Positions 1 through 64,000 of a DNA stretch of 64,000 nucleotides are shown piece after piece. The notes under the pieces were generated by a model. It did no database searches. It had not been told where the DNA came from and was given only the letters and a program-made list of their open reading frames with translations. A program made the translations under genes and the position numbers. Every line of letters starts with the position of its first letter. The stretch's first letter is position 1. The stretch is taken from NCBI RefSeq assembly GCF_001886715.1, contig NZ_CP018082.1:2170001-2234000 (forward strand). Direction: 5' to 3'. This stretch comes from Nocardia mangyaensis. Lineage in GTDB: Bacteria > Actinomycetota > Actinomycetes > Mycobacteriales > Mycobacteriaceae.

Positions 1-306
1 GGTCAGCAGCAGCGCGTGGCCATCGCCCGTGCGCTGGCCATGGATCCCAAGCTCATGCTGTTCGACGAGCCGACCTCGGCGCTGGACCCCGAGCTGGTCG
101 GTGAGGTGCTCACGGTCATGCGCGAGCTCGCCGACTCGGGCATGACCATGCTCGTGGTGACCCACGAGATGGGCTTCGCCCGCGAGGTCGCCGACGAGCT
201 GGTGTTCATGGACGGCGGGGTGGTCGTCGAATCGGGCCCGCCGCGTGAGCTGCTGGCCAACCCGCAGGAGGAGCGCACCAAAGCGTTCCTGTCCCGCCTG
301 CTCTGA
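1..306 (+). CDS. Amino-acid ABC transporter ATP-binding protein, C-terminal part (5' truncated by window)
   Basis: The reading frame is open from base 1, so the N-terminus lies outside the window. The visible 101 residues begin in the ABC signature ([14 protein letters not shown]), then Walker B with the catalytic glutamate ([14 protein letters not shown]), the D-loop and the switch histidine ([14 protein letters not shown]), ending ...KAFLSRLL. This is the C-terminal half of a GlnQ/HisP-type ATPase, which powers uptake of polar amino acids through a membrane permease with a binding protein. The short tail after the H-loop and the EMGFAREV sequence are typical of the polar-amino-acid subfamily. 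The partner genes would lie upstream, outside the window; the substrate cannot be told. Confidence 0.93.
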
Positions 307-329
307 TCCGCCGCCGCCGGCCTGTCGAG

Positions 330-1025
330 TTACCCACCGTCGGAGACCTGTTGTTCCGGTGCGCCCGACGCCAGGCGCTCCAGGGAGACCTGTGCCTGGG
401 CGATACGGCGGATGGCGGCGACGGCGGTGTCACCGAGCACCGTCACCACCACGACCGCGTCGATGATCTCCTCGCGACTGCCCGCTGTCAGCGCCGCCGC
501 CACGTCGCTCTCGGCGATCGTGCGCGCGCCGTCGAAGTAGCTGGGCAGCGCGGTGGTGCCCCAGGCCGGGTAGCCGAGCTGGGCCAGGCGCACGAGCACC
601 GAGGTGAGGGTATCGATCGCGGGCCCGCTCGGTCTCATGTCCCAGCCGCGCCGGTCCATCTCCGCGCGCACGATCGCGTACGCGCGGTCCCATTCGGCCT
701 CCGGCGTCACGGACGTGGGTGCGGACAGGCTGGCCTGCGCCACACCGAGCAGCTTGAACATCGACAGCTCCGGGGTGTCGACCGCGGCGAGCACCTCACC
801 GACGGCGGCCACCGGTAGCCCGCCCACCTCGATCATCGCGCGGATCAGCCGCAGCCTGCGCAGGTGGTCCTCGCTGTAGCTGGCCTGGTTGGGGCTGGTG
901 CGCTCGCCCGCGGGCAGTAGTCCTTCGCGCAGGTAGTACTTGATCGTCGCCACCGCGATGCCACTGCGTTCGCTCAACTCCGAGATCCGCACGCTGCCTC
1001 CGTTGTCGTCGCTCCTCTTGCCCAT
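330..1025 (-). CDS. MerR family transcriptional regulator
   Basis: Product of 231 residues from the ATG at 1025; a GTG at 992 (VRISELSERSG) is an equally possible start, because the MerR helix-turn-helix begins right there. The N-terminal winged helix reads RISELSERSGIAVATIKYYLREGLLPAGERTSPNQASY, a canonical MerR DNA-binding domain. The remaining ~150 residues form an effector domain with no cysteine-rich metal site, so a metal-sensing role is unlikely. It is divergent from a two-gene membrane operon, and the gap holds repeated GATAGT half-sites that fit a MerR operator. Control of the divergent membrane genes and of itself is inferred from this layout. Confidence 0.9.
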   Translation of the reverse strand: MGKRSDDNGGSVRISELSERSGIAVATIKYYLREGLLPAGERTSPNQASYSEDHLRRLRLIRAMIEVGGLPVAAVGEVLAAVDTPELSMFKLLGVAQASLSAPTSVTPEAEWDRAYAIVRAEMDRRGWDMRPSGPAIDTLTSVLVRLAQLGYPAWGTTALPSYFDGARTIAESDVAAALTAGSREEIIDAVVVVTVLGDTAVAAIRRIAQAQVSLERLASGAPEQQVSDGG

Positions 1026-1038
1026 CGAGTCTGTCGCA

Positions 1039-1066
1039 GATAGTCTAACTATCCATAACGGATAGT
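1039..1066. promoter_or_regulatory. Probable MerR operator between divergent genes
   Basis: Three half-sites lie in alternating orientation: GATAGT (1039-1044), ACTATCC (1048-1054) and GGATAGT (1060-1066). The first two form a 6-bp inverted repeat with a 3-bp spacer, the second pair a 7-bp inverted repeat with a 5-bp spacer. The site sits between the MerR gene and the membrane operon. Binding by this MerR protein is inferred. Confidence 0.6.
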
Positions 1067-1093
1067 AGGGATATCTATCTAGGGGAGATTCAC

Positions 1094-2044
1094 ATGTCCG
1101 TCCTGACCGCCCTCGACGCGCTCCCTCGCCGGCGCGCTCCACTACATCGCCCGCTGCTGTACTTCGCCGCGGCCAATGCCGTGCTCGCCGTCGTCGCCGT
1201 GGTCGGCATGCTGGTCGACGACCGGGTCATCGCCGGATCGGCCGCCTGGTTCAAACCGGCGAAGTTCGCCGTCTCGTTCGTGCTCTACAGCCTCGCGCTG
1301 GCCTGGCTGATCGCCTTGCGGCCCAAAGCCTCCCGGCTCGTCTGGTGGATGGCCACGGTGATCGTGATCGCGGGGACGATCGAGCAGGTGATCATCGTCG
1401 GGCAGGTGGTGCGTGGCCTGCGCAGCCACTTCAACACCACCACCCCGCTCGATACCGCGCTCTGGATCACGATGGGGGTCACCATCATCGTGTTGTTCGT
1501 GGCGACCCTGGTGATCGGCGTCCAGCTCGCGGTGACCCGCATCGGTGATCTCGCGATCAGCTGGTCGATCCGGCTCGGCGTCGCGATCACGCTGGCCGGC
1601 CTCTCGCTGGGACAGCTGATGACGCGCCGGGATTCGGGGGTCGAGGGCATCATCGGGGCGCACACCGTCGGCGCACCCGACGGCACGCCAGGGATGCCGC
1701 TGACCGGGTGGAGCACCACCGACGGTGACTTGCGGATCCCGCACTTCTTCGGCATGCACGCCCTGCAGGCGCTGCCGCTGCTGGCCGCGCTGCTGGTGGT
1801 CCTCGCGCCGCGCGTTCCGCTGCTGCGGTCGCTGCGTGTCCGGCTCGGTCTGATCCTGACCGCCTCCGGCGGGTACGCCGCGACACTCGCCCTGCTCACC
1901 TGGCAGGCGCTGCGGGGGCAGCCGCTGCTCCATCCCGACCGCGCCACCGTGACCGTCGCGGCGGCGATTGTCACCGGAGTCGTTGTCGGAGTCATGATCT
2001 CGGTCGCGAGCGCGACCGCTGTCCGAAAGGAAGTCACCGTATGA
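1094..2044 (+). CDS. Polytopic membrane protein of unknown function
   Basis: Product of 316 residues starting at an ATG preceded by an AGGGGAGA ribosome-binding site. About eight hydrophobic segments are visible (for example LYFAAANAVLAVVAVVGMLV near residue 25 and TVAAAIVTGVVVGVMISVA near the C-terminus), so it is an integral cytoplasmic-membrane protein. No recognisable catalytic motif. Its stop codon overlaps the start of the downstream ABA4-like gene (ATGA), so the two are translationally coupled. The divergent MerR gene and the shared operator region suggest the pair responds to the ligand of that regulator. Function not recognised. Confidence 0.85.
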   Translation: MSVLTALDALPRRRAPLHRPLLYFAAANAVLAVVAVVGMLVDDRVIAGSAAWFKPAKFAVSFVLYSLALAWLIALRPKASRLVWWMATVIVIAGTIEQVIIVGQVVRGLRSHFNTTTPLDTALWITMGVTIIVLFVATLVIGVQLAVTRIGDLAISWSIRLGVAITLAGLSLGQLMTRRDSGVEGIIGAHTVGAPDGTPGMPLTGWSTTDGDLRIPHFFGMHALQALPLLAALLVVLAPRVPLLRSLRVRLGLILTASGGYAATLALLTWQALRGQPLLHPDRATVTVAAAIVTGVVVGVMISVASATAVRKEVTV

Positions 2045-2502
2045 GCACGCTGTTCGATCTGGTCTTCTACGTCGTCGTCCCGTTCTGGGCGCTGATGATC
2101 TTCGCGCCCACCTGGCGGCACACGCGCACGATCATCTCCTCGCCGTGGATCGTCGCCCCCGCGCTGGTGATCTGGGCCATCGTCACCGTCCCGGTCCTCG
2201 GCACGTTCTGGTCGATGGTGAGTTCTCCGTCGCTGGCCGTGATCACCGAGGCCGCCGCCGACCCGGCCATCCTCACCGCGCTGTGGGCCCAGATCATCGC
2301 CTGGGACCTGTTCCTGGGCCGCTGGGTCTACCTCGACAGCCGCGAACGCGATATCCACCCGCTGCTGATGGGGCCGATCCTGCTCGGCACGATCATGCTG
2401 TCACCCATCGTGTTCCCGGTGTATCTGCTGGTGCGTGCGGTGGCCGGGCGTGTGTCGTCGGGGGGGTCGCCGGTGGCGCGGGCAGATTCGGTGACCGCAT
2501 AG
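2041..2502 (+). CDS. ABA4-like (DUF4281) membrane protein
   Basis: Product of 153 residues with four hydrophobic segments, the pattern of the ABA4-like/DUF4281 family (N-terminal LFDLVFYVVVPFWALMIFAPTWRHTR, then a WAQIIAWDLFLGRWVYLDSR segment with conserved polar residues, then SPIVFPVYLLVRAV). The family is named after a plant protein needed for neoxanthin formation; the role in bacteria is not established. The start overlaps the stop of the preceding membrane gene by ATGA. Expression as an operon under the divergent MerR regulator is likely. The family call rests on recalled sequence resemblance. Confidence 0.75.
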   Translation: MSTLFDLVFYVVVPFWALMIFAPTWRHTRTIISSPWIVAPALVIWAIVTVPVLGTFWSMVSSPSLAVITEAAADPAILTALWAQIIAWDLFLGRWVYLDSRERDIHPLLMGPILLGTIMLSPIVFPVYLLVRAVAGRVSSGGSPVARADSVTA

Positions 2503-2560
2503 GCGGGAGTCGGCGGCATGTCGAACATGCCGGGGCGCCCCGGCAGTGGCGTGAGGCCGC

Positions 2561-3475
2561 TCACCGCGGGCGGCGGCCGAGGGCGATACGTAGTTGGCCG
2601 AGTAGAACTTTCGCCGCCGGGCTGCCGGGTCGATCGGCGCGCCAGACCAGGGCGAGGCGGCCGTGGATGTGGGGGTCGACGATGTCGAGGACGCGTACCC
2701 CGAACCTCGCAGCCTCCTCGGCGGCGAGGGCGGGCACCACTGCGGTGCCGAGGCCGCGCGCGGCCAAGCGCAGCAGGAGCGGGGGAGCGGCGGCTTCGAA
2801 GGCCACCTGCGGGGTGAAGCCGGCAGCGGCGCAGGATCGTTCGAACAGTCCGCGTAGTCCGGTGCCATGCGGCAGGCAGATGAGGCGACGATCGGTGAGT
2901 GCGGACAGGGTGATCGTGCCCGCCGATTCGGCCGGATCGACCGGCGCGTCGATGGCCACCGCGGCGACGACCGGAGTTTCCAGCACCACCTCGACCCCGA
3001 TGCCGGGACCCGTCGGCGCGCCGGACATTCCGATGAGCGCGATGTCGAGCTCGTCGTGTTCGACGGCGGACAGCATGTTCTCGGCGGTGTCCTCGGTGAG
3101 GCTGATCCCGACCTGGGGGTGATCGTCGTGGAAGTCGCCGAGTACGTCGGCGATATCGAACTCCTCGGTGGCGGCGCCGGAGATCACGCCGAGCCGGACG
3201 TGCCCGCGCAGCAGGCCGGTGAATTCCTGCACCGTCTCGCCGATCCGGTCGGCGGCGGACAGCGCCTCGCGGGCGTGGGCGAGTACCGCGGCGCCGACCT
3301 CGGTGGGCGTCACCGTGCGGGCGCCCCGGTCGAGCAGGCGCTGGCCGAGTTCGCGTTCGAGCTGCCGGATCTGAGCGCTGAGGCCCGGCTGGGTGAGGTG
3401 CAGGCGCTCGGCGGCCCGGGTGAACCCGCCCTCGTCGACCACTGTCACGAAGTACCGTAGCTGCCGCAATTCCAT
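2561..3475 (-). CDS. LysR family transcriptional regulator
   Basis: Product of 304 residues, the usual LysR length. Residues 1-60 are the winged helix-turn-helix (MELRQLRYFVTVVDEGGFTR / AAERLHLTQPGLSAQIRQLE), followed by a linker helix and a two-lobed periplasmic-binding-like effector domain (residues ~90-300). It is divergent from an FAD-binding oxidoreductase gene, with a 71-bp gap containing an inverted repeat. LysR proteins commonly repress themselves and activate the divergent neighbour with a small-molecule inducer, so control of the oxidoreductase is the simplest reading. The inducer is unknown. Confidence 0.93.
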   Translation of the reverse strand: MELRQLRYFVTVVDEGGFTRAAERLHLTQPGLSAQIRQLERELGQRLLDRGARTVTPTEVGAAVLAHAREALSAADRIGETVQEFTGLLRGHVRLGVISGAATEEFDIADVLGDFHDDHPQVGISLTEDTAENMLSAVEHDELDIALIGMSGAPTGPGIGVEVVLETPVVAAVAIDAPVDPAESAGTITLSALTDRRLICLPHGTGLRGLFERSCAAAGFTPQVAFEAAAPPLLLRLAARGLGTAVVPALAAEEAARFGVRVLDIVDPHIHGRLALVWRADRPGSPAAKVLLGQLRIALGRRPR

Positions 3476-3486
3476 AACTGCTGATT

Positions 3487-3506
3487 ATAGTTTTCAGAAG
3501 AACTAT
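3487..3506. promoter_or_regulatory. Probable LysR operator
   Basis: Perfect inverted repeat ATAGTT-N8-AACTAT, 12 bp upstream of the LysR start and about 40 bp upstream of the divergent oxidoreductase. It contains the T-N11-A pattern expected of LysR boxes. Binding is inferred. Confidence 0.55.
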
Positions 3507-3546
3507 CTGTTGTACTTCTTCACGGCGGGGCGGCACCGTCGAAGAC

Positions 3547-4908
3547 ATGACAGGCAGTGCGAACCACACTCTCGATTCCGCCCGATTCACCGGCCCGGTG
3601 TTCACGCCCGATCATCCCGGCTACGCCGAGGAGATCGCCGGGTTTCAGACCGCCTACGCCCACCGCCCCGCGCTCGTCGTCGGCGCCGTGCATGCCGACG
3701 ATGTCCGCGCGGCCGTGGAATATGCTGCCCGGCAAGGACTTCCGGTCGCCGTGCAGGCCACCGGCCATGGCCTCTCGGTGGCTGCCGACGGCGGGGTGCT
3801 CATCACCACCGGCCGGATGGACACGATCACCGTCGACCCGCGGGCCCGCACCGCGCGCATCGGCGCCGGGGTCAGGGCCGGTGCGCTGATCGAGGTGGCG
3901 GCTCGACACGGGCTGGCTCCGCTCAACGGCTCCTCGCTGGCGGTGGGCGTCACCGGATATGTACTCGGCGGCGGCCTCGGCTTGCTCGCCCGCGAGTTCG
4001 GTTATGCCGCTGATCACGTGCGCTCGATCGATCTGGTGACCGCCGACGGCCGGATGCGTACGCTCGTCCCCGGCGACGAGTTGTTCGGCGCGGTCCTCGG
4101 TACCGGCGGCAACTTCGGTGTCGTGACCGGTCTGGAACTCGAGCTCGTCGCCGTCACCGAGCTCTATGGCGGCCAGCTGATGTTCGACACCGACCAGGTC
4201 GACGAAGCGCTCGATGCGTGGCGCCAGTGGACCGCGACCCTGCCCGACGCCCTGACCTCAGGTATCGCCGTCCTGACTTTCCCCGACATCGCGCCGGTCC
4301 CGCAGCCACTGCGCGGCAGGCATGTCGCCTCGATCCGCATCGCCTTCGATGGCCCCGCCGAGGAGGGCGAGCGGCTGGTCGCGCCCCTGCGGGCGATTGG
4401 CGACCGGATCCGCGACGACCTGCGCGCCATGCCCTACACCGAATCACACACCATCTACAGCGATCCGGACGTCCCGCACGCCTACGCCGCCACCAACGCG
4501 CTGGTCGCCGACCTGACCCCAGCGACGCTGTCGGCGCTGCGCGCGCAGACCGCGCCCGGCGGGCCGGTGGACGCGGTGATCGACATCCGTCACCTCGGCG
4601 GCGCGCTGCGGCGTGGCGACGGCATCGCGGTGGACCATCGCGATGCCGAATACGTGGTGCGCGTGATCACCGGCGCGGGGGCGGGCGACCGCACGCCCAT
4701 CGGTCTGACAGTCATCCGGGAAGCCCTGGCGCCGTGGACGATCGGACACAGCCTGAACTTCGTCTACGGTGCGGGCGCGGATGCCAACGCGGCACAGACC
4801 GCGGCGGGCTACGCGCCCGAGACCTACGCCCGGCTGCGCGCGTTGAAGTCGAAGTACGACCCGCACAGCATGTTCCGCCTCAATCGCGCCATCGCCCCTG
4901 CGGAGTAG
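3547..4908 (+). CDS. FAD-binding oxidoreductase (PCMH / berberine-bridge-like)
   Basis: Product of 453 residues. The N-terminal FAD-binding PCMH domain spans residues ~35-210, with ALVVGAVHADDVRAAVEYA, the flavin-contacting VQATGHGLSVAADGG segment and GVTGYVLGGGLGLLAREFG. The C-terminal BBE segment ends with YARLRALKSKYDPHSMFRLN, the substrate/flavin-facing helix typical of the family. The His of ATGHG is in the place of the histidine that can be covalently linked to FAD; I see no matching cysteine in the GVTGYVLGGG region, so mono-covalent or non-covalent flavin is more likely than bicovalent. Substrate unknown. Likely controlled by the divergent LysR protein. Confidence 0.88.
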   Translation: MTGSANHTLDSARFTGPVFTPDHPGYAEEIAGFQTAYAHRPALVVGAVHADDVRAAVEYAARQGLPVAVQATGHGLSVAADGGVLITTGRMDTITVDPRARTARIGAGVRAGALIEVAARHGLAPLNGSSLAVGVTGYVLGGGLGLLAREFGYAADHVRSIDLVTADGRMRTLVPGDELFGAVLGTGGNFGVVTGLELELVAVTELYGGQLMFDTDQVDEALDAWRQWTATLPDALTSGIAVLTFPDIAPVPQPLRGRHVASIRIAFDGPAEEGERLVAPLRAIGDRIRDDLRAMPYTESHTIYSDPDVPHAYAATNALVADLTPATLSALRAQTAPGGPVDAVIDIRHLGGALRRGDGIAVDHRDAEYVVRVITGAGAGDRTPIGLTVIREALAPWTIGHSLNFVYGAGADANAAQTAAGYAPETYARLRALKSKYDPHSMFRLNRAIAPAE

Positions 4909-4960
4909 GCAGGAAGTGTCGATGTCCGAATTGTCCGAGCTTGTGTCGCAAGTGGGCGTG

Positions 4961-4981
4961 CACTATCGTAGTGATATCACT
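4961..4981. promoter_or_regulatory. Overlapping palindromes upstream of the SPFH operon
   Basis: CACTA-TCG-TAGTG (4961-4973) overlaps the perfect 12-bp palindrome AGTGATATCACT (4970-4981), giving three alternating half-sites just before the ribosome-binding site (GGAGGA, from 4991). The layout suits a dimeric repressor; the downstream ribbon-helix-helix protein or a GntR/YtrA-type factor elsewhere are candidates. Confidence 0.55.
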
Positions 4982-5000
4982 CAGATATCGGGAGGATGTC

Positions 5001-5888
5001 ATGGAGCTACGGTCCGCGTTCCGCGTCAACGGATTCGTCGTCTTGTTGGGGTGGCTGGCACTCACCCTGTTGTTCGGTGCCGCTGCCGCGCTGGCATTCG
5101 TCTCGTTCAGTCAGCACGACGGCGGCCCTGCGGTGCTGGTCGGGGCGATCGCCGCCACGGCCGTCGTCGTGGCGCTGGCGCTGGCCGCCACCGGGTTGAT
5201 CATCGTCAACCCGAACGAGGCCAAGGTGGTCACCTTCTTCGGCCGCTACATCGGCTCGGTCAGTGCGCCCGGGTTCTTCTCGGTGGTGCCGCTGTCGGAC
5301 CGCAAGTCGATCTCGCTGCGGGTGCGCAACTTCGAGACCCAGAAGCTCAAGGTCAACGACGCCGATGGCAACCCCGTCGAGATCGCGGCCGTCGTGGTCT
5401 ACAAGGTGGTCGACAGCTTCAAGGCCGCCTTCGCCGTCGACGACTACGAGGAATACGTCGAGACCCAGTCCGAGGCCGCCGTGCGCCACCTCGCCACCAC
5501 CCATCCCTACGATGCCCACGACGACGAGCGCACCAGCCTGCGCGACGGCGCCGAGGTCGCCGAGGAACTCACCGTCGAGCTGCGCGAACGCACCCTCACC
5601 GCCGGCATCGAGGTGATCGAGGCCCGGATCACCCACCTGGCCTACGCTCCCGAGATCGCCCAGGCGATGCTGGTGCGCCAGCAGGCCGCCCAGGTCGTCG
5701 CCGCCCGCACCCATATCGTGGAAGGTGCCGTCAGCATGGTCGGCCTGGCCCTGGATCAGCTCACCGCGGCGGGCACCGTGGAACTGGACGAGGAACGCAA
5801 GGCCACCATGGTCTCGAACCTGCTCGTGGTCCTGTGCAGTGACCGCGCCGTCCAGCCGGTCGTCAACACCGGATCCCTCTACTCCTGA
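5001..5888 (+). CDS. SPFH/band 7 domain membrane protein
   Basis: Product of 295 residues from the ATG at 5001, chosen for the GGAGGA site 10 nt upstream. Two hydrophobic segments at residues ~10-35 and ~48-70 anchor it in the membrane. The SPFH domain (residues ~75-250) follows: GLIIVNPNEAKVVTFFGRYIG, then FETQKLKVNDADGNPVEIAAVVVYKV, and a coiled region ending VRQQAAQVVAARTHIVEGAV. Such proteins oligomerise as membrane scaffolds. A 56-residue ribbon-helix-helix protein follows 10 nt after the stop, forming a two-gene operon. The exact partner or protease it organises is not evident. Confidence 0.88.
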   Translation: MELRSAFRVNGFVVLLGWLALTLLFGAAAALAFVSFSQHDGGPAVLVGAIAATAVVVALALAATGLIIVNPNEAKVVTFFGRYIGSVSAPGFFSVVPLSDRKSISLRVRNFETQKLKVNDADGNPVEIAAVVVYKVVDSFKAAFAVDDYEEYVETQSEAAVRHLATTHPYDAHDDERTSLRDGAEVAEELTVELRERTLTAGIEVIEARITHLAYAPEIAQAMLVRQQAAQVVAARTHIVEGAVSMVGLALDQLTAAGTVELDEERKATMVSNLLVVLCSDRAVQPVVNTGSLYS

Positions 5889-5898
5889 GGGTCATCCG

Positions 5899-6069
5899 AT
5901 GACCGCGCCGAAGAAGGAGCCGAAAAAGGTCCTGGTCCGGCTCGACCCGGCCGTCCACGAGGCCATCGCCAAGTGGGCGGCCGACGACCTGCGCAGCGTG
6001 AACTCCCAGATCGAGTACGCGCTGCGCATGGCGCTGGAGCAGGCAGGCCGCCGACCACGGTTGAAGTGA
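5899..6069 (+). CDS. Small Arc-like ribbon-helix-helix protein
   Basis: Product of 56 residues, starting 10 nt after the SPFH stop codon. The segment KKVLVRLDPAVHEAIAKWAA followed by DLRSVNSQIEYALRMAL has the short beta-strand plus two helices of Arc/MetJ ribbon-helix-helix proteins, including the SxNSQIEYALR pattern. It probably binds DNA as a dimer and may regulate its own operon through the palindromes at 4961-4981; that target is inference. The basic, lysine-rich N-terminus (MTAPKKEPKK) fits nucleic-acid contact. Confidence 0.8.
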   Translation: MTAPKKEPKKVLVRLDPAVHEAIAKWAADDLRSVNSQIEYALRMALEQAGRRPRLK

Positions 6070-6088
6070 CGGACCGGCAGCCGAATTG

Positions 6089-7099
6089 TCAGTCGACGCC
6101 GAGGACGCGGGAGAGGAGGCGTTGGCGGGTGCGGGTGCCGGACTTGCCGAGGATGGCTTTCACGTGGTCGTTGACGGTGTGTTCGGACAGGAACAGTTCG
6201 GCGGCCAGTTCGTGGGAGTCCAGGCCGGTGGCGAGCAGGGTCAGGACCTGGGATTCGCGGGCCGAGAGGCCGTTGGCCCTGGCGAACAGGTCGAGGCGCT
6301 CGGTGGCGGTGCTCGGTTCCAGGGCCACCGCGATGTCGTGTGGGCCGATCCGGTCGGCTTTCACCGTGATCCAGCGCCGGCCGCCGAGGTGGATTCGGGC
6401 CGAGGCCGGGCCGATCGGGGTGCCCGCCTCGGCGGCGAGCAGGGCCGCGCCCGCGTTGTAGACCGAGGCGGGCACCGGGGGGATGGGCTCGTCGGGCGGG
6501 AGCAGGCGCAGGAGCGAGGCCGCCGCGGCGGCGGTCTGGGAGCGCACGCGCAGGGTGTCGTCGAGCAGGACCACCGCGGGGCCGAGATCGGGCAGGCGGG
6601 TGGCGGATTCGATGAAAGTGGCGGCGACGGTGTGCCGCAGGGCCGCGGTGATCGGGGCGGTGAGCTCACCCAGAGCGGTGAGTTCGCCTGTGGTGAAGGG
6701 TGATTCGTGGAAGCGGAGCAGTTCGAGGAAGCCCCAGCGGCCGTAGCGGTCGGCGAAGGCGAGCATCGCCGAATCGGTGACGCCGAGCCCGCGCTGGGTG
6801 GTGCGCCACAACAGCGAACGCTCGGGATCGCCGTCGGTGGCACCGAGCAGCGAGTGGGCGCCGGTGCCGCGCAGGGTGTCCCAGCGATTGAGCACGGTGA
6901 GATAGCGGGCCCGGATCAAATCCGGCAACCGTTCGAAGTCCAGGCCGGGCAGATCGGCCAGCGGCGCCGACGCGACCGCGGTGACCGGGTCGGTGAGCGC
7001 GAAGACATGACCGGTGAACGGCATCGCCGTCCGAATCTCGGCCAGGATCGACTCCCGGAGCCGCTTGGCGGACAGATCGACACGGCACAGGCGGCTCAC
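6089..7099 (-). CDS. LuxR-type helix-turn-helix regulator
   Basis: Product of about 336 residues from the GTG at 7099 (VSRLCRVDLSAKRLRESILA). The open frame continues upstream to 7414, but that part is low-complexity, arginine-rich and lacks domain character, so it was left out. Residues ~20-180 resemble a GAF-like sensory region (PFTGHVFALTDPVTAVASAP). The C-terminal LuxR/NarL helix-turn-helix reads LSARESQVLTLLATGLDSHE then LAAELFLSEHTVNDHVKAIL. No receiver domain. Ligand and targets unknown. The start is uncertain because no strong ribosome-binding site is visible. Confidence 0.82.
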   Translation of the reverse strand: MSRLCRVDLSAKRLRESILAEIRTAMPFTGHVFALTDPVTAVASAPLADLPGLDFERLPDLIRARYLTVLNRWDTLRGTGAHSLLGATDGDPERSLLWRTTQRGLGVTDSAMLAFADRYGRWGFLELLRFHESPFTTGELTALGELTAPITAALRHTVAATFIESATRLPDLGPAVVLLDDTLRVRSQTAAAAASLLRLLPPDEPIPPVPASVYNAGAALLAAEAGTPIGPASARIHLGGRRWITVKADRIGPHDIAVALEPSTATERLDLFARANGLSARESQVLTLLATGLDSHELAAELFLSEHTVNDHVKAILGKSGTRTRQRLLSRVLGVD

Positions 7100-7132
7100 C
7101 CGCTCGGCCGGGTCGTCGAGACGCCCGGGCGG

Positions 7133-7285
7133 GTGCTCATCGATCTCGAATTCGACGATCGCGCGGGCGCCGAGAGCTTTCGTGCGGCGCTGGCCACGGT
7201 GCTGGCGACCCCGCGCAGCCGGGCGATGGTGACCGGTCACCAAAGCTGGCTGGTCGACTTGGTCGAGGAGTACGTTTCCGCCTGA
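7133..7285 (+). CDS. Possible small hypothetical protein divergent from LuxR regulator
   Basis: A 50-residue reading frame starting with GTG (VLIDLEFDDRAGAESFRAAL...) and ending LVDLVEEYVSA. Codon third positions are strongly G/C, as in neighbouring genes. The composition looks like a small alpha/beta dimer protein rather than a shadow frame. It lies just upstream of and divergent to the LuxR gene, where no other gene fits. No ribosome-binding site is visible, so it may be a remnant or a leaderless gene. No family recognised. Confidence 0.4.
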   Translation: MLIDLEFDDRAGAESFRAALATVLATPRSRAMVTGHQSWLVDLVEEYVSA

Positions 7286-7346
7286 GCGACGCGCCCCAGG
7301 CGTGCTCTGGGGCAACCGAACTCGACGACGCCGGTAAGTTGAATCG

Positions 7347-7928
7347 GTGCCCATCTCGTTCGACATTCCTGGAATGCAGCAGTTGGACAACACGACCTGG
7401 GGGAATCCGGCCACTCGTGATGTCGTCGCGTTGACCTATGTCAACGGCGCGCCCGATCTGCCCGCGCGGCTGCACGATCTGCAGCGGCTGCGCAAACGCT
7501 TGGCCGAACACCATGCCAGGACCGGTTGCCTGATCGAGGCCTTCGTGGTCTGGGTCGACCAGCTGCCCGCCCTGCTGCGGGTGGAGAAGACACTGCTGCC
7601 GGGTCCACGCGGGGACCTGGTCTTCGCCGCATCGATCGTGGTCCCCAAGGATCGGTGCTCGGCGGTGTTCCAGATCATCTGCCCCGAGACCGGGGTACCC
7701 GGCGAGCGGGAGACCGCGATCGGCCGCCGGTTCCGGCGCGAGCAGATGTGCCCGCCGCACCCGTACGCGCCCGGCCTGCACGGGCGGCTGCCGTATCTAC
7801 GGTCCGACGACGTCGAATTCGACAGCGAGTTCCCCGACCACGCCCTGACCAGGACGCGTCGATGGATCGCCGACACGGTGCCGAATGTGCGCGTCGACCC
7901 GTCCTTCGCGGCCCTGCCGGAGTTCTAG
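7347..7928 (+). CDS. Hypothetical protein
   Basis: Product of 193 residues starting at GTG. A TAAGTT -10-like element at 7335-7340 ends 6 nt before the start, so the mRNA is probably leaderless. The protein is soluble, with no signal peptide or membrane segment and one cysteine pair region (VFQIICPETGVPG). No domain recognised. The 3' end meets the convergent methyltransferase gene (stops overlap at 7925-7928). Coding status is supported by strong third-position G/C and protein-like composition. Confidence 0.75.
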   Translation: MPISFDIPGMQQLDNTTWGNPATRDVVALTYVNGAPDLPARLHDLQRLRKRLAEHHARTGCLIEAFVVWVDQLPALLRVEKTLLPGPRGDLVFAASIVVPKDRCSAVFQIICPETGVPGERETAIGRRFRREQMCPPHPYAPGLHGRLPYLRSDDVEFDSEFPDHALTRTRRWIADTVPNVRVDPSFAALPEF

Positions 7929-8779
7929 GCGCCCGGCTTCTCGCTGATGAAGATCGCGGTGCCGGGGAAGATCTGCCCGCGCAGCGGCGACCACTGGCCC
8001 CACTCGCGGTCCAGCCACTCCGGCCAGTCGGGTTCGACGATGTCGACCAGGATCAGACCGGCGCCGACGATCTCGCGCACCCGGTCGCCCATCGTGCGAT
8101 GGTGCTCGGCGTAGGTGGGCACGCCGTCGCCGTCGACCTCTACATAGGGGGTGCGATCGAAATAGGGAATCTGCGCGACGAGGCCCTTCTCGCCCGGATC
8201 GTCGGGGAAGATCCAGCGCATCGGGTGGTTGACCGAGAACACCCAGCGCCCGCCCGGCCGCAGCACCCGCGCCACCTCGCGCATCACCAGCGCCGAATCG
8301 GCGACGAACGGAACACCACCGAAGGCCGAACACGCCAGATCGAACGAGGCGTCGGCGAACGGCAGTGCCTCGGCGCCGGCCTGCACCAGCGGGACCCGAG
8401 GTCCAGCCTGATCCATCGCGGCGACACCGCGCTCGAGCATGCCCATCGAGACATCGAGGCCCACCGGACGCGCGCCCTGCCCGGCCAGCCACCGCGAACA
8501 CGGCGCCGAACCGCAGCCGATCTCGAGCACCGACTTGCCGGTCACGTCACCGAGAAAGCCCATGTCACCCTCGTGTAAGCCCTCTGGACACCACACGAAC
8601 TCGCCGCCGGGGGAGTCCACGCCGAGGAAATCGGCGTGGGTCTGGTGATACTGCTCGGCGTCGGCGTCCCACCAGCGCCGGTTGGCGCGCTCGCTGTCGC
8701 GCGAGTCGATCTTGGTTCGGGTGGTCGCTGAGGTTCCCAGCAGCGCGTTGGCCTGCGCGTGGCGTTCGTCGTCGGACAC
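7925..8779 (-). CDS. SAM-dependent class I methyltransferase
   Basis: Product of 284 residues from a GTG at 8779, with a TACCCT -10 element 7 nt upstream (8787-8792 on the reverse strand), which indicates a leaderless transcript. The Rossmann methyltransferase core contains motif I GKSVLEIGCGSAPCSRWLAG, the post-I acidic residue (GLDVSMGMLERG), motif II ASFDLACSAFGGVPFV and VARVLRPGGRWVFSVNHP. The N-terminal RRWWDADAEQYHQTHADFLG is a common cap in actinobacterial small-molecule methyltransferases. Substrate unknown. The open frame extends further upstream only as the reverse shadow of rpsA. Confidence 0.9.
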   Translation of the reverse strand: MSDDERHAQANALLGTSATTRTKIDSRDSERANRRWWDADAEQYHQTHADFLGVDSPGGEFVWCPEGLHEGDMGFLGDVTGKSVLEIGCGSAPCSRWLAGQGARPVGLDVSMGMLERGVAAMDQAGPRVPLVQAGAEALPFADASFDLACSAFGGVPFVADSALVMREVARVLRPGGRWVFSVNHPMRWIFPDDPGEKGLVAQIPYFDRTPYVEVDGDGVPTYAEHHRTMGDRVREIVGAGLILVDIVEPDWPEWLDREWGQWSPLRGQIFPGTAIFISEKPGA

Positions 8780-9064
8780 GCCGATCAGGGTATCGGCGTG
8801 GCGCGGGGGGTGGTTTGCCCGGCTCGGAGGGGTTCGCGTACGCTGAGGCACGCGAGTGTCTTTCGAGGAACACTGTGCGCCGGGGTTGAATGCGTACGGT
8901 ATCCGATGACGGAGTCGCCCGTGCTGAGTTCGATCACCAGCAAGTGTGGCGGTCCGTGCGATACTTTCCCGGTATCCTTCGTCGCCTCGTCGCGGTGATC
9001 TCGCAGCGTACCGAAAGTTCCAATGTCCGCAACCGACCACAATCCGTCCGGAGCAAACCCACAT

Positions 9065-10537
9065 ATGCCCACCACCGTCACCTCGCCGCAGGTAGCCGTC
9101 AATGACATCGGCTCCGCCGAGGATTTCCTCGCCGCCATCGACGCCACGATCAAGTACTTCAACGATGGCGACATCGTCGAGGGAACCATTGTCAAGGTCG
9201 ATCGTGACGAGGTTCTGCTCGACATCGGTTACAAGACCGAAGGCGTCATCCCCTCCCGTGAGCTCTCCATCAAGCACGATGTCGACCCCAACGAGGTCGT
9301 TTCCGTGGGCGATGAGGTCGAGGCCCTGGTTCTCACCAAGGAGGACAAGGAAGGCCGCCTGATCCTGTCGAAGAAGCGGGCGCAGTACGAGCGCGCGTGG
9401 GGCACGATCGAGGAGCTCAAGGAGAAGGACGAGGCTGTCAAGGGCACCGTCATCGAGGTCGTCAAGGGCGGCCTGATCCTCGACATCGGCCTCCGTGGCT
9501 TCCTGCCCGCCTCGCTCGTCGAGATGCGTCGTGTCCGCGACCTCCAGCCGTACGTCGGCAAGGAGATCGAGGCCAAGATCATCGAGCTCGACAAGAACCG
9601 CAACAACGTGGTTCTGTCGCGCCGCGCCTGGCTCGAGCAGACCCAGTCCGAGGTTCGTTCCGAATTCCTGCACCAGCTGCAGAAGGGCCAGGTCCGCAAG
9701 GGTGTGGTCTCCTCGATCGTCAACTTCGGTGCCTTCGTGGACCTGGGTGGCGTCGACGGCCTGGTGCACGTCTCCGAACTGTCATGGAAGCACATCGACC
9801 ACCCGTCCGAGGTCGTCGAGGTCGGCAACGAGGTCACCGTCGAGGTTCTCGACGTCGATCTGGACCGCGAGCGCGTCTCCCTCTCGCTCAAGGCGACCCA
9901 GGAAGACCCGTGGCGTCAGTTCGCCCGGACCCACGCCATCGGCCAGATCGTGCCCGGCAAGGTCACCAAGCTGGTTCCCTTCGGTGCCTTCGTGCGCGTC
10001 GAAGAGGGCATCGAGGGCCTGGTGCACATCTCCGAGCTGGCCGAGCGCCACGTGGAGGTCCCGGACCAGGTCGTGGCCGTCGGCGACGACGCGATGGTCA
10101 AGGTCATCGACATCGACCTGGAGCGTCGCCGGATCTCGCTGTCGCTGAAGCAGGCGAACGAGGATTACCACGCCGAGTTCGACCCGTCGAAGTACGGCAT
10201 GGCCGACAGCTACGACGATGCGGGCAACTACATCTTCCCCGAGGGCTTCGATCCCGAGACCAACGAATGGCTCGAGGGTTCGGACAAGGTCCGCGAAGAG
10301 TGGGAAGGCCGCTACGCCGAGGCAGAGCGTCGCCACAAGATGCACACTGCGCAGATGGAGAAGATGGCGGCCGACGCTGCGGCCGAGGCCGCCAACGGCG
10401 GGCCCGCGGCGGGCAACTACTCCTCCGAGAGTGGCGCTCCGCAGGCCTCGACCGGTCCGGCCGAGACCACCGGCGGCTCGCTCGCCAGCGACGCCCAGCT
10501 CGCGGCTCTGCGGGAGAAGCTCTCCGGCAACGCCTGA
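9065..10537 (+). CDS. rpsA: 30S ribosomal protein S1
   Basis: Product of 490 residues from the ATG at 9065 (MPTTVTSPQVAVNDIGSAED), matching the usual mycobacterial start; an in-frame ATG at 9023 would add 14 residues. Four S1/OB-fold RNA-binding repeats are visible from residues ~37 to ~365, for example GDIVEGTIVKVDRDEVLLDI, KGVVSSIVNFGAFVDLGGVD and GKVTKLVPFGAFVRVEEGIE. The acidic C-terminal tail ends SLASDAQLAALREKLSGNA. S1 binds mRNA on the 30S subunit; in mycobacteria this protein has also been discussed as a pyrazinoic-acid-related target. A strong terminator follows. Confidence 0.98.
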   Translation: MPTTVTSPQVAVNDIGSAEDFLAAIDATIKYFNDGDIVEGTIVKVDRDEVLLDIGYKTEGVIPSRELSIKHDVDPNEVVSVGDEVEALVLTKEDKEGRLILSKKRAQYERAWGTIEELKEKDEAVKGTVIEVVKGGLILDIGLRGFLPASLVEMRRVRDLQPYVGKEIEAKIIELDKNRNNVVLSRRAWLEQTQSEVRSEFLHQLQKGQVRKGVVSSIVNFGAFVDLGGVDGLVHVSELSWKHIDHPSEVVEVGNEVTVEVLDVDLDRERVSLSLKATQEDPWRQFARTHAIGQIVPGKVTKLVPFGAFVRVEEGIEGLVHISELAERHVEVPDQVVAVGDDAMVKVIDIDLERRRISLSLKQANEDYHAEFDPSKYGMADSYDDAGNYIFPEGFDPETNEWLEGSDKVREEWEGRYAEAERRHKMHTAQMEKMAADAAAEAANGGPAAGNYSSESGAPQASTGPAETTGGSLASDAQLAALREKLSGNA

Positions 10538-10555
10538 TTCGGGTAACGAAGTTCC

Positions 10556-10596
10556 GAAGGCCCCGGTCCCTATGGACCGGGGCCTTCGGCCTTTTT
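10556..10596 (+). terminator. Intrinsic terminator of rpsA
   Basis: Perfect 14-bp stem GAAGGCCCCGGTCC / GGACCGGGGCCTTC with a 4-nt loop (CTAT), followed by a run of five T at 10592-10596, 18 nt after the rpsA stop. Confidence 0.92.
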
Positions 10597-10634
10597 CGGG
10601 AGTGGTGGGCACCGCCGCACACGGACAGGGCGCT

Positions 10635-10660
10635 ACCGGGCCGAGGATTGTCGGCCCGGT
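10635..10660 (-). terminator. Hairpin downstream of small reverse-strand gene
   Basis: Perfect inverted repeat ACCGGGCCGA-N6-TCGGCCCGGT located 32 bp past the stop of the reverse-strand 70-aa gene. It lacks a clear T-run, so it may act as a transcript-end stabiliser. Confidence 0.5.
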
Positions 10661-10691
10661 GCGCACATCGGGTTCGGGGGGAGTGGGGCGA

Positions 10692-10904
10692 TCAGTTCGC
10701 GGCGGCGGGGACCCAGTAGGTCGAGGACATGCCGGTGCGCTTGCGCATCGCGGCGAAGCTGTGCCGGGCCGGGGACAGCAGGGCGGTGAACCAGGATCGA
10801 CGGTATTCGGCGAGAGTCGCTGCGACGGCGGGGAATTCGGTGCAGTGCACACCACCGGGCATCCCGAGGCGGTGGCGAGCCGTCCGGTGATCTCTGGTAC
10901 TCAT
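10692..10904 (-). CDS. Small hypothetical protein
   Basis: Product of 70 residues. The ATG at 10904 is preferred over the one at 10910 because GAAGG (10911-10915, reverse) then sits 6 nt upstream. The protein is basic, with a core EYRRSWFTALLSPARHSFAA and a C-terminus RTGMSSTYWVPAAAN. No domain recognised. Position between rpsA and coaE, with its own ribosome-binding site and a hairpin downstream, supports a real gene; the overlapping forward frame is a continuation of an rpsA shadow. Confidence 0.6.
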   Translation of the reverse strand: MSTRDHRTARHRLGMPGGVHCTEFPAVAATLAEYRRSWFTALLSPARHSFAAMRKRTGMSSTYWVPAAAN

Positions 10905-11053
10905 GCTCATCCTTCGGTAGTCGTGCTGGCCTTCTCGCCGTGGGGGAACATTAGTCGACGCGACTCGCCCGAGGCCGGATTGTGTGGTGGTCCACCCTTG
11001 GGCGTGTCGGAAAGATGTCGCCGTGGTGCCGGGCGGGATGCGAGACTGGGCCC

Positions 11054-12259
11054 ATGTTGCGGATCGGCCTCACCGGAGGCATGGGAGCGGGAAAGTCCAC
11101 AGTGGCGCGCAGCCTCGTCGAGCTGGGGGCGGTGCTGATCGACTCCGATGTGATCGCCCGTGAGGTCGTCGCGCCCGGTACACCGGGTCTGGCCGCGCTG
11201 GTCGAGGCGTTCGGTACGCAGATCCTCGCCGAGGACGGCAGCCTGGATCGCCCCGCGCTGGCCGCGGTGGCCTTCGCCGACGACGAGGCGCGCGGCACGC
11301 TCAACGCGATCACCCATCCACTGGTCGGCGCCCGCACGACCGAGCTGATCGGCGCCGCCGCCCCGGACGCGATCGTGGTGCAGGACATTCCGCTGCTCGT
11401 CGAGAACGGGCTCGCCCCGCTGATGCAGCTCGTCGTGGTGGTCGGCGCCGAGGAGCAGACGCGGCTACGGCGGCTGGTGGAGCAGCGCGGTGTCGCCGAG
11501 GCCGATGCCAAGGCCAGGATCGCCGCGCAGGCCACCGACGAGCAGCGCCGCGCGGTCGCCGATGTCTGGTTGGACAACAATGGGGCCCCCGGCGAGGTCG
11601 AGGAGCGGGTGCGCGCGCTGTGGGAGCAGCGGATCGTCCCGTTCGAGCGCAACGCGCGCGAGGGCGTCCGCGCGCGGGCCGATTACCGGCTGGTGCCGCA
11701 CGAGCACGAGTGGGCGGTGCAGGCGCGCCGGATCATCGCCCGGTTGCACCTGGCCTGTGGTGCCGCGGCGGTGCGCATCGACCATGTCGGGTCGACCGCG
11801 GTGAGCGGCTTGCCCGCCAAGGACGTCCTCGACATCCAGGTGACGGTCGCCGATCTGGCGACGGCCGAATCGCTCGCGGATCCGTTGGCCGCGGCCGGAT
11901 TTCCGGTGGCGCCCGGGATCACCCACGACAATCCGAAGCCGACCGCGGCCGATCCCGCGGGCACCGACCTCGCGCTGTGGGGAAAACGCCTGCACGGCAA
12001 CGCTGATCCGGCACGTCCGGCGAATATCCATCTGCGCGTGCAGGGCTCGCCCGGCCAGCGCTTCGCACTCGACCTGCGCGACTGGTTGCGGTCCGAGGAG
12101 GGCGCCCGCGCGGAGTACCTGGCGGTCAAGCGCGAGGCCGAGCGGGCCGCCGCCGACAAGGCCGAGGAGGCAGCCGGCGCGGCCTACTACGCGGTGAAGG
12201 AACCGTGGTTCGACGCGGTCCATCCGCGGGTCACCGAGTGGGCCCGCGCCCGCGCATGA
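11054..12259 (+). CDS. coaE: Dephospho-CoA kinase fused to a GrpB (UPF0157) domain
   Basis: Product of 401 residues, twice the length of a single-domain CoaE. Residues 1-200 are the kinase, which phosphorylates dephospho-CoA to CoA in the last step of CoA synthesis: P-loop [17 protein letters not shown], the DSDVIARE substrate segment and the lid region. Residues ~205-390 are a GrpB/UPF0157 nucleotidyltransferase-like domain ([25 protein letters not shown], with the HVGST and DIQ signature). The same fusion is known in mycobacterial CoaE. The role of the GrpB domain in these proteins is, as far as I know, not settled. Confidence 0.95.
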
Positions 12260-12336
12260 CCCTGATGCAAATCTGTTAAACATCAATGTTTCGGAAATTG
12301 GCCGAGCGGTGCTTCGCGCTGGGTACATTGTGGCGG

Positions 12337-12352
12337 GTCACCACAAGGTGAC
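12337..12352. promoter_or_regulatory. Inverted repeat in the 5' region of the secreted-protein gene
   Basis: GTCACC-ACAA-GGTGAC, a perfect 6-bp inverted repeat, lies about 30 nt before the ATG and just downstream of a possible -10 (TACATT, 12324-12329). It could be an operator or a leader hairpin. Confidence 0.4.
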
Positions 12353-12379
12353 TCGATTCACAGGGAAGTTGTAGCGCGT

Positions 12380-12811
12380 ATGACAACACATCACCGTCAG
12401 TTCGGCCGTGCGGGCTTCGGCATCACCGCATTCGGCGCCATCGCCGCCAGTCTCGTGCTGGCTGCCCCGCAGGCCTCGGCCTGGGTCGGAAACCTCACTG
12501 TCTCCGGCACCGATCACAAAGTCGGCTGCAGCTACAAGCTGACCGCCAGCGTCGAGGTCGACCGGCTGACCTCGGTGAAGTTCACCGACAACGGCAAGGA
12601 CATCCCGGGCAGCCCGGTCTCGCCCTCACTGCTGTCGGGCACGGTGAGTATCGACTGGAAGCCGACCACCGCGGGCCAGCACAAGCTCGAGGCGCGCCAG
12701 CTGCTGATCAGCGACTCGATCACGGTCACCGTGGCCGAGGGCAGCAGCTCCGGCAGTGCGTCCTGCGGCGGCGGTCTCGGCGGGCTGATCCCCAGCCTCT
12801 CGGCGGGCTGA
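12380..12811 (+). CDS. Secreted Ig-like domain protein
   Basis: Product of 143 residues. A signal peptide covers residues 1-34, with a hydrophobic core FGAIAASLVLAAPQASA and a likely AXA cleavage. The mature part is a single beta-sandwich of Ig-like character (NLTVSGTDHKVGCSYKLTAS, then TVSIDWKPTTAGQHKLEARQ) with cysteines in GCSYK and SASCGGG that may pair. The C-terminus is Gly/Ser-rich. Such small exported Ig-like proteins are frequent in Nocardia and relatives; their role is unknown. Confidence 0.83.
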   Translation: MTTHHRQFGRAGFGITAFGAIAASLVLAAPQASAWVGNLTVSGTDHKVGCSYKLTASVEVDRLTSVKFTDNGKDIPGSPVSPSLLSGTVSIDWKPTTAGQHKLEARQLLISDSITVTVAEGSSSGSASCGGGLGGLIPSLSAG

Positions 12812-12834
12812 TCCGCCTCGCGCGACACCACCGA

Positions 12835-12869
12835 TGACCGCCCGTCCCCGATTGCGGGCCGGGCGGTCA
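12835..12869. terminator. Hairpin between convergent genes
   Basis: Stem TGACCGCCC / GGGCGGTCA separated by 17 nt, between the secreted-protein stop (12811) and the end of the reverse DUF402 gene (12877). It probably serves both strands. Confidence 0.6.
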
Positions 12870-12876
12870 CGTCGTT

Positions 12877-13401
12877 TCAGCGCCAGGTCAGCGTCATGCC
12901 GAGGGTCGCCAGCCAAGCCTCGATGGCGTAGCCGTTGGCGGCGATCCCGTCGATCGCGGCGGTGGCGTGCTCGATGGCGCCCTGCGCCTGCGCGGCGTCG
13001 ATCAGTCCGTCGGCGTGGGCGAGGAGCAGTTCGTCGACGTCGACCAGGCGCACGTCACGCCCTGTGCGCACCAGCAGGTCGAGGTAGTGGTCGATCGAGC
13101 GCCACAGCGTGGCGGATTGCCTGGTGAATTCGCCGATGTCGACATAGATGTCCTGCCACCGGTCGACGCCGGGATTGTGATGGAACCTCGTCACCCGCAG
13201 CGACACCTCGGGCAGCACCCACGATTCCAGGTAGTGGAAGTTCGGATGATCGGACCGGCGGGCCATGTACAGCCCCCACGGCTGCTCCCGGTAGACCTCC
13301 ACCGGCCGCACGAATCCCTTCGGATCGGTGTTCGTTCGCGCCGCGATGTCGAAGAACTCGACTTTGGGTGGGTGCACGTGCACGGTGGATGCCTGGGTCA
13401 T
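12877..13401 (-). CDS. DUF402 domain-containing protein
   Basis: Product of 174 residues from the ATG at 13401. A TAGATT -10 element (13410-13415, reverse) ends 8 nt upstream, so it is probably leaderless. The DUF402 fold is recognisable from YLESWVLPEVSLRVTRFHHN and DIYVDIGEFTRQSATLWRSI, followed by VDVDELLLAHADGLIDAAQA. Family members include nucleoside-diphosphate phosphatases and FomD-like phosphoesterases that use paired carboxylates and divalent metal; the activity here is unproven. It is divergent from uvrB with an 87-bp gap. Confidence 0.82.
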   Translation of the reverse strand: MTQASTVHVHPPKVEFFDIAARTNTDPKGFVRPVEVYREQPWGLYMARRSDHPNFHYLESWVLPEVSLRVTRFHHNPGVDRWQDIYVDIGEFTRQSATLWRSIDHYLDLLVRTGRDVRLVDVDELLLAHADGLIDAAQAQGAIEHATAAIDGIAANGYAIEAWLATLGMTLTWR

Positions 13402-13476
13402 AGCCGCAGAATCTACCGTCGCCGAGGTGTGATCGCCCGGTCGTGCCGAGGTGGCGAACCTGTCGGTGGGGCGGCC

Positions 13477-13482
13477 TAGTCT
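13477..13482 (+). promoter_or_regulatory. -10 element of leaderless uvrB
   Basis: TAGTCT ends 6 nt before the uvrB ATG at 13489, and no Shine-Dalgarno sequence is present. This spacing puts the transcription start at or next to the ATG. Confidence 0.6.
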
Positions 13483-13488
13483 GGGTTC

Positions 13489-15672
13489 ATGGCATTCGCA
13501 ACCGAGATCCCGGCCGAAGGGTACGAGGAGCGGGGCAGCACCCCGCTGGCTCATTCCGAACATCGTCCGGTCGGCACCATCGCGCGCGCCGGTGGTCGGT
13601 TCGAGGTGGTCAGCGAGCATTCACCGGCCGGTGATCAGCCCGCGGCGATCGCCGAGCTGGAGCGCCGGATCACCGCGGGCGAGAAGGACGTGGTCCTGCT
13701 CGGTGCCACCGGTACCGGTAAATCGGCGACCACGGCCTGGTTGATCGAGAAGCTGCAGCGGCCCACCTTGGTGATGGCGCCGAACAAGACCCTCGCCGCC
13801 CAGCTGGCCAACGAGCTGCGCGAGATGCTCCCGCACAACGCGGTCGAGTACTTCGTCTCGTACTACGACTACTACCAGCCCGAGGCCTACATCGCCCAGA
13901 CCGATACCTACATCGAGAAGGACAGCTCGATCAACGACGATGTCGAGCGCCTGCGGCACTCGGCGACGTCGAGCCTGCTCTCGCGTCGCGATGTGGTGGT
14001 GGTCGCGTCGGTCTCGTGTATCTACGGCCTCGGCACACCGCAGTCGTACCTGGATCGCTCGGTGCAGCTCGAGGTCGGCACCCAGATCGACCGCGACGCG
14101 CTGCTGCGCCTGCTCGTCGACGTGCAGTACACCCGCAACGACATGGCCTTCACCCGCGGGTCGTTCCGGGTGCGCGGCGACACCGTCGAGATCATCCCGT
14201 CCTACGAGGAACTCGCGGTCCGCATCGAGTTCTTCGGCGACGAGATCGAGGAGCTCTACTACCTGCACCCGCTCACCGGTGACGTGGTGCGCAAGGTCGA
14301 TTCGCTGCGCATCTTCCCGGCCACCCACTACGTGGCGGGCCCGGAGCGGATGGAACGCGCGGTCACCGACATCGAAGCCGAATTGGCCTCCCGCCTGGCC
14401 GAACTGGAACGCCAGGGCAAACTGCTCGAGGCGCAGCGGTTGCGTATGCGCACCGAGTACGACCTGGAGATGATCCGCCAGGTCGGATTCTGCTCCGGTA
14501 TCGAGAACTACTCGCGCCACATCGACGGTCGCCCCGCCGGCTCGGCGCCGGCCACCCTGCTCGACTACTTCCCCGACGACTTCCTGCTGGTGATCGACGA
14601 ATCGCACGTCACCGTGCCGCAGATCGGCGGTATGTACGAGGGTGACATGTCGCGTAAGCGCAATCTGGTCGAGTTCGGCTTCCGGCTGCCGTCGGCGGTG
14701 GACAACCGCCCGCTGACCTGGGAGGAGTTCGCCGACCGGATCGGCCAGGCGGTGTACCTGTCGGCCACGCCGGGTCCATACGAGCTGGGTCAGGTCGGCG
14801 GTGAGGTGGTCGAGCAGGTGATCCGGCCGACCGGCCTGGTCGACCCGCAGGTCGTGGTGAAGCCGACCAAGGGCCAGATCGACGATCTGGTGCACGAGAT
14901 CCGCGGGCGCACCGATCGTGACGAGCGCGTCTTGGTCACCACGCTGACCAAGAAGATGGCCGAGGACCTCACCGACTATCTGCTCGGCCTCGGGGTGCGG
15001 GTGCGCTACCTGCATTCGGAGATCGACACGCTGCGCCGGGTGGAACTGCTGCGGCAGCTGCGCCTGGGCGACTACGACGTCCTCGTAGGCATCAACCTGC
15101 TGCGCGAGGGCCTCGACCTGCCCGAGGTATCGTTGGTGGCGATCCTCGACGCCGACAAGGAAGGCTTCCTGCGGTCGAGCACCAGTCTCATCCAGACCAT
15201 CGGCCGCGCGGCGCGCAACGTCTCCGGCGAAGTGCACATGTACGCCGACAAGATCACCGACTCGATGCGCCACGCCATCGACGAGACCGATCGCCGCCGT
15301 GCCAAGCAGGTCGCCTACAACGAGGCCAACGGCATCGACCCGCAGCCACTGCGCAAGAAGATCGCCGACATCCTCGACCAGGTGTATCTGGAGGCCGACG
15401 ACGAAGTCGCCGTCGGTGGCTCGGGCCGCAATGTCAGCCGCGGCCGCCGCGCCCAGGGTGAGCCCGGCCGCGCGGTGAGCGCGGGCATCTACGCCGAACG
15501 CGACGTGAAGTCCATGCCGCGCGCCGAACTCGCCGACCTGGTCAAAGAACTCACCGCCCAGATGATGAACGCGGCCCGCGAACTGCAATTCGAGCTCGCA
15601 GGCCGCCTCCGCGACGAGATCGCCGACCTCAAGAAGGAACTCCGCGGCATGGACGCCGCCGGGCTGAGCTGA
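13489..15672 (+). CDS. uvrB: Excinuclease ABC subunit B
   Basis: Product of 727 residues. UvrB is the damage-verifying helicase-like subunit of nucleotide excision repair, loaded by UvrA and then joined by UvrC. Visible: Walker [18 protein letters not shown], the damage-probing beta-hairpin with [24 protein letters not shown]-like box VIDESHVT, motif [12 protein letters not shown], and the C-terminal UVR domain ([20 protein letters not shown]). The N-terminus carries ~40 extra residues before [20 protein letters not shown], as in mycobacterial UvrB. The leaderless promoter sits in the divergent gap with the DUF402 gene. uvrA lies 11.6 kb downstream. Confidence 0.98.
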
Positions 15673-15716
15673 TTGGCCATGACACTGACAACCCGACCGC
15701 CACGGGTTTGCGGCCG

Positions 15717-15777
15717 CCTCGCACCCGAGGGGCGAGACGGAACGCCGAAGGCGCAGTATCGCCCCTCGGGTGCGAGG
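15717..15777. repeat. 19-bp perfect inverted repeat downstream of uvrB
   Basis: Arms at 15717-15735 and 15759-15777 are perfectly complementary over 19 bp, with a 23-nt loop. No T-run follows. It lies between uvrB and the convergent glyoxalase gene and may terminate both or stabilise the uvrB mRNA. Confidence 0.75.
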
Positions 15778-15816
15778 CTCACAGGGCCGAAAACCCCGCG
15801 GCGCCAGCCGCCGAAA

Positions 15817-16281
15817 TCACTGTGTCCGCATCCACTCGGCGACGCGGCGGTCGGCTTCGTCGCGGGAGACGTCCTCGACGCGGGTCATCACGGCCCAGCG
15901 GTGGCCGAACGGGTCGATCACCACGCCGTAGCGGTCGCCGGTGACGAAGGTCTGTGGCTGCTCGGCGCTGCGGGCACCATGGGCGATCGCGCGGGCGATC
16001 GCCGCGTCGACATCGGGGCAGTAGTGCACGATCGAGGTGTGCACCCAGTTCTCGGGGGCTCGAACGTTGTTGTCGGGGATCGGCATTCCGAGCTGCAGGG
16101 TGGAGTCGCCGATGAGCAGTTCGGCGTGCGCGGGCTGCCCGTCGGGCAGGTCGGCGCGGCTGAGCAGCTTCGCGCCGAAGACCGCGGTGTAGAAGTCGAT
16201 GGCGGCGTTGCCGTCGGGCACGGCGAGGAAACAGGTGATGGAGTGGTAACCCTCGGGAACGGGTGCTACGGAATCGGTCAT
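15817..16281 (-). CDS. VOC/glyoxalase-bleomycin resistance family protein (PhnB-like)
   Basis: Product of 154 residues. Two beta-alpha-beta-beta-beta modules are visible: YHSITCFLAVPDGNAAIDFY plus TAVFGAKLLSRADLP, then WVHTSIVHYCPDVDAAIARA ending FGHRWAVMTRVEDVS. The pattern fits the PhnB-like vicinal-oxygen-chelate family. The metal-ligand positions are not fully conserved as in true glyoxalase I, so substrate and activity cannot be assigned. It is divergent from an AraC-type regulator (70-bp gap), which may control it. Confidence 0.85.
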   Translation of the reverse strand: MTDSVAPVPEGYHSITCFLAVPDGNAAIDFYTAVFGAKLLSRADLPDGQPAHAELLIGDSTLQLGMPIPDNNVRAPENWVHTSIVHYCPDVDAAIARAIAHGARSAEQPQTFVTGDRYGVVIDPFGHRWAVMTRVEDVSRDEADRRVAEWMRTQ

Positions 16282-16351
16282 GTGTTCGATCCTGCTCGGC
16301 CCGGGTCGGCCGGTCTTGTAAGAACGCGACAGTTCGGCGGATCGGAGGGCC

Positions 16352-17176
16352 GTGGTCGCGCCCGATGACTCACCGGATCCCGGTGACGTGAAAGGCATTC
16401 TGCATCCGGGCGAGCAGGCCAGGCACCGCACCCTGAACCGGCTGCCGGTCGGGCCCGCGCTGGCCGAGTTCGCCGATTGGTACTGGGTCGTGCGCTGGGA
16501 CCTGCGCGGCAGGTCCGCCTATCGGGCCGAGGTCCTGTCGTTTCCCTGCGTGAATCTCACCTTCGAGCGCAGCACCCTGCGCACCGGCGGATTCGTCAAC
16601 GGCGTGTGCACGACGAAGTACGTGCGCGAGCTCAGCGACGAGGGGGAGACCTTCGGCATCCGGTTCAGCCCCGGTGGATTCGGTGCGTTCACCGGCGCCG
16701 ACGTGGCCGCCCTGCGCGACGATTCGGCCCCGTTGACCCAGCTGCTGCCCGCCGCCGCGGGGCTCGCCGAGCGCGTCCTGGCCGAACCCTCCGATGATCG
16801 CCGCCGGGTGCTGGTGGAGTCCTTCTTCGCCGGACGGGACCGCGGTCACGACCCGCGGTACGCGCTGGTGGCCGCGATCGTGCGCGCGATGTCCGAGGAC
16901 GCGAACCTGACCAGGGTCGATCAGGTCACCGACCGGTTCGCGATTCCCATCCGCACCCTGCAGCGCCTGTTCCGCCGCTACGTGGGCGCCGGGCCGAAAT
17001 GGGTGCTGTGCCGGTTTCGGTTGCAGGACGCCGCCGACCGGCTCGCCCACGGCGACGCACCGGATCTGGCCGTACTCGCCGCCGATCTCGGCTATTTCGA
17101 CCAGGCGCATTTCTGCCGCGAGTTCGTCGCCGAAATCGGGATGTCGCCGACCGAATACGCTCGCCGGTCGCGATGA
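16352..17176 (+). CDS. AraC family transcriptional regulator
   Basis: Product of 274 residues from a GTG preceded by CGGAGGG. The N-terminal ~150 residues form a DUF6597-type sensor (LAEFADWYWVVRWDLRGRSA, then ETFGIRFSPGGFGAFTGADV). The C-terminal AraC helix-turn-helix pair spans residues ~175-270, including IPIRTLQRLFRRYVGAGPKW and ADLGYFDQAHFCREFVAEIG, the second being the classic AraC signature. It is divergent from the glyoxalase-like gene, the most likely target. Effector unknown. Confidence 0.9.
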   Translation: MVAPDDSPDPGDVKGILHPGEQARHRTLNRLPVGPALAEFADWYWVVRWDLRGRSAYRAEVLSFPCVNLTFERSTLRTGGFVNGVCTTKYVRELSDEGETFGIRFSPGGFGAFTGADVAALRDDSAPLTQLLPAAAGLAERVLAEPSDDRRRVLVESFFAGRDRGHDPRYALVAAIVRAMSEDANLTRVDQVTDRFAIPIRTLQRLFRRYVGAGPKWVLCRFRLQDAADRLAHGDAPDLAVLAADLGYFDQAHFCREFVAEIGMSPTEYARRSR

Positions 17177-17463
17177 CCGCCATCGACCCGGAATTGTGAC
17201 GAAAATCCCAGCCACACAGCGGCATTGATTGTGTTGTGATAGGACACAGTCGTCATCGACGCTCGGCCCGATCGCCCCAGGTGGACTTGTGTCGGTGTCG
17301 TGCCGCCCACGGTCGGCGGGGCAATTCCCGCCAACACTCCCGGTGTGATCTGTTGCGATTTCTGATAAATCGGCCTGTTTTGGCGTTAGGGTCGACCCAA
17401 TTGCCGCGCTGACGCTCGATTCCCGGGTGGCTCGGTGCTGGCACCGACCAAGTTGGAGGAGAG
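17177..17463. promoter_or_regulatory. 5' region of universal stress gene with inverted repeats
   Basis: No gene is supported in these 287 nt. They contain CGATTT-CTGAT-AAATCG (17356-17372) and the palindrome GGGTCGACCC (17389-17398). The region ends in a strong GGAGGAGAG ribosome-binding site. I compared it with the DosR box and found no good match. Confidence 0.4.
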
Positions 17464-17916
17464 ATGACCGCCTACCGGACCATTGTCGTCGGTACTGATG
17501 GCTCGGACTCGTCGTACGTCGCAGTGGAGAAGGCCGCGGCGCTCGCCGGCGACGCGGACGCGACTCTCGTGCTGGCCTGCGCCTACTTCCCGACCGATGA
17601 CCGCGACGTCGCCGCCGCGGCCGATGTTCTCAAGGACGAGGCCTACCAGGTTCGCGGCTCGGCCCCGACCAACGAGATCCTGCACGTGGCACGGGAGAAA
17701 GCCGTGGCCGCGGGTGCCAAGAACATCGTCGACCGGGCGATCGTCGGCGAGCCGGTCGATTCGCTGCTCGACCTGGTCAGGGAGACCAAGGCCGATCTGC
17801 TCGTCGTCGGTAACCGGGGCCTCAACACCCTCACCGGCCGCCTGCTCGGCTCGGTGCCCTCGGACGTCGCCCGCAAGTCGCGGTCGGACGTCCTGATCGT
17901 GCACACCGTGCGCTAG
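17464..17916 (+). CDS. Universal stress protein, UspA family
   Basis: Product of 150 residues, a single Usp domain. The N-terminal strand YRTIVVGTDGSDSSYVAVEK and the ATP-binding C-terminal motif GNRGLNTLTGRLLGSVPSDV (the G-2X-G-9X-G(S/T) pattern) are intact, so it should bind ATP. A strong GGAGGAG ribosome-binding site precedes it and a hairpin follows. Its position between uvrB and uvrA corresponds to M. tuberculosis Rv1636, recalled as a cAMP-binding Usp; cAMP binding here is inference. No DosR box was found upstream. Confidence 0.95.
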   Translation: MTAYRTIVVGTDGSDSSYVAVEKAAALAGDADATLVLACAYFPTDDRDVAAAADVLKDEAYQVRGSAPTNEILHVAREKAVAAGAKNIVDRAIVGEPVDSLLDLVRETKADLLVVGNRGLNTLTGRLLGSVPSDVARKSRSDVLIVHTVR

Positions 17917-17925
17917 GACGACGAC

Positions 17926-17968
17926 GAAGGCCCCGGACCGCGATCATCGACCGCGATCCGGGGCCTTC
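17926..17968. terminator. Terminator hairpin between uspA-family gene and helD
   Basis: Stem GAAGGCCCCGGA / TCCGGGGCCTTC (12 bp) with a 19-nt loop, placed between two convergent genes. The arms reuse the GAAGGCCCCGG core of the rpsA terminator. Confidence 0.8.
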
Positions 17969-17979
17969 GCCGTGTTGTC

Positions 17980-20283
17980 TCAGGCCGGATCCAGCGCGCC
18001 CAGCACCTCGGGCAGCTCGGCGGTGTGGACGACCGTGAGCCTTTGGGTGGCTCGGGTGAGGGCCACGTAGAGGTCGTTGAGGCCGCGGGGGGATTCGGTG
18101 AGGATGGTGTGGGGATCGACCAGGTAGACGCGGTCGAATTCCAGGCCCTTCGCGTCGTGGACGGTCAGGACCTGCACTGATTCTCCGGCCAATGGGGACA
18201 GGTCCGGGACAAGGGTCGCGGGGGCGAGGACCGCGCTGGTCCCGGGGCCGTGCTCGGCGTCCAAGAGCCGGGCCAGTTCGGCGGCGACCCGGTCGGGGCG
18301 AACGCGGTGGGCGCGCGGCGGATTGCCGGTCTCGCGCACCGAGCGCGGTACCCGGACACCGGGGTCGATGGCGGCGAGGACGTCGGCGGCGACCGCCATG
18401 ATCTCGGCTGGGGTGCGGTAGTTCACGGTGAGCTCGGTGAGTTTCCAGCGTTGTGCCACATAGGGTTCCAGCACCCGCTGCCAGGACGAGGCGCCCGCGG
18501 GGTCGCCGGTCTGGGCGACGTCGCCGACCACGGTGACCCAGCGATTGGGGATGCGCCGCATCACCATGCGCCACGCCATCTCCGAGAGCTCCTGCGCCTC
18601 GTCGACGATCACGTGGCCGTAGGTCCAGGTGCGGTCGCCCGCGGCGCGCTCGGCGGTGGTCTGGCGGTTGCCGAACTCCTGGCGCTGGGCCAGCTGGGAG
18701 GCGTCGATCAGGTCGTAGGCCATCAGGATCTCGGGATCGAGTTCGTCCTCGATGTCCTGGGGCGCCGAACCGGTGAGGATGTCGAGCGCGTCCTGCGCTT
18801 CGGCGAGCTGGGCGCGCCAGCGGCGGCGGGAACGTTCCCGCTCCTCGGTGTCATCGACGCCGAGCAGTTCGGCGAGCTCGTCGAGCAACGGGGCGTCGGC
18901 CGCGGCGAAGGTGCCGTCGTCGGAGCGCACCAGCTCGGCGCGATCCTGCGGGCTCAACGACTTGGCCGCGCGGTCGAGGCGGGCGGGGTCGGCGAGCAGG
19001 TCGGCCAGCACGTCCTGCGGGGACAGGATCGGCCACAGCGCGCTGATCGCGGCCTGTACCTGCGGGTCGGCGCGCATCTCGTCGCCGATCTCGCTGAGGT
19101 CGGCCGAGCTGAGCAGGCTCGTCCCGCCGGACAGATCGGCGCCCATGGTCGCGGCCAGTTGATCGGTGAGCGCGTCGATCACCGAGGACGCGAAGATCGG
19201 CCGCGCCAGATTGTGCGGGCGACGCGAGGAACGGGCCCGGCCGCGCGCCTTGGTCGCGATCTTGCGGTCCAGGGTCACCGGATAGCCGTCGAAGGCAAGG
19301 CGCACCGGTTCGGCGGGCACCTCCTGGCGGTCACGCACCGCCTGTTTGAGCACCTCGAGCATGTCCAGGGAGCCCTTGATCTCCCCGGCGCGCAGCGAGT
19401 CCTCGCGGACCGCCTTCACCCCGGGATACAGGTCGCCGATGGTCGAGAGCAGCACACCGGTCTCACCGAGCGAGGGCAGCACCTGCCCGATGTAGTCGAG
19501 GAAGGTGGCGTTGGGGCCGATGATCAGCACGCCGCTCTTGGCCAGCTGCTGCCGGTAGGTGTAGAGCAGGTAGGCCGCCCGGTGCAGCGCGACCGCGGTT
19601 TTGCCGGTACCCGGCCCGCCCTGGACCACCAGCACGCTCTTGTGCTCGGAGCGGATGATCGCGTCCTGCTCGCTCTGGATGGTCTCGACGATGTCGTTCA
19701 TGTGCCCGGTGCGGGCGGCGTTGAGCGCTGCCAGCAGCGCGCTCTCGCCACCGACCCCGTCGTCGGTGCCGATCGCGCCGTCGCGCTCGGCGGTGGTCAG
19801 GTCCAGGTACTCGTCGTTGATCGCGGTGACCGCGCGATTGCGCGAACGGATGTGGCGCCGCCGCGTCACGTCCTCGGGATTGGCGGTGGTGGCCAGGTAG
19901 AACGGCCGGGCAAGTGGCGCGCGCCAGTCCAGTAACAGCGGCTCGTAGTCGTTGTCCTCGTCGAGGATGCCGAGGCGGCCGATGTAGCGCGCCTGCTCCT
20001 CGGCGGATGCCAGGTCGATGCGGCCGAAGCACAGCCCGTGCTCGGCGGCGTCGTACTTGGCCAGGTCCTCGCTGTAGAGCGCGGTGAACGACTCGCGTTC
20101 ACTGCGTGCCTGCGGCGTACCGCCGGATTCCAGCAGCACGGTCTTGAGCCGGTTCTGCGCGTAGTCGCGCATGCCGTCGAGCCGGGCGTAGAGCACCGAG
20201 AGGTACTGCTGCTCCTGTTCGATCTCGCGGCTGCGCGGGTCCGGCTCGGCGGTGGCGCGGTCTTCGGCGAGGCGGTCGGGCAA
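17980..20283 (-). CDS. helD: HelD-type RNA polymerase-recycling ATPase (UvrD/Rep-like)
   Basis: Product of 767 residues from a TTG at 20283 with AAAGGAG 7 nt upstream. The N-terminal coiled coil (EIEQEQQYLSVLYARLDGMR) that reaches into the RNA polymerase channel is followed by ENGLCFGRID-type and DEDNDYEPLLLDWRAPLARP segments, Walker A VVQGGPGTGKTAVALHRAAY, Walker B VIVDEAQELSEMAW, a Q-rich/GD motif TVVGDVAQTGDPAG and motif VI DLYVALTRATQRLTVVH. This matches actinobacterial class II HelD, which frees stalled or rifampicin-bound RNA polymerase. It differs at the N-terminus from HelR as I recall it. It is probably co-transcribed with the ABM and GGDEF genes. Confidence 0.92.
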   Translation of the reverse strand: MPDRLAEDRATAEPDPRSREIEQEQQYLSVLYARLDGMRDYAQNRLKTVLLESGGTPQARSERESFTALYSEDLAKYDAAEHGLCFGRIDLASAEEQARYIGRLGILDEDNDYEPLLLDWRAPLARPFYLATTANPEDVTRRRHIRSRNRAVTAINDEYLDLTTAERDGAIGTDDGVGGESALLAALNAARTGHMNDIVETIQSEQDAIIRSEHKSVLVVQGGPGTGKTAVALHRAAYLLYTYRQQLAKSGVLIIGPNATFLDYIGQVLPSLGETGVLLSTIGDLYPGVKAVREDSLRAGEIKGSLDMLEVLKQAVRDRQEVPAEPVRLAFDGYPVTLDRKIATKARGRARSSRRPHNLARPIFASSVIDALTDQLAATMGADLSGGTSLLSSADLSEIGDEMRADPQVQAAISALWPILSPQDVLADLLADPARLDRAAKSLSPQDRAELVRSDDGTFAAADAPLLDELAELLGVDDTEERERSRRRWRAQLAEAQDALDILTGSAPQDIEDELDPEILMAYDLIDASQLAQRQEFGNRQTTAERAAGDRTWTYGHVIVDEAQELSEMAWRMVMRRIPNRWVTVVGDVAQTGDPAGASSWQRVLEPYVAQRWKLTELTVNYRTPAEIMAVAADVLAAIDPGVRVPRSVRETGNPPRAHRVRPDRVAAELARLLDAEHGPGTSAVLAPATLVPDLSPLAGESVQVLTVHDAKGLEFDRVYLVDPHTILTESPRGLNDLYVALTRATQRLTVVHTAELPEVLGALDPA

Positions 20284-20327
20284 AACAGGACTCCTTTGTC
20301 ACCGCGTTGAGAACAGAGTTGTCGATT

Positions 20328-20675
20328 CTACTTGTCCGCGGGCGCGCTCGGCGCGACCTCGGCCGAAGCGGGGAAGACATCGTCGCCGAGGACCGGCGCG
20401 AAGTGCTCGACCACCGGGAACGGCTCGTAGAAGTGGTGCAACAGCGCCCGCCAGCGCTGGTATTCCGGTGCGTCGCGGAAACCCGCGGTGTGGTCGCTGA
20501 GCCGTTCCCAGCGCACCAGCAGCAGATAGCTGTCGGGCCGCTCCAGACATCGCGACAGCGACAGCCCGCCGAAGCCGGGCATGGCGGCGATGATCGGATA
20601 CGCCTCGGCGAAGGCCGCTTCGAAAGCGTCGGCGAGGCCGGGGCGAACGGGCAGCAGCGCGTGTTCGACGATCAC
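20328..20675 (-). CDS. ABM-fold (antibiotic biosynthesis monooxygenase-like) protein
   Basis: Product of 115 residues from the GTG at 20675 (VIVEHALLPVRPGLADAFEA). The dimeric alpha/beta-barrel pattern is visible: an N-terminal strand, a helix AFEAAFAEAYPIIAAMPGFG, then LSLSRCLERPDSYLLLVRWE and HFYEPFPVVEHFAPV. These are features of small ABM-domain enzymes such as quinone monooxygenases or haem-degrading proteins; no residue here decides among them. The start is 13 nt after the GGDEF gene stop, and helD begins 44 nt downstream, so the three look like one transcript. Confidence 0.8.
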   Translation of the reverse strand: MIVEHALLPVRPGLADAFEAAFAEAYPIIAAMPGFGGLSLSRCLERPDSYLLLVRWERLSDHTAGFRDAPEYQRWRALLHHFYEPFPVVEHFAPVLGDDVFPASAEVAPSAPADK

Positions 20676-20688
20676 GTCGATCAGTCTG

Positions 20689-22026
20689 TCAGGAGGCGTG
20701 GGTGTTGTTCGAGCGTCGATTCTGACCGAGACCCAGTTCACGATGACCGGCCGGCTTGTCGCGGTACATGGCCAGGTCGGCGTCGTGCAGCACGGCCTCG
20801 GGAGTGCGGCGTTCGTGCGGGCCGAGTTCGGTGATGCCGATCGAGGCGCTCACCTCGAGCCGGTGGCCGCGGGCGATGATCGGCTCCGACATCGTCACGC
20901 GGAGCCGTTCCACCAGCGCGGGCAGGTCGGCGCGTTGCGGATGACCGGCCAGCAGGACCAGGAACTCGTCGCCGCCGAGTCGCCCGACCAGGTCCTCGGC
21001 CCGCAGGGCGCGCTGCAGGCGCTGGGCCACGATCTGCAGCACCGTGTCGCCGATGGCGTGGCCGAGGGTGTCGTTGATCGCCTTGAAACCGTCGAGGTCG
21101 ATGAACAGCACGGTGGTGACCAGCGTGCCGCCTTCGTCGGCGAGCGCGGTGGAGAGCTGCGACAGGATCAGCGAGCGGTTGGCCAACCCGGTCAGCGCGT
21201 CGTGGGTGGCCTGGTACTCGAGCTGGCGTCTGCTGGCCCGGTACTCGGTGATGTCGGCGAAGGAGGACACCCCCGAGGAATCAGGGCTGTCGGGATTGAG
21301 CAACCGGCAATTGCACGAGAGCCACACCAGCTGCCCGTCGACGCGCTCCACACCGAAGACGAATCGGGTGACCACCTCGCCGGTGGCCAGCGTGCGCGCC
21401 ATCGGGTGCTGGTCGCCGGGCAGCGGGTGACCGTCGCGGTCGATCATCGTCGCCGGGAGTTCGTCGAAGCGGCGCCCGAGCACCGGGTCCGCGTCGTCGA
21501 TGCCGAGAATTCGTCGGCCCGCCGGGTTGATCGATTCCAGCCGCCCGCGCCGATCGACGACGAGCACCCCTTCCTCCAGCTGCGAGACCACGGTTGTGAA
21601 GTGCGATTCCGCCCGTCGCGCCGAGTCCTCCGCGGCGCGCTGCGCGGTGAGATCGTGCACGACCACCTGGTAGGCGAGCTCGCCCTGCCACACCGTCAAC
21701 ACCGACACGGTCTGCACGGGCACGGTGCGTCCGTCCACCCGCACGAGGTCCATCTCGGCGGGTGGGGAGGCCGAGCCCTCGGCCGTCAGCTGCGCGATCC
21801 GGGCGAGCATCGGCGGAATCGAATCGGGGTGCACGAACGTCTGGATGGACAGTCCGAGCAGGTCATCGGCCGATCGGGCGCCGAGCAGGCGCACCATAGC
21901 CGGGTTGACGTAGACGATCGTGCCCGATTCGTGCACGCAGATCGCGTCGGGAGTGTGTTCGACCAGCGAGCGGTACCGCTGCGCGAGCTGCTCGGCGCTC
22001 GCCGCGTCGGTATGGCGTTCTCCCAC
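20689..22026 (-). CDS. PAS-PAS-GGDEF diguanylate cyclase
   Basis: Product of 445 residues without membrane segments. Two PAS domains (residues ~15-130, YRSLVEHTPDAICVHESGTI; and ~143-270, FTTVVSQLEEGVLVVDRRGR) precede a GGDEF domain (~280-430). The active-site signature GGDEF is intact at residues 351-355, and an inhibitory I-site RxxD (RAED, 342-345) lies exactly five residues upstream, so it should make c-di-GMP with product inhibition. No EAL domain follows. The PAS ligand is unknown. It heads a reverse-strand group with an ABM protein and HelD. Confidence 0.94.
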   Translation of the reverse strand: MGERHTDAASAEQLAQRYRSLVEHTPDAICVHESGTIVYVNPAMVRLLGARSADDLLGLSIQTFVHPDSIPPMLARIAQLTAEGSASPPAEMDLVRVDGRTVPVQTVSVLTVWQGELAYQVVVHDLTAQRAAEDSARRAESHFTTVVSQLEEGVLVVDRRGRLESINPAGRRILGIDDADPVLGRRFDELPATMIDRDGHPLPGDQHPMARTLATGEVVTRFVFGVERVDGQLVWLSCNCRLLNPDSPDSSGVSSFADITEYRASRRQLEYQATHDALTGLANRSLILSQLSTALADEGGTLVTTVLFIDLDGFKAINDTLGHAIGDTVLQIVAQRLQRALRAEDLVGRLGGDEFLVLLAGHPQRADLPALVERLRVTMSEPIIARGHRLEVSASIGITELGPHERRTPEAVLHDADLAMYRDKPAGHRELGLGQNRRSNNTHAS

Positions 22027-22089
22027 TGCGATACCCCCGATCTCGGCCTGGTCTGGCGACGATGCACAGGACTATGGTGGTGACCCCTG

Positions 22090-23304
22090 ATGAGATCCGC
22101 GAGGAGGGATGTGACAGCGGACGATCTTCCCGGCGACACGGCCCACCCTTTCGATTCTATGTCGATCGGGGGCATCGGTGCCGTATCCGGCTACGGCTGG
22201 GGCCGCGAACGCCTGTGGCAGGGGTTGCTGACGGGAAAGCCCGCCGCCCGGCTGTACCCCGGTTACGGGCCCGAACGCGATCGGCACGCATGGGTGGGCC
22301 GGGTTTCCGACGGCGGCGATCCGGCGCACGGTTCCGGCTTGTTCGGGCGCGCCGTGTTCGCCGCGGCCGCCGAGGCCGTCGCCGACGCGACCGAGCGCGG
22401 CTGGCGCCGGACGGGCCGCACCGTCGGTCTGGTGCACGCGATCACTCTGGGGGATGTGGCCGGCTGGCGTGACTTCTATCTCCTCGATCACGGATCCCGC
22501 CGCCCCCGCGACTATCTGCCCCTGTTGCCCTCGACACCCATCTCGGTGGTGCAGCAGGAATTCGGCTTCCACGGACCCACGATGAACGTCTCGGCGGCGT
22601 GCAGTTCGGGCAATGTCGCCGTGCTGACCGCGAAGATGTGGCGCGACATGGGGATGGTCGACGACGTGCTGTGCGTGAGCACCGACCTCTCCGCCACCCC
22701 GGAGATGCTCGACCACTTCGTCCGGATGGGCGCCGCCGTCGCCGACGTGGATCCCTTCACCGCCTGCCGCCCCTTCCAGGAGGGCACCCTCGGCTTCACG
22801 ATGGCCGAGGCGTCGGTGGCTCTGCTGCTCACCGACGCGGTCGGGTCGCCCTACGCCAGGGTCCTCGGCGGTGCGATGACCAACGACGCCTACCACGTGG
22901 TCTCCGTCGAACCCACCCACACCCACATCATCGACTGTGCGCGCCGCGCGCTGGTCACCGCCGGGATCGGCGCCGCCGATGTCGCCTACCTCAACGTGCA
23001 CGGCACCGGCACCCACCAGTGCGACGCCGCCGAACGCGACGTGCTGACGACGGTGTTCGACGACCGTCCCGCGATCACCGTGCTCAAGCCGCTCCTCGGA
23101 CACTGTCAGGGCGCGTCCGCGGCGGTCGAGGTCGCCACCATCGCCCTGTCCTACGACCGCGGCCTCGCGATCTCGGCGCCGATCGTCGCGCCGGCTCACC
23201 CGCGCCTGCTCGACGGATCCACGCCGATCAGCGACGGCCCCACGGTGAAACTGTCGATGGGCATGGGTGGCAACAATGCCGCCGTCGTACTCGCCAGGGC
23301 CTGA
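22090..23304 (+). CDS. Stand-alone beta-ketoacyl synthase (ketosynthase)
   Basis: Product of 404 residues from the ATG at 22090; a GTG at 22111 behind GAGGAGGG is possible but spaced only 3 nt. The thiolase-fold Cys-His-His triad is complete: C171 in NVSAACSSGNVAV, H304 in NVHGTGTHQCD and H338 in KPLLGHCQGASAAVE, with a C-terminal SMGMGGNNAAVVL. It should therefore be able to condense acyl-ACP substrates. No acyl carrier protein, ketoreductase or chain-length factor is adjacent, so the pathway is unknown. It is divergent from the GGDEF gene by 63 bp and convergent with the DosS-type kinase. Confidence 0.9.
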   Translation: MRSARRDVTADDLPGDTAHPFDSMSIGGIGAVSGYGWGRERLWQGLLTGKPAARLYPGYGPERDRHAWVGRVSDGGDPAHGSGLFGRAVFAAAAEAVADATERGWRRTGRTVGLVHAITLGDVAGWRDFYLLDHGSRRPRDYLPLLPSTPISVVQQEFGFHGPTMNVSAACSSGNVAVLTAKMWRDMGMVDDVLCVSTDLSATPEMLDHFVRMGAAVADVDPFTACRPFQEGTLGFTMAEASVALLLTDAVGSPYARVLGGAMTNDAYHVVSVEPTHTHIIDCARRALVTAGIGAADVAYLNVHGTGTHQCDAAERDVLTTVFDDRPAITVLKPLLGHCQGASAAVEVATIALSYDRGLAISAPIVAPAHPRLLDGSTPISDGPTVKLSMGMGGNNAAVVLARA

Positions 23305-23307
23305 GCC

Positions 23308-25191
<1,884 letters not shown>

Positions 25192-25192
25192 T

Positions 25193-25212
25193 CAGGGGAC
25201 TTTCGGCCCTTC
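25193..25212. promoter_or_regulatory. DosR (hypoxia) box in the dosS/rafH intergenic region
   Basis: The 20-bp site contains GGGGACTTTCGGCCCT, in close agreement with the mycobacterial DosR motif GGGACTTNNGGCCCT. It is 66-85 nt before the rafH-like ATG and 59-78 nt before the dosS-type ATG, so it could activate both. The agreement is by eye. Confidence 0.75.
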
Positions 25213-25277
25213 ACCGGCACGGGCTGGCGATGGTGGCATAGGGCACCGGGAAATGGGATCGAGAAGTGGGGCATGAG

Positions 25278-26057
25278 ATGAATTCGTTGTCGAGCACCCA
25301 ACACTGGACGACCGCCGCGGACCCGGAGCTCGCGGTGACCACCCGTGGCGAGGTTCCACCGCAGGACGTCACCCGCGCGGTTCGCGCCATCACCCGCGTC
25401 ATGCGCAGGCATCACCTCGACAGTCCGGCCCGCGTGCGCGTCACCGCGCCGCAGGGCTCCGACGAGCCGACCCTGGTGCAGGCCAACATCCGCACCAACG
25501 ACACACTCACCCGGGTGCAGGTCACCGGGCCCGGCGGCTTCGCCGTCACCTTCGCTGCCGAGCGGCTCGACCGCCAGCTCGCCCGCCGCGCCGGGAAGGA
25601 GGCGCGCGCCGCCTGGCCCGACCCCGCGCGGCGCCCGCTGTCGCGGGTCACCGAGACCCGCCCGATCATCCGCCGCAAGGACTGCGCGCTGATGACCGGC
25701 ACCCCGCTGGAAGCCAGCACCGTGCTCGACGCGATGGACTACGACGCCTACCTGTTCACCGACTCCGACACCGGTGAGGACGCGATCGTCACCTGGGCCG
25801 ACCCGCACGGCGTCCGCCTCGCCCGACAGCACCACACCGCCGCGGCGGGGGAGTCGGCCGGGCTGCCGCTGACCGCCAGCGCGATGCCGGTCCGCGTGGC
25901 CCCCGACGCCGCGCCCGTCTACGCCGAAGACGAGGCCGCCGACGTCCTGTGCACCGCCGGGCTGCCGTATCTGTTCTTCACCGACACCCACACCGGCCGC
26001 GGCAACCTCCTCTACCGCCGCTACGACGGCGACCTCACCATCGTCGTCCCCTGCTAG
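25278..26057 (+). CDS. RafH/Rv0079-like hypoxic ribosome hibernation factor
   Basis: Product of 259 residues from the ATG at 25278; a GTG at 25266 would add four. The N-terminal ~110 residues resemble an S30AE/HPF beta-alpha fold that sits in the 30S A/P site (VRAITRVMRRHHLDSPARVR). The C-terminal half contains two S30AE-C-like repeats, MDYDAYLFTDSDTGEDAIV and GLPYLFFTDTHTGRGNLLYR plus RYDGDLTIV. This duplicated tail is the layout recalled for mycobacterial RafH, a DosR-regulon ribosome-stabilising factor. A DosR box lies upstream. Assignment is by pattern, not alignment. Confidence 0.82.
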   Translation: MNSLSSTQHWTTAADPELAVTTRGEVPPQDVTRAVRAITRVMRRHHLDSPARVRVTAPQGSDEPTLVQANIRTNDTLTRVQVTGPGGFAVTFAAERLDRQLARRAGKEARAAWPDPARRPLSRVTETRPIIRRKDCALMTGTPLEASTVLDAMDYDAYLFTDSDTGEDAIVTWADPHGVRLARQHHTAAAGESAGLPLTASAMPVRVAPDAAPVYAEDEAADVLCTAGLPYLFFTDTHTGRGNLLYRRYDGDLTIVVPC

Positions 26058-26059
26058 TC

Positions 26060-26087
26060 GGAGCGCTGGCGCGCTCGAGTTCGCGCC
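26060..26087. repeat. 28-bp sequence repeated in inverse orientation at 27148-27175
   Basis: GGAGCGCT(G/C)GCGCGCTCGAGTTCGCGCC occurs here and, as its reverse complement with one mismatch, at 27148-27175. The pair brackets the dosR-type gene and the two hairpin repeats. No gene is involved. Confidence 0.7.
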
Positions 26088-26141
26088 GAACCGCCGCTGC
26101 GCGGCGTCCCCTCCTCGCGGTCGGGGAGTGTGGAGCCCAGA

Positions 26142-26780
26142 TCAGATCTCCGGTTCACGGAGCTTGGTCGCCAGGACCGCGGCCTGGGTTCGGCGTTCGA
26201 CGCCGAGTTTGGCCAGGAGACGGGAGACGTAGTTCTTGACCGTCTTCTCGGCCAGGAACATCCGCGCCGCGATCTGACGGTTGGTCAGGCCCTCACCGAG
26301 GAGTTCGAGCAGCCGGCGTTCCTGGTCGGTGAGCCCCGCCAGCGCCCCCGAAGGTTCGGCGCTGCGCCGTAGGCGGGCACGCAGGGCGTCGGCGGCCCTG
26401 GTGTCGAGCAGGGAGTGCCCGGCACCGACCTGTTTGATCGCGTCCGCCAGCCGCATCCCGTCGATGTTCTTCACCACGTACCCGCTGGCACCGGCCAGGA
26501 TCGCGTCCAGCATGGCGTGCTCGTCGGAGAACGAGGTCAGGATCAGGCAGTGCAGGTCGTCGAACTCGGCCAGCAGATTGCGACACAGCTCGATCCCGTT
26601 GCCATCGGGCAGCCGCACGTCCAGCACCGCCACATCGGGCCGAGCCTCCCGAATGAGCACCATCGCCTCGGCGACGCTGCCCGCCTGCCCGATCACAGTG
26701 AGTTCAGGATCACCCTCCAGCAGATCGATCAACCCGCGCCGCACGATCTCGTGGTCGTCGACCAGAAACACCTCGAGCAC
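26142..26780 (-). CDS. DosR/DevR-type response regulator (NarL family)
   Basis: Product of 212 residues. The receiver domain (1-120) has the acidic pocket [13 protein letters not shown] and phosphorylation site D54 in [17 protein letters not shown], with the conserved Thr/Lys at [11 protein letters not shown] and [10 protein letters not shown]. The C-terminal helix-turn-helix reads [20 protein letters not shown] then [19 protein letters not shown], nearly identical to recalled M. tuberculosis DevR, including the Lys/Asn DNA-contact residues of [12 protein letters not shown]. It should bind the GGGAC-type box at 25193-25212 after phosphorylation by the DosS-type kinase. It is convergent with the rafH-like gene. 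Confidence 0.95.
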
Positions 26781-26882
26781 GTCGGCTCCTTCATCGTGTC
26801 AATCGCCCCCCCGAGGACAAACATAATCGCTGACCCCGAAATCCCGGACGCAGACCGCAAACTCGCCCCCAACGACCGGTCC

Positions 26883-26971
26883 GCCGCGCAGCGGAGGTTC
26901 GCGCCCGTTCCGCCGATCAGGTGCCGTTTCGTAGGCGACGAAGGAGCAAGAAACGGCGCCCGATCGGCGGA
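26883..26971. repeat. Hairpin repeat, copy A
   Basis: About 88 bp nearly identical to copy B (27050-27138), offset by 167 bp, with about three mismatches. The centre is a long inverted repeat: 26910-26930 pairs with 26950-26970 over 21 bp with two mismatches, both of which could form G-U pairs in RNA, around a 19-nt loop. It lies in the 481-nt gene-free gap upstream of uvrA. Confidence 0.85.
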
Positions 26972-27049
26972 CCCCCAGTAACGCGAACCCTGAGCGCACC
27001 AGCTCTCCAACAAACCCGACCCCGCACATCCCGACCTCGAGGAGGGATC

Positions 27050-27138
27050 GCCGCGCAGCGGCGGTTCGCGCCCGTCCCGCCGATCAGGTGCCGTTTCGTA
27101 GGCGACGAAGGAGCAAGAAACGGCGCCTGATCGGCGGG
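27050..27138. repeat. Hairpin repeat, copy B
   Basis: Second copy of the 88-bp repeat. The inverted arms 27075-27097 and 27117-27139 pair over 23 bp with one mismatch; the 19-nt loop is the same as in copy A. The copy ends about 120 nt before the uvrA start. Confidence 0.85.
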
Positions 27139-27147
27139 ACCGCCGGG

Positions 27148-27175
27148 GGCGCGAACTCGAGCGCGCGAGCGCTCC
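27148..27175. repeat. Inverse copy of the 26060-26087 repeat
   Basis: Reverse complement of 26060-26087 with one mismatch in 28 bp; it directly follows hairpin copy B. Confidence 0.7.
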
Positions 27176-27261
27176 AACAAACACTGTCGGTGGTCGCGCC
27201 TAGCATTGTTCGTGGGGGTTCATGTCCGGTCGGCGGATGACGATGAGAAGGGATTCACCTG

Positions 27262-30264
<3,003 letters not shown>

Positions 30265-30283
30265 ATCCGGCTAGGGTCCGGTC

Positions 30284-30297
30284 GGGACTTTCCGAAA
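30284..30297 (+). promoter_or_regulatory. Degenerate DosR-like half-site (tentative)
   Basis: GGGACTTTCCGAAA keeps the first DosR half-site (GGGACTTT) but not the second. It lies 151 nt before the first micro-gene. Weak evidence only. Confidence 0.2.
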
Positions 30298-30447
30298 ACA
30301 CCACGAAGTGAAACAGGCGTATGTAACATTCGCCTCACTCTGTCCGGAAAACCGGTCAGTAGCGGTTGTCGACCGGCATCAGGTGGCCTCTCGCGCCCGT
30401 GGGCGGCGTGACTCGCCGATGCCGGGCAGTACGAAAGGAACGTCCCC

Positions 30448-30546
30448 ATGGATGGCGAAATTCCCACGGACCTCATCGCGATGGTTCTGGCCCTTATCAG
30501 CGGGGGGTCCTCGCTGGCCTACACGCCCACCCCGCCGTCCGCCTGA
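30448..30546 (+). CDS. Micro-protein A of a tandem paralogous pair
   Basis: Product of 32 residues: MDGEIPTDLIAMVLALISGG then SSLAYTPTPPSA. The GAAAGGAA ribosome-binding site sits 8-9 nt before the ATG. An amphipathic/hydrophobic helix (IPTDLIAMVLALI) is followed by a Gly/Ser turn and a Thr/Pro tail. Micro-protein B, 28 nt downstream, has the same layout (hydrophobic helix, SGS turn, TPxxPP-A tail) and the same GAAAGGAA site, so the pair looks like a duplication. There is no signal peptide and no RiPP-type enzyme nearby. Small mycoloylated porins of corynebacteria are also short and leaderless in the secretion sense, but no direct similarity is claimed. Function unknown. Confidence 0.65.
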   Translation: MDGEIPTDLIAMVLALISGGSSLAYTPTPPSA

Positions 30547-30574
30547 GTCCGGCGGAATCGAAAGGAACTCTCTG

Positions 30575-30679
30575 ATGGATACCGGAAGCGCCGGCCTCGC
30601 CGAAATCTTCTCCGCCCTCGCCCAGGCGCTGACCTCGGGCTCGGCCATCTCGGTCACCCCGGGCAACCCGCCCGCCTGA
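30575..30679 (+). CDS. Micro-protein B of a tandem paralogous pair
   Basis: Product of 34 residues: MDTGSAGLAEIFSALAQALT then SGSAISVTPGNPPA. The GAAAGGAA ribosome-binding site again sits about 9 nt before the ATG. It shares with micro-protein A the MDxG/E start, a hydrophobic helix, an SG(S/G) turn and a TPxxPP(S)A end. A 20-bp terminator hairpin follows 21 nt after the stop, closing a two-gene unit. No known family recognised. Confidence 0.65.
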   Translation: MDTGSAGLAEIFSALAQALTSGSAISVTPGNPPA

Positions 30680-30700
30680 GCGGCGGACTCTCTCCCCACA

Positions 30701-30743
30701 CGCAAAGATCCGCCGACGCAGTGTGCGTCGGCGGATCTTTGCG
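30701..30743. terminator. Strong bidirectional terminator
   Basis: Perfect 20-bp stem (30701-30720 with 30724-30743) and a 3-nt loop (GTG). It lies between the micro-genes and the convergent DUF1844 gene; the arms carry AAA/TTT near their ends. Confidence 0.88.
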
Positions 30744-30759
30744 TTCGTCCGATATCGGG

Positions 30760-31101
30760 TCAGTGCACCGGGCCGGTGTACTTCTCGCCCGGTCCCTGGC
30801 CTGGCGCGTCCGGCACCGAGGAAGCCTCGCGGAAGGCGCGCTGCAGCGCCTGCAGACCCTCGCGGATCGGCCCGGCGTGCGGGCCGAGGTACTCCACCGA
30901 CGAGGTGACCAGCCCGGCCAACGCCGTGATCACCCGGCGCGCCTCGTCCAGGTCGACGCCCGCGCCGGAGTTCGGGGTGTCCTCGGCCAGTCCCAGCTTC
31001 TCCGCGGCTGAGCTCATCAGCATCACGGCCGCCCGGCTGATCACCTCGACGGCGGGGATGTCGGCCAGGTCGCGCACGGGGGGATCGAGCTCGTCAGTCA
31101 T
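30760..31101 (-). CDS. DUF1844 domain-containing protein
   Basis: Product of 113 residues from the ATG at 31101. A TAGCCT -10 element (31109-31114, reverse) ends 7 nt upstream, so a leaderless mRNA is likely. The DUF1844 core is visible: DIPAVEVISRAAVMLMSSAA then EKLGLAEDT and DLDEARRVITALAGLVTSSV, an all-helical small protein. Function unknown. It is conserved next to infC in related actinobacteria, as I recall, and here is divergent from the infC operon. Confidence 0.85.
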   Translation of the reverse strand: MTDELDPPVRDLADIPAVEVISRAAVMLMSSAAEKLGLAEDTPNSGAGVDLDEARRVITALAGLVTSSVEYLGPHAGPIREGLQALQRAFREASSVPDAPGQGPGEKYTGPVH

Positions 31102-31149
31102 GCTGATCAGGCTAAGCGAGGCGTTCGCGCCCCGATCGCGCCAGGGCCG

Positions 31150-31179
31150 ATTCGGCAATAGCCGAATGCGATGCTAGAC
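31150..31179 (+). promoter_or_regulatory. Promoter of the infC operon
   Basis: -35 TTCGGC (31151-31156), 17-bp spacer, -10 TAGACT (31174-31179). The -35 is embedded in the inverted repeat ATTCGGC-AATA-GCCGAAT (31150-31167), a possible operator. Transcription would start near 31186, giving a leader of about 300 nt. Confidence 0.6.
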
Positions 31180-31489
31180 TTTTTGCTGACGACCGCCCCT
31201 GGTTGTGTGATTCGACCTGGGGCAGATAAGTGGAGCCCGACTCCCACCGTTTCCCGGCGAGCAATCGTACTGGACAAACGGTCCCGGTCACCCGTTCGTT
31301 GTGATGGGTTTCCCGTGCGCCTGGCGCGCGGGGGTCGACACCGAGCTCGTGAGGGCATCGGCTGTGGGCGATCGGTCGACATCGGGCCCCGTGGCGGAGA
31401 AGTACCGCACCGGGGCTTTCGTGTTGAAACTGGGGTTGCAGTTATTGCGTGCGGTCGTTATGACGACACCGCTTGACCTAGGAGGCCCC
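31180..31489 (+). promoter_or_regulatory. Long untranslated leader of infC with terminator-like hairpin
   Basis: About 310 nt with no supported gene. A GC-rich hairpin has GCCCCG (31386-31391) pairing with CGGGGC (31411-31416) and CGG/CCG inside, followed by TTTCGTGTT. It resembles an attenuator. The leader ends with AGGAGG (31480-31485) before the AUC start. Confidence 0.5.
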
Positions 31490-32158
<669 letters not shown>

Positions 32159-32189
32159 CACCGATCTCAACGACTAGATAGAGGAATCC

Positions 32190-32387
32190 ATGCCGAAGAA
32201 CAAGACCCACAGCGGCGCCAAGAAGCGATTCAAGGTGACCGGCCGGGGCAAGCTGCTTCGCGAGCAGGCGAACCGTCGCCACCTCCTGGAGCACAAGTCC
32301 TCTCGCCGGACTCGTCGTCTGGAAGGCACGGAGTCCGTCGCTGCCGTCGACGCCCCCCGCGTGAAGCGGCTGCTCGGTCTCGCCTGA
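32190..32387 (+). CDS. rpmI: 50S ribosomal protein bL35
   Basis: Product of 65 residues, the standard L35 length: [20 protein letters not shown] then [20 protein letters not shown]. It starts 31 nt after infC with a GAGGAA site. It is the middle gene of the conserved infC-rpmI-rplT operon, whose translation factors and proteins are co-regulated in many bacteria. Confidence 0.97.
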
Positions 32388-32498
32388 TTTCCGGCAAGAC
32401 CGTCGCATCCTGACGATTCCGCGGCCGGGATGAACCGGACGCCGACAACTACCGAATTCGGGCGCCGCCGCGCCCCTAGATGATCAAGGACTACCACA

Positions 32499-32885
32499 GT
32501 GGCACGCGTCAAAAGGGCCGTCAACGCTCAGAAGAAGCGCCGTTCCATCCTCGAGGCCTCCAAGGGCTACCGGGGCCAGCGTTCGCGCCTGTACCGCAAG
32601 GCCAAGGAACAGCAGCTCCACTCGCTGACCTACGCCTACCGCGACCGCAAGGCGCGCAAGGGTGACTTCCGCAAGCTGTGGATCGCTCGTATCAACGCCG
32701 CCGCGCGTCTGAACGACATCACCTACAACCGCTTCATCCAGGGCCTCAAGGCCGCCGGTGTCGAGGTGGACCGCAAGATCCTGGCCGAGCTCGCCGTCTC
32801 CGACGCCGAGGCCTTCGCCGGTCTCGTCGCCGTCGCCAAGGCCGCGCTGCCCGCCGACGTCAACGCCCCGGCCTCGGCTGCCTGA
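32499..32885 (+). CDS. rplT: 50S ribosomal protein bL20
   Basis: Product of 128 residues from a GTG ([20 protein letters not shown]) with AAGGA about 8 nt upstream. The rRNA-binding basic N-terminus and the globular C-domain ([40 protein letters not shown]) are intact. L20 is needed for early 50S assembly and in some bacteria represses its own operon. The 111-nt gap from rpmI shows no obvious gene; a separate control element there is possible. Confidence 0.97.
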
Positions 32886-32917
32886 GCTTGACGCACAGCG
32901 ATCTGTCGGAACGACCC

Positions 32918-33715
32918 GTGGACGCGCTCTCCGAGCGCAATCCGCGGGTCGTTTCCGCTGTCAAGCTTCAGCGCGCGGCCAATCGTCGCAAGTCCGGCCG
33001 GTTCCTGGCCGAGGGCGCCAATGCGGTGGCCGCCGCGCTGGAGACCGGCCGCGTCCATGAGCTGTTCTATTCGCTCGGCGCCGCCGAACGCGAGACCGCG
33101 CTGATCGCGGGTGCCGCCGCCGACGGCGTGCGCACCACGCTGGTCAGTGACCGTGCCGCCGAGCATCTCGGCGAGACCGTCACCGCGCCCGGTCTGGTCG
33201 CGGTCTGCGAGCTGGTCGACGTCCAGTTGGCCGAGATCCTCGACCGTGGTCCCCGCATGCTCGCCGTCCCCGTCGAGATCGCCGAGCCCGGCAACGCGGG
33301 CACCCTGATCCGGGTCGCCGACGCGGTCGGCGCCGACGGTGTGGTCCTGGCGGGCGAGACCGTCGACCCGCACAACGGCAAGTGCGTGCGCGCCAGCGCA
33401 GGCAGCCTGTTCCACGTGCCGATCGCGCGCGGTCGCGACATCACCGCCACCCTCGACGCGATCTCCGCGGCGGGCGTGACGATCCTGGCCACCGCCGCGA
33501 ACGGCGAGGTCGACCTCGATGCCGCCGACGACATTCTCACCGGCCCAGTTGCCTGGCTGTTCGGCAACGAGGCGCACGGTCTCGACCCGGCGGTGGCCGC
33601 TCGTGCCGATCACCGCATCCGGATCCCCATCCACGGCCGCGCCGAGAGCTTGAATCTGGCTGCCGCGGCGGCGATCTGCCTCTACGCGAGCGCCCGCGTG
33701 CAGCACGCGAGGTAG
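32918..33715 (+). CDS. TrmH-family RNA 2'-O-methyltransferase (TsnR/SpoU-like)
   Basis: Product of 265 residues from the GTG at 32918; a TTG at 32888 is an alternative. The N-terminal RNA-binding domain (VVSAVKLQRAANRRKSGRFL, AEGANAVAAALE) precedes the knotted SPOUT domain with motif 1 PVEIAEPGNAGTLIRVADAV, motif 2 LFGNEAHGLDP and motif 3 RIPIHGRAESLNLAAAAAIC. It 2'-O-methylates rRNA or tRNA with SAM; the M. tuberculosis gene in this place is called tsnR, but thiostrepton resistance is not implied. It starts 32 nt after rplT and probably shares its transcript. Confidence 0.93.
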   Translation: MDALSERNPRVVSAVKLQRAANRRKSGRFLAEGANAVAAALETGRVHELFYSLGAAERETALIAGAAADGVRTTLVSDRAAEHLGETVTAPGLVAVCELVDVQLAEILDRGPRMLAVPVEIAEPGNAGTLIRVADAVGADGVVLAGETVDPHNGKCVRASAGSLFHVPIARGRDITATLDAISAAGVTILATAANGEVDLDAADDILTGPVAWLFGNEAHGLDPAVAARADHRIRIPIHGRAESLNLAAAAAICLYASARVQHAR

Positions 33716-33725
33716 TCGCGCCGCC

Positions 33726-34304
33726 TCAGCATGGTTCGGTGGCCGCGGCGATGTCGTCGAGGATCTCGGTGGCCCAGGGCAGGGAGATCGCGTCGGTGCC
33801 CGCGACCTGCATGGCGGTCATGATCGTCAGGAGCATGCCGGTGGCGACGAAGCGTCGCGATTGCTCGGTATCGGCGCCGGTGAGCTCGCCGACCAGGCGG
33901 TAGATGCGACCGAATCGCTCCCGCATGTGCTCGCCGATGGCCGGGTCCGCGCTCGCGGCAGCACCGTGCAGCAGGACCAGTGGCAATTCGCGTTCGGCCA
34001 GGAAGGTCTCGTAGCCGATGCCGAGTGCGCGCAGTGCCTCGGCGGTGTCGGAATCGGGGGCGATCTCGGCATTGCGGAATACCGTCTCGATGCGGCTGCA
34101 CACCTCGTGCAGGCAGGCGAGGAACAGTTGCAGCTTGGTGCCGAACAGCCGGATCACATAGGGCTGCGATACTCCTGCTCGGCGCGCGATCTCATCGGTT
34201 TTCGTTGCGGCATAGCCGGATTCGGCGAAGGCTTCGACGGCGGCCTCGAGGACCTGCGCGCTGCGTTCGGCCGCGGTCATCCGGGTTCTGGTCGTCTCAC
34301 CCAT
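33726..34304 (-). CDS. TetR family regulator of the adjacent efflux pump
   Basis: Product of 192 residues. The N-terminal helix-turn-helix reads AERSAQVLEAAVEAFAESGY then AATKTDEIARRAGVSQPYVI, followed by RLFGTKLQLFLACLHEVCSR; the C-terminal ligand domain is about 130 residues. It is divergent from a DHA2-type exporter with repeated GTTATCAGT sites in the gap, the standard layout of a ligand-relieved repressor of a drug pump. The inducer is unknown. Confidence 0.92.
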   Translation of the reverse strand: MGETTRTRMTAAERSAQVLEAAVEAFAESGYAATKTDEIARRAGVSQPYVIRLFGTKLQLFLACLHEVCSRIETVFRNAEIAPDSDTAEALRALGIGYETFLAERELPLVLLHGAAASADPAIGEHMRERFGRIYRLVGELTGADTEQSRRFVATGMLLTIMTAMQVAGTDAISLPWATEILDDIAAATEPC

Positions 34305-34356
34305 GCGGTGTCTGCCTCCTCGGAAAGCTCGGAAAGCTCGGAAAGCCCCGTTGCCC

Positions 34357-34408
34357 TTGACATGTTATCAGTCGATGCATAACCATTGATTGCTAGTTAT
34401 CAGTGAAT
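34357..34408. promoter_or_regulatory. Promoter/operator of the efflux gene
   Basis: -35 TTGACA (34357-34362) with a possible -10 TAACCA (34380-34385) at 17-bp spacing. The direct repeat GTTATCAGT occurs at 34364-34372 and 34396-34404; GTTAT-N10-ATAAC (34364-34383) is palindromic. The repeats overlap the promoter, as expected for TetR repression. Confidence 0.6.
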
Positions 34409-34425
34409 AGCAACAAGGGCGGGTC

Positions 34426-35859
34426 ATGACTCAGACACTCGAACCCGGCGATCCCCCCATCGTCGAAGCGGCACCGTCGGACGGGGCGAAGAACAAGCCG
34501 GTCGGCGCGGTCATCGCCGCCGTCGGCATCCCGATGTTCATGGTGACCTTGGACAACCTGGTCGTCACGAACGCGTTGCCGGTGATCAAAGCCGAACTGG
34601 GCGCGTCCCTCTCGGACCTGCAGTGGTTCATCAACGCCTACACGCTGTCCTTCGCGGCGCTGCTGCTGTCGGCCTCGGCGCTCGGGGACCGGATCGGTCG
34701 CCGCCGGGTGTTCCTCTTCGGCATCGGCCTCTTCGTCGTGGCCTCGGCGGCCTGTGCGCTGGCCACCGAACCGTGGATGCTCATCGCGGCCAGGGCGGTG
34801 CAGGGCGCCGGCGGCGCGGCGGTGATGCCACTGTCGCTGACCCTGCTCGCCGCCGCGGTGCCCGAGCGAATGCGCAGCGCCGCGATCGGCATCTGGGGCG
34901 GTATCGCCGGGCTGGGTGTCGCGGTCGGTCCGGTGGTCGGCGGCGCGGTCGTCGACGGGCTGAACTGGCAGTGGATCTTCTGGCTCAATGTCCCGATCGG
35001 ATTGCTCGCGTTGCCGTTCGCGGTGCGCATGCTGTCCGAATCGCGCGGTGTCGCACGTCGGCTCGATCTGCTCGGGCTGCTGCTGTCCGCCGGTGGCGTG
35101 CTGGCGGTGGTGTGGGGTGTCATCCACGGCGGCGAGGACGGCTGGACCACGCCGCAGGTGCTCGTGGCGTTGATCGGTGGTGCGGGTCTGCTGGTCGGGT
35201 TCGTCGCCTGGGAGAGTCGGGTCATCGATCCGATGCTGCCCCTGCGCATGTTTCGGTCCCGCGCCCTGAGCCTGAGCTTCCTCGTCTCGTTCGCCTTCTC
35301 CGCGGGCGTGTTCGGCGCGATCTTCCTGCTGGCCCAGTTCTTCCAGGTGGTGCAGGGCTACACGCCGCTGGAATCGGGCATTCGCACCCTGCCGTGGACG
35401 TTGGTACCGATGGTCGTCGCGCCACTGGCCGGACTGATCGTCGATCGCGTCGGCCCGCGTGTGCTCATCGCCGCCGGCCAGGTCCTGCTTGCGATCGCCC
35501 TGGCCTGGATGGCCCTGATCACCAGTACCGACATCGCCTACGGCTCCTTCGTCGCCCCCTTCGTCCTCGCCGGTATCGGCATGGGCCTGACCTTCGGTCC
35601 GTCCGCCACCATCGTCATGGCCAGCGCCTCCACTGCCGACCAGGGCATGGCCTCGGGCATCAACAGCACCGTCCGTGAAGTGGGGGTGGCCATGGGAATC
35701 GCCGTCCTGGCCTCGGTCTTCGCCTCCCGTGGCTCCTACACCGACCCCCAGGCCTATGTCGACGGCCTCATCCCCGCCGTCTGGGTCGGCGCGGGTCTGG
35801 TCGCGATCGCCGCCGCCTTCGCCGCCTTCCTCCCCACCCACCTCCGCCACACCACCTGA
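34426..35859 (+). CDS. MFS drug exporter, DHA2 (EmrB/QacA, 14-TM) family
   Basis: Product of 477 residues with about 14 hydrophobic segments. DHA2 signatures visible: motif D1 near TM1 (GIPMFMVTLDNLVVTNALPV), QWFINAYTLSFAALLLSASA in TM2, the motif A loop LGDRIGRRRVFLFG, motif C-like GIAGLGVAVGPVVGGAVVDG and WQWIFWLNVPIGLLALP. It should export hydrophobic drugs by proton antiport; substrates cannot be predicted. It is likely repressed by the divergent TetR protein. A terminator hairpin follows 11 nt after the stop. Confidence 0.94.
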   Translation: MTQTLEPGDPPIVEAAPSDGAKNKPVGAVIAAVGIPMFMVTLDNLVVTNALPVIKAELGASLSDLQWFINAYTLSFAALLLSASALGDRIGRRRVFLFGIGLFVVASAACALATEPWMLIAARAVQGAGGAAVMPLSLTLLAAAVPERMRSAAIGIWGGIAGLGVAVGPVVGGAVVDGLNWQWIFWLNVPIGLLALPFAVRMLSESRGVARRLDLLGLLLSAGGVLAVVWGVIHGGEDGWTTPQVLVALIGGAGLLVGFVAWESRVIDPMLPLRMFRSRALSLSFLVSFAFSAGVFGAIFLLAQFFQVVQGYTPLESGIRTLPWTLVPMVVAPLAGLIVDRVGPRVLIAAGQVLLAIALAWMALITSTDIAYGSFVAPFVLAGIGMGLTFGPSATIVMASASTADQGMASGINSTVREVGVAMGIAVLASVFASRGSYTDPQAYVDGLIPAVWVGAGLVAIAAAFAAFLPTHLRHTT

Positions 35860-35870
35860 CATAGTCCGAA

Positions 35871-35906
35871 GACGGCCCGCCACCCCTACTCGGTGCGCGG
35901 GCCGTC
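35871..35906 (+). terminator. Terminator of the efflux gene
   Basis: Stem GACGGCCCGC / GCGGGCCGTC (10 bp, 16-nt loop) followed by GTCGTTCTC. Confidence 0.75.
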
Positions 35907-35913
35907 GTCGTTC

Positions 35914-36102
35914 TCATCCGAGCCCACCCGGTCGGCCCTGCCCCGGCGAAGGGTTGGTATCCGGGCGTCCGCACAGTCCCGCCAGGTGAGGGATAGGCCG
36001 GCTGCGGGCGGGGTGGAGGCCGAGTCCGCAGAGGGCGAGGCCGCTGCCCGGGGTGGTGCGGCGGCGTTGGGGTGGGGTGGATTCGCAGGTCTGTTCCGGC
36101 AT
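35914..36102 (-). CDS. Possible small protein encoded in repeat copy 1
   Basis: Product of 62 residues from the ATG at 36102; the first ~45 residues match the copy-2 product and the rest differ (CGRPDTNPSPGQGRPGGLG). Same ribosome-binding site (AGGACA). It ends inside the region after the efflux terminator. Low confidence for the same reasons as copy 2. Confidence 0.3.
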   Translation of the reverse strand: MPEQTCESTPPQRRRTTPGSGLALCGLGLHPARSRPIPHLAGLCGRPDTNPSPGQGRPGGLG

Positions 36103-36189
36103 CGAGTTGTCCTGTTCTCGAGTCGAACGCGCTGATGTGTTTGTTGGGTTGGACGGGGCGCGGGGTCGATCGGTTCCCATGAACTTCCG
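35971..36189. repeat. 219-bp direct repeat, copy 1
   Basis: Aligns without gaps to 36947-37165 (offset 976) with four differences in 219 bp. It lies upstream of the Uma2-family gene. The reverse strand holds an ORF (ATG at 36180, or 36102 with AGGACA upstream, to 35914) starting MGTDRPRAPSNPTNTS; the encoded sequences of the two copies stay the same up to HLAGLC and then diverge. Confidence 0.92.
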
Positions 36190-36288
36190 GCGAGCCGGAG
36201 ACCGGGCGAAAGCCATGACGTAGGGGTCTCGCGAGCCAGAGCCGCGCTATCGTTGAGCACAGCAGTCCGCACGATAGGGAGCGACCGC

Positions 36289-36864
36289 ATGACCCTTCCC
36301 GCGATGCATCCGCGCCCCGGCAACCTCCGTGAGGTCGCCGAGCAGATCGAACGCGCGACCGGTCTCCGGGTCGAGATTCTGGGAGGGGCGCTCGTGATGT
36401 CACCGACCCCGCGTGGCAAGCACGCGGGCTCCATCCGTCGACTGCGGCACCAGCTCGAAGCCTCGATGCCATCGGGATTGGCTGCCTATGAGGTCACCTC
36501 GATCGCCATGCCCGACGACTCCGATGACTACTGCACGCCGGATCTGGTCGTCCTTCCCGATTCCTGGGACACCGACGACGACTGGCTCGCGGACCCGACC
36601 GACGTAGAACTCGCCGTCGAGGTGATCTCGAAGTCGGAGAAGGCGACGCAGATCACCGGCAAGAACGGCTGGTACGCGGCCGCGCGCATCCGGCTGCTCC
36701 TTGTCATCGATCCTCGCGTCGGGCGATGGGCCCTGTACCGGGATCCCGTCGGCGGGACCTACCCGGAACCGGTCGAAGGCGACTACGGTGACCAGATCTC
36801 GCTCCCCGCACCGCTGTCGTTGTCCGTCGACACCGCGTGTCTGCCCTGGTACGACCGGGAATAG
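36289..36864 (+). CDS. Uma2-family (DUF820) predicted nuclease-fold protein
   Basis: Product of 191 residues from the ATG at 36289 with AGGGAGCG upstream. The DUF820/Uma2 fold is a PD-(D/E)xK-like restriction-endonuclease core: residues ~25-45 GLRVEILGGALVMSPTPRGKHA, then CTPDLVVLPDSWD and DVELAVEVISKSEKATQITG, then YAAARIRLLLVIDP. The PD and ExxS(K) acidic/basic residues are retained. Biological role of the family is unclear; many copies occur in cyanobacteria and actinobacteria. It is flanked on both sides by 219-bp direct repeats, which suggests gain by duplication or recombination. Confidence 0.85.
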   Translation: MTLPAMHPRPGNLREVAEQIERATGLRVEILGGALVMSPTPRGKHAGSIRRLRHQLEASMPSGLAAYEVTSIAMPDDSDDYCTPDLVVLPDSWDTDDDWLADPTDVELAVEVISKSEKATQITGKNGWYAAARIRLLLVIDPRVGRWALYRDPVGGTYPEPVEGDYGDQISLPAPLSLSVDTACLPWYDRE

Positions 36865-36946
36865 CGGTCGGGGTCGCTCACCTGCCGCTGTCCGGGCTGT
36901 CGGGTCGCCTTTCGGCTGTCGTATCCGGATGTTCGGGCCGATGCGC

Positions 36947-38436
<1,490 letters not shown>

Positions 38437-38473
38437 GCGACAACCCCTTTCGACACAGAGAGCGAAACGTCAA

Positions 38474-40975
38474 GTGCGAGTAGCGCAGTCCTGGCTGACC
38501 GAGATCCTGCAGCGCACCACCCCCGAGTGGTCGGTGTCGGCCGAAGAGCTCGACGCGGGCTTCGTCCGCGTCGGCTTGGAAGTCGAGGAGGTCGACGAGC
38601 TGGCGCCGATCGGCGGTGACATCGACAAGCCGCTGGTCGTCGGCCGCGTCGCCGAGATCACCGAGCTGACCGAGTTCAAGAAGCCGATCCGCTTCTGCAA
38701 GGTCGATGTCGGCAACCCCGAGCTGCAGGAAATCGTCTGCGGCGCCCGCAATTTCGCGGTCGGTGACCTCGTCGTGGTGGTGCTGCCCGGCGGTGTGCTG
38801 CCCGGCGGGTTCACGATCTCCTCGCGCAAGACCTACGGACACACCTCCCATGGCATGATCTGCTCGGTCGCCGAACTCGGCATCGGCAAGGATCACGACG
38901 GCATCCTGGTGCTCGAGCCCGGTTCCGCGCAGCCCGGTGACGACGCCAACGTGCTGCTGGGCACCGACGACACGATCATCGAACTCAACATCACCCCCGA
39001 CCGTGGCTACTGCTTCTCGGTGCGCGGCCTGGCCCGCGAGCTGGCCTGCGGCTTCGACCTCGAATACGCCGACCCGGCCGTGCGAACGGTGCCCGAGGCC
39101 GACGCGCAGGCCTGGCCGGTGCGGGTGGAGTCCGAGTCGGAGTGCACCCGCTTCGGCGTGCGCCGCGTCACCGGGATCGACCCCGACGCGGTGAGCCCGC
39201 TGTGGCTGCAGCGTCGGCTGATGCTCTCGGGCATGCGCCCGATCTCCCCGGCCGTCGACGTCACCAACTACGTGATGCTCGAACTCGGCCAGCCGCTGCA
39301 CGCCTTCGACGCCGCCAAGCTGCACGGCAGCCTGGTCGTGCGCACGGCCAACAAGGGCGAGACGCTGCGCACTCTCGACGACACCGAGCGCACCCTCGAC
39401 GCCGAGGACGTGGTGATCGCCGACGATTCCGGCGTCATCTCGCTGGCCGGTGTGATGGGCGGCGCGAGCACCGAGGTCGGGGAGGGCACCACCGATGTGG
39501 TGCTCGAGGCCGCGACCTGGAACCCGCTGCGGGTCTACCGGACCGCGCGCAGGCACAAGCTGTCCTCGGAGGCGGCCAAGCGCTACGAGCGCGTCGTCGA
39601 CCCGGAGATCAACATCGCCGCACTCGATCGGGCCGCCTCCCTGCTCGCCGAGATCACCGGCGGCACCATCGAATCCGCGCTCACCGACATCCGGGTGCCG
39701 GTGGAGCCGGCCGCGCCGATCGTCATGGACATCGATCTGCCCGACCGCGTCGCCGGCGTCACCTACCCGGCGGGTACCGCCGTGCGCCGGCTCGCGCAGA
39801 TCGGCGCGAGTGTCGACATCGAGGTCAACGACGCGGGCAAGACCGAGCTGCTGGTGCGCCCGCCGAGCTGGCGTCCCGACCTGACCCAGCCCGCCGACCT
39901 GGTCGAAGAGGTGCTGCGGCTGGAGGGGCTCGAGCAGATCCCGTCGGTGCTGCCCGCCGCCCCCGCCGGTCGTGGCCTGACCGCGAAGCAGAAGCGGCGC
40001 AGGGCCGTGAGCCGCGCGCTGGCCTTCGACGGTGCCGTCGAGGTGCCCGCACCGGTCTTCCTGGCCGGTGACGTGTTCGATGTCTGGGGTCTGGACGCCG
40101 ACGATCCGCGCCGCGACACCACCCGCGTGCTCAATCCGCTCGACGCCGAACGCCCCGAGCTGGCCACGACGCTGCTGCCCGGCCTGCTCGACGTGGCCGC
40201 TCGCAACATCTCCCGCGGTGCCCGCGATCTCACGATCTACGGCATCGCCCAGGTGGTGCTACCCGGCGCGCAGACCCGCGCGGTCGAGGCGCTGCCGGTG
40301 GACCGTCGTCCCACCGACGAGCAGATCGCCGAACTGAACGCCTCGCTGCCCGAGCAGCCGGTGCACGTGGCGGCGGTGCTCAGCGGCAAGCGTGATCCGC
40401 GCGGGCCGTGGGGGCCGGGTCGCCCGGCGGAGGCCGCTGACACCTTCGCGCTGGTCGATGCGGTGGCCGACGCGGCCGGTGTCACCATCGAGCGTCGCGC
40501 CGCCGCCTACCTGCCGTGGCATCCGGGTCGCTGCGCCGAACTGGTCGTCGACGGTGTCGTCGTCGGGCACGCGGGCGAGCTGCACCCGGCCGTGCTCGAG
40601 CGGGCCGGTCTGCCGCCGCGCACCTGCGCGCTCGAACTCGACCTCGACGCGCTGCCGCTGATCGAGTCCCGGCCCGCGCCGACGGTCTCGGCGTTCCCGG
40701 CCGTGCTGCAGGACGTCTCGATCAGCGTCGAGAAGGCCGTCCCGGCCGCGCAGGTCGAATCGGCCCTGCGCACCGGCGGTGGCGACCTGCTCGAGGACAT
40801 CGCCCTGTTCGACGTCTACGAGGGTGCCCAGGCCGGTGCGGGCCGCAAGTCCCTCACCTACGCCCTGCGCTTCCGCGCGCCCGACCGCACCCTCACCGAG
40901 GACGAGGCCAGCGCCGCCCGCGACGCCGCCGTCGCCTCGGCCACCGCCGCGGTCGGCGCCGAACTGCGCGGCTGA
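38474..40975 (+). CDS. pheT: Phenylalanine-tRNA ligase beta subunit
   Basis: Product of 833 residues from the GTG at 38474 ([20 protein letters not shown]). Domain order: tRNA-binding EMAP-like OB fold (~45-160, [20 protein letters not shown]), B3/B4 editing domain (~220-400, with [18 protein letters not shown]), B5 (~410-485), catalytic-like B6/B7 core (~500-720) and the C-terminal anticodon-binding FDX-ACB domain (~735-830, [20 protein letters not shown]). It clears Tyr-tRNA-Phe and completes the heterotetramer. A hairpin terminator follows directly. Confidence 0.97.
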
Positions 40976-40980
40976 ACGAT

Positions 40981-41021
40981 CGTCGAAGGGCGCCGGGTGC
41001 CGCACCGGGCGCCCTTCGACG
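40981..41021 (+). terminator. Terminator of pheST
   Basis: Stem CGTCGAAGGGCGCC / GGCGCCCTTCGACG (14 bp, 13-nt loop), 6 nt after the pheT stop. There is no T-run. Confidence 0.75.
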
Positions 41022-41102
41022 TATCCGGCGAGCCGAAAACACCTGGGCGGCGTTCGGACCGCGCCCGGCCCGGCGCCGACGGTATCGGTTAGGTTGGACG
41101 AC

Positions 41103-42533
41103 GTGTCGATGATGAAAGGCGCCAACGTCGCGGTGCCTGCCTCCGCGGTCCGGGTCGAAGTGGGTTGGCAGTCGGGGCCGGGCGTGCCCGACGCCGACGC
41201 GTCCGCCCTGCTGCTAGCCGGGACGAAGGTGCGCTCCGACGCCGACTTCGTGTTCTACAACCAGGGCGCCCACCCTTCGGGCACGGTGCGCTACGAGGGC
41301 AAACAGCAGGGCCCGACCGTGGTCGACGCGCTCTCGGTGCAGCTGGCTCAGGTCGAGTCGGAGATCGAGAAGATCGTGCTGGCCGCCTCCGCCGACGGCG
41401 GCACCTTCGGCCAGTTCCACGGCCTCTACATCCGGATCGTCGACGCGGCCACCGGTGCCGAGCTGGCCCGCTTCGACAGCACCGGCGCCACCACCGAGAC
41501 CGCGTTCGTCCTCGGCGAGCTCTACCGCAGGCAGGGCGCGTGGAAGTTCCGCGCGGTGGGTCAGGGGTACGACACCGGATTGGCCGGTCTGGCCACCGAT
41601 TTCGGCATCTCCGTCGACGACGCCCCCACACCCCCGGCGCCACCGTTCACGCCACCACCACCACCGACCCAGCCCTACGCCCCACCACACGCGCCCGCCA
41701 ACCAGCCGCCGCAGTTCGCACCTCCGCAGCCGTACGCGCCCCCGCCGCGTGCGCAGCCGTACGCGCCCCCGCCGCCGCCCGCGCAGCCGTACGCGCCTCC
41801 TCCGCCGCCGCCCGGTCAGCCGTATGCCCCGCCGCCCCAAGGCCGGCCCCAATTCGCTCCGCCTCCACCGCCTTCCATGCCGCAGCCGACCGGCGCCCCG
41901 GTGAACCTGGCCAAGATCTCGCTCACCAAGGACTCCCCGTCGGTCTCGCTCACCAAGCACGGCGCCACCGGCGGCGCCATGCGGGTGAACCTCAACTGGA
42001 CCTCGATGGCGTCCAGCGGCGGCCTGTTCGGCAAGTTGCGTGGCAAGAACATCGACCTGGACCTGTGCTGCTTCTTCGAGTTGTCCACCGGTGAGATCGG
42101 CTCGGTGCGCGCGCTGGACCGCCGCTTCGGCGCGCTCTACGAGCCGCCCTTCATCCACCTCGACCAGGACGACCGCACCGGCGCGAGCGCCTCCGGCGAG
42201 AACCTGTCGATCAATCTCGACTACACCCAGTCCTTCCGCCGCATCTTGGTCTTCGCCTCGATCTACGAGGGCGCCAGCGATTTCCGCGGCGTGCACGCCA
42301 CCGTCACCTTGTACCCGGTGAACTCGGCGCCGATCGAGATGACCCTCGACGGCTGCACCGACAACTCCCGCGACGCGGTGCTGGCCGTGCTGGACAACGT
42401 CAACGGTGAACTGGTGGTGCGCCGCGAGGGCGCCTTCGTCCGCCCACCCGCCGGGCAGCCCGGTGGCGGCATCATCGAGATCGCGCGACTCTACAACTGG
42501 GACTTCGGCTTCCAGGCGGGCCGCGGCAAGTGA
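41103..42533 (+). CDS. Two-domain TerD/TerA-like tellurium-resistance family protein with Pro-rich linker
   Basis: Product of 476 residues from a GTG (VSMMKGANVAVP) with a TAGGTT -10 ending 7 nt upstream (leaderless). Residues ~1-175 are a TerD domain (VEVGWQSGPGVPDADASALL, DFVFYNQGAHPSGTVRYEGK) with the acidic Ca2+-binding positions. Residues ~178-270 are a Pro/Ala/Tyr-rich linker with repeated QPYAPP units. Residues ~280-470 are a second, TerA-like domain (MRVNLNWTSMASSGGLFGKL, IYEGASDFRGVHATVTLYPV). TerD proteins belong to stress-response or phage-defence-linked ter systems; the exact role is unsettled. The next gene overlaps by GTGA. Confidence 0.9.
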   Translation: MSMMKGANVAVPASAVRVEVGWQSGPGVPDADASALLLAGTKVRSDADFVFYNQGAHPSGTVRYEGKQQGPTVVDALSVQLAQVESEIEKIVLAASADGGTFGQFHGLYIRIVDAATGAELARFDSTGATTETAFVLGELYRRQGAWKFRAVGQGYDTGLAGLATDFGISVDDAPTPPAPPFTPPPPPTQPYAPPHAPANQPPQFAPPQPYAPPPRAQPYAPPPPPAQPYAPPPPPPGQPYAPPPQGRPQFAPPPPPSMPQPTGAPVNLAKISLTKDSPSVSLTKHGATGGAMRVNLNWTSMASSGGLFGKLRGKNIDLDLCCFFELSTGEIGSVRALDRRFGALYEPPFIHLDQDDRTGASASGENLSINLDYTQSFRRILVFASIYEGASDFRGVHATVTLYPVNSAPIEMTLDGCTDNSRDAVLAVLDNVNGELVVRREGAFVRPPAGQPGGGIIEIARLYNWDFGFQAGRGK

Positions 42534-43297
42534 TCCGCCACCCCGCGACCCGGGTACTGAACGCGCTGGTCTATCACCCGGACAAGCACGTCGCGCAGAC
42601 CCCGGCCGCGCTCGGTCTCGACTACCGCGAGCTGACCATGCGCACCGCCGACGGCCTGGACGTGCACGGTTGGTTCGTGCCCGCCGAGCGCCCGCGCGCG
42701 CACATCCTCTACGCGCACGGCAACGCGGGCACCATCGGCGACCGCGTCTCGATCATCGCACTGCTGGTCGCGGCGGGTTTCGATGTCCTGGCCTTCGACT
42801 ATCGCGGCTTCGGTCGCAGCGCGGGCAGGCCGGGGGAGCAGGGCACCTATCTCGACGCGCGCGCCGCGCGCGCCGCGCTGCTCGCCCAGCCCGGGGTCGA
42901 CCCGGACCGGGTGCTCTACCTGGGTAAATCCCTCGGCGGCGGGGTCCTGCTGGAACTGGCCACCGAGTTCCCGCCCGCCGGCATGATCCTGATGTCGACG
43001 TTCAGCGGCATGCGCGACGCCGCCCGCTCGGTCTACCCGTTCCTGCCCGCCCCGCTCATCCCGAACGCCTACCCGAGCCTGGCTCGGATCGCCACCGTGG
43101 GCGTCCCGGTGCTGATGATGCACGGCGAGCGCGACGAACTGCTCCCGCTGCGCCACGCCGAACGCCTCTTCGCCGCGGCGCGCGAGCCCAAGCAGTTGAT
43201 CGTCGTCCCCGGCGCCGGTCACAACGACGTCATCGACACGCTCGGCCCGCGCTGGGCTCGGCTGATCAGTGACTGGGTTGCCTCATCGATCGTCTGA
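42530..43297 (+). CDS. Alpha/beta hydrolase
   Basis: Product of 255 residues from a GTG overlapping the TerD-like stop, so it is coupled to it. The fold shows the oxyanion HG motif ILYAHGNAGTIGDR, the nucleophile elbow GKSLGGG (S134), the acid in MMHGERDELLP and the histidine in VPGAGHNDVIDTLG, so the Ser-Asp-His triad is complete. It resembles the ABHD13/YfhR group. An N-terminal hydrophobic helix is absent. Substrate unknown; coupling to the ter-like gene suggests a membrane-stress role, which is inference. Confidence 0.9.
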   Translation: MIRHPATRVLNALVYHPDKHVAQTPAALGLDYRELTMRTADGLDVHGWFVPAERPRAHILYAHGNAGTIGDRVSIIALLVAAGFDVLAFDYRGFGRSAGRPGEQGTYLDARAARAALLAQPGVDPDRVLYLGKSLGGGVLLELATEFPPAGMILMSTFSGMRDAARSVYPFLPAPLIPNAYPSLARIATVGVPVLMMHGERDELLPLRHAERLFAAAREPKQLIVVPGAGHNDVIDTLGPRWARLISDWVASSIV

Positions 43298-43352
43298 GGC
43301 CGTCGTGTTCGAGCCTCGGGCGTGGGCGGGCTGTTCTGCGTAGCCTGGCGGT

Positions 43353-43859
43353 ATGAGCGAAACGAGCGAGATCCTCGGTCGGCTGGCCGCGCTGCCCGAT
43401 GCCGAGCTGGTGTCGGTGCTGCGCGCCGCGGTCGCCGGGCGGCCGGGTCTGGCCGCGGTCGCCGCCGCACTGGCCGAGGCCGAGATCGGGCACGGCGACA
43501 TCGATCCCCCTGTGATGCTGGACACCGACATAGCGGATGCGAATGTGGCGCCCGTCGCATCGGAGCAGGTCGGAGGCGCAATCCCGGTACCGCCGGTACC
43601 GCCTGGGCTGCCGGGGACCCCCGCACCGCCCGCTACCGGCGGATATTCCACTTCCGGAGTGCCGACATTCGACACCGTTCGCGATAAGGTCGAGCAGCGT
43701 TTCGGCACCGCGCAGGGAATGGGTGAACTCGACCGGCAGACCCCCGCGGGTCGCAGCGCCGACGAACAGTGGGAGGCGCGGGAGAAGGCCGCGCGCGAGC
43801 GTCTGGACCAGATTCGGAAATCGATGCACGGCAACGATTCCGGGGCCGACGACAAGTAG
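43353..43859 (+). CDS. Hypothetical protein with Pro-rich centre
   Basis: Product of 168 residues with a TAGCCT -10 ending 6 nt before the ATG (leaderless). An N-terminal helical region (SEILGRLAALPDAELVSVLR) is followed by a Pro/Val/Gly-rich stretch and a charged helical C-terminus (FDTVRDKVEQRFGTAQGMGE, WEAREKAARERLDQIRKSMH). No signal peptide or membrane segment. No family recognised. It sits between the hydrolase and another unknown gene. Confidence 0.75.
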   Translation: MSETSEILGRLAALPDAELVSVLRAAVAGRPGLAAVAAALAEAEIGHGDIDPPVMLDTDIADANVAPVASEQVGGAIPVPPVPPGLPGTPAPPATGGYSTSGVPTFDTVRDKVEQRFGTAQGMGELDRQTPAGRSADEQWEAREKAARERLDQIRKSMHGNDSGADDK

Positions 43860-43905
43860 CCGCAAGGTCTCCCGTCCCGAGCAACGAACCGTGATGGGTG
43901 GACAC

Positions 43906-44928
43906 ATGACACAGGCGCGCCAGATCGCCGAACGACTGCTCGACGCGCAGGTGGACTTTTTGCTCGCCGAGGTGACCGGCGACCGGTTCGCCGAGGTGAT
44001 CGCCCGCGATGTGGCCGCCGTGCTCGCCGTCGGCGACACCATCGTCTTCGGCGACGTGGTGTCGCTGGAACAGGGCGAGGAGACCGTCGCCACCGTCTTC
44101 GACCGCATCGGCGGCAGCCCGGTGATCGCCGACACCGTCGGCATCTTCTCCGACGCCATCTACGACCACATCGCCGCCAACACCGAATACACCCTCGGCG
44201 ACGTGGTCGACCGGGAACCGGTGGAGGCGCTGCTGGAGAAGATCTTCGGCATGCACCAGGCCCAGGAGCGCATCCTGGACCGGCTCACCGAGAGCCCGCT
44301 GGTGGCCACCGTCGCGTCCCGTTTCGTCGACAAGTTGATCGGCGACTTCATGCAGGCCAATCGTGAACGCGCCGAGAAGATTCCGGGCGTCTCCTCGATC
44401 ATGTCGCTGGGGCAGTCCGCGGCTACTCGCGCCAAGAAGGTCGCCGACAGCACCTTCGTCGGTGACCTCGCGGGCAAGGGCGCGCTGTTCGCACTCAAGC
44501 GCACCAACAACGCCATCCGCGACATGCTGCGCGACGCCCCGGTGCACTCGGCGGCCATGGAGTTCTGGGACCTGCACGCCGACGAGCCGGTTGCCGGCCT
44601 GCGCGAATACCTGACCCAGAAGGACCTCAACGAACTGGTTCAGATCTGCTACGAGATCGCGGTGACGACCAGGGAGAAGGAGTACTTCGGCCTGCTGGTG
44701 CGCGAGTGCGTCGAGGTCTTCTACACCAAGTACAGCGACCACACGCTGGCATCGATGCTGCCCGAACTCGGTCTCAGCGCCGAGGATGTCAGCGCCGAGA
44801 TCCTGCGCTACGGACCCGCCGTCATCGAGTCGGCCAAGCGCAATGGCGTGCTGGCCGGGCTGATCCGCGAGCGGCTCGAGCCGTTCTTCCTCTCCGAGCA
44901 GGTGCTCGGCATTCTCGCCGGCGAGTAA
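43906..44928 (+). CDS. Conserved hypothetical all-helical protein
   Basis: Product of 340 residues from the ATG at 43906 behind GGGTGGA; the GTG at 43891 and ATG at 43894 are in-frame alternatives. The sequence is helical throughout: ARQIAERLLDAQVDFLLAEV, SRFVDKLIGDFMQANRERAE, MEFWDLHADEPVAGLREYLT and REKEYFGLLVRECVEVFYTK. No catalytic motif or membrane segment. The ordered, non-repetitive sequence and codon usage support a real gene. It ends the four-gene group that begins with the TerD/TerA-like gene. Function unknown. Confidence 0.78.
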   Translation: MTQARQIAERLLDAQVDFLLAEVTGDRFAEVIARDVAAVLAVGDTIVFGDVVSLEQGEETVATVFDRIGGSPVIADTVGIFSDAIYDHIAANTEYTLGDVVDREPVEALLEKIFGMHQAQERILDRLTESPLVATVASRFVDKLIGDFMQANRERAEKIPGVSSIMSLGQSAATRAKKVADSTFVGDLAGKGALFALKRTNNAIRDMLRDAPVHSAAMEFWDLHADEPVAGLREYLTQKDLNELVQICYEIAVTTREKEYFGLLVRECVEVFYTKYSDHTLASMLPELGLSAEDVSAEILRYGPAVIESAKRNGVLAGLIRERLEPFFLSEQVLGILAGE

Positions 44929-45283
44929 TTCCGGTCGGGAACAAATTGCGGTGATTCGCCGCGGAATTGCGTGCGGTGCGCCGATGTTTCGTGCTGCGCG
45001 CAATTCTGGAATTCGCTCACCCGTACCACTTGTGCCCGCCGTCACCGAATGTCGCTCCCGGCATGTATCGGGGGCGAAACGGGCAGGTAACGCCGTCACC
45101 GAGCGCACGGTGAGCTTTCGGTCACCTCACCCCGCTTTGATTTCCGGCATGTTGAGATCAGTGCACGAAACCCGCTCCAAGGCCGCCCCGTCTTGACCGC
45201 GTCTTCCGGGGCGTGCAAGTTGGCACCTGACTTTCGCTGGGCCGCCGGGTATTTCACCCGCCGGTGTTTCAAAGGAGCAGGTG
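44929..45283. promoter_or_regulatory. Gene-free 5' region of the conservon
   Basis: These 355 nt are somewhat less GC-rich than their surroundings and hold no supported ORF. A TTGACC at 45193-45198 could be a -35, but no convincing -10 follows at the right spacing. The region ends with AAAGGAG (45271-45277), the ribosome-binding site of the kinase gene. Confidence 0.4.
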
Positions 45284-47860
45284 GTGCGCGCACGTACCCG
45301 GCCGGATCGGACTCGAATCCGATCCACCACATACCGGGCCGCCGGTACCGGGCTGATTCGGCCGCGCACCATTTCCGGCCAGCTCGCCCGGATCCTCGCG
45401 GTGTCGCTGGTGCTGGTTCTCGCGCTGCTCGGGCTCACGGTGTCGAGCCAGATCGGTGAGTACCGGCGCAGCGGCCAGGCGGTCGACGCGGTGGTTCTGG
45501 CGCTGGCGGCCCAGGACCTGGTGCAGGAGCTGCAGCGTGAACGCGGGCTGAGCAATGGGCTGCTCGGCGGCGACGCACGCCTGGGGCAGTCGGTGCTCGA
45601 TCAGCGCACCGGCACCGACCTCGCCCTGCGGAACCTGTCCGCCACGGTGGCCGCCGATCCACCCGGCGCGAGCGAGGTGTCCTCGGCGCTGGGCCACCTG
45701 ACCGGCCTGCCCGGTGTGCGCTCCCAGATCGACACCCGCAACGTGACCCGGTCGGCGGCATTCCAGTTCTACACCGACGGTATCGACGCGATGAACCGGC
45801 TGTTCCTCGGCCTCGACCAGGCGCGTGACCCGCAGGTCCGGCACGGCCTGCAGGCGCTCTACGCCCTCGGCGACGCCAAGGAGTACAACGCGCGCGAACG
45901 CGGTTTCCTCAACGGCGTGTTCGCCGCCGGGGAGTTCGCGCCGGGGGAGTACGTGCAATTCCTCGACATCCGTGCCGCTCGCACCGCCGCGCTGACCCAG
46001 TTCGGTCGCGATGCCACCGTCGCCCAGCGCGATCGCCTCGAACTGGTACTCGCGGGCGAGAACGCCGCGCGCGCCGCCGAATCGGAGAACATCGCCATCG
46101 CCTCGACTGCGGGCCCGCTGACCCAGCAGGTCGACCCCGCGCAGTGGTGGGCACAGATGACCGCCGTGATCGACGATCAGCGCGCCGTGCAGCAGACGAT
46201 CGGCGACGACATCCGTGCCCGCGCCGACGAGCTGCGTCGCGAGGCCGCTGTGCTGCTCGCGGCCTTCGCACTCGCCGCCCTGCTCGCGATCGCGGCGGAG
46301 TTCGCCCTGGTCTTCGCCAGTATCCGGGCCATCGTGCGCCCGCTCGCCCGGCTGGCCGCCGAAGCCGACGACGTGGCCTCCGCCCGGCTGCCCGAGGTGA
46401 TCGCGGCCTGGCGCGGTTGCGACACCACCCCCGAGCCGCCCGCGCCCGTGCGCACCCCGCCCGGTGCCGGCGTCGAGATCGCCGCGGTGGCAGGGGCTTT
46501 GGACCGAGTCCAGACCACCGCGTTCGAGCTGGCCTCCGAGCAGGCGCTGGTGCGGCGCAACACCACCGAGTCGATGGCGAACCTGGCGCGGCGCAATCAG
46601 AATCTCGTGCGCAGGCAGCTGGGTCTGATCAGCGAGTTCGAGCGCGAGGAACTCGATCCCAAGGCGCTGTCGAACCTGTTCGAACTCGACCATCTCGCCA
46701 CCCGCATGCGCCGCAACGCCGAGAGCCTGCTGGTGCTCGTCGGCGAGGCGAGCCCGCGCCGCTGGGCCGAGCCGATCGCGCTCAGCGATGTCATCCGGGC
46801 CGGGCTCTCCGAGGTCGACGACTATCGGCGGGTGGCGCTGCGCCGGGTCGACGAGATCGCCGTCACCGGCGCGGTGGTCAGCGAACTCGCCCACATCCTG
46901 GCCGAACTCATCGAGAACGGTCTCGCCTTCTCCCCACCCGATCTCGAGGTGGAGGTGTACGGGCGCCGGATGGCGGGCGGCTACCTGCTCGCTGTCGTCG
47001 ACCACGGCGTCGGCATGCCCGCCGACGCCCTCGCCGAGGCGAACGCCCGCCTGCGCGGCGAACAGGACTTCATCGTCGCCTCCACCCGCTACCTGGGCCA
47101 CTATGTGGTCGGCCGCCTGGCCAGCCGCCTCGACATCAGCGTGGAACTCACCACCTCCCCGGTGAGCGGCATCGTGGCCCGTTTGCTCCTGCCGCCCGCC
47201 ATCCTCGCCGACGACACCTCATCCCACCCAGCCGGTCGACCGGACACCGCGACACGGGCGACTCCTGCCGACTCGCTCGTGTCGACCACTGCGAGCGAGC
47301 CGGTCGCGCGCAGAGCGCTGCCGCGGTCCGAGACCGCGACGGGTCCCGTCGTGGCCGAGCCGCCGACCCTCAACGGCGCCACCGCGCACCCGGCCGATTC
47401 GGTCTACGCCCAATTCTTCAGCAGCGCGACAGCATCGGTGGGAGCAGCCGGTCACGCCGACGACAGGACATCCGCGGAGCCGGGCGCGGCCGCTGGCCAC
47501 AGCACCCGGACGACTTCCGAACAGATCAGCGGCCGGGACCTCGACGACATGACGCGGGGCGGCGACATCGATGGGCATGACGCCTCCGCCGACAACGGTC
47601 CAGCGATCGCGCATCGGCAGGTCGGCGAGCCTGCCGTGGTCGAACGAACTCGCAACGGGCTGGTGAAGCGGGCCAAGCGCGCCACATCGCCGGGCTCGGA
47701 TCGTCCGCACCGCGATCCGGGGCCGCACCAGGACCGCCCGCCCGCGCTGGACCGTACCCCCGACCAGACGCGCAGCATGCTCGCTTCGTTCCGCACCGGC
47801 CACGAACGTGGCGGGCTCGGGACCGAATTGTCGTCCACCCCCGCCGAGCACATCCGCTGA
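45284..47860 (+). CDS. Conservon sensor histidine kinase with NIT domain (CvnA-like)
   Basis: Product of 858 residues from the GTG at 45284, 6 nt after AAAGGAG. A transmembrane helix (SGQLARILAVSLVLVLALLG) precedes an extracytoplasmic nitrate/nitrite-sensing-type NIT domain (~60-310), a second helix (LLAAFALAALLAIAAEFALV), a HAMP-like linker and a HATPase_c domain (~520-650) with NGLAFSPPDLEVEVYG and VVDHGVGMP. A conventional phosphoacceptor H-box is not evident. The C-terminal ~210 residues are disordered, rich in Pro/Ala/Arg. This matches CvnA, first gene of the actinobacterial conservon; the next three genes complete the set. Confidence 0.9.
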   Translation: MRARTRPDRTRIRSTTYRAAGTGLIRPRTISGQLARILAVSLVLVLALLGLTVSSQIGEYRRSGQAVDAVVLALAAQDLVQELQRERGLSNGLLGGDARLGQSVLDQRTGTDLALRNLSATVAADPPGASEVSSALGHLTGLPGVRSQIDTRNVTRSAAFQFYTDGIDAMNRLFLGLDQARDPQVRHGLQALYALGDAKEYNARERGFLNGVFAAGEFAPGEYVQFLDIRAARTAALTQFGRDATVAQRDRLELVLAGENAARAAESENIAIASTAGPLTQQVDPAQWWAQMTAVIDDQRAVQQTIGDDIRARADELRREAAVLLAAFALAALLAIAAEFALVFASIRAIVRPLARLAAEADDVASARLPEVIAAWRGCDTTPEPPAPVRTPPGAGVEIAAVAGALDRVQTTAFELASEQALVRRNTTESMANLARRNQNLVRRQLGLISEFEREELDPKALSNLFELDHLATRMRRNAESLLVLVGEASPRRWAEPIALSDVIRAGLSEVDDYRRVALRRVDEIAVTGAVVSELAHILAELIENGLAFSPPDLEVEVYGRRMAGGYLLAVVDHGVGMPADALAEANARLRGEQDFIVASTRYLGHYVVGRLASRLDISVELTTSPVSGIVARLLLPPAILADDTSSHPAGRPDTATRATPADSLVSTTASEPVARRALPRSETATGPVVAEPPTLNGATAHPADSVYAQFFSSATASVGAAGHADDRTSAEPGAAAGHSTRTTSEQISGRDLDDMTRGGDIDGHDASADNGPAIAHRQVGEPAVVERTRNGLVKRAKRATSPGSDRPHRDPGPHQDRPPALDRTPDQTRSMLASFRTGHERGGLGTELSSTPAEHIR

Positions 47861-47889
47861 CCGAGCGGACCCGACCTCAGGAGACCCCG

Positions 47890-48318
47890 GTGACCACCCA
47901 GCTACCTACCGCTGATCCGCACACTTTCAACTGGCTGCTCGGCAATTTCGTCCGCAATACCGACGGCGTGCGCGACACCGTCGCCGTGTCCTCCGACGGG
48001 CTGCTCATCGCCATGTCCGACGGCCTGGATCGCGCGGGCGCCGACCGGCTCGCCGCGATGGTGTCGGGATTGTCGAGCCTGGCCCGCAGTGCCTCGCGCA
48101 GTTACGATTTCGACGGCCTGAAGCTGATCATGATCGAGATGAAGCGCGGCTTCCTGCTGGTCTCGGCGCTCGGCGACGGCAGTTGTCTCGGGGTGATCGC
48201 CGAGGGCGGCTGCGATGTCGGGCTGGTCGGCTACGAGATGGCGGTGCTCGCCGAACGCGCCGGATCGCTGCTCGACCCGCTGCTGATCAGCGAACTGCGT
48301 GAGTCGTTGCGCAGATGA
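47890..48318 (+). CDS. Roadblock/LC7 domain protein (CvnB-like)
   Basis: Product of 142 residues from a GTG with AGGAGA upstream. Roadblock/LC7 fold: FNWLLGNFVRNTDGVRDTVA, then VSSDGLLIAMSDGLDRAGAD and RGFLLVSALGDGSCLGVIAE. In conservons this protein partners the small GTPase, possibly as a MglB-like regulator. The stop overlaps the start of the DUF742 gene (ATGA), so the two are coupled. Confidence 0.93.
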   Translation: MTTQLPTADPHTFNWLLGNFVRNTDGVRDTVAVSSDGLLIAMSDGLDRAGADRLAAMVSGLSSLARSASRSYDFDGLKLIMIEMKRGFLLVSALGDGSCLGVIAEGGCDVGLVGYEMAVLAERAGSLLDPLLISELRESLRR

Positions 48319-48749
48319 GGGATCCCGATCTGCCCCGCCTGCCCGATCCGCGCATGATCCCGGTGCGGACGCCGACCGGCTGGCGTGATCCGCCGCCCGC
48401 GACCGCGGAACGGACCGCCGACCACGTCGACGACCGATTCGTGCGCCCGTTCGTCGTCACCGCGGGCCGCACCGTCCCGGTCCTGGACGGCCTGCGCATC
48501 GAAACCCTCGTTCAGGCGCCGCCCTCGGCCCTGTCGGCGCCGCTGCGGTTCGAGGAACGCACTGTTGTGCAGCTGTGCCTGCGTCCACATTCCATCGCCG
48601 AAATCGGTGTCGCCCTGCGGGTTCCGGTCGGCATCGCCAAGGTGATCGTCAGCGATCTGGTGGCGGCGGGGCACGTGACCGTCCGTGACGCACCGGAACT
48701 GTCGACCGCCGCCATCGAGAGGATCAGGGATCTTGTTCGCGCACTCTGA
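48315..48749 (+). CDS. DUF742 winged-helix protein (CvnC-like)
   Basis: Product of 144 residues. The DUF742 domain covers residues ~38-140: FVRPFVVTAGRTVPVLDGLR, FEERTVVQLCLRPHSIAEIG and VGIAKVIVSDLVAAGHVTVR, an arrangement like a winged helix that in other conservons is proposed to link the kinase/GTPase system to output. It overlaps cvnB by ATGA and the GTPase gene by 17 bp. Confidence 0.92.
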   Translation: MRDPDLPRLPDPRMIPVRTPTGWRDPPPATAERTADHVDDRFVRPFVVTAGRTVPVLDGLRIETLVQAPPSALSAPLRFEERTVVQLCLRPHSIAEIGVALRVPVGIAKVIVSDLVAAGHVTVRDAPELSTAAIERIRDLVRAL

Positions 48750-49332
48750 ATTCCGTACACCGGCGATGCCGTCCTCGGTGAAGATCGTGGTCAGCGGCGG
48801 CTTCGGCGTCGGCAAGACCACCTTCATCGGCGCCATCTCCGAGATCGAGCCGCTGGTCACCGAGGCGTCGATGACCGAGGTGTCGATCGGCATCGACGAC
48901 CCCGGCCACCGCGCCGACAAGACCGCGACCACCGTCGCCCTCGACTTCGGCCGTGTCACCCTCGACGACTCGCTGATCCTGTATCTGTTCGGCACCCCCG
49001 GCCAGGACCGTTTCGTGTTCCTCTGGGACGACCTCGTCGACGGCGCCCTCGGCGCGGTCATCGTCGTCGACACCAGTCGCGTCGAGGACTGCTACCCCGT
49101 TCTGGACTACTTCGAAGACCACAACACCCCCTTCATCATCGTGGTCAACCGCTTCGACGCCGCCCCCCACTTCGCCCTCGACGAGGTCCGCGAGGCCCTC
49201 GGCCTCGACGACTGGATCCCCGTCCTCGACTGCGACGCCCGCGACCGCGACTCCGTCAAGAACACCCTCGTCGCCCTCCTCGAACAGGTCCTCCTGCACC
49301 GAGCCCACCCCCGCCACCGCGAGGTCAGCTGA
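48733..49332 (+). CDS. Conservon small GTPase (CvnD-like)
   Basis: Product of 199 residues from a TTG at 48733 inside the cvnC end; the ATG at 48766 would give 188 residues. G-domain motifs: G1 VSGGFGVGKTTFIGAIS, G3 LFGTPGQDRF, G4 VVNRFD, G5-like DCDARD. It is an MglA-like Ras-superfamily switch of the actinobacterial conservon. Together with the three genes upstream it would form a membrane-associated signalling complex. A 20-bp bidirectional terminator follows 15 nt after the stop. Confidence 0.93.
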   Translation: MFAHSEFRTPAMPSSVKIVVSGGFGVGKTTFIGAISEIEPLVTEASMTEVSIGIDDPGHRADKTATTVALDFGRVTLDDSLILYLFGTPGQDRFVFLWDDLVDGALGAVIVVDTSRVEDCYPVLDYFEDHNTPFIIVVNRFDAAPHFALDEVREALGLDDWIPVLDCDARDRDSVKNTLVALLEQVLLHRAHPRHREVS

Positions 49333-49347
49333 CCGTTGGACGAACGG

Positions 49348-49403
49348 TCACCACGCTCTGGTGGCGGCATCGGCGAAAGCCGACCGCCACCAGAGCGTGG
49401 TGA
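49348..49403. terminator. Bidirectional terminator between conservon and lipase
   Basis: Perfect 20-bp stem (49348-49367 with 49384-49403) and a 16-nt loop, between two convergent genes. Confidence 0.88.
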
Positions 49404-49412
49404 TCTCGTCGG

Positions 49413-50798
49413 TCAGGCGGTGCCGAGGGGAGTGCCGAACCAGGTGGCGAACTTGGCGGCGAGGGTTTCGCCGAGGAAGTCCAGGGCGCCGGGGGTGGCG
49501 GTCATGGTGGTCACGTCGGAGGTGGTGCAGCCGGGGGTGGCGGGGATGCCGTCGAGGCGGTCGCGCAGCCAGATGAGGGCGGCGGGGCCGCCGACGACCT
49601 CGGCGACGATGTGTTCGCTGGCGTGGTCGCGGGTGTAGGTGAGCGAGGTGCCGGGGGTGCGGCAGTAGGTGTCGACGAGCTCGTTCGTGGCCGACAGCGG
49701 CAGGATCTCGTCCCAGGCGGAGTGCCAGATGAACATCGGCATACCGGGGGTGGACTTGCCCATCTTGGTGTCGGCGAGCATCGCCGCGACCGGCGGATCG
49801 TCGAGCGGGTCGCCGTCGGAGCCGATCATGCCGGTCAGGTTGAGGAACGGCAGCAGGGCCGACTGGTACTGCACGCACAGCGGCGACTTGATCGCGGCCA
49901 GGCCCTTGCCGAGTGGATCGAGGCGCTGGTCGAGATAGGCGGCGAAATCGGGGTATTCGCGGGTGAGTCCGAGGACGGCGGCGAAGACCAGCCCCGAGGT
50001 GAGCTGATTGTTCGCCATCCGCAGTGCCGCACCGAGATCGGCGCCGACTCCACCTTCGGCCGCGCCGACGATGGTGAGTTCGGGCGCGTAGGAGGCGTGT
50101 AGTTCGGCGGCGTGCCCGGTCGCGATCGACCCACCGGAGTAGCCGTAGAGCCCGACCGGCGCGGCAGGCCCGGCCTCGAGCGGAGCGAAACTGGTGGCGG
50201 CGCGAATGCCGTCGAGGGTGATCCGGCCCGCCAGCGGTCCGGCGGCATAGGCCGAGTACGGCCCCTGGTGATCCGGCACGACGACGGCCCAGCCCTGCGC
50301 CAGAGCCGCCTGGGCGAACAGGAATTCGGCGGGCACCACGATCTGACCGGCGAGCGCCGCGACCGACAGATGTTGCAGCGCGTAGGACGGCGCGCAGTAG
50401 CCGGCGGTCGAGTCCTCGGCCAGTTGTACCGAGAGCAGCTTGCGCGGTTCCACCGCCTGTCCGCGCGGCTTGATCAGCGTGGCCACCGCGGGGATCGCCT
50501 CGTCACGGCTGTTGTTCGAGCGATAGGACACCTGCCAGGCGTCCACGTCCACCGGCAGGATGCCGAAATCGGCGATGTTCACCTGCCGGGTCGCGATGAT
50601 CGCGCCGGGCGCGGTCGCGGCGACCACCTCGGCGGGCGGCAGGTAGAAGCCGGGATCGAGCTCGGGCGGCAGGGGGATCGCCGGTGCCGGGGCGATGGCC
50701 GCGGGATCGGCGGCGACCGATCCCGCCGCGGCGACCGATGTCGCCATGATCACGCCGGTGACCAGGGCGAACCACCGCAGAACGGTAGGAGATTTCAT
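49413..50798 (-). CDS. Secreted lipase, LIP family
   Basis: Product of 461 residues behind GAGGAC. A signal peptide (residues 1-31, WFALVTGVIMATSVAAAGSVAA) directs export. The LIP-family alpha/beta hydrolase shows VVVPDHQGPYSAYAAG, the nucleophile elbow GLYGYSGGSIATGHAAEL, the acid near MFIWHSAWDEILPLSAT and the histidine near DHASEHIVAEV. Cysteines (GYCAPSY, PLCVQYQ, TYCRTPG, PGCTTSD) may form disulfides. It should hydrolyse acylglycerols outside the cell. It is divergent from nothing directly; a TetR gene lies upstream on the same strand. Confidence 0.92.
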   Translation of the reverse strand: MKSPTVLRWFALVTGVIMATSVAAAGSVAADPAAIAPAPAIPLPPELDPGFYLPPAEVVAATAPGAIIATRQVNIADFGILPVDVDAWQVSYRSNNSRDEAIPAVATLIKPRGQAVEPRKLLSVQLAEDSTAGYCAPSYALQHLSVAALAGQIVVPAEFLFAQAALAQGWAVVVPDHQGPYSAYAAGPLAGRITLDGIRAATSFAPLEAGPAAPVGLYGYSGGSIATGHAAELHASYAPELTIVGAAEGGVGADLGAALRMANNQLTSGLVFAAVLGLTREYPDFAAYLDQRLDPLGKGLAAIKSPLCVQYQSALLPFLNLTGMIGSDGDPLDDPPVAAMLADTKMGKSTPGMPMFIWHSAWDEILPLSATNELVDTYCRTPGTSLTYTRDHASEHIVAEVVGGPAALIWLRDRLDGIPATPGCTTSDVTTMTATPGALDFLGETLAAKFATWFGTPLGTA

Positions 50799-50877
50799 CG
50801 TGCACAGTCCTCACAGGAATTGAGACTGCTCCGTCTCAATGACGGCTACTATGGCATGGGTGTGGCGTAGATCGCAA

Positions 50878-51516
50878 TCAGCGGGTGGAGTCCGCGGATG
50901 TCAGCGCGTTCAGCAGGGTGGAGAAGACGTCGATGAGCACGTCGACCGGTGGTCGCGGATCGTCGAGACTCCACTGGTGCACCGCGCCGTTGACGGCGCC
51001 GATGAACGCGGCCATGGCCACCCGCCAGCCGCCGGGTGGCGTCCGGGCGTCCGGCAGTCCGGCGGTCGCCGCGGCGACCACCTCGCCCCACCGGTCCCGG
51101 ATCTGCGCGCGATGCTCCTCGACCGCGGGGCTCACGCCGACGATCTCGACGAAAGCGACCTTGACACACCGGATGTCGGCGGTGATGGCCTGGGTGTACG
51201 CCCGAACAGCGGCATCGATGATCACCCGCACCTCGGTGGTCTGCACCGTGGTGATCGCCGTGATGACCGCGTCCCTGGCCCGGTCCTGCACGGTGTCGTA
51301 CACCGCGACGAGCAATTCCTCCCGCCCGGCGAACAGCTCGTAGAACTGCCGCCGCGACAACCCCGCCGTCGCGCACACGTCGCTGAGCGAACTGTTCGCG
51401 TACGACTTCTCGGCGAACACGCTCAGCCCCGCCTCGATGAACAGCGCCCGGCGCTCGATCTGCCGCTCGGCGACCGAGGTTCCGGTGTAGTGGTGTCGGG
51501 TCCGGGCTGGCGTCAC
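50878..51516 (-). CDS. TetR family transcriptional regulator
   Basis: Product of 212 residues from the GTG at 51516, with a TAGGGT -10 element ending 7 nt upstream (51524-51529, reverse): leaderless. The helix-turn-helix reads IERRALFIEAGLSVFAEKSY then ANSSLSDVCATAGLSRRQFY, followed by ELFAGREELLVAVYDTVQDR. The C-terminal ligand domain is about 140 residues. The lipase gene begins 79 bp downstream on the same strand, and the acetyltransferase gene is divergent; either may be a target. Confidence 0.9.
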   Translation of the reverse strand: MTPARTRHHYTGTSVAERQIERRALFIEAGLSVFAEKSYANSSLSDVCATAGLSRRQFYELFAGREELLVAVYDTVQDRARDAVITAITTVQTTEVRVIIDAAVRAYTQAITADIRCVKVAFVEIVGVSPAVEEHRAQIRDRWGEVVAAATAGLPDARTPPGGWRVAMAAFIGAVNGAVHQWSLDDPRPPVDVLIDVFSTLLNALTSADSTR

Positions 51517-51585
51517 GGAATCGACCCTACTGCGCGGCCCCACGGCGCGACTCCGGCAGTCCGGCGCCGCCCTAGACTCGGCGGG

Positions 51586-52143
51586 ATGGGCGAGCACAAG
51601 CAACGGATGTTGGCGGGCGAGCTGTATCAGGACAGTGATCCCGAACTGGTGGCCGAACGGCACCGTGCGCAACGGCTGTGCGACGAGTTCAACCGGACCG
51701 GGCCCGACGAGACCGCGCGCCGCACCGCGGTGCTGCGGGATTTGCTGGGGAGGTTCGGCGAGGGCTCGTGGGTCATGCCGCGGTTCCAGTGCGACTACGG
51801 CCACCTCGTCGAGATCGGGTCCAACAGCTTCCTCAACTACGACGCCATCCTGCTCGACTGCGCGCCGATCGTGATCGGCGACGACTGCTCGATCGGCCCC
51901 CGCGTCCAGCTGCTGACCGCGCTGCACCCGATGGACGACCACGACAAGCGCAGGCGGCGGTGGGAATCGGCGGCGCCGATCCGGATCGGGAACAACGCGT
52001 GGTTCGGCGGCGGGGTGATCGTGTGCCCCGGCGTCACCATCGGTGACGACGTGGTGGTCGGCGCGGGCAGCGTGGTCACCCGCGACCTGCCCGACCGGGT
52101 GTTCGCGGCGGGCAACCCGGCGCGGGTGATCCGGCCGCTCTAG
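51586..52143 (+). CDS. Maltose/sugar O-acetyltransferase (left-handed beta-helix, LacA family)
   Basis: Product of 185 residues with a TAGACT -10 (51573-51578) ending 7 nt before the ATG, so leaderless. The N-terminal Mac domain ([20 protein letters not shown]) is followed by hexapeptide repeats ([55 protein letters not shown]) and the catalytic His in LLTALHPMD. It transfers acetyl from acetyl-CoA to a sugar hydroxyl. The end reads [12 protein letters not shown], as in the family. Confidence 0.93.
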
Positions 52144-52243
52144 GTGTGCCGGCTGCTCCCGCACGGCGACTCCCGAGTCGCGACATGCGGGCCGGGTGCG
52201 GCGTCGGGTCGCGCCCGCCCGCCTGCGGCAATACTGTCTGTCC

Positions 52244-55015
52244 ATGGGCGAATCGCGAATCGAGACCGAACAGGAAGCCACCCGGCCGCTGCGCGAGGAC
52301 ATCCGGTTTCTCGGCGGCATCCTGGGCGACACCCTGCGCGACCACGAAGGTCGCGAGGTGTTCGATCTGGTCGAGCGGGTGCGGACCGAGGCATTCCGGG
52401 TGCGCCGCGAGGAGGTCGAGCGCAGCGCGGTCGCCGACATGCTCGACGGCACGCCCACCGAGGTCGCGATTCCGCTGATCCGGGCGTTCAGCTACTTCGT
52501 GCTGCTGGCCAACCTGGCCGAGGACCTCCAGCGCGACCGGCGCCGCGCCGTGCACGTGGCGGCGGGGGAACCGCCGCAGGACTCCTCGCTGGCCGCCACC
52601 TACGACAAGCTCGACGCCGCGGCCATCGACGGCGCGACAGTGGCAGAGCTGCTCACCGACGCGCTCGTCTCCCCGGTCATCACCGCCCACCCCACCGAGA
52701 CCCGCAGGCGCACCGTCTTCGACGTGCAGGCCAAGATCACCGAGCTGATGCGCCTGCGCCGCCGCCTCGCGCCCGGCGAGCCCGGCTACGACGAATCGGA
52801 ACTGCGGATTCGCCGTGAAGTGCTCACCCTGTGGCGCACGGCGCTGATCCGGTTGGCGCGCTTGCGGATCCAGGACGAGATCTCGGTGGGCCTGCGCTAC
52901 TACGACCTCACCCTCTACGACGTGATCCCGGCCATCAACGCCCAGGTTCGCGCCGCCCTGCGTGTCCGCTGGCCCGAGGTCGACCTGCTGGCGCGCCCGA
53001 TCCTGCGCCCTGGCTCCTGGATCGGCGGCGACCGCGACGGAAATCCCTTTGTCACTGCCGAAGTCGTGCACACCGCGGCCGAGCAGGCCGCCGCCTACGC
53101 CTTCGGCCGGTATCTGCGTGAGCTGGTCGAACTGGAGAAGACGCTGTCGCAGTCGGCCCGCCTGGTCCAGGTGACGCCCGCGGTGGCCGCGCTCGCCGAG
53201 GCGGGGTATCCCGATCCGGCGTTCTTCGCCGACGAACCCTATCGCCGCGCGCTGCACGCGATCCGGGCGCGCCTGAGCGCCACCGCGCAGCGGTCGCTGG
53301 GCGAGCTGCCCGAGCACGGTCTCGACGCCGGGGCCGCGCCGTACCCCACCCCGCAGGCAGTGCTCGACGACCTCGACGCGATCGATGTGTCGATGCGCGC
53401 CAGCGGCGACGCCCTGCTCGCCGACGACCGCCTCGCCGCCCTGCGCCACGCCATCGAGACCTTCGGTTTCCACCTGCAGGGTCTGGACATGCGGCAGAAC
53501 TCGGAGGTGCACGAGCAGGTCGTCACCGAACTGCTGGCCTGGTCGGGCGTGCACGCGGACTATCCGAGCCTGTCCGAGGCCGAGCGCGTCGAGTTGCTCG
53601 CCGCCGAATTGCGGACGCGCCGACCACTTCTGGGCCCGAACGCCCAGCTGAGCGAGCTCACCGTCAAGGAGCTGGGGGTGCTGTGCGCCGCCAAGGAGGT
53701 GATCGACACCTTCGGCGCCGCCGCGATCCCGAACTACATCATCAGCATGTGCACCTCGGTCAGCGACATGCTCGAGGCCGCGCTGCTGCTGAAAGAGGCG
53801 GGCATCCTCGACCCGGGTTCGGCCGACAACCAGCCGAGCTGCCCCGTCGGGATCGTGCCGCTGTTCGAGACCATCGAGGACCTCGGCGCGGGCGCGTCGA
53901 CCCTGGCCGCGGTGCTCGAGGTGCCGGTGTACCGCGAACTCGTCGCGACCGCGGGGATGCGGCAGGAGGTGATGCTCGGCTACTCCGATTCCAACAAGGA
54001 CGGCGGGTATCTGGCCGCGAACTGGGCGCTCTACCGCGCGGAACTGGACCTGGTGGAGGTGGCAGGCAAGTCGGGCATCCGGCTGCGGCTGTTCCACGGT
54101 CGCGGCGGCACCGTCGGTCGTGGCGGCGGACGCAGTTACGACGCCATCCTCGCCCAGCCCGCCGGTGCGGTGCGCGGTTCGCTGCGGCTCACCGAGCAGG
54201 GTGAGGTGATCGCCGCCAAGTACTCCGAACGCGGTGCGGCACAACGCAATCTGGAGTCACTGATCGCCGGCACCCTCGAATCGACCCTGCTGGACGTGGA
54301 GGGTCTGGGCGAGGACGCCGAACCGGCCTACGAACTGCTCGACGATCTGGCCGCCCGCGCTCGCGCCGCCTACGCGCGCCTGGTGCACGAGACTCCCGGC
54401 TTCGTCGAGTATTTCCGCCAGTCCACGCCGGTCGCCGAGGTCGGCGATCTCAACATCGGTAGCCGCCCCGCCTCGCGCAAACCCACGAATTCGGTCTCGG
54501 ATCTGCGCGCCATCCCGTGGGTGATGGCGTGGAGTCAGGCCCGGGTGATGCTGCCCGGCTGGTACGGCACCGGCACCGCGCTCGAGGAATGGGTGGGCGA
54601 TGACCCCGAACGCCTGGCCCGCCTCACCGATCTCTACCAGCGCTGGCCGTTCTTCCGGACGGTGCTGTCCAACCTGGCGCAGGTGATGGCCAAGAGCGAT
54701 CTCGACATCGCCGCCCGCTACGCCGACCTGGTCACCGACGAAGCCCTGCGCGCGCAGATCTTCGGCATGATCGGCGACGAACACGCCCGCACCATCCGCA
54801 TGTACCTGGCGGTCACCGGGCACGCCGGCCTGCTCAGCGACAACCCGTCGCTGGCGGAGTCGATCCACAACCGCTTCCCCTACCTGGAGCCGCTGAATCA
54901 GCTCCAGGTGGACCTGCTGCGCAGGCTGCGCGGCGGTGACGATTCCGAACTGGTGAAGCGTGGCATCCTGCTCACCATGAACGGCCTGGCCACCGCCCTG
55001 CGCAACTCGGGTTAG
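52244..55015 (+). CDS. ppc: Phosphoenolpyruvate carboxylase
   Basis: Product of 923 residues from the ATG at 52244, with TACTGT (52232-52237) ending 6 nt upstream (leaderless). It makes oxaloacetate from PEP and bicarbonate, refilling the TCA cycle. Catalytic regions: H149 in [10 protein letters not shown], the lysine/loop [19 protein letters not shown], the arginine-rich [13 protein letters not shown] loop and the C-terminal allosteric ending ([20 protein letters not shown]). The aspartate-effector region ([20 protein letters not shown]) is present. Length is normal for bacterial PEPC. Confidence 0.97.
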
Positions 55016-55019
55016 CCGC

Positions 55020-55187
55020 CTACAGGCAGACGCTGATGCTGATCGGGCCGATCGGGATGTGGGCGCACACGGCGACCGAGCCGACGACCGGCTGCGCGGT
55101 GGCCGCCGAGGCGGTACCGGCGCCGAGGGCGGTGACGGACAGGGCAACGGCGGCGACGGCGAAGGGCCGGGCGATCTTGGCGAACAC
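55020..55187 (-). CDS. Very small secreted protein
   Basis: Product of 55 residues from a GTG at 55187 with AAGGAT 8-9 nt upstream. A signal peptide fills residues 1-28 (VAAVALSVTALGAGTASA, AXA cleavage), leaving a mature ~27-residue peptide ATAQPVVGSVAVCAHIPIG then PISISVCL with two cysteines that could pair. No family recognised. Its stop lies 4 nt past the convergent ppc stop. Confidence 0.72.
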   Translation of the reverse strand: MFAKIARPFAVAAVALSVTALGAGTASAATAQPVVGSVAVCAHIPIGPISISVCL

Positions 55188-55285
55188 AGGCAGATCCTTG
55201 GGTAGAACGGGTGACGACAGCCTCCGTGCGAAGGCCGCTTCATCAGAACACGGTACGCCGCCCGGCACCCCCGAAATCGGGCCGC

Positions 55286-55693
55286 TCAGTCGGTGACGAC
55301 GGCGAGCGCGTCGATCTCCACCAGCATCTCCTCGCGCGGCAGGCCGGTGAAGACGGTGGTGCGGGCGGGCAGCACGCCGTTGGTGGTGTGCTTGGTGACG
55401 AACTCGCCATAGGCGCCGTTCATGATCGTGAAGTCTTCGCGCTTGGTGAGGTACACCCGCAGCATCACGACATCGTCGAAGCTCGCCCCGGACGCCTCGA
55501 CGATCGCGCGCACGTTCATCAGGGTGCGGGTGGTCTGGGCGGCGACATCGCCGGGATGCAGGTACTCGTTGGTCTCCGGGTCGACCGGGCCCTGCCCGGA
55601 GACCTGGACGAACGGGCCCTTGCGCACGCCCTGGGAGAAGGTGTGGGCGGGCGCGGGCGCCTCGTCGGTGCGCACGGCGATCTTGTCGGTCAT
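55286..55693 (-). CDS. RidA family (YjgF/YER057c/UK114) enamine/imine deaminase
   Basis: Product of 135 residues with AAAGG upstream of the ATG. The trimeric chorismate-mutase-like fold shows FSQGVRKGPFVQVSGQGPVD, TLMNVRAIVEASGASFDDVV, MLRVYLTKREDF and the carboxylate-binding arginine in VLPARTTVFTGLPREEM. RidA proteins hydrolyse reactive enamines/imines released by PLP dehydratases. Here it is in a kinase-IclR-RidA transcript facing a PLP deaminase, so clearance of that enzyme's enamine product is a natural role. Inference from context. Confidence 0.93.
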   Translation of the reverse strand: MTDKIAVRTDEAPAPAHTFSQGVRKGPFVQVSGQGPVDPETNEYLHPGDVAAQTTRTLMNVRAIVEASGASFDDVVMLRVYLTKREDFTIMNGAYGEFVTKHTTNGVLPARTTVFTGLPREEMLVEIDALAVVTD

Positions 55694-55696
55694 GGT

Positions 55697-56467
55697 TCAG
55701 CCTTTCCTCGCGGTGACGGCTCGGCGGGGGTCCCAGCCGAGTTCGGTGGAGATAGCCTCGGCGGTCGCCCTGACCTGCGGCAACAGCGCGAGTACCTGAT
55801 CGTGGTCGAGCAGTACGTCGGGCACCGAGATCGACACGGCGGCCACGACGGCGCCGATCCCGTCGCGCACGGGGACACCGATGCAGTTGACGAAGCTCTC
55901 GTGTTCCTCGTGGTCCTCGGCGAATCCCTGCGCGGCGACGAGGTCGAGCTCGGCCAGATATTGCTCGGGGGTGCGCAGAGTGCGGGTGGTGAACGGATGG
56001 AAGTCCAGGCGCGCGGCGACGGCGGGCCATTCCGCGCGGGGCAGGGCCGCGACGAGCACCTTGCCGACCGCGGTGCAGTGCAGCGGCGCCGGCCGGCCGA
56101 TCCGGGAGTACATGCGCACCGCCTGCTCGGCATCGACCTTGTCGATGTAGACCGCGTCGCCGGATTCGTAGGCGGCCAGGTGCACCGTCTGGCCGGTGGC
56201 CGCACCCAGCGCGCTCAGGTGCGCACGCGCGACCGTGCGCACGTCGCGATTCTCCAGTGCGCGACTGGCCAATTCGAACATCCGCGTGCCCAGTGAGTAC
56301 CGGTGGGCGTTGTCGCGCACGACGAATCGTTCGGACTGCATGGTCTGCAACAGTCGCAGCACCGTCGACTTGTGGACCCCGAGCCGCCCGGCCAGGTCGT
56401 CGAGGGACTGCGAGTCCTCGCCGAGGGCGAGAAGAATGGACAGGGCGCGCGACACGCTTTGACTCAT
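55697..56467 (-). CDS. IclR family transcriptional regulator
   Basis: Product of 256 residues from the ATG at 56467, overlapping the stop of the kinase gene (ATGA). The winged helix-turn-helix reads SRALSILLALGEDSQSLDDL then AGRLGVHKSTVLRLLQTMQS; the C-terminal IclR effector domain (~75-245) has LHCTAVGKVLVAALPRAEWP and FVNCIGVPVRDGIGAVVAAV. It most likely controls the flanking sugar-acid operons through the palindromes at 57575-57600. The inducer is probably a pathway acid such as KDG; inference. Confidence 0.93.
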   Translation of the reverse strand: MSQSVSRALSILLALGEDSQSLDDLAGRLGVHKSTVLRLLQTMQSERFVVRDNAHRYSLGTRMFELASRALENRDVRTVARAHLSALGAATGQTVHLAAYESGDAVYIDKVDAEQAVRMYSRIGRPAPLHCTAVGKVLVAALPRAEWPAVAARLDFHPFTTRTLRTPEQYLAELDLVAAQGFAEDHEEHESFVNCIGVPVRDGIGAVVAAVSISVPDVLLDHDQVLALLPQVRATAEAISTELGWDPRRAVTARKG

Positions 56468-57507
56468 CGCCCGATCGTCCCATCCAGCGCGCCCGGATAG
56501 CGCAATCCGGCCCACACCCGCTCCGGCAGCGCCGCCAGGCGCTGAACATCTTGTACCGGAGGCAGTTTCGCGGCATCGCCGGTGGCGGTGAGCGCGGCGG
56601 CCGCGCACAGGTGGCCGTAGCACAGGCGGGTGCGCGGGTCGGCGCCGTACAGCAGGGCCGAGAGGTAGCCGCCCGCGAAAGCGTCACCGGCGCCGATGCG
56701 TTCGGTGAGCTCGAGGGTCAGGGCGGGTACCTCGATCGCGGTCTGGCCGTCGAATCCGGTCACGGTGTGCTTGTCGTTCTTGACGATCAGCTGGGCCGGT
56801 TCGGGGAACAGCGCCCGCAGGGTCGCGGGGTCGCCGGTGCCGAAGAGCTCCTCGGCCTCGTCGGCGCCGAGCAGCGCCACATCGGCGCCGCGCACCTGGG
56901 CGGCGAGTTCGTCGGCCGCCGCGCCGAGGCGCGAACCCCACAGGGCCGGACGATAATTCAGGTCGAAGCTGATCAGGCGACCGTGGCGGGGCATCGCGAG
57001 CAGGGTGCGGGTCAGCTCGCTCGCCGACGCCGACAGCGCCGGGGTGATACCGGTGAAGTGCACCAGATCAGCGCGGTCGAGTAACTCGGTGGCCACGGCG
57101 GACGCGAGGTCGGCGGGGGACAGGGCGCTCGCCGCCGACCCCGCGCGGTAGTAGAGCATCCGACTGCTGTGCGCCGGAAGATCGTGCGGTGCGCCGGAAC
57201 CGCTGCCGCGCTCCTTGACGTAGACGCCGGTCGGCCGCGCCGGATCAACGGTCACCGCCCCGACGTCGACACCGTGCGCCGCCAGCTCGGCCACCAGATA
57301 GCGCCCGAATCCGTCGTCGCCCACCCGCGACAGCCAGGCCGCCGAGACGCCGAGCTGGGTGAGCACCATCGCCACATTGGCCTCCGCGCCACCCGCTCCG
57401 CGTTCGAAGTGCGCGGACTGCTCGAGTGGTCCCGGCCGGGCGACGAGTACGGCCAGCCCTTCGCCGACGGTGACCGCCCTGGGCTGCGTCGATGTTGCCT
57501 GCGTCAC
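56464..57507 (-). CDS. kdgK: PfkB-family sugar kinase, probable 2-keto-3-deoxygluconate kinase
   Basis: Product of 347 residues from the GTG at 57507, with AAAGGG 8 nt upstream. Ribokinase-fold motifs: GG hinge in GAGGAEANVAMVLTQLG, SRVGDDGFGRYLVAELAAHG, VSFDLNYRP-type ISFDLNYRPALWG, NDKHTVTGFDG and the anion hole/base GAGDAFAGGYLSALLYG. FDxNxRPxLW is characteristic of KDG kinases. It would phosphorylate 2-keto-3-deoxygluconate for the KDPG-type aldolase encoded on the facing strand. The substrate is inferred from motif and context. Confidence 0.87.
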   Translation of the reverse strand: MTQATSTQPRAVTVGEGLAVLVARPGPLEQSAHFERGAGGAEANVAMVLTQLGVSAAWLSRVGDDGFGRYLVAELAAHGVDVGAVTVDPARPTGVYVKERGSGSGAPHDLPAHSSRMLYYRAGSAASALSPADLASAVATELLDRADLVHFTGITPALSASASELTRTLLAMPRHGRLISFDLNYRPALWGSRLGAAADELAAQVRGADVALLGADEAEELFGTGDPATLRALFPEPAQLIVKNDKHTVTGFDGQTAIEVPALTLELTERIGAGDAFAGGYLSALLYGADPRTRLCYGHLCAAAALTATGDAAKLPPVQDVQRLAALPERVWAGLRYPGALDGTIGR

Positions 57508-57574
57508 CTTCTTCGCCCTTTCGTGCTTGCGGTCACTGCCTCTGCGATGCACAATAACGAGCGAAAACACTGAA

Positions 57575-57600
57575 TGCAACCAGCGTTGCACATTATGCAA
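57575..57600. promoter_or_regulatory. Probable IclR operator between the divergent operons
   Basis: TGCAAC-CAGC-GTTGCA (57575-57590) overlaps TTGCA-N5-TGCAA (57586-57600). The paired palindromes lie 68-93 nt from the kinase start and about 62-87 nt from the deaminase start. Binding by the IclR protein is inferred. Confidence 0.6.
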
Positions 57601-57661
57601 TGCGTGTCGGATATGACCGATCGGCCCGGTACTCCCGGCCGGATCGAGGAAAGGGGATGCT

Positions 57662-58933
57662 GTGATCATCGACAACGGCGTCGTGGACGCGCTCGCCGAC
57701 GAGACACTCGGGCCGTGCCACAAGAGCGTGCCGCCCGCGGCATGGGGCCACACCGTCCGCGAATACCTGGCGAGCGCACCGGAACTCGCCCAGTGGCCGA
57801 CCCCGCTGCTCACCCTCGATCGCGGCAGGCTCGACGCGAACCGCGCACTGATGGCCGGGTGGACCGCGGCTGCGGGTGTCGCGCTCGCCCCGCACGGTAA
57901 GACCACGATGGCTCCGCAGCTGTGGCGCGAACAGCTCGACGCCGGATCGTGGGCGATCACCCTCGCCACGGCGTGGCAGGCCCAACTCGCCCGGTCGTTC
58001 GGGGTGGGGCGGATCATGCTGGCCAACACCCTCGTCGATCCCGTCGGCCTGGCCTGGGTCGCCACGGAATCCGCGCGCGATGCCGGATTCGAGTTCTTCT
58101 GCTGGGCCGACAGCGTCGCCACCGTCGAGCTGATGGACAAGATCCTGCGCGATGCGCCACCGAGCCCGCGAGTGCGGGTGCTGGTCGAGCTCGGCGGCCC
58201 GCACGGGCGCACCGGCGCGCGCACCCGGGCCGAAGGCCGCGCGGTGGCGGCCGCCCTGCGGGCGAGCGAGCGGCTCGAGCTGGCCGGTGTCGCCGGCTAC
58301 GAAGGCGCGCTGGCCCACGATCGCGGTATCGCCGGCCTCGCCGCCGTGCGCGACTACCTGGGCGAACTCGCCGCCCTGCACGGCGAACTCACCTGTCCGG
58401 GCGCTGCCGTCGTCACCGCAGGCGGCAGCGCCTACCCCGAGCTGGTCGTCGCCGAACTGGCCGCACTGGCCGACGACACCACCACGGTCGTCCTGCGCAG
58501 CGGCGCCTATCTCGTCCACGACGACGGCTTCTACGCCGGCATCTCCCCGCTGGCCGCCCCCGCGGTGGAACCGGGTCTGCGCGCCGCCATGCACGGCTGG
58601 GCGCGGGTGGTCTCACGGCCCGAGCCCGAACTGGCCCTGCTCGACGGTGGCAAACGCGACTTCCCCTTCGACGAGGGCCTGCCGGTGCCCCAGCTGGTCG
58701 TCGGGGCCGACCGCGCCCTCCCAGCAGCGGCGTCGATCACCGCGCTCAACGACCAGCACGCCTTCCTGCGACTGCCCGGCGCCGAGGCCACCGACCTGCC
58801 CGTCGGCAGCATCGTGCGGCTGGGTCTGTCACACCCGTGCACCGCCTTCGACAAGTGGCGGCTCATCCCGGTGCTCGACAGCGTCGATGCCGCCCGCCCC
58901 CGCGTGGTCGACCTGATCCGCACCTACTTCTGA
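57662..58933 (+). CDS. PLP-dependent amino acid deaminase / D-glucosaminate dehydratase-like (DSD1, D-threonine aldolase family)
   Basis: Product of 423 residues from a GTG with GAGGAAAGGGG upstream. A fold-type III alanine-racemase-like barrel holds the PLP lysine in ALAPHGKTTMAPQLW; the C-terminal metal-binding domain has LGLSHPCTAFDKWRLIPV, the HPC zinc/manganese site of DSD1-type enzymes. The N-terminal GPCHKSVPPAAWGHTVREYL is typical of the group annotated amino acid deaminase. Metal- and PLP-dependent D-glucosaminate dehydratase of Pseudomonas is recalled to belong here. Position before a deacylase and a KDPG aldolase favours a 2-amino sugar acid as substrate. Confidence 0.87.
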   Translation: MIIDNGVVDALADETLGPCHKSVPPAAWGHTVREYLASAPELAQWPTPLLTLDRGRLDANRALMAGWTAAAGVALAPHGKTTMAPQLWREQLDAGSWAITLATAWQAQLARSFGVGRIMLANTLVDPVGLAWVATESARDAGFEFFCWADSVATVELMDKILRDAPPSPRVRVLVELGGPHGRTGARTRAEGRAVAAALRASERLELAGVAGYEGALAHDRGIAGLAAVRDYLGELAALHGELTCPGAAVVTAGGSAYPELVVAELAALADDTTTVVLRSGAYLVHDDGFYAGISPLAAPAVEPGLRAAMHGWARVVSRPEPELALLDGGKRDFPFDEGLPVPQLVVGADRALPAAASITALNDQHAFLRLPGAEATDLPVGSIVRLGLSHPCTAFDKWRLIPVLDSVDAARPRVVDLIRTYF

Positions 58934-58936
58934 CGG

Positions 58937-60556
58937 ATGACCATGACGGACTTGCTTTTTCGAGACATCGCCATCGTCGACGGCACTGGCGGCCCGCGCA
59001 CTCGCGGTGATGTGCTGCTCCGCGACGGCCGCATCGCCGAGACCGGCCCGCCGGGATCGATCGGTTCCGAGGCGAGAGTGCTTCCGGTGGCACCGGGGTC
59101 GGTGCTCGCGCCCGGGTTCATCGACATGCACGCGCATTCCGACCTCGCCCTGCTCACCGACCCCGGCCATCTCCCGAAGATCACCCAGGGCGTGACCACC
59201 GAGGTGATCGGCCAGGACGGCCTGTCCTACGCGCCGATCGACGACGCCGCACTCGCGGTGGTGCGCAGGCAGATCGCGGGCTGGAACGGCAACCCGGCCG
59301 ACTTCGATTTCTCCTGGCGCACCGTGGCCCAGTACCTGGACCGGCTCGACGAGGGCATCACGCCCAATGCCGCCTACCTGGTCCCGCAGGGCACCCTGCG
59401 CCTGCTCGTCGTCGGCAGTGAGCAACGCGCGGCCACCACCGCCGAGATCGACCGGATGTGCGCGCTGCTGACACAGAGTCTCGACGAGGGCGCGGTCGGC
59501 ATGTCGAGCGGGCTCACCTACACGCCCGGAATGTACGCCGACACCGGCGAATTGGCTGCGCTCTGTTCGGTCGTCGCCGCCTACGGTGGCTTCTACGCCC
59601 CACACACCCGCTCCTACGGGGCGGGCGCGCTCGAGGCCTACGCGGAGATGATCGGCCTGGCCGAATCCACCGGCTGCGCACTGCATCTCACCCACGCCAC
59701 CATGAACTTCGGCGTGAACCGCGGGCGCGCACCGGAATTCCTCGCCCTGCTCGCGCGGGCCCGCGCCGACGGCTGTGACATCACCCTCGACACCTATCCC
59801 TACCTGCCCGGCTCGACGACGCTGTCGGCGCTGCTGCCGAGCTGGGCCATGTCCGGTGGTCCCGATGCCGCGCTGGCCCGACTCGACGACCCGGCCGAGC
59901 GCGCCAGGATCACCGCCGATGTCGACGTCAACGGCTCGGACGGCTGCCACGGCGTCACCGTCGAATGGGAGACCATCCAGATCAGCGGCGTCGGCGACGA
60001 CGCACTCGCCGAGTACGTGGGCCGCACGGTCGCCGAGATCGCCGCCGATCGCGGTGCGGCGCCCGCCGAGGTGTTCTTCGACCTGCTGCGCCGCGACCAG
60101 CTGGCCACCACCATCCTGCAGCACGTCGGCCACGAGGAGAACGTGCGCGCGATCATGGTCGACCCCGGTCACATGGGCGGCAGCGACGGCCTGCTCGTCG
60201 GCGCTCGCCCGCACCCGCGTGCCTGGGGCACGTTCCCGCGCTATCTGTCCCGCTACGTGCGCGAACTCGGGGTGCTCGGTCTCGAGGAGTGCGTGCACCA
60301 CCTCACCGGTCGGCCCGCCGCCAGGTTGCGGCTGGCCGACCGCGGACTCGTCCGCACCGGCTACGCCGCCGACCTGGTCGTCTTCGACCCGGCGACGATC
60401 CACGACACGGCCACCTTCGAACATCCCCAACAGCAGGCGCGCGGCATCCAGCATGTGCTGGTCAACGGCGAATTCGCCGTGGCGGACGGCGCCGCGACCG
60501 GTGCGCTCGCCGGACGTGCCCTGCGGATGGACGCCACGCGACAGGAGACCCGATGA
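58937..60556 (+). CDS. N-acyl-D-amino acid deacylase (D-aminoacylase family amidohydrolase)
   Basis: Product of 539 residues; the ATG at 58943 is an alternative start two codons later. Amidohydrolase superfamily: the first metal site HAH in APGFIDMHAHSDLALLTDP, QGVTTEVIGQDGLSYAP, MSSGLTYTPGMYADTGELAA, and HLTHATMNFGVNRG further on, then PRAWGTFPRYLSRYVRELGV and a C-terminal GYAADLVVFDPATIHD. The family removes N-acyl groups from D-amino acids. It starts 4 nt after the deaminase and overlaps the aldolase gene (ATGA), so the product feeding the PLP enzyme is plausible. Confidence 0.92.
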   Translation: MTMTDLLFRDIAIVDGTGGPRTRGDVLLRDGRIAETGPPGSIGSEARVLPVAPGSVLAPGFIDMHAHSDLALLTDPGHLPKITQGVTTEVIGQDGLSYAPIDDAALAVVRRQIAGWNGNPADFDFSWRTVAQYLDRLDEGITPNAAYLVPQGTLRLLVVGSEQRAATTAEIDRMCALLTQSLDEGAVGMSSGLTYTPGMYADTGELAALCSVVAAYGGFYAPHTRSYGAGALEAYAEMIGLAESTGCALHLTHATMNFGVNRGRAPEFLALLARARADGCDITLDTYPYLPGSTTLSALLPSWAMSGGPDAALARLDDPAERARITADVDVNGSDGCHGVTVEWETIQISGVGDDALAEYVGRTVAEIAADRGAAPAEVFFDLLRRDQLATTILQHVGHEENVRAIMVDPGHMGGSDGLLVGARPHPRAWGTFPRYLSRYVRELGVLGLEECVHHLTGRPAARLRLADRGLVRTGYAADLVVFDPATIHDTATFEHPQQQARGIQHVLVNGEFAVADGAATGALAGRALRMDATRQETR

Positions 60557-61194
60557 ACCCGCTGCTCAGCTCGTCCTCGCGCGCCATGGAGGTGATCCGC
60601 GCCGACCGCGCGATCACCGTGGTCCGCGCCCCGGAGATCCCCGACCCGGTGGCCCTCGCCGAAGCGCTCGCCGGTGCCGGTCTGCGCGCCGTCGAACTGA
60701 CCTTCACCACGCTGGGCGTGCTCGACGCGATCAGCAAGGCGACCGCGGTCACCGATGCGGTGATCGGCGTCGGCACCGTGACCACGCGTGCGCAGGCCGA
60801 GGCCGCGATCGGGGTCGGCGCCCAGTTCCTGGTGACGCCCGCGCTCCGGCCCGAGGTCGCCGAAGTGGCCGTCGAGCATTCGATTCCGGTGATCATGGGC
60901 GCCTTCACGCCCTCGGAGGTATTGGCGGCGGCCGAGATGGGCGCGGCGGCGGTGAAGATCTTCCCGGCCCGCGCGCTCGGCCCGGCCTATCTGAGAGATC
61001 TGCTGGGGCCGTTCCCGCACCTGTTCCTGATCCCGTCCGGTGGCGTCAACACCCACAACGCGCGTGAGTTCCTCCACGCGGGCGCGATCGCCGTCACCGC
61101 GGGCACCGACGTGGTCGCCCCCGCCGACGTCGCGAGCGCGCGCTGGTCCCGCATCGGCTCCCACGCCGCACGCTTCGTCCATTCGCTTGATTGA
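60553..61194 (+). CDS. eda: 2-dehydro-3-deoxyphosphogluconate (KDPG/KHG) aldolase
   Basis: Product of 213 residues, overlapping the deacylase stop by ATGA. The TIM-barrel class I aldolase motifs are visible: RAITVVRAPEIPDPVALAEA, LRAVELTFTTLGVLDAI (general-base Glu in VELTF), GVGTVTTRAQAEAAIGVGAQ, and the Schiff-base lysine in GAAAVKIFPARALGPAYLRD, with IPSGGVNTHNAREFLHAGAI closing. It splits KDPG to pyruvate and glyceraldehyde 3-phosphate. With the KDG kinase it forms the lower half of an Entner-Doudoroff-like branch. Confidence 0.93.
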   Translation: MNPLLSSSSRAMEVIRADRAITVVRAPEIPDPVALAEALAGAGLRAVELTFTTLGVLDAISKATAVTDAVIGVGTVTTRAQAEAAIGVGAQFLVTPALRPEVAEVAVEHSIPVIMGAFTPSEVLAAAEMGAAAVKIFPARALGPAYLRDLLGPFPHLFLIPSGGVNTHNAREFLHAGAIAVTAGTDVVAPADVASARWSRIGSHAARFVHSLD

Positions 61195-61205
61195 GAGGTA
61201 TCCCC

Positions 61206-62654
61206 ATGGGCGCCACTGTCGACTGGTTGCGCACCACCACCCCCGGGTTGCTGGTGCTGTGCGGTCTCGCGATCGCCGTACTCCTCATCGCCATCATCAA
61301 GGTCAAACTGGAGCCGTTCGTCGCGCTGCTGCTGACCGGTCTGGTGCTGGCCCTGGCCGCCGGGCTACCGGTCGCCGAGATCGTCGGTACGCCACTGAAA
61401 GCCGGTGAGTCACTCCTGGAAACGGGCTTCGGCGCAATCCTCGGCCACATCGCGGTGATCATCGGGCTGGGCACCGTGCTCGGCGCGATCCTCGAACGCT
61501 CCGGCGGCGCCGACGTGCTCACCGACAAGCTGCTGCGGGTGTTCGGCGAGAAGGGCGCGCCGGTCGCGATGGGCCTGCTCGGACTCATCTTCGGCATCCC
61601 GGTGTTCTTCGACATCGGCATCTTCGTCCTCGCGCCGCTGGTCTACGTCGCGGCCAAGCGGGGCGGTCGCTCGCTGGTGCTCTACGCCATGCCGATGCTA
61701 GCCGGACTGTCCATGACGCACGCGTTCCTGCCGCCGCATCCCGGTCCGGTCGCCCTCGGCGGTCTGCTCGGAGTGAGCCTGGGGTGGTTGATCATCATGG
61801 GATTCGTCTGCGGCATTCCGGGATTCATCGCCGCGGGCATCATGTGGGGCGCCTATATCGGCAAGCGTGTGCAGGTCGACGTGCCGAAGGAGTTCGTGCC
61901 GCTCGAGCCCAACGCCGCCACCGAATCCGAGCCCATCACCGGGTCCGACGGTTCCGGCGGCACGGCCGTGCTCACCAAGTCGCCGCCGTCGGTGGCGCTG
62001 ATCGGCGCGATCATCGCGATTCCGCTGGTCCTGATTCTCGGCGCCACCTTCGGTTACCAACTACTCGACCAGGATTCGGCCGTTCTGCAGGTGCTCACCT
62101 TCTTCGGTACACCCGCGGTCGCCCTGCTCATCACGGTGCTCGTGGCGTTCTACGTCCTCGGCATCCGGCGCGGGTCGACCGTGCAGGAACTGAGCACCAT
62201 CACGGCCGAATCGCTCAAGCCGGTCGGCATGGTGCTGCTGGTGGTCGGGGCGGGGGCCTTCTTCGGCAAGGTCATCTCCGCCACCGGCATCGGCACCGCC
62301 CTCGCCGACACCATGTCCGCGGCCGGCCTGCCGGTGATCGTGCTCGCCTACCTGATCAGCTGCGGCCTGCGCATCGCCCAGGGCTCGGCCACGGTCGCCA
62401 TCGTCACCACCGGCGGCATCGTCGCGCCGCTGGTCGCCGACCAGGGCTACTCCCAGATGGCGATCGCCCTGATCGCCATGGCCATCGCCGCGGGCTCGAT
62501 CATCCTCAGCCACGTCAACGACGGCGGCTTCTGGATCATCGCCAAGTACTTCAACATGACCGTGAAGCAGACCCTGCAGACCTGGACGGTGCTCGAAACC
62601 ATCCTGTCGGTGGTGAGCTTCGCGGTGGCGGCGTTGCTGTTCTCGATCCTCTAG
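61206..62654 (+). CDS. GntP-family gluconate/sugar-acid:H+ symporter
   Basis: Product of 482 residues from the ATG at 61206 with GAGAGG upstream. About 12-14 hydrophobic segments; GntP signatures include GFGAILGHIAVIIGLGTVLG, GLIFGIPVFFDIGIFVLAPL, SMTHAFLPPHPGPVALGGLL and SHVNDGGFWIIAKYFNMT. The family imports gluconate and related sugar acids. As last gene of the operon it should import the substrate of the deacylase/deaminase, possibly an N-acylated amino sugar acid. A hairpin follows 12 nt after the stop. Confidence 0.94.
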   Translation: MGATVDWLRTTTPGLLVLCGLAIAVLLIAIIKVKLEPFVALLLTGLVLALAAGLPVAEIVGTPLKAGESLLETGFGAILGHIAVIIGLGTVLGAILERSGGADVLTDKLLRVFGEKGAPVAMGLLGLIFGIPVFFDIGIFVLAPLVYVAAKRGGRSLVLYAMPMLAGLSMTHAFLPPHPGPVALGGLLGVSLGWLIIMGFVCGIPGFIAAGIMWGAYIGKRVQVDVPKEFVPLEPNAATESEPITGSDGSGGTAVLTKSPPSVALIGAIIAIPLVLILGATFGYQLLDQDSAVLQVLTFFGTPAVALLITVLVAFYVLGIRRGSTVQELSTITAESLKPVGMVLLVVGAGAFFGKVISATGIGTALADTMSAAGLPVIVLAYLISCGLRIAQGSATVAIVTTGGIVAPLVADQGYSQMAIALIAMAIAAGSIILSHVNDGGFWIIAKYFNMTVKQTLQTWTVLETILSVVSFAVAALLFSIL

Positions 62655-62666
62655 CGCCGAACGCGC

Positions 62667-62705
62667 CGAGCCGGGTCGTCCCCTCAGGGATCGGCCCGGC
62701 TCGGT
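62667..62705. terminator. Hairpin between gntP-like and convergent tetR genes
   Basis: Stem CCGAGCCGGG / CCCGGCTCGG (10 bp, 19-nt loop) between convergent genes. Confidence 0.7.
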
Positions 62706-62723
62706 GGGTTGTGGGCGTGGTGG

Positions 62724-63287
62724 TCAGCGGGAATCGCCGGTCCTGTGCAGTGCGTGCACCAAGCGGGCGAGGGCCGGGCGGGGATCGGCCGCCCGCTCGA
62801 ATCCGCCGAGGCGGTGCACGACGGCACCGTCGAGGTAGTCGACGAGGATCGCGGTGTCGGCGGGCGAGATGCCGACCTGGGCCGCCATCTCGACGGCCCA
62901 GTCGCGGAGGCGATGGTGTGCGCGGTGCAGTGCGTCGTGCAACGCCGGTACCGTCGGCGCCTCGCCGAACAGGGCGAGGCGGGCCCGGGTGCGGACGCGG
63001 TCGGTCGTGGTGGTGTGGGTCAGGAACAGTGCCAGCCCGTCGACGAGGTGATCGACGGTGGCCGGGGCGGGCGCTCGGTTCAGTGCCGCCCAGTCGGCGT
63101 GATCACGCTGTTCGAGGCGGTCGGCGAGCCCGCACAGCAGTGCGTCACGGGTGCGGAAATAGTTCGAGGTCGATCCCGTGGGCAGGCCTGCCGCCTCGTC
63201 CACCGCGCGATGGGTCAGCGCGCGCGAACCACGGGTGCCGAGCACCTCGATGGCGGCGTCGAGAACCCGGTCGCGGTGGGAGATCAC
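62724..63287 (-). CDS. TetR family regulator of the adjacent FAD monooxygenase
   Basis: Product of 187 residues. The helix-turn-helix reads HRDRVLDAAIEVLGTRGSRA then LTHRAVDEAAGLPTGSTSNY, followed by FRTRDALLCGLADRLEQRDH; the C-terminal domain is of TetR_C-type. It is divergent from an FAD monooxygenase gene with three palindromic operators between them, one lying 9 bp from the start of this gene, so strong autorepression is likely. Confidence 0.93.
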   Translation of the reverse strand: MISHRDRVLDAAIEVLGTRGSRALTHRAVDEAAGLPTGSTSNYFRTRDALLCGLADRLEQRDHADWAALNRAPAPATVDHLVDGLALFLTHTTTTDRVRTRARLALFGEAPTVPALHDALHRAHHRLRDWAVEMAAQVGISPADTAILVDYLDGAVVHRLGGFERAADPRPALARLVHALHRTGDSR

Positions 63288-63295
63288 ACGGTGAT

Positions 63296-63351
63296 ACTAC
63301 GCCCGTAGTGACGATGACTACATTTGTAGTGGCAGTCACTACGAATGTAGT
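63296..63351. promoter_or_regulatory. Three phased TetR operators ACTAC-N4-GTAGT
   Basis: Perfect palindromic half-sites occur at 63296-63309 (spacer GCCC), 63317-63330 (ATTT) and 63338-63351 (GAAT). Start-to-start distances are exactly 21 bp, two turns of B-DNA. The sites fill the start region of the divergent promoters. Confidence 0.85.
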
Positions 63352-63444
63352 AGGTTTCTGATGACTTGCCGGCCGCCGACCGACCCGCTCGAACCGAGCG
63401 GCGGGAAATGCCGGGACCGGTTCGCGTCGAGGGAGGGAGTGTCG

Positions 63445-64000
63445 ATGTCCACAGCGGTGGTTGTCGGGGGCGGTATCGGCGGAATGGCCGCGGCGGTGGC
63501 GCTGCGGGCGCGGGGCTGGTCGGTGCAGGTGTATGAGCAGGCGTCGGAGATCGCCGAGGTGGGTTCGGGAATCGGGTTGTGGCCCAATGCCTTGCGTGCA
63601 CTCGATGCGCTTGGTGTAGGCACCGCGGTGCGGGACAGTGCGATAGAGGAGCAGTCGGCCGGGATTCGCGACGCGCGCGGCCGCTGGCTCTCGCGCACCG
63701 ACGCGGCCACGATGCGCCGGCGCTTCGGTGCGCCCGTGATGATCCACCGCGCCGCGCTGCTCGACATCCTGCGCGCGGAGGTGCCCGACAGTGTCGTGCG
63801 CACCGGCGTCGCGGTGGAATCGGTGGATTGCGACGGCACCGTGACCCATGCCGCGGACACCGCGACCGCTGATCTGATCGTGGGCGCCGACGGCATCCGC
63901 AGTGTGGTCCGGCGCGCGGTCTGTGGGGAGGTGTCCGCACGCTATGCCGGGTACACCGTGTGGCGCGCGGTGGTCGAGATCGACCGGCCATTGACCGAAT
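63445..64000 (+). CDS. FAD-dependent monooxygenase, N-terminal part (3' truncated by window)
   Basis: The first 185 residues are in the window, starting at the ATG at 63445 behind GGGAGGGA; the frame is still open at base 64000. The FAD-binding Rossmann motif STAVVVGGGIGGMAAAVALR, the GIGLWPNALRALDALG segment, the flavin-interacting arginine region IHRAALLDILRAEVPD and the second FAD motif LIVGADGIRSVVRRAV are those of group A aromatic hydroxylases (salicylate/6-hydroxynicotinate 3-monooxygenase type). Substrate unknown. It is likely repressed by the divergent TetR protein. Confidence 0.93.
   Translation, partial: MSTAVVVGGGIGGMAAAVALRARGWSVQVYEQASEIAEVGSGIGLWPNALRALDALGVGTAVRDSAIEEQSAGIRDARGRWLSRTDAATMRRRFGAPVMIHRAALLDILRAEVPDSVVRTGVAVESVDCDGTVTHAADTATADLIVGADGIRSVVRRAVCGEVSARYAGYTVWRAVVEIDRPLTE

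Follow-up and report, generated by a model that had tools for sequence, protein, structure and literature searches.

The divergent seven-gene locus at 55286–62654 of the window (the whole 64,000-nucleotide stretch of Nocardia mangyaensis DNA that was analysed) is probably an actinobacterial unit for utilisation of GlcNAc1A (N-acetylglucosaminate), the C1-oxidised end of chitin (PMC9537276), with the substrate coming from LPMO-cut chitin. In favour of the GlcNAc1A reading, the enzyme classes are those of the experimentally proven ong pathway of Pseudoalteromonas, in which genetic and biochemical evidence shows that GlcNAc1A is deacetylated, deaminated to KDG and then phosphorylated, and that RidA is essential (PMC9537276). 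We infer the substrate, each enzymatic step, the regulator–operator pairing and the direction of transport as follows: C1 attack on chitin by an AA10 LPMO would leave N-acetyl-D-glucosaminate (2-acetamido-2-deoxy-D-gluconate) ends; a GntP permease would import GlcNAc1A; an Asp-type amidohydrolase would convert it to D-glucosaminate and acetate; a PLP deaminase would convert D-glucosaminate to KDG and ammonia, with RidA aiding the enamine/imine intermediate during KDG formation; a PfkB kinase would phosphorylate KDG to KDPG; an aldolase would cleave KDPG to pyruvate and glyceraldehyde-3-phosphate; and a KdgR-like IclR protein would control both divergent operons through one three-half-site operator. 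This route of import, deacylation, deamination, KDG phosphorylation and aldol cleavage, proposed in the initial annotation, remains the best reading of the encoded families; its steps stand, but not as an undescribed pathway, since the same steps are already found in ong (PMC9537276).

All seven frames are open and tightly packed, and Pfam and NCBIfam matches agree with the families initially named. The minus strand carries a RidA/Rid-family imine deaminase, the counterpart of OngD by function (55286–55693; PF01042, 104 bits; TIGR00004, 97.8 bits, below the cut-off of 106), whose best PDB matches are 2dyy and E. coli YjgF (1qu9); a KdgR-like IclR-family regulator (55697–56467; PF01614 and PF09339 over cut-off), with KdgR as its best NCBIfam match (207 bits, below the cut-off of 275); and a PfkB-family sugar kinase, probably a KDG kinase (56464–57507; PF00294, 136.6 bits, scored on a slightly shorter frame). 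The best NCBIfam match of the kinase is KDG/KDGal kinase (171 bits, below the cut-off of 400), and its best PDB match named as a KDG kinase, 1v19 (E 2.2e-37), ranks second behind an unspecified PfkB protein (4du5). The kinase start is placed at the GTG at 57507, with an upstream in-frame start possible, and the IclR start was picked from the sequence as the ATG with a 4-base overlap on the kinase stop, RidA beginning 3 bases past IclR. The plus strand carries a fold-type III PLP deaminase, D-serine dehydratase-like and the counterpart of OngC (57662–58933; PF14031), in which we take Lys80 to bind PLP and, by family motif, His391 and Cys393 to be the metal ligands; an Amidohydro_3 N-acyl deacylase (58937–60556), 3 bases past the deaminase end; a KDPG/KHG aldolase (60553–61194; PF01081, 146 bits; TIGR01182 over cut-off), overlapping the deacylase by 4 bases and retaining in alignment the Lys of the VKIFP motif, which is presumably catalytic; and a GntP-family permease, a probable GlcNAc1A importer (61191–62654; PF02447, 403 bits; TIGR00791 over cut-off), which starts at TTG 61191 or ATG 61206, its frame abutting or overlapping that of the aldolase. 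These coordinates bear out the coupled or overlapping starts described earlier.

Co-occurrence of the seven families was scored in 80 named loci for which only the deacylase had served as the search handle, and all seven genes are present in 34. The deaminase lies near the deacylase in 80/80, IclR in 77/80, RidA in 76/80, KdgK in 69/80, GntP in 63/80 and KDPG aldolase in 48/80; among the 60 loci of at least 20 kb the complete set occurs in 27, the remaining 20 loci being shortened by contig ends. The IclR count includes at least one weak case (L025, a 31% match). Clustering of the seven families is not due to chance, nor is it a local feature: conservation extends widely across Actinomycetes. 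Tsukamurella tyrosinosolvens (L126) has the identical gene set and order, together with the operator motif, and its record gives the genes single-gene names only, as had been anticipated when it was claimed that each gene alone would be annotated blandly. Adjacent deacylase–deaminase pairs occur in 53 of 394 class genomes. This adjacency, and the 3-base spacing of the pair in the window, argue against free D-glucosaminate from glucosamine oxidation as the main substrate with the deacylase secondary, a reading that is scarcely credible even though the deaminase and KDG steps require no acetyl group and carriers without an LPMO exist; the 80 named loci, being found by deacylase, cannot test it.

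The genes share a putative IclR operator, GCAA-N6-TTGC-N7-GCAA, at 57576–57600 in the divergent promoter region. Among the named loci, 76 of 78 divergent regions contain the full three-half-site pattern (L017 and L036 lack it), which occurs nowhere else in those loci; the 78 loci used for scoring are also those in which the motif was discovered. One exact site occurs in the window and two in the 7.31 Mb genome, where the reversed-pattern control gives one. An earlier version in which the three half-sites were wrongly spaced had 0 matches in divergent regions; the corrected spacing was read off sites in 12 loci and the window. Of 17 other loci tested, L126, L135, L136, L138 and L139 carry the operator near the promoter and L132 carries it there with two half-sites only. 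It was not found in the Microbacterium fusion loci L134, L144 and L145, nor was GCAA-N6-TTGC found at 13 Nocardia LPMO loci (the own locus L001 and L112–L123); both absences count against the GlcNAc1A reading. The shared candidate operator ties the genes into one unit.

The same region bears on a second alternative, that the locus is a catabolic cluster for N-acyl-D-amino acids or for D-serine or D-threonine, with kinase and aldolase serving an unrelated co-regulated sugar acid. The family names (D-aminoacylase, D-serine deaminase) suggest this, and the permease also matches the model of the D-serine transporter DsdX, more weakly (209 bits). By sequence, the solved structure closest to the deaminase is PDB 3gwq (E 7.4e-68), a putative D-serine deaminase in its depositors' own naming, and D-threonine and hydroxyaspartate aldolases fit the predicted deaminase fold as well as 3gwq does; D-serine and D-threonine are substrates of OngC as well (PMC9537276). 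In 10/80 loci, some cut by contig ends, neither kinase nor aldolase lies nearby. However, one or the other is linked in 70/80, a single operator sits between kinase and deaminase where these are divergent neighbours, conversion of D-serine to pyruvate would make a KDG kinase superfluous, and the deacylase is fused to a GH20 domain in Microbacterium (below). By the working criterion that a classical N-acyl-D-amino acid/D-serine cluster lacks sugar-acid kinase and aldolase, the window differs in having both. Such a cluster is distinctly improbable.

Comparison with the ong clusters of Pseudoalteromonas prydzensis and other Gammaproteobacteria (PMC9537276) shows that both encode a D-aminoacylase-superfamily deacetylase, a PLP deaminase of fold type III, RidA and a PfkB-family KDG kinase (predicted in the window), with a KDPG aldolase in some members; an AA10 LPMO in the genome is also common to both, and GH20 is linked in several actinobacterial relatives. 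The differences are an IclR in place of the ong MurR/RpiR regulator, a GntP importer in place of an SSS symporter, the lack of a TonB receptor in the window locus and the absence of the GH20 OngA from its seven genes. Against the reference ong-type cluster L124, identities by BLAST are 30.6% for the deacylase, 25% for the kinase and 36% for the deaminase (with OngC), and the other proteins give no match at E 1e-3, OngD, OngR and OngIT included; with such low identities the published screen, which required at least 4 genes above 30% identity (PMC9537276), would miss the window locus. In a 56-row tree L124 OngC groups with a Cupriavidus row (100/99), while the rows from actinobacteria fall in other places, with weak deep forks and OngC on a long branch. 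A Cupriavidus locus (L128) pairs OngB/OngC-type genes with homologues of GntP and KDPG aldolase. Most likely, judging by protein families, the locus does the ong job with partly different proteins, and there is close to an even chance that the GlcNAc1A route was put together in Actinobacteria separately from the ong pathway of proteobacteria.

The deacylase departs most clearly from OngB. In the window protein Asp94 (GQDG) stands in place of metal-ligand Cys97 of OngB (PDB 9kb1), Thr255 replaces Lys254, Tyr227 replaces Glu226, Thr294 replaces Ser292, and Gln298 has no clear counterpart; the roles of Cys97, Lys254, Ser292 and Gln298 are those given in PMC12017989. Compared with OngB and D-aminoacylases (1m7j, 3gip, 9g5m) it also carries an insertion, after the YPYLPGSTTL motif. 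Asp replaces the Cys in 99 of 99 covered loci (L099 and L104, of 101, were not covered); 80 of these came from pattern searches, in which one pattern contains GQD, and one is the window itself, while the 18/18 covered loci found through the deaminase were not motif-selected. The Cys metal ligand of D-aminoacylase subtype V (GNCG) is absent from the deacylase of the covered loci. Metal ligand and pocket residues rule out orthology with OngB, and divergent deacylases of 32–39% (family f39) are ruled out as Cys type where the region is covered. The predicted fold fits OngB and D-aminoacylases equally well. The initial annotation, N-acyl-D-amino acid deacylase, had overlooked the missing Cys ligand. 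Since the OngB substrate residues are not conserved, OngB specificity cannot be transferred, and the loss of pocket residues that read sugar hydroxyls favours a different 2-acylamino-2-deoxy aldonate (N-acetyl-galactosaminate, N-acetyl-mannosaminate or an otherwise acylated glucosaminate), degraded by the same steps and not LPMO-derived; these families do not reveal sugar stereochemistry. Going by nothing more than family names, KDPG aldolase and KdgK best suit the gluco series, and this alternative is unlikely in view of the links to chitin.

In Microbacterium a window-type deacylase and a GH20 beta-N-acetylhexosaminidase share one frame (L134, 1103 aa; L144, 1110 aa), and the L134 fusion is adjoined by a deaminase, a ROK regulator, a ROK kinase and a PF01182 gene (GlcN6P isomerase/6PGL family), an arrangement that fits GlcNAc-linked oligomers rather than another aldonate. 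A database search found both domains in 120/120 matches listed (252 passed E 1e-50), with a length filter that favours fused forms. GH20 lies within 10 kb in 6/80 named loci (L045, L056, L058, L062, L063, L066), all six with a sugar-binding protein (sugar ABC) of one family and four with a PF10282 lactonase. In the sample of 53 genomes GH20 beside the cluster is rare, with two intact fusions, another interrupted where a contig breaks and a partial match at a contig end, compared with 0.43 expected; none occurs among the 37 genomes of genus g27 (presumably Streptomyces). In Paraglaciecola a GH20 gene is described next to genes for a deaminase, a D-aminoacylase and RidA (PMC7014002).

Within Nocardia, LPMO_10 is found in 43/68 deacylase-positive and 7/80 deacylase-negative genomes (odds ratio 17.9, p 1.2e-12, shared ancestry uncorrected), which also argues against another aldonate. 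Among the 394 class genomes it is found in 44/53 with the adjacent pair and 77/341 without; this association by itself was judged weak, because g27 supplies 37 of the 53 and outside it only 7/16 cluster genomes have an LPMO. The 9/53 carriers without one are consistent with the other aldonates. The window genome has one LPMO_10 (E 2.1e-13), closest to PDB 5aa7 and bearing a chitinase-A1-type binding domain. Neither GH20 nor GH18 was found in this genome, and a GH19 search gave no match, its control being silent too; the lack of GH18 and GH20 matches counts against the GlcNAc1A reading, since it is not obvious how this strain would by itself obtain the monomer from chitin, and it may scavenge. 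Independent support for the initial guess of N-acetyl-glucosaminate comes from the fusion and linkage to GH20 and from the co-occurrence with LPMO; LPMO-oxidised chitin had been overlooked as its likely source.

Streptomyces are described as major soil chitin decomposers with several LPMO genes (PMC9820598, PMC10067821). A literature search, mostly at listing level, found no paper on the actinobacterial fate of oxidised chitin ends, and passages from PMC12343721 (haloarchaea), PMC13106269 (Arthrobacter), PMC11653859 (Aeromonas), PMC7014002 (Paraglaciecola) and PMC9820598 contain no actinobacterial GlcNAc1A pathway. If the GlcNAc1A reading is true, the locus would fill this gap and extend to a second phylum a pathway reported in Gammaproteobacteria; it would add a new family of deacetylases and a naturally bifunctional enzyme, both easily assayed, and many genes annotated 'N-acyl-D-amino-acid deacylase' or 'amino acid deaminase' would gain a concrete substrate.

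The locus at 55286-62654 consists of seven genes in two compact divergent operons, the leftward one encoding a kinase, an IclR regulator and a RidA protein, and the rightward one a PLP deaminase, a deacylase, a KDPG aldolase and a GntP permease; the family names given in the initial annotation were confirmed with Pfam and NCBIfam. The neighbouring long open frame at 52196-55015 (left), which we take to resemble PEP carboxylase, and the TetR regulator gene at 62724-63287 (right) are not apparently part of the unit. The genome is 7.31 Mb in one contig, and its nearest named relatives, judged by the deaminase, are Nocardia.

The N-acyl-glucosaminate route first proposed for these genes is right in outline but already known, in Proteobacteria. 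According to the published account (PMC9537276), N-acetyl-D-glucosaminate (GlcNAc1A), the terminus that C1-oxidising LPMOs leave on chitin, is deacetylated in Pseudoalteromonas prydzensis by OngB (structure in PMC12017989), the product is deaminated to KDG by OngC, KDPG is made by KdgK, and growth requires the RidA protein OngD. That study found the whole pathway among Gammaproteobacteria and in a single Betaproteobacterium, with a screening threshold of at least four genes with >30% identity (PMC9537276). Against the proteins of Pseudoalteromonas CF6-2 (locus L124), the window deaminase is 36%, the deacylase 30.6% and the kinase 25% identical, and the remaining proteins of the locus have no match there at E 1e-3; only the deaminase and deacylase thus exceed 30%, which may be why the published screen missed the actinobacterial locus.

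Conservation was evaluated by a deacylase-alignment scan of named genomes (GQD formed part of one of the two patterns used), from which the best 80 of 590 confirmed relatives were kept. Near the deacylase these 80 loci have the deaminase (80), IclR (77), RidA (76), KdgK (69), GntP (63) and KDPG aldolase (48), and the seven-family co-occurrence by which the initial annotation could be checked is found in 34. A Tsukamurella locus matches the window locus in all seven genes and in their order. KdgK is absent from 11 loci, 10 of which also lack KDPG aldolase; some of these are contig-end losses. In an even sample of 394 genomes of the class, a deaminase followed by a high-scoring deacylase within 1.5 kb occurs in 53.

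Related arrangements were also seen. In family f39 (that of Microbacterium), a second deacylase, 32-39% identical and GQDG-type where the region is covered, lies beside the deaminase (L090, L091, L093-L095, L097, L099, L104), with KdgK and KDPG aldolase present in some. Genomes from the taxonomic order to which the window belongs contain deaminase homologues of 45-50% identity (L130, L142, L143), with no deacylase found in the fetched 15-17 kb. In family f28 genomes of 1.3-1.5 Mb (G310, fetched as L137; G236; G372), the deaminase is close to a 45-48% identical deacylase, RidA is seen in L137, and no LPMO or GH20 match was found; these organisms are possibly scavengers.

The divergent promoters carry a putative operator. 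The divergent promoter DNA, 21,269 bases in total, contains 77 copies of GCAA-N5/6-TTGC, a motif derived from the same loci on which it was counted, and 76 of 78 loci have it; the remaining 1,533,146 bases contain 8. A third half-site, GCAA at +21, accompanies 76 of 76 N6 sites although it was not used in their selection, and the full 25-base pattern is found in 76 of 78 divergent regions and nowhere else in these loci. The window site (57576-57600) is its sole match there at up to one mismatch. Genome-wide the pattern occurs twice, compared with once for a reversed control, so the predicted regulator looks local; we infer that it is IclR that binds this operator. All 13 LPMO loci tested lack the motif.

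A link to chitin oxidation is suggested by genome content. Among 148 Nocardia genomes, with the deacylase called at E 1e-150, 68 have the deacylase, 50 LPMO_10 and 43 both; LPMO is thus present in 43 of 68 genomes with the deacylase compared with 7 of 80 without it (Fisher p 1.2e-12, uncorrected for shared ancestry). Class-wide, LPMO is found in 44 of 53 cluster genomes versus 77 of 341 others. Genus g27 (presumably Streptomyces) supplies 37 of the 53, all 37 with LPMO; outside it only 7 of 16 have one, leaving 9 of 53 without. The LPMO of the window genome aligns from the His at its predicted mature start with PDB 5aa7, presumably a C1-oxidising chitin LPMO, and its terminal part is a chitinase-A1-type binding domain. 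Neither GH20 nor GH18 was found in this genome, so the strain is at best an LPMO-bearing monomer scavenger.

Elsewhere GH20 lies within the fetched flank of 6 of the 80 named loci (Saccharopolyspora 1, Amycolatopsis 3, Arthrobacter 2), accompanied in all six by a binding protein from a single family and in four by a PF10282 lactonase; in none of the 37 g27 genomes, whose matches were read by hand, is a GH20 close to the cluster. Three further Saccharopolyspora loci (L052, L064, L075) combine a lactonase with the binding protein, with GH20 absent within reach. Lactonases with signal-like N-termini beside the cluster in Saccharopolyspora and Amycolatopsis (L045:13515-14753; L063:13006-14133; L064:14998-16152) could open the GlcNAc lactone, the first product of LPMOs. 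In Eleftheria terrae a 'lactonase family protein' (L149:4616-5791) adjoins a related deaminase and may act likewise.

In Microbacterium the deacylase and GH20 domains are joined in one predicted protein. A single 1103-residue frame (L134:4542-7853, minus strand), identical to a protein listed for Microbacterium sp. M28, contains Amidohydro_3 and GH20 domains and the window-enzyme motifs HAHSD, GQDG, PHTRSYG and THATMNF; next to it lie the deaminase and PF01182 genes, together with a regulator and a kinase that are both of the ROK family. A second fusion is intact (L144:9592-12924, plus strand), and a third genome has one half at each of two contig ends. Both domains are present in 120 of 120 database matches listed (P0242-P0361), in a length window that disfavours unfused forms, and all genus-named ones are Microbacterium. 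Their record names include 'family 20 glycosylhydrolase', 'hexosaminidase' and 'N-acyl-D-amino-acid deacylase'.

An S. coelicolor LPMO produces chitin aldonic acids, whose catabolism is not mentioned in the available part of that report (PMC9820598). No account of GlcNAc1A catabolism in Actinobacteria was recognised in the open-access literature, from which most subscription papers are missing, so novelty is not thereby proven. GlcNAc1A is probably the substrate of the window locus, and the actinobacterial locus is a new variant of the proteobacterial pathway.
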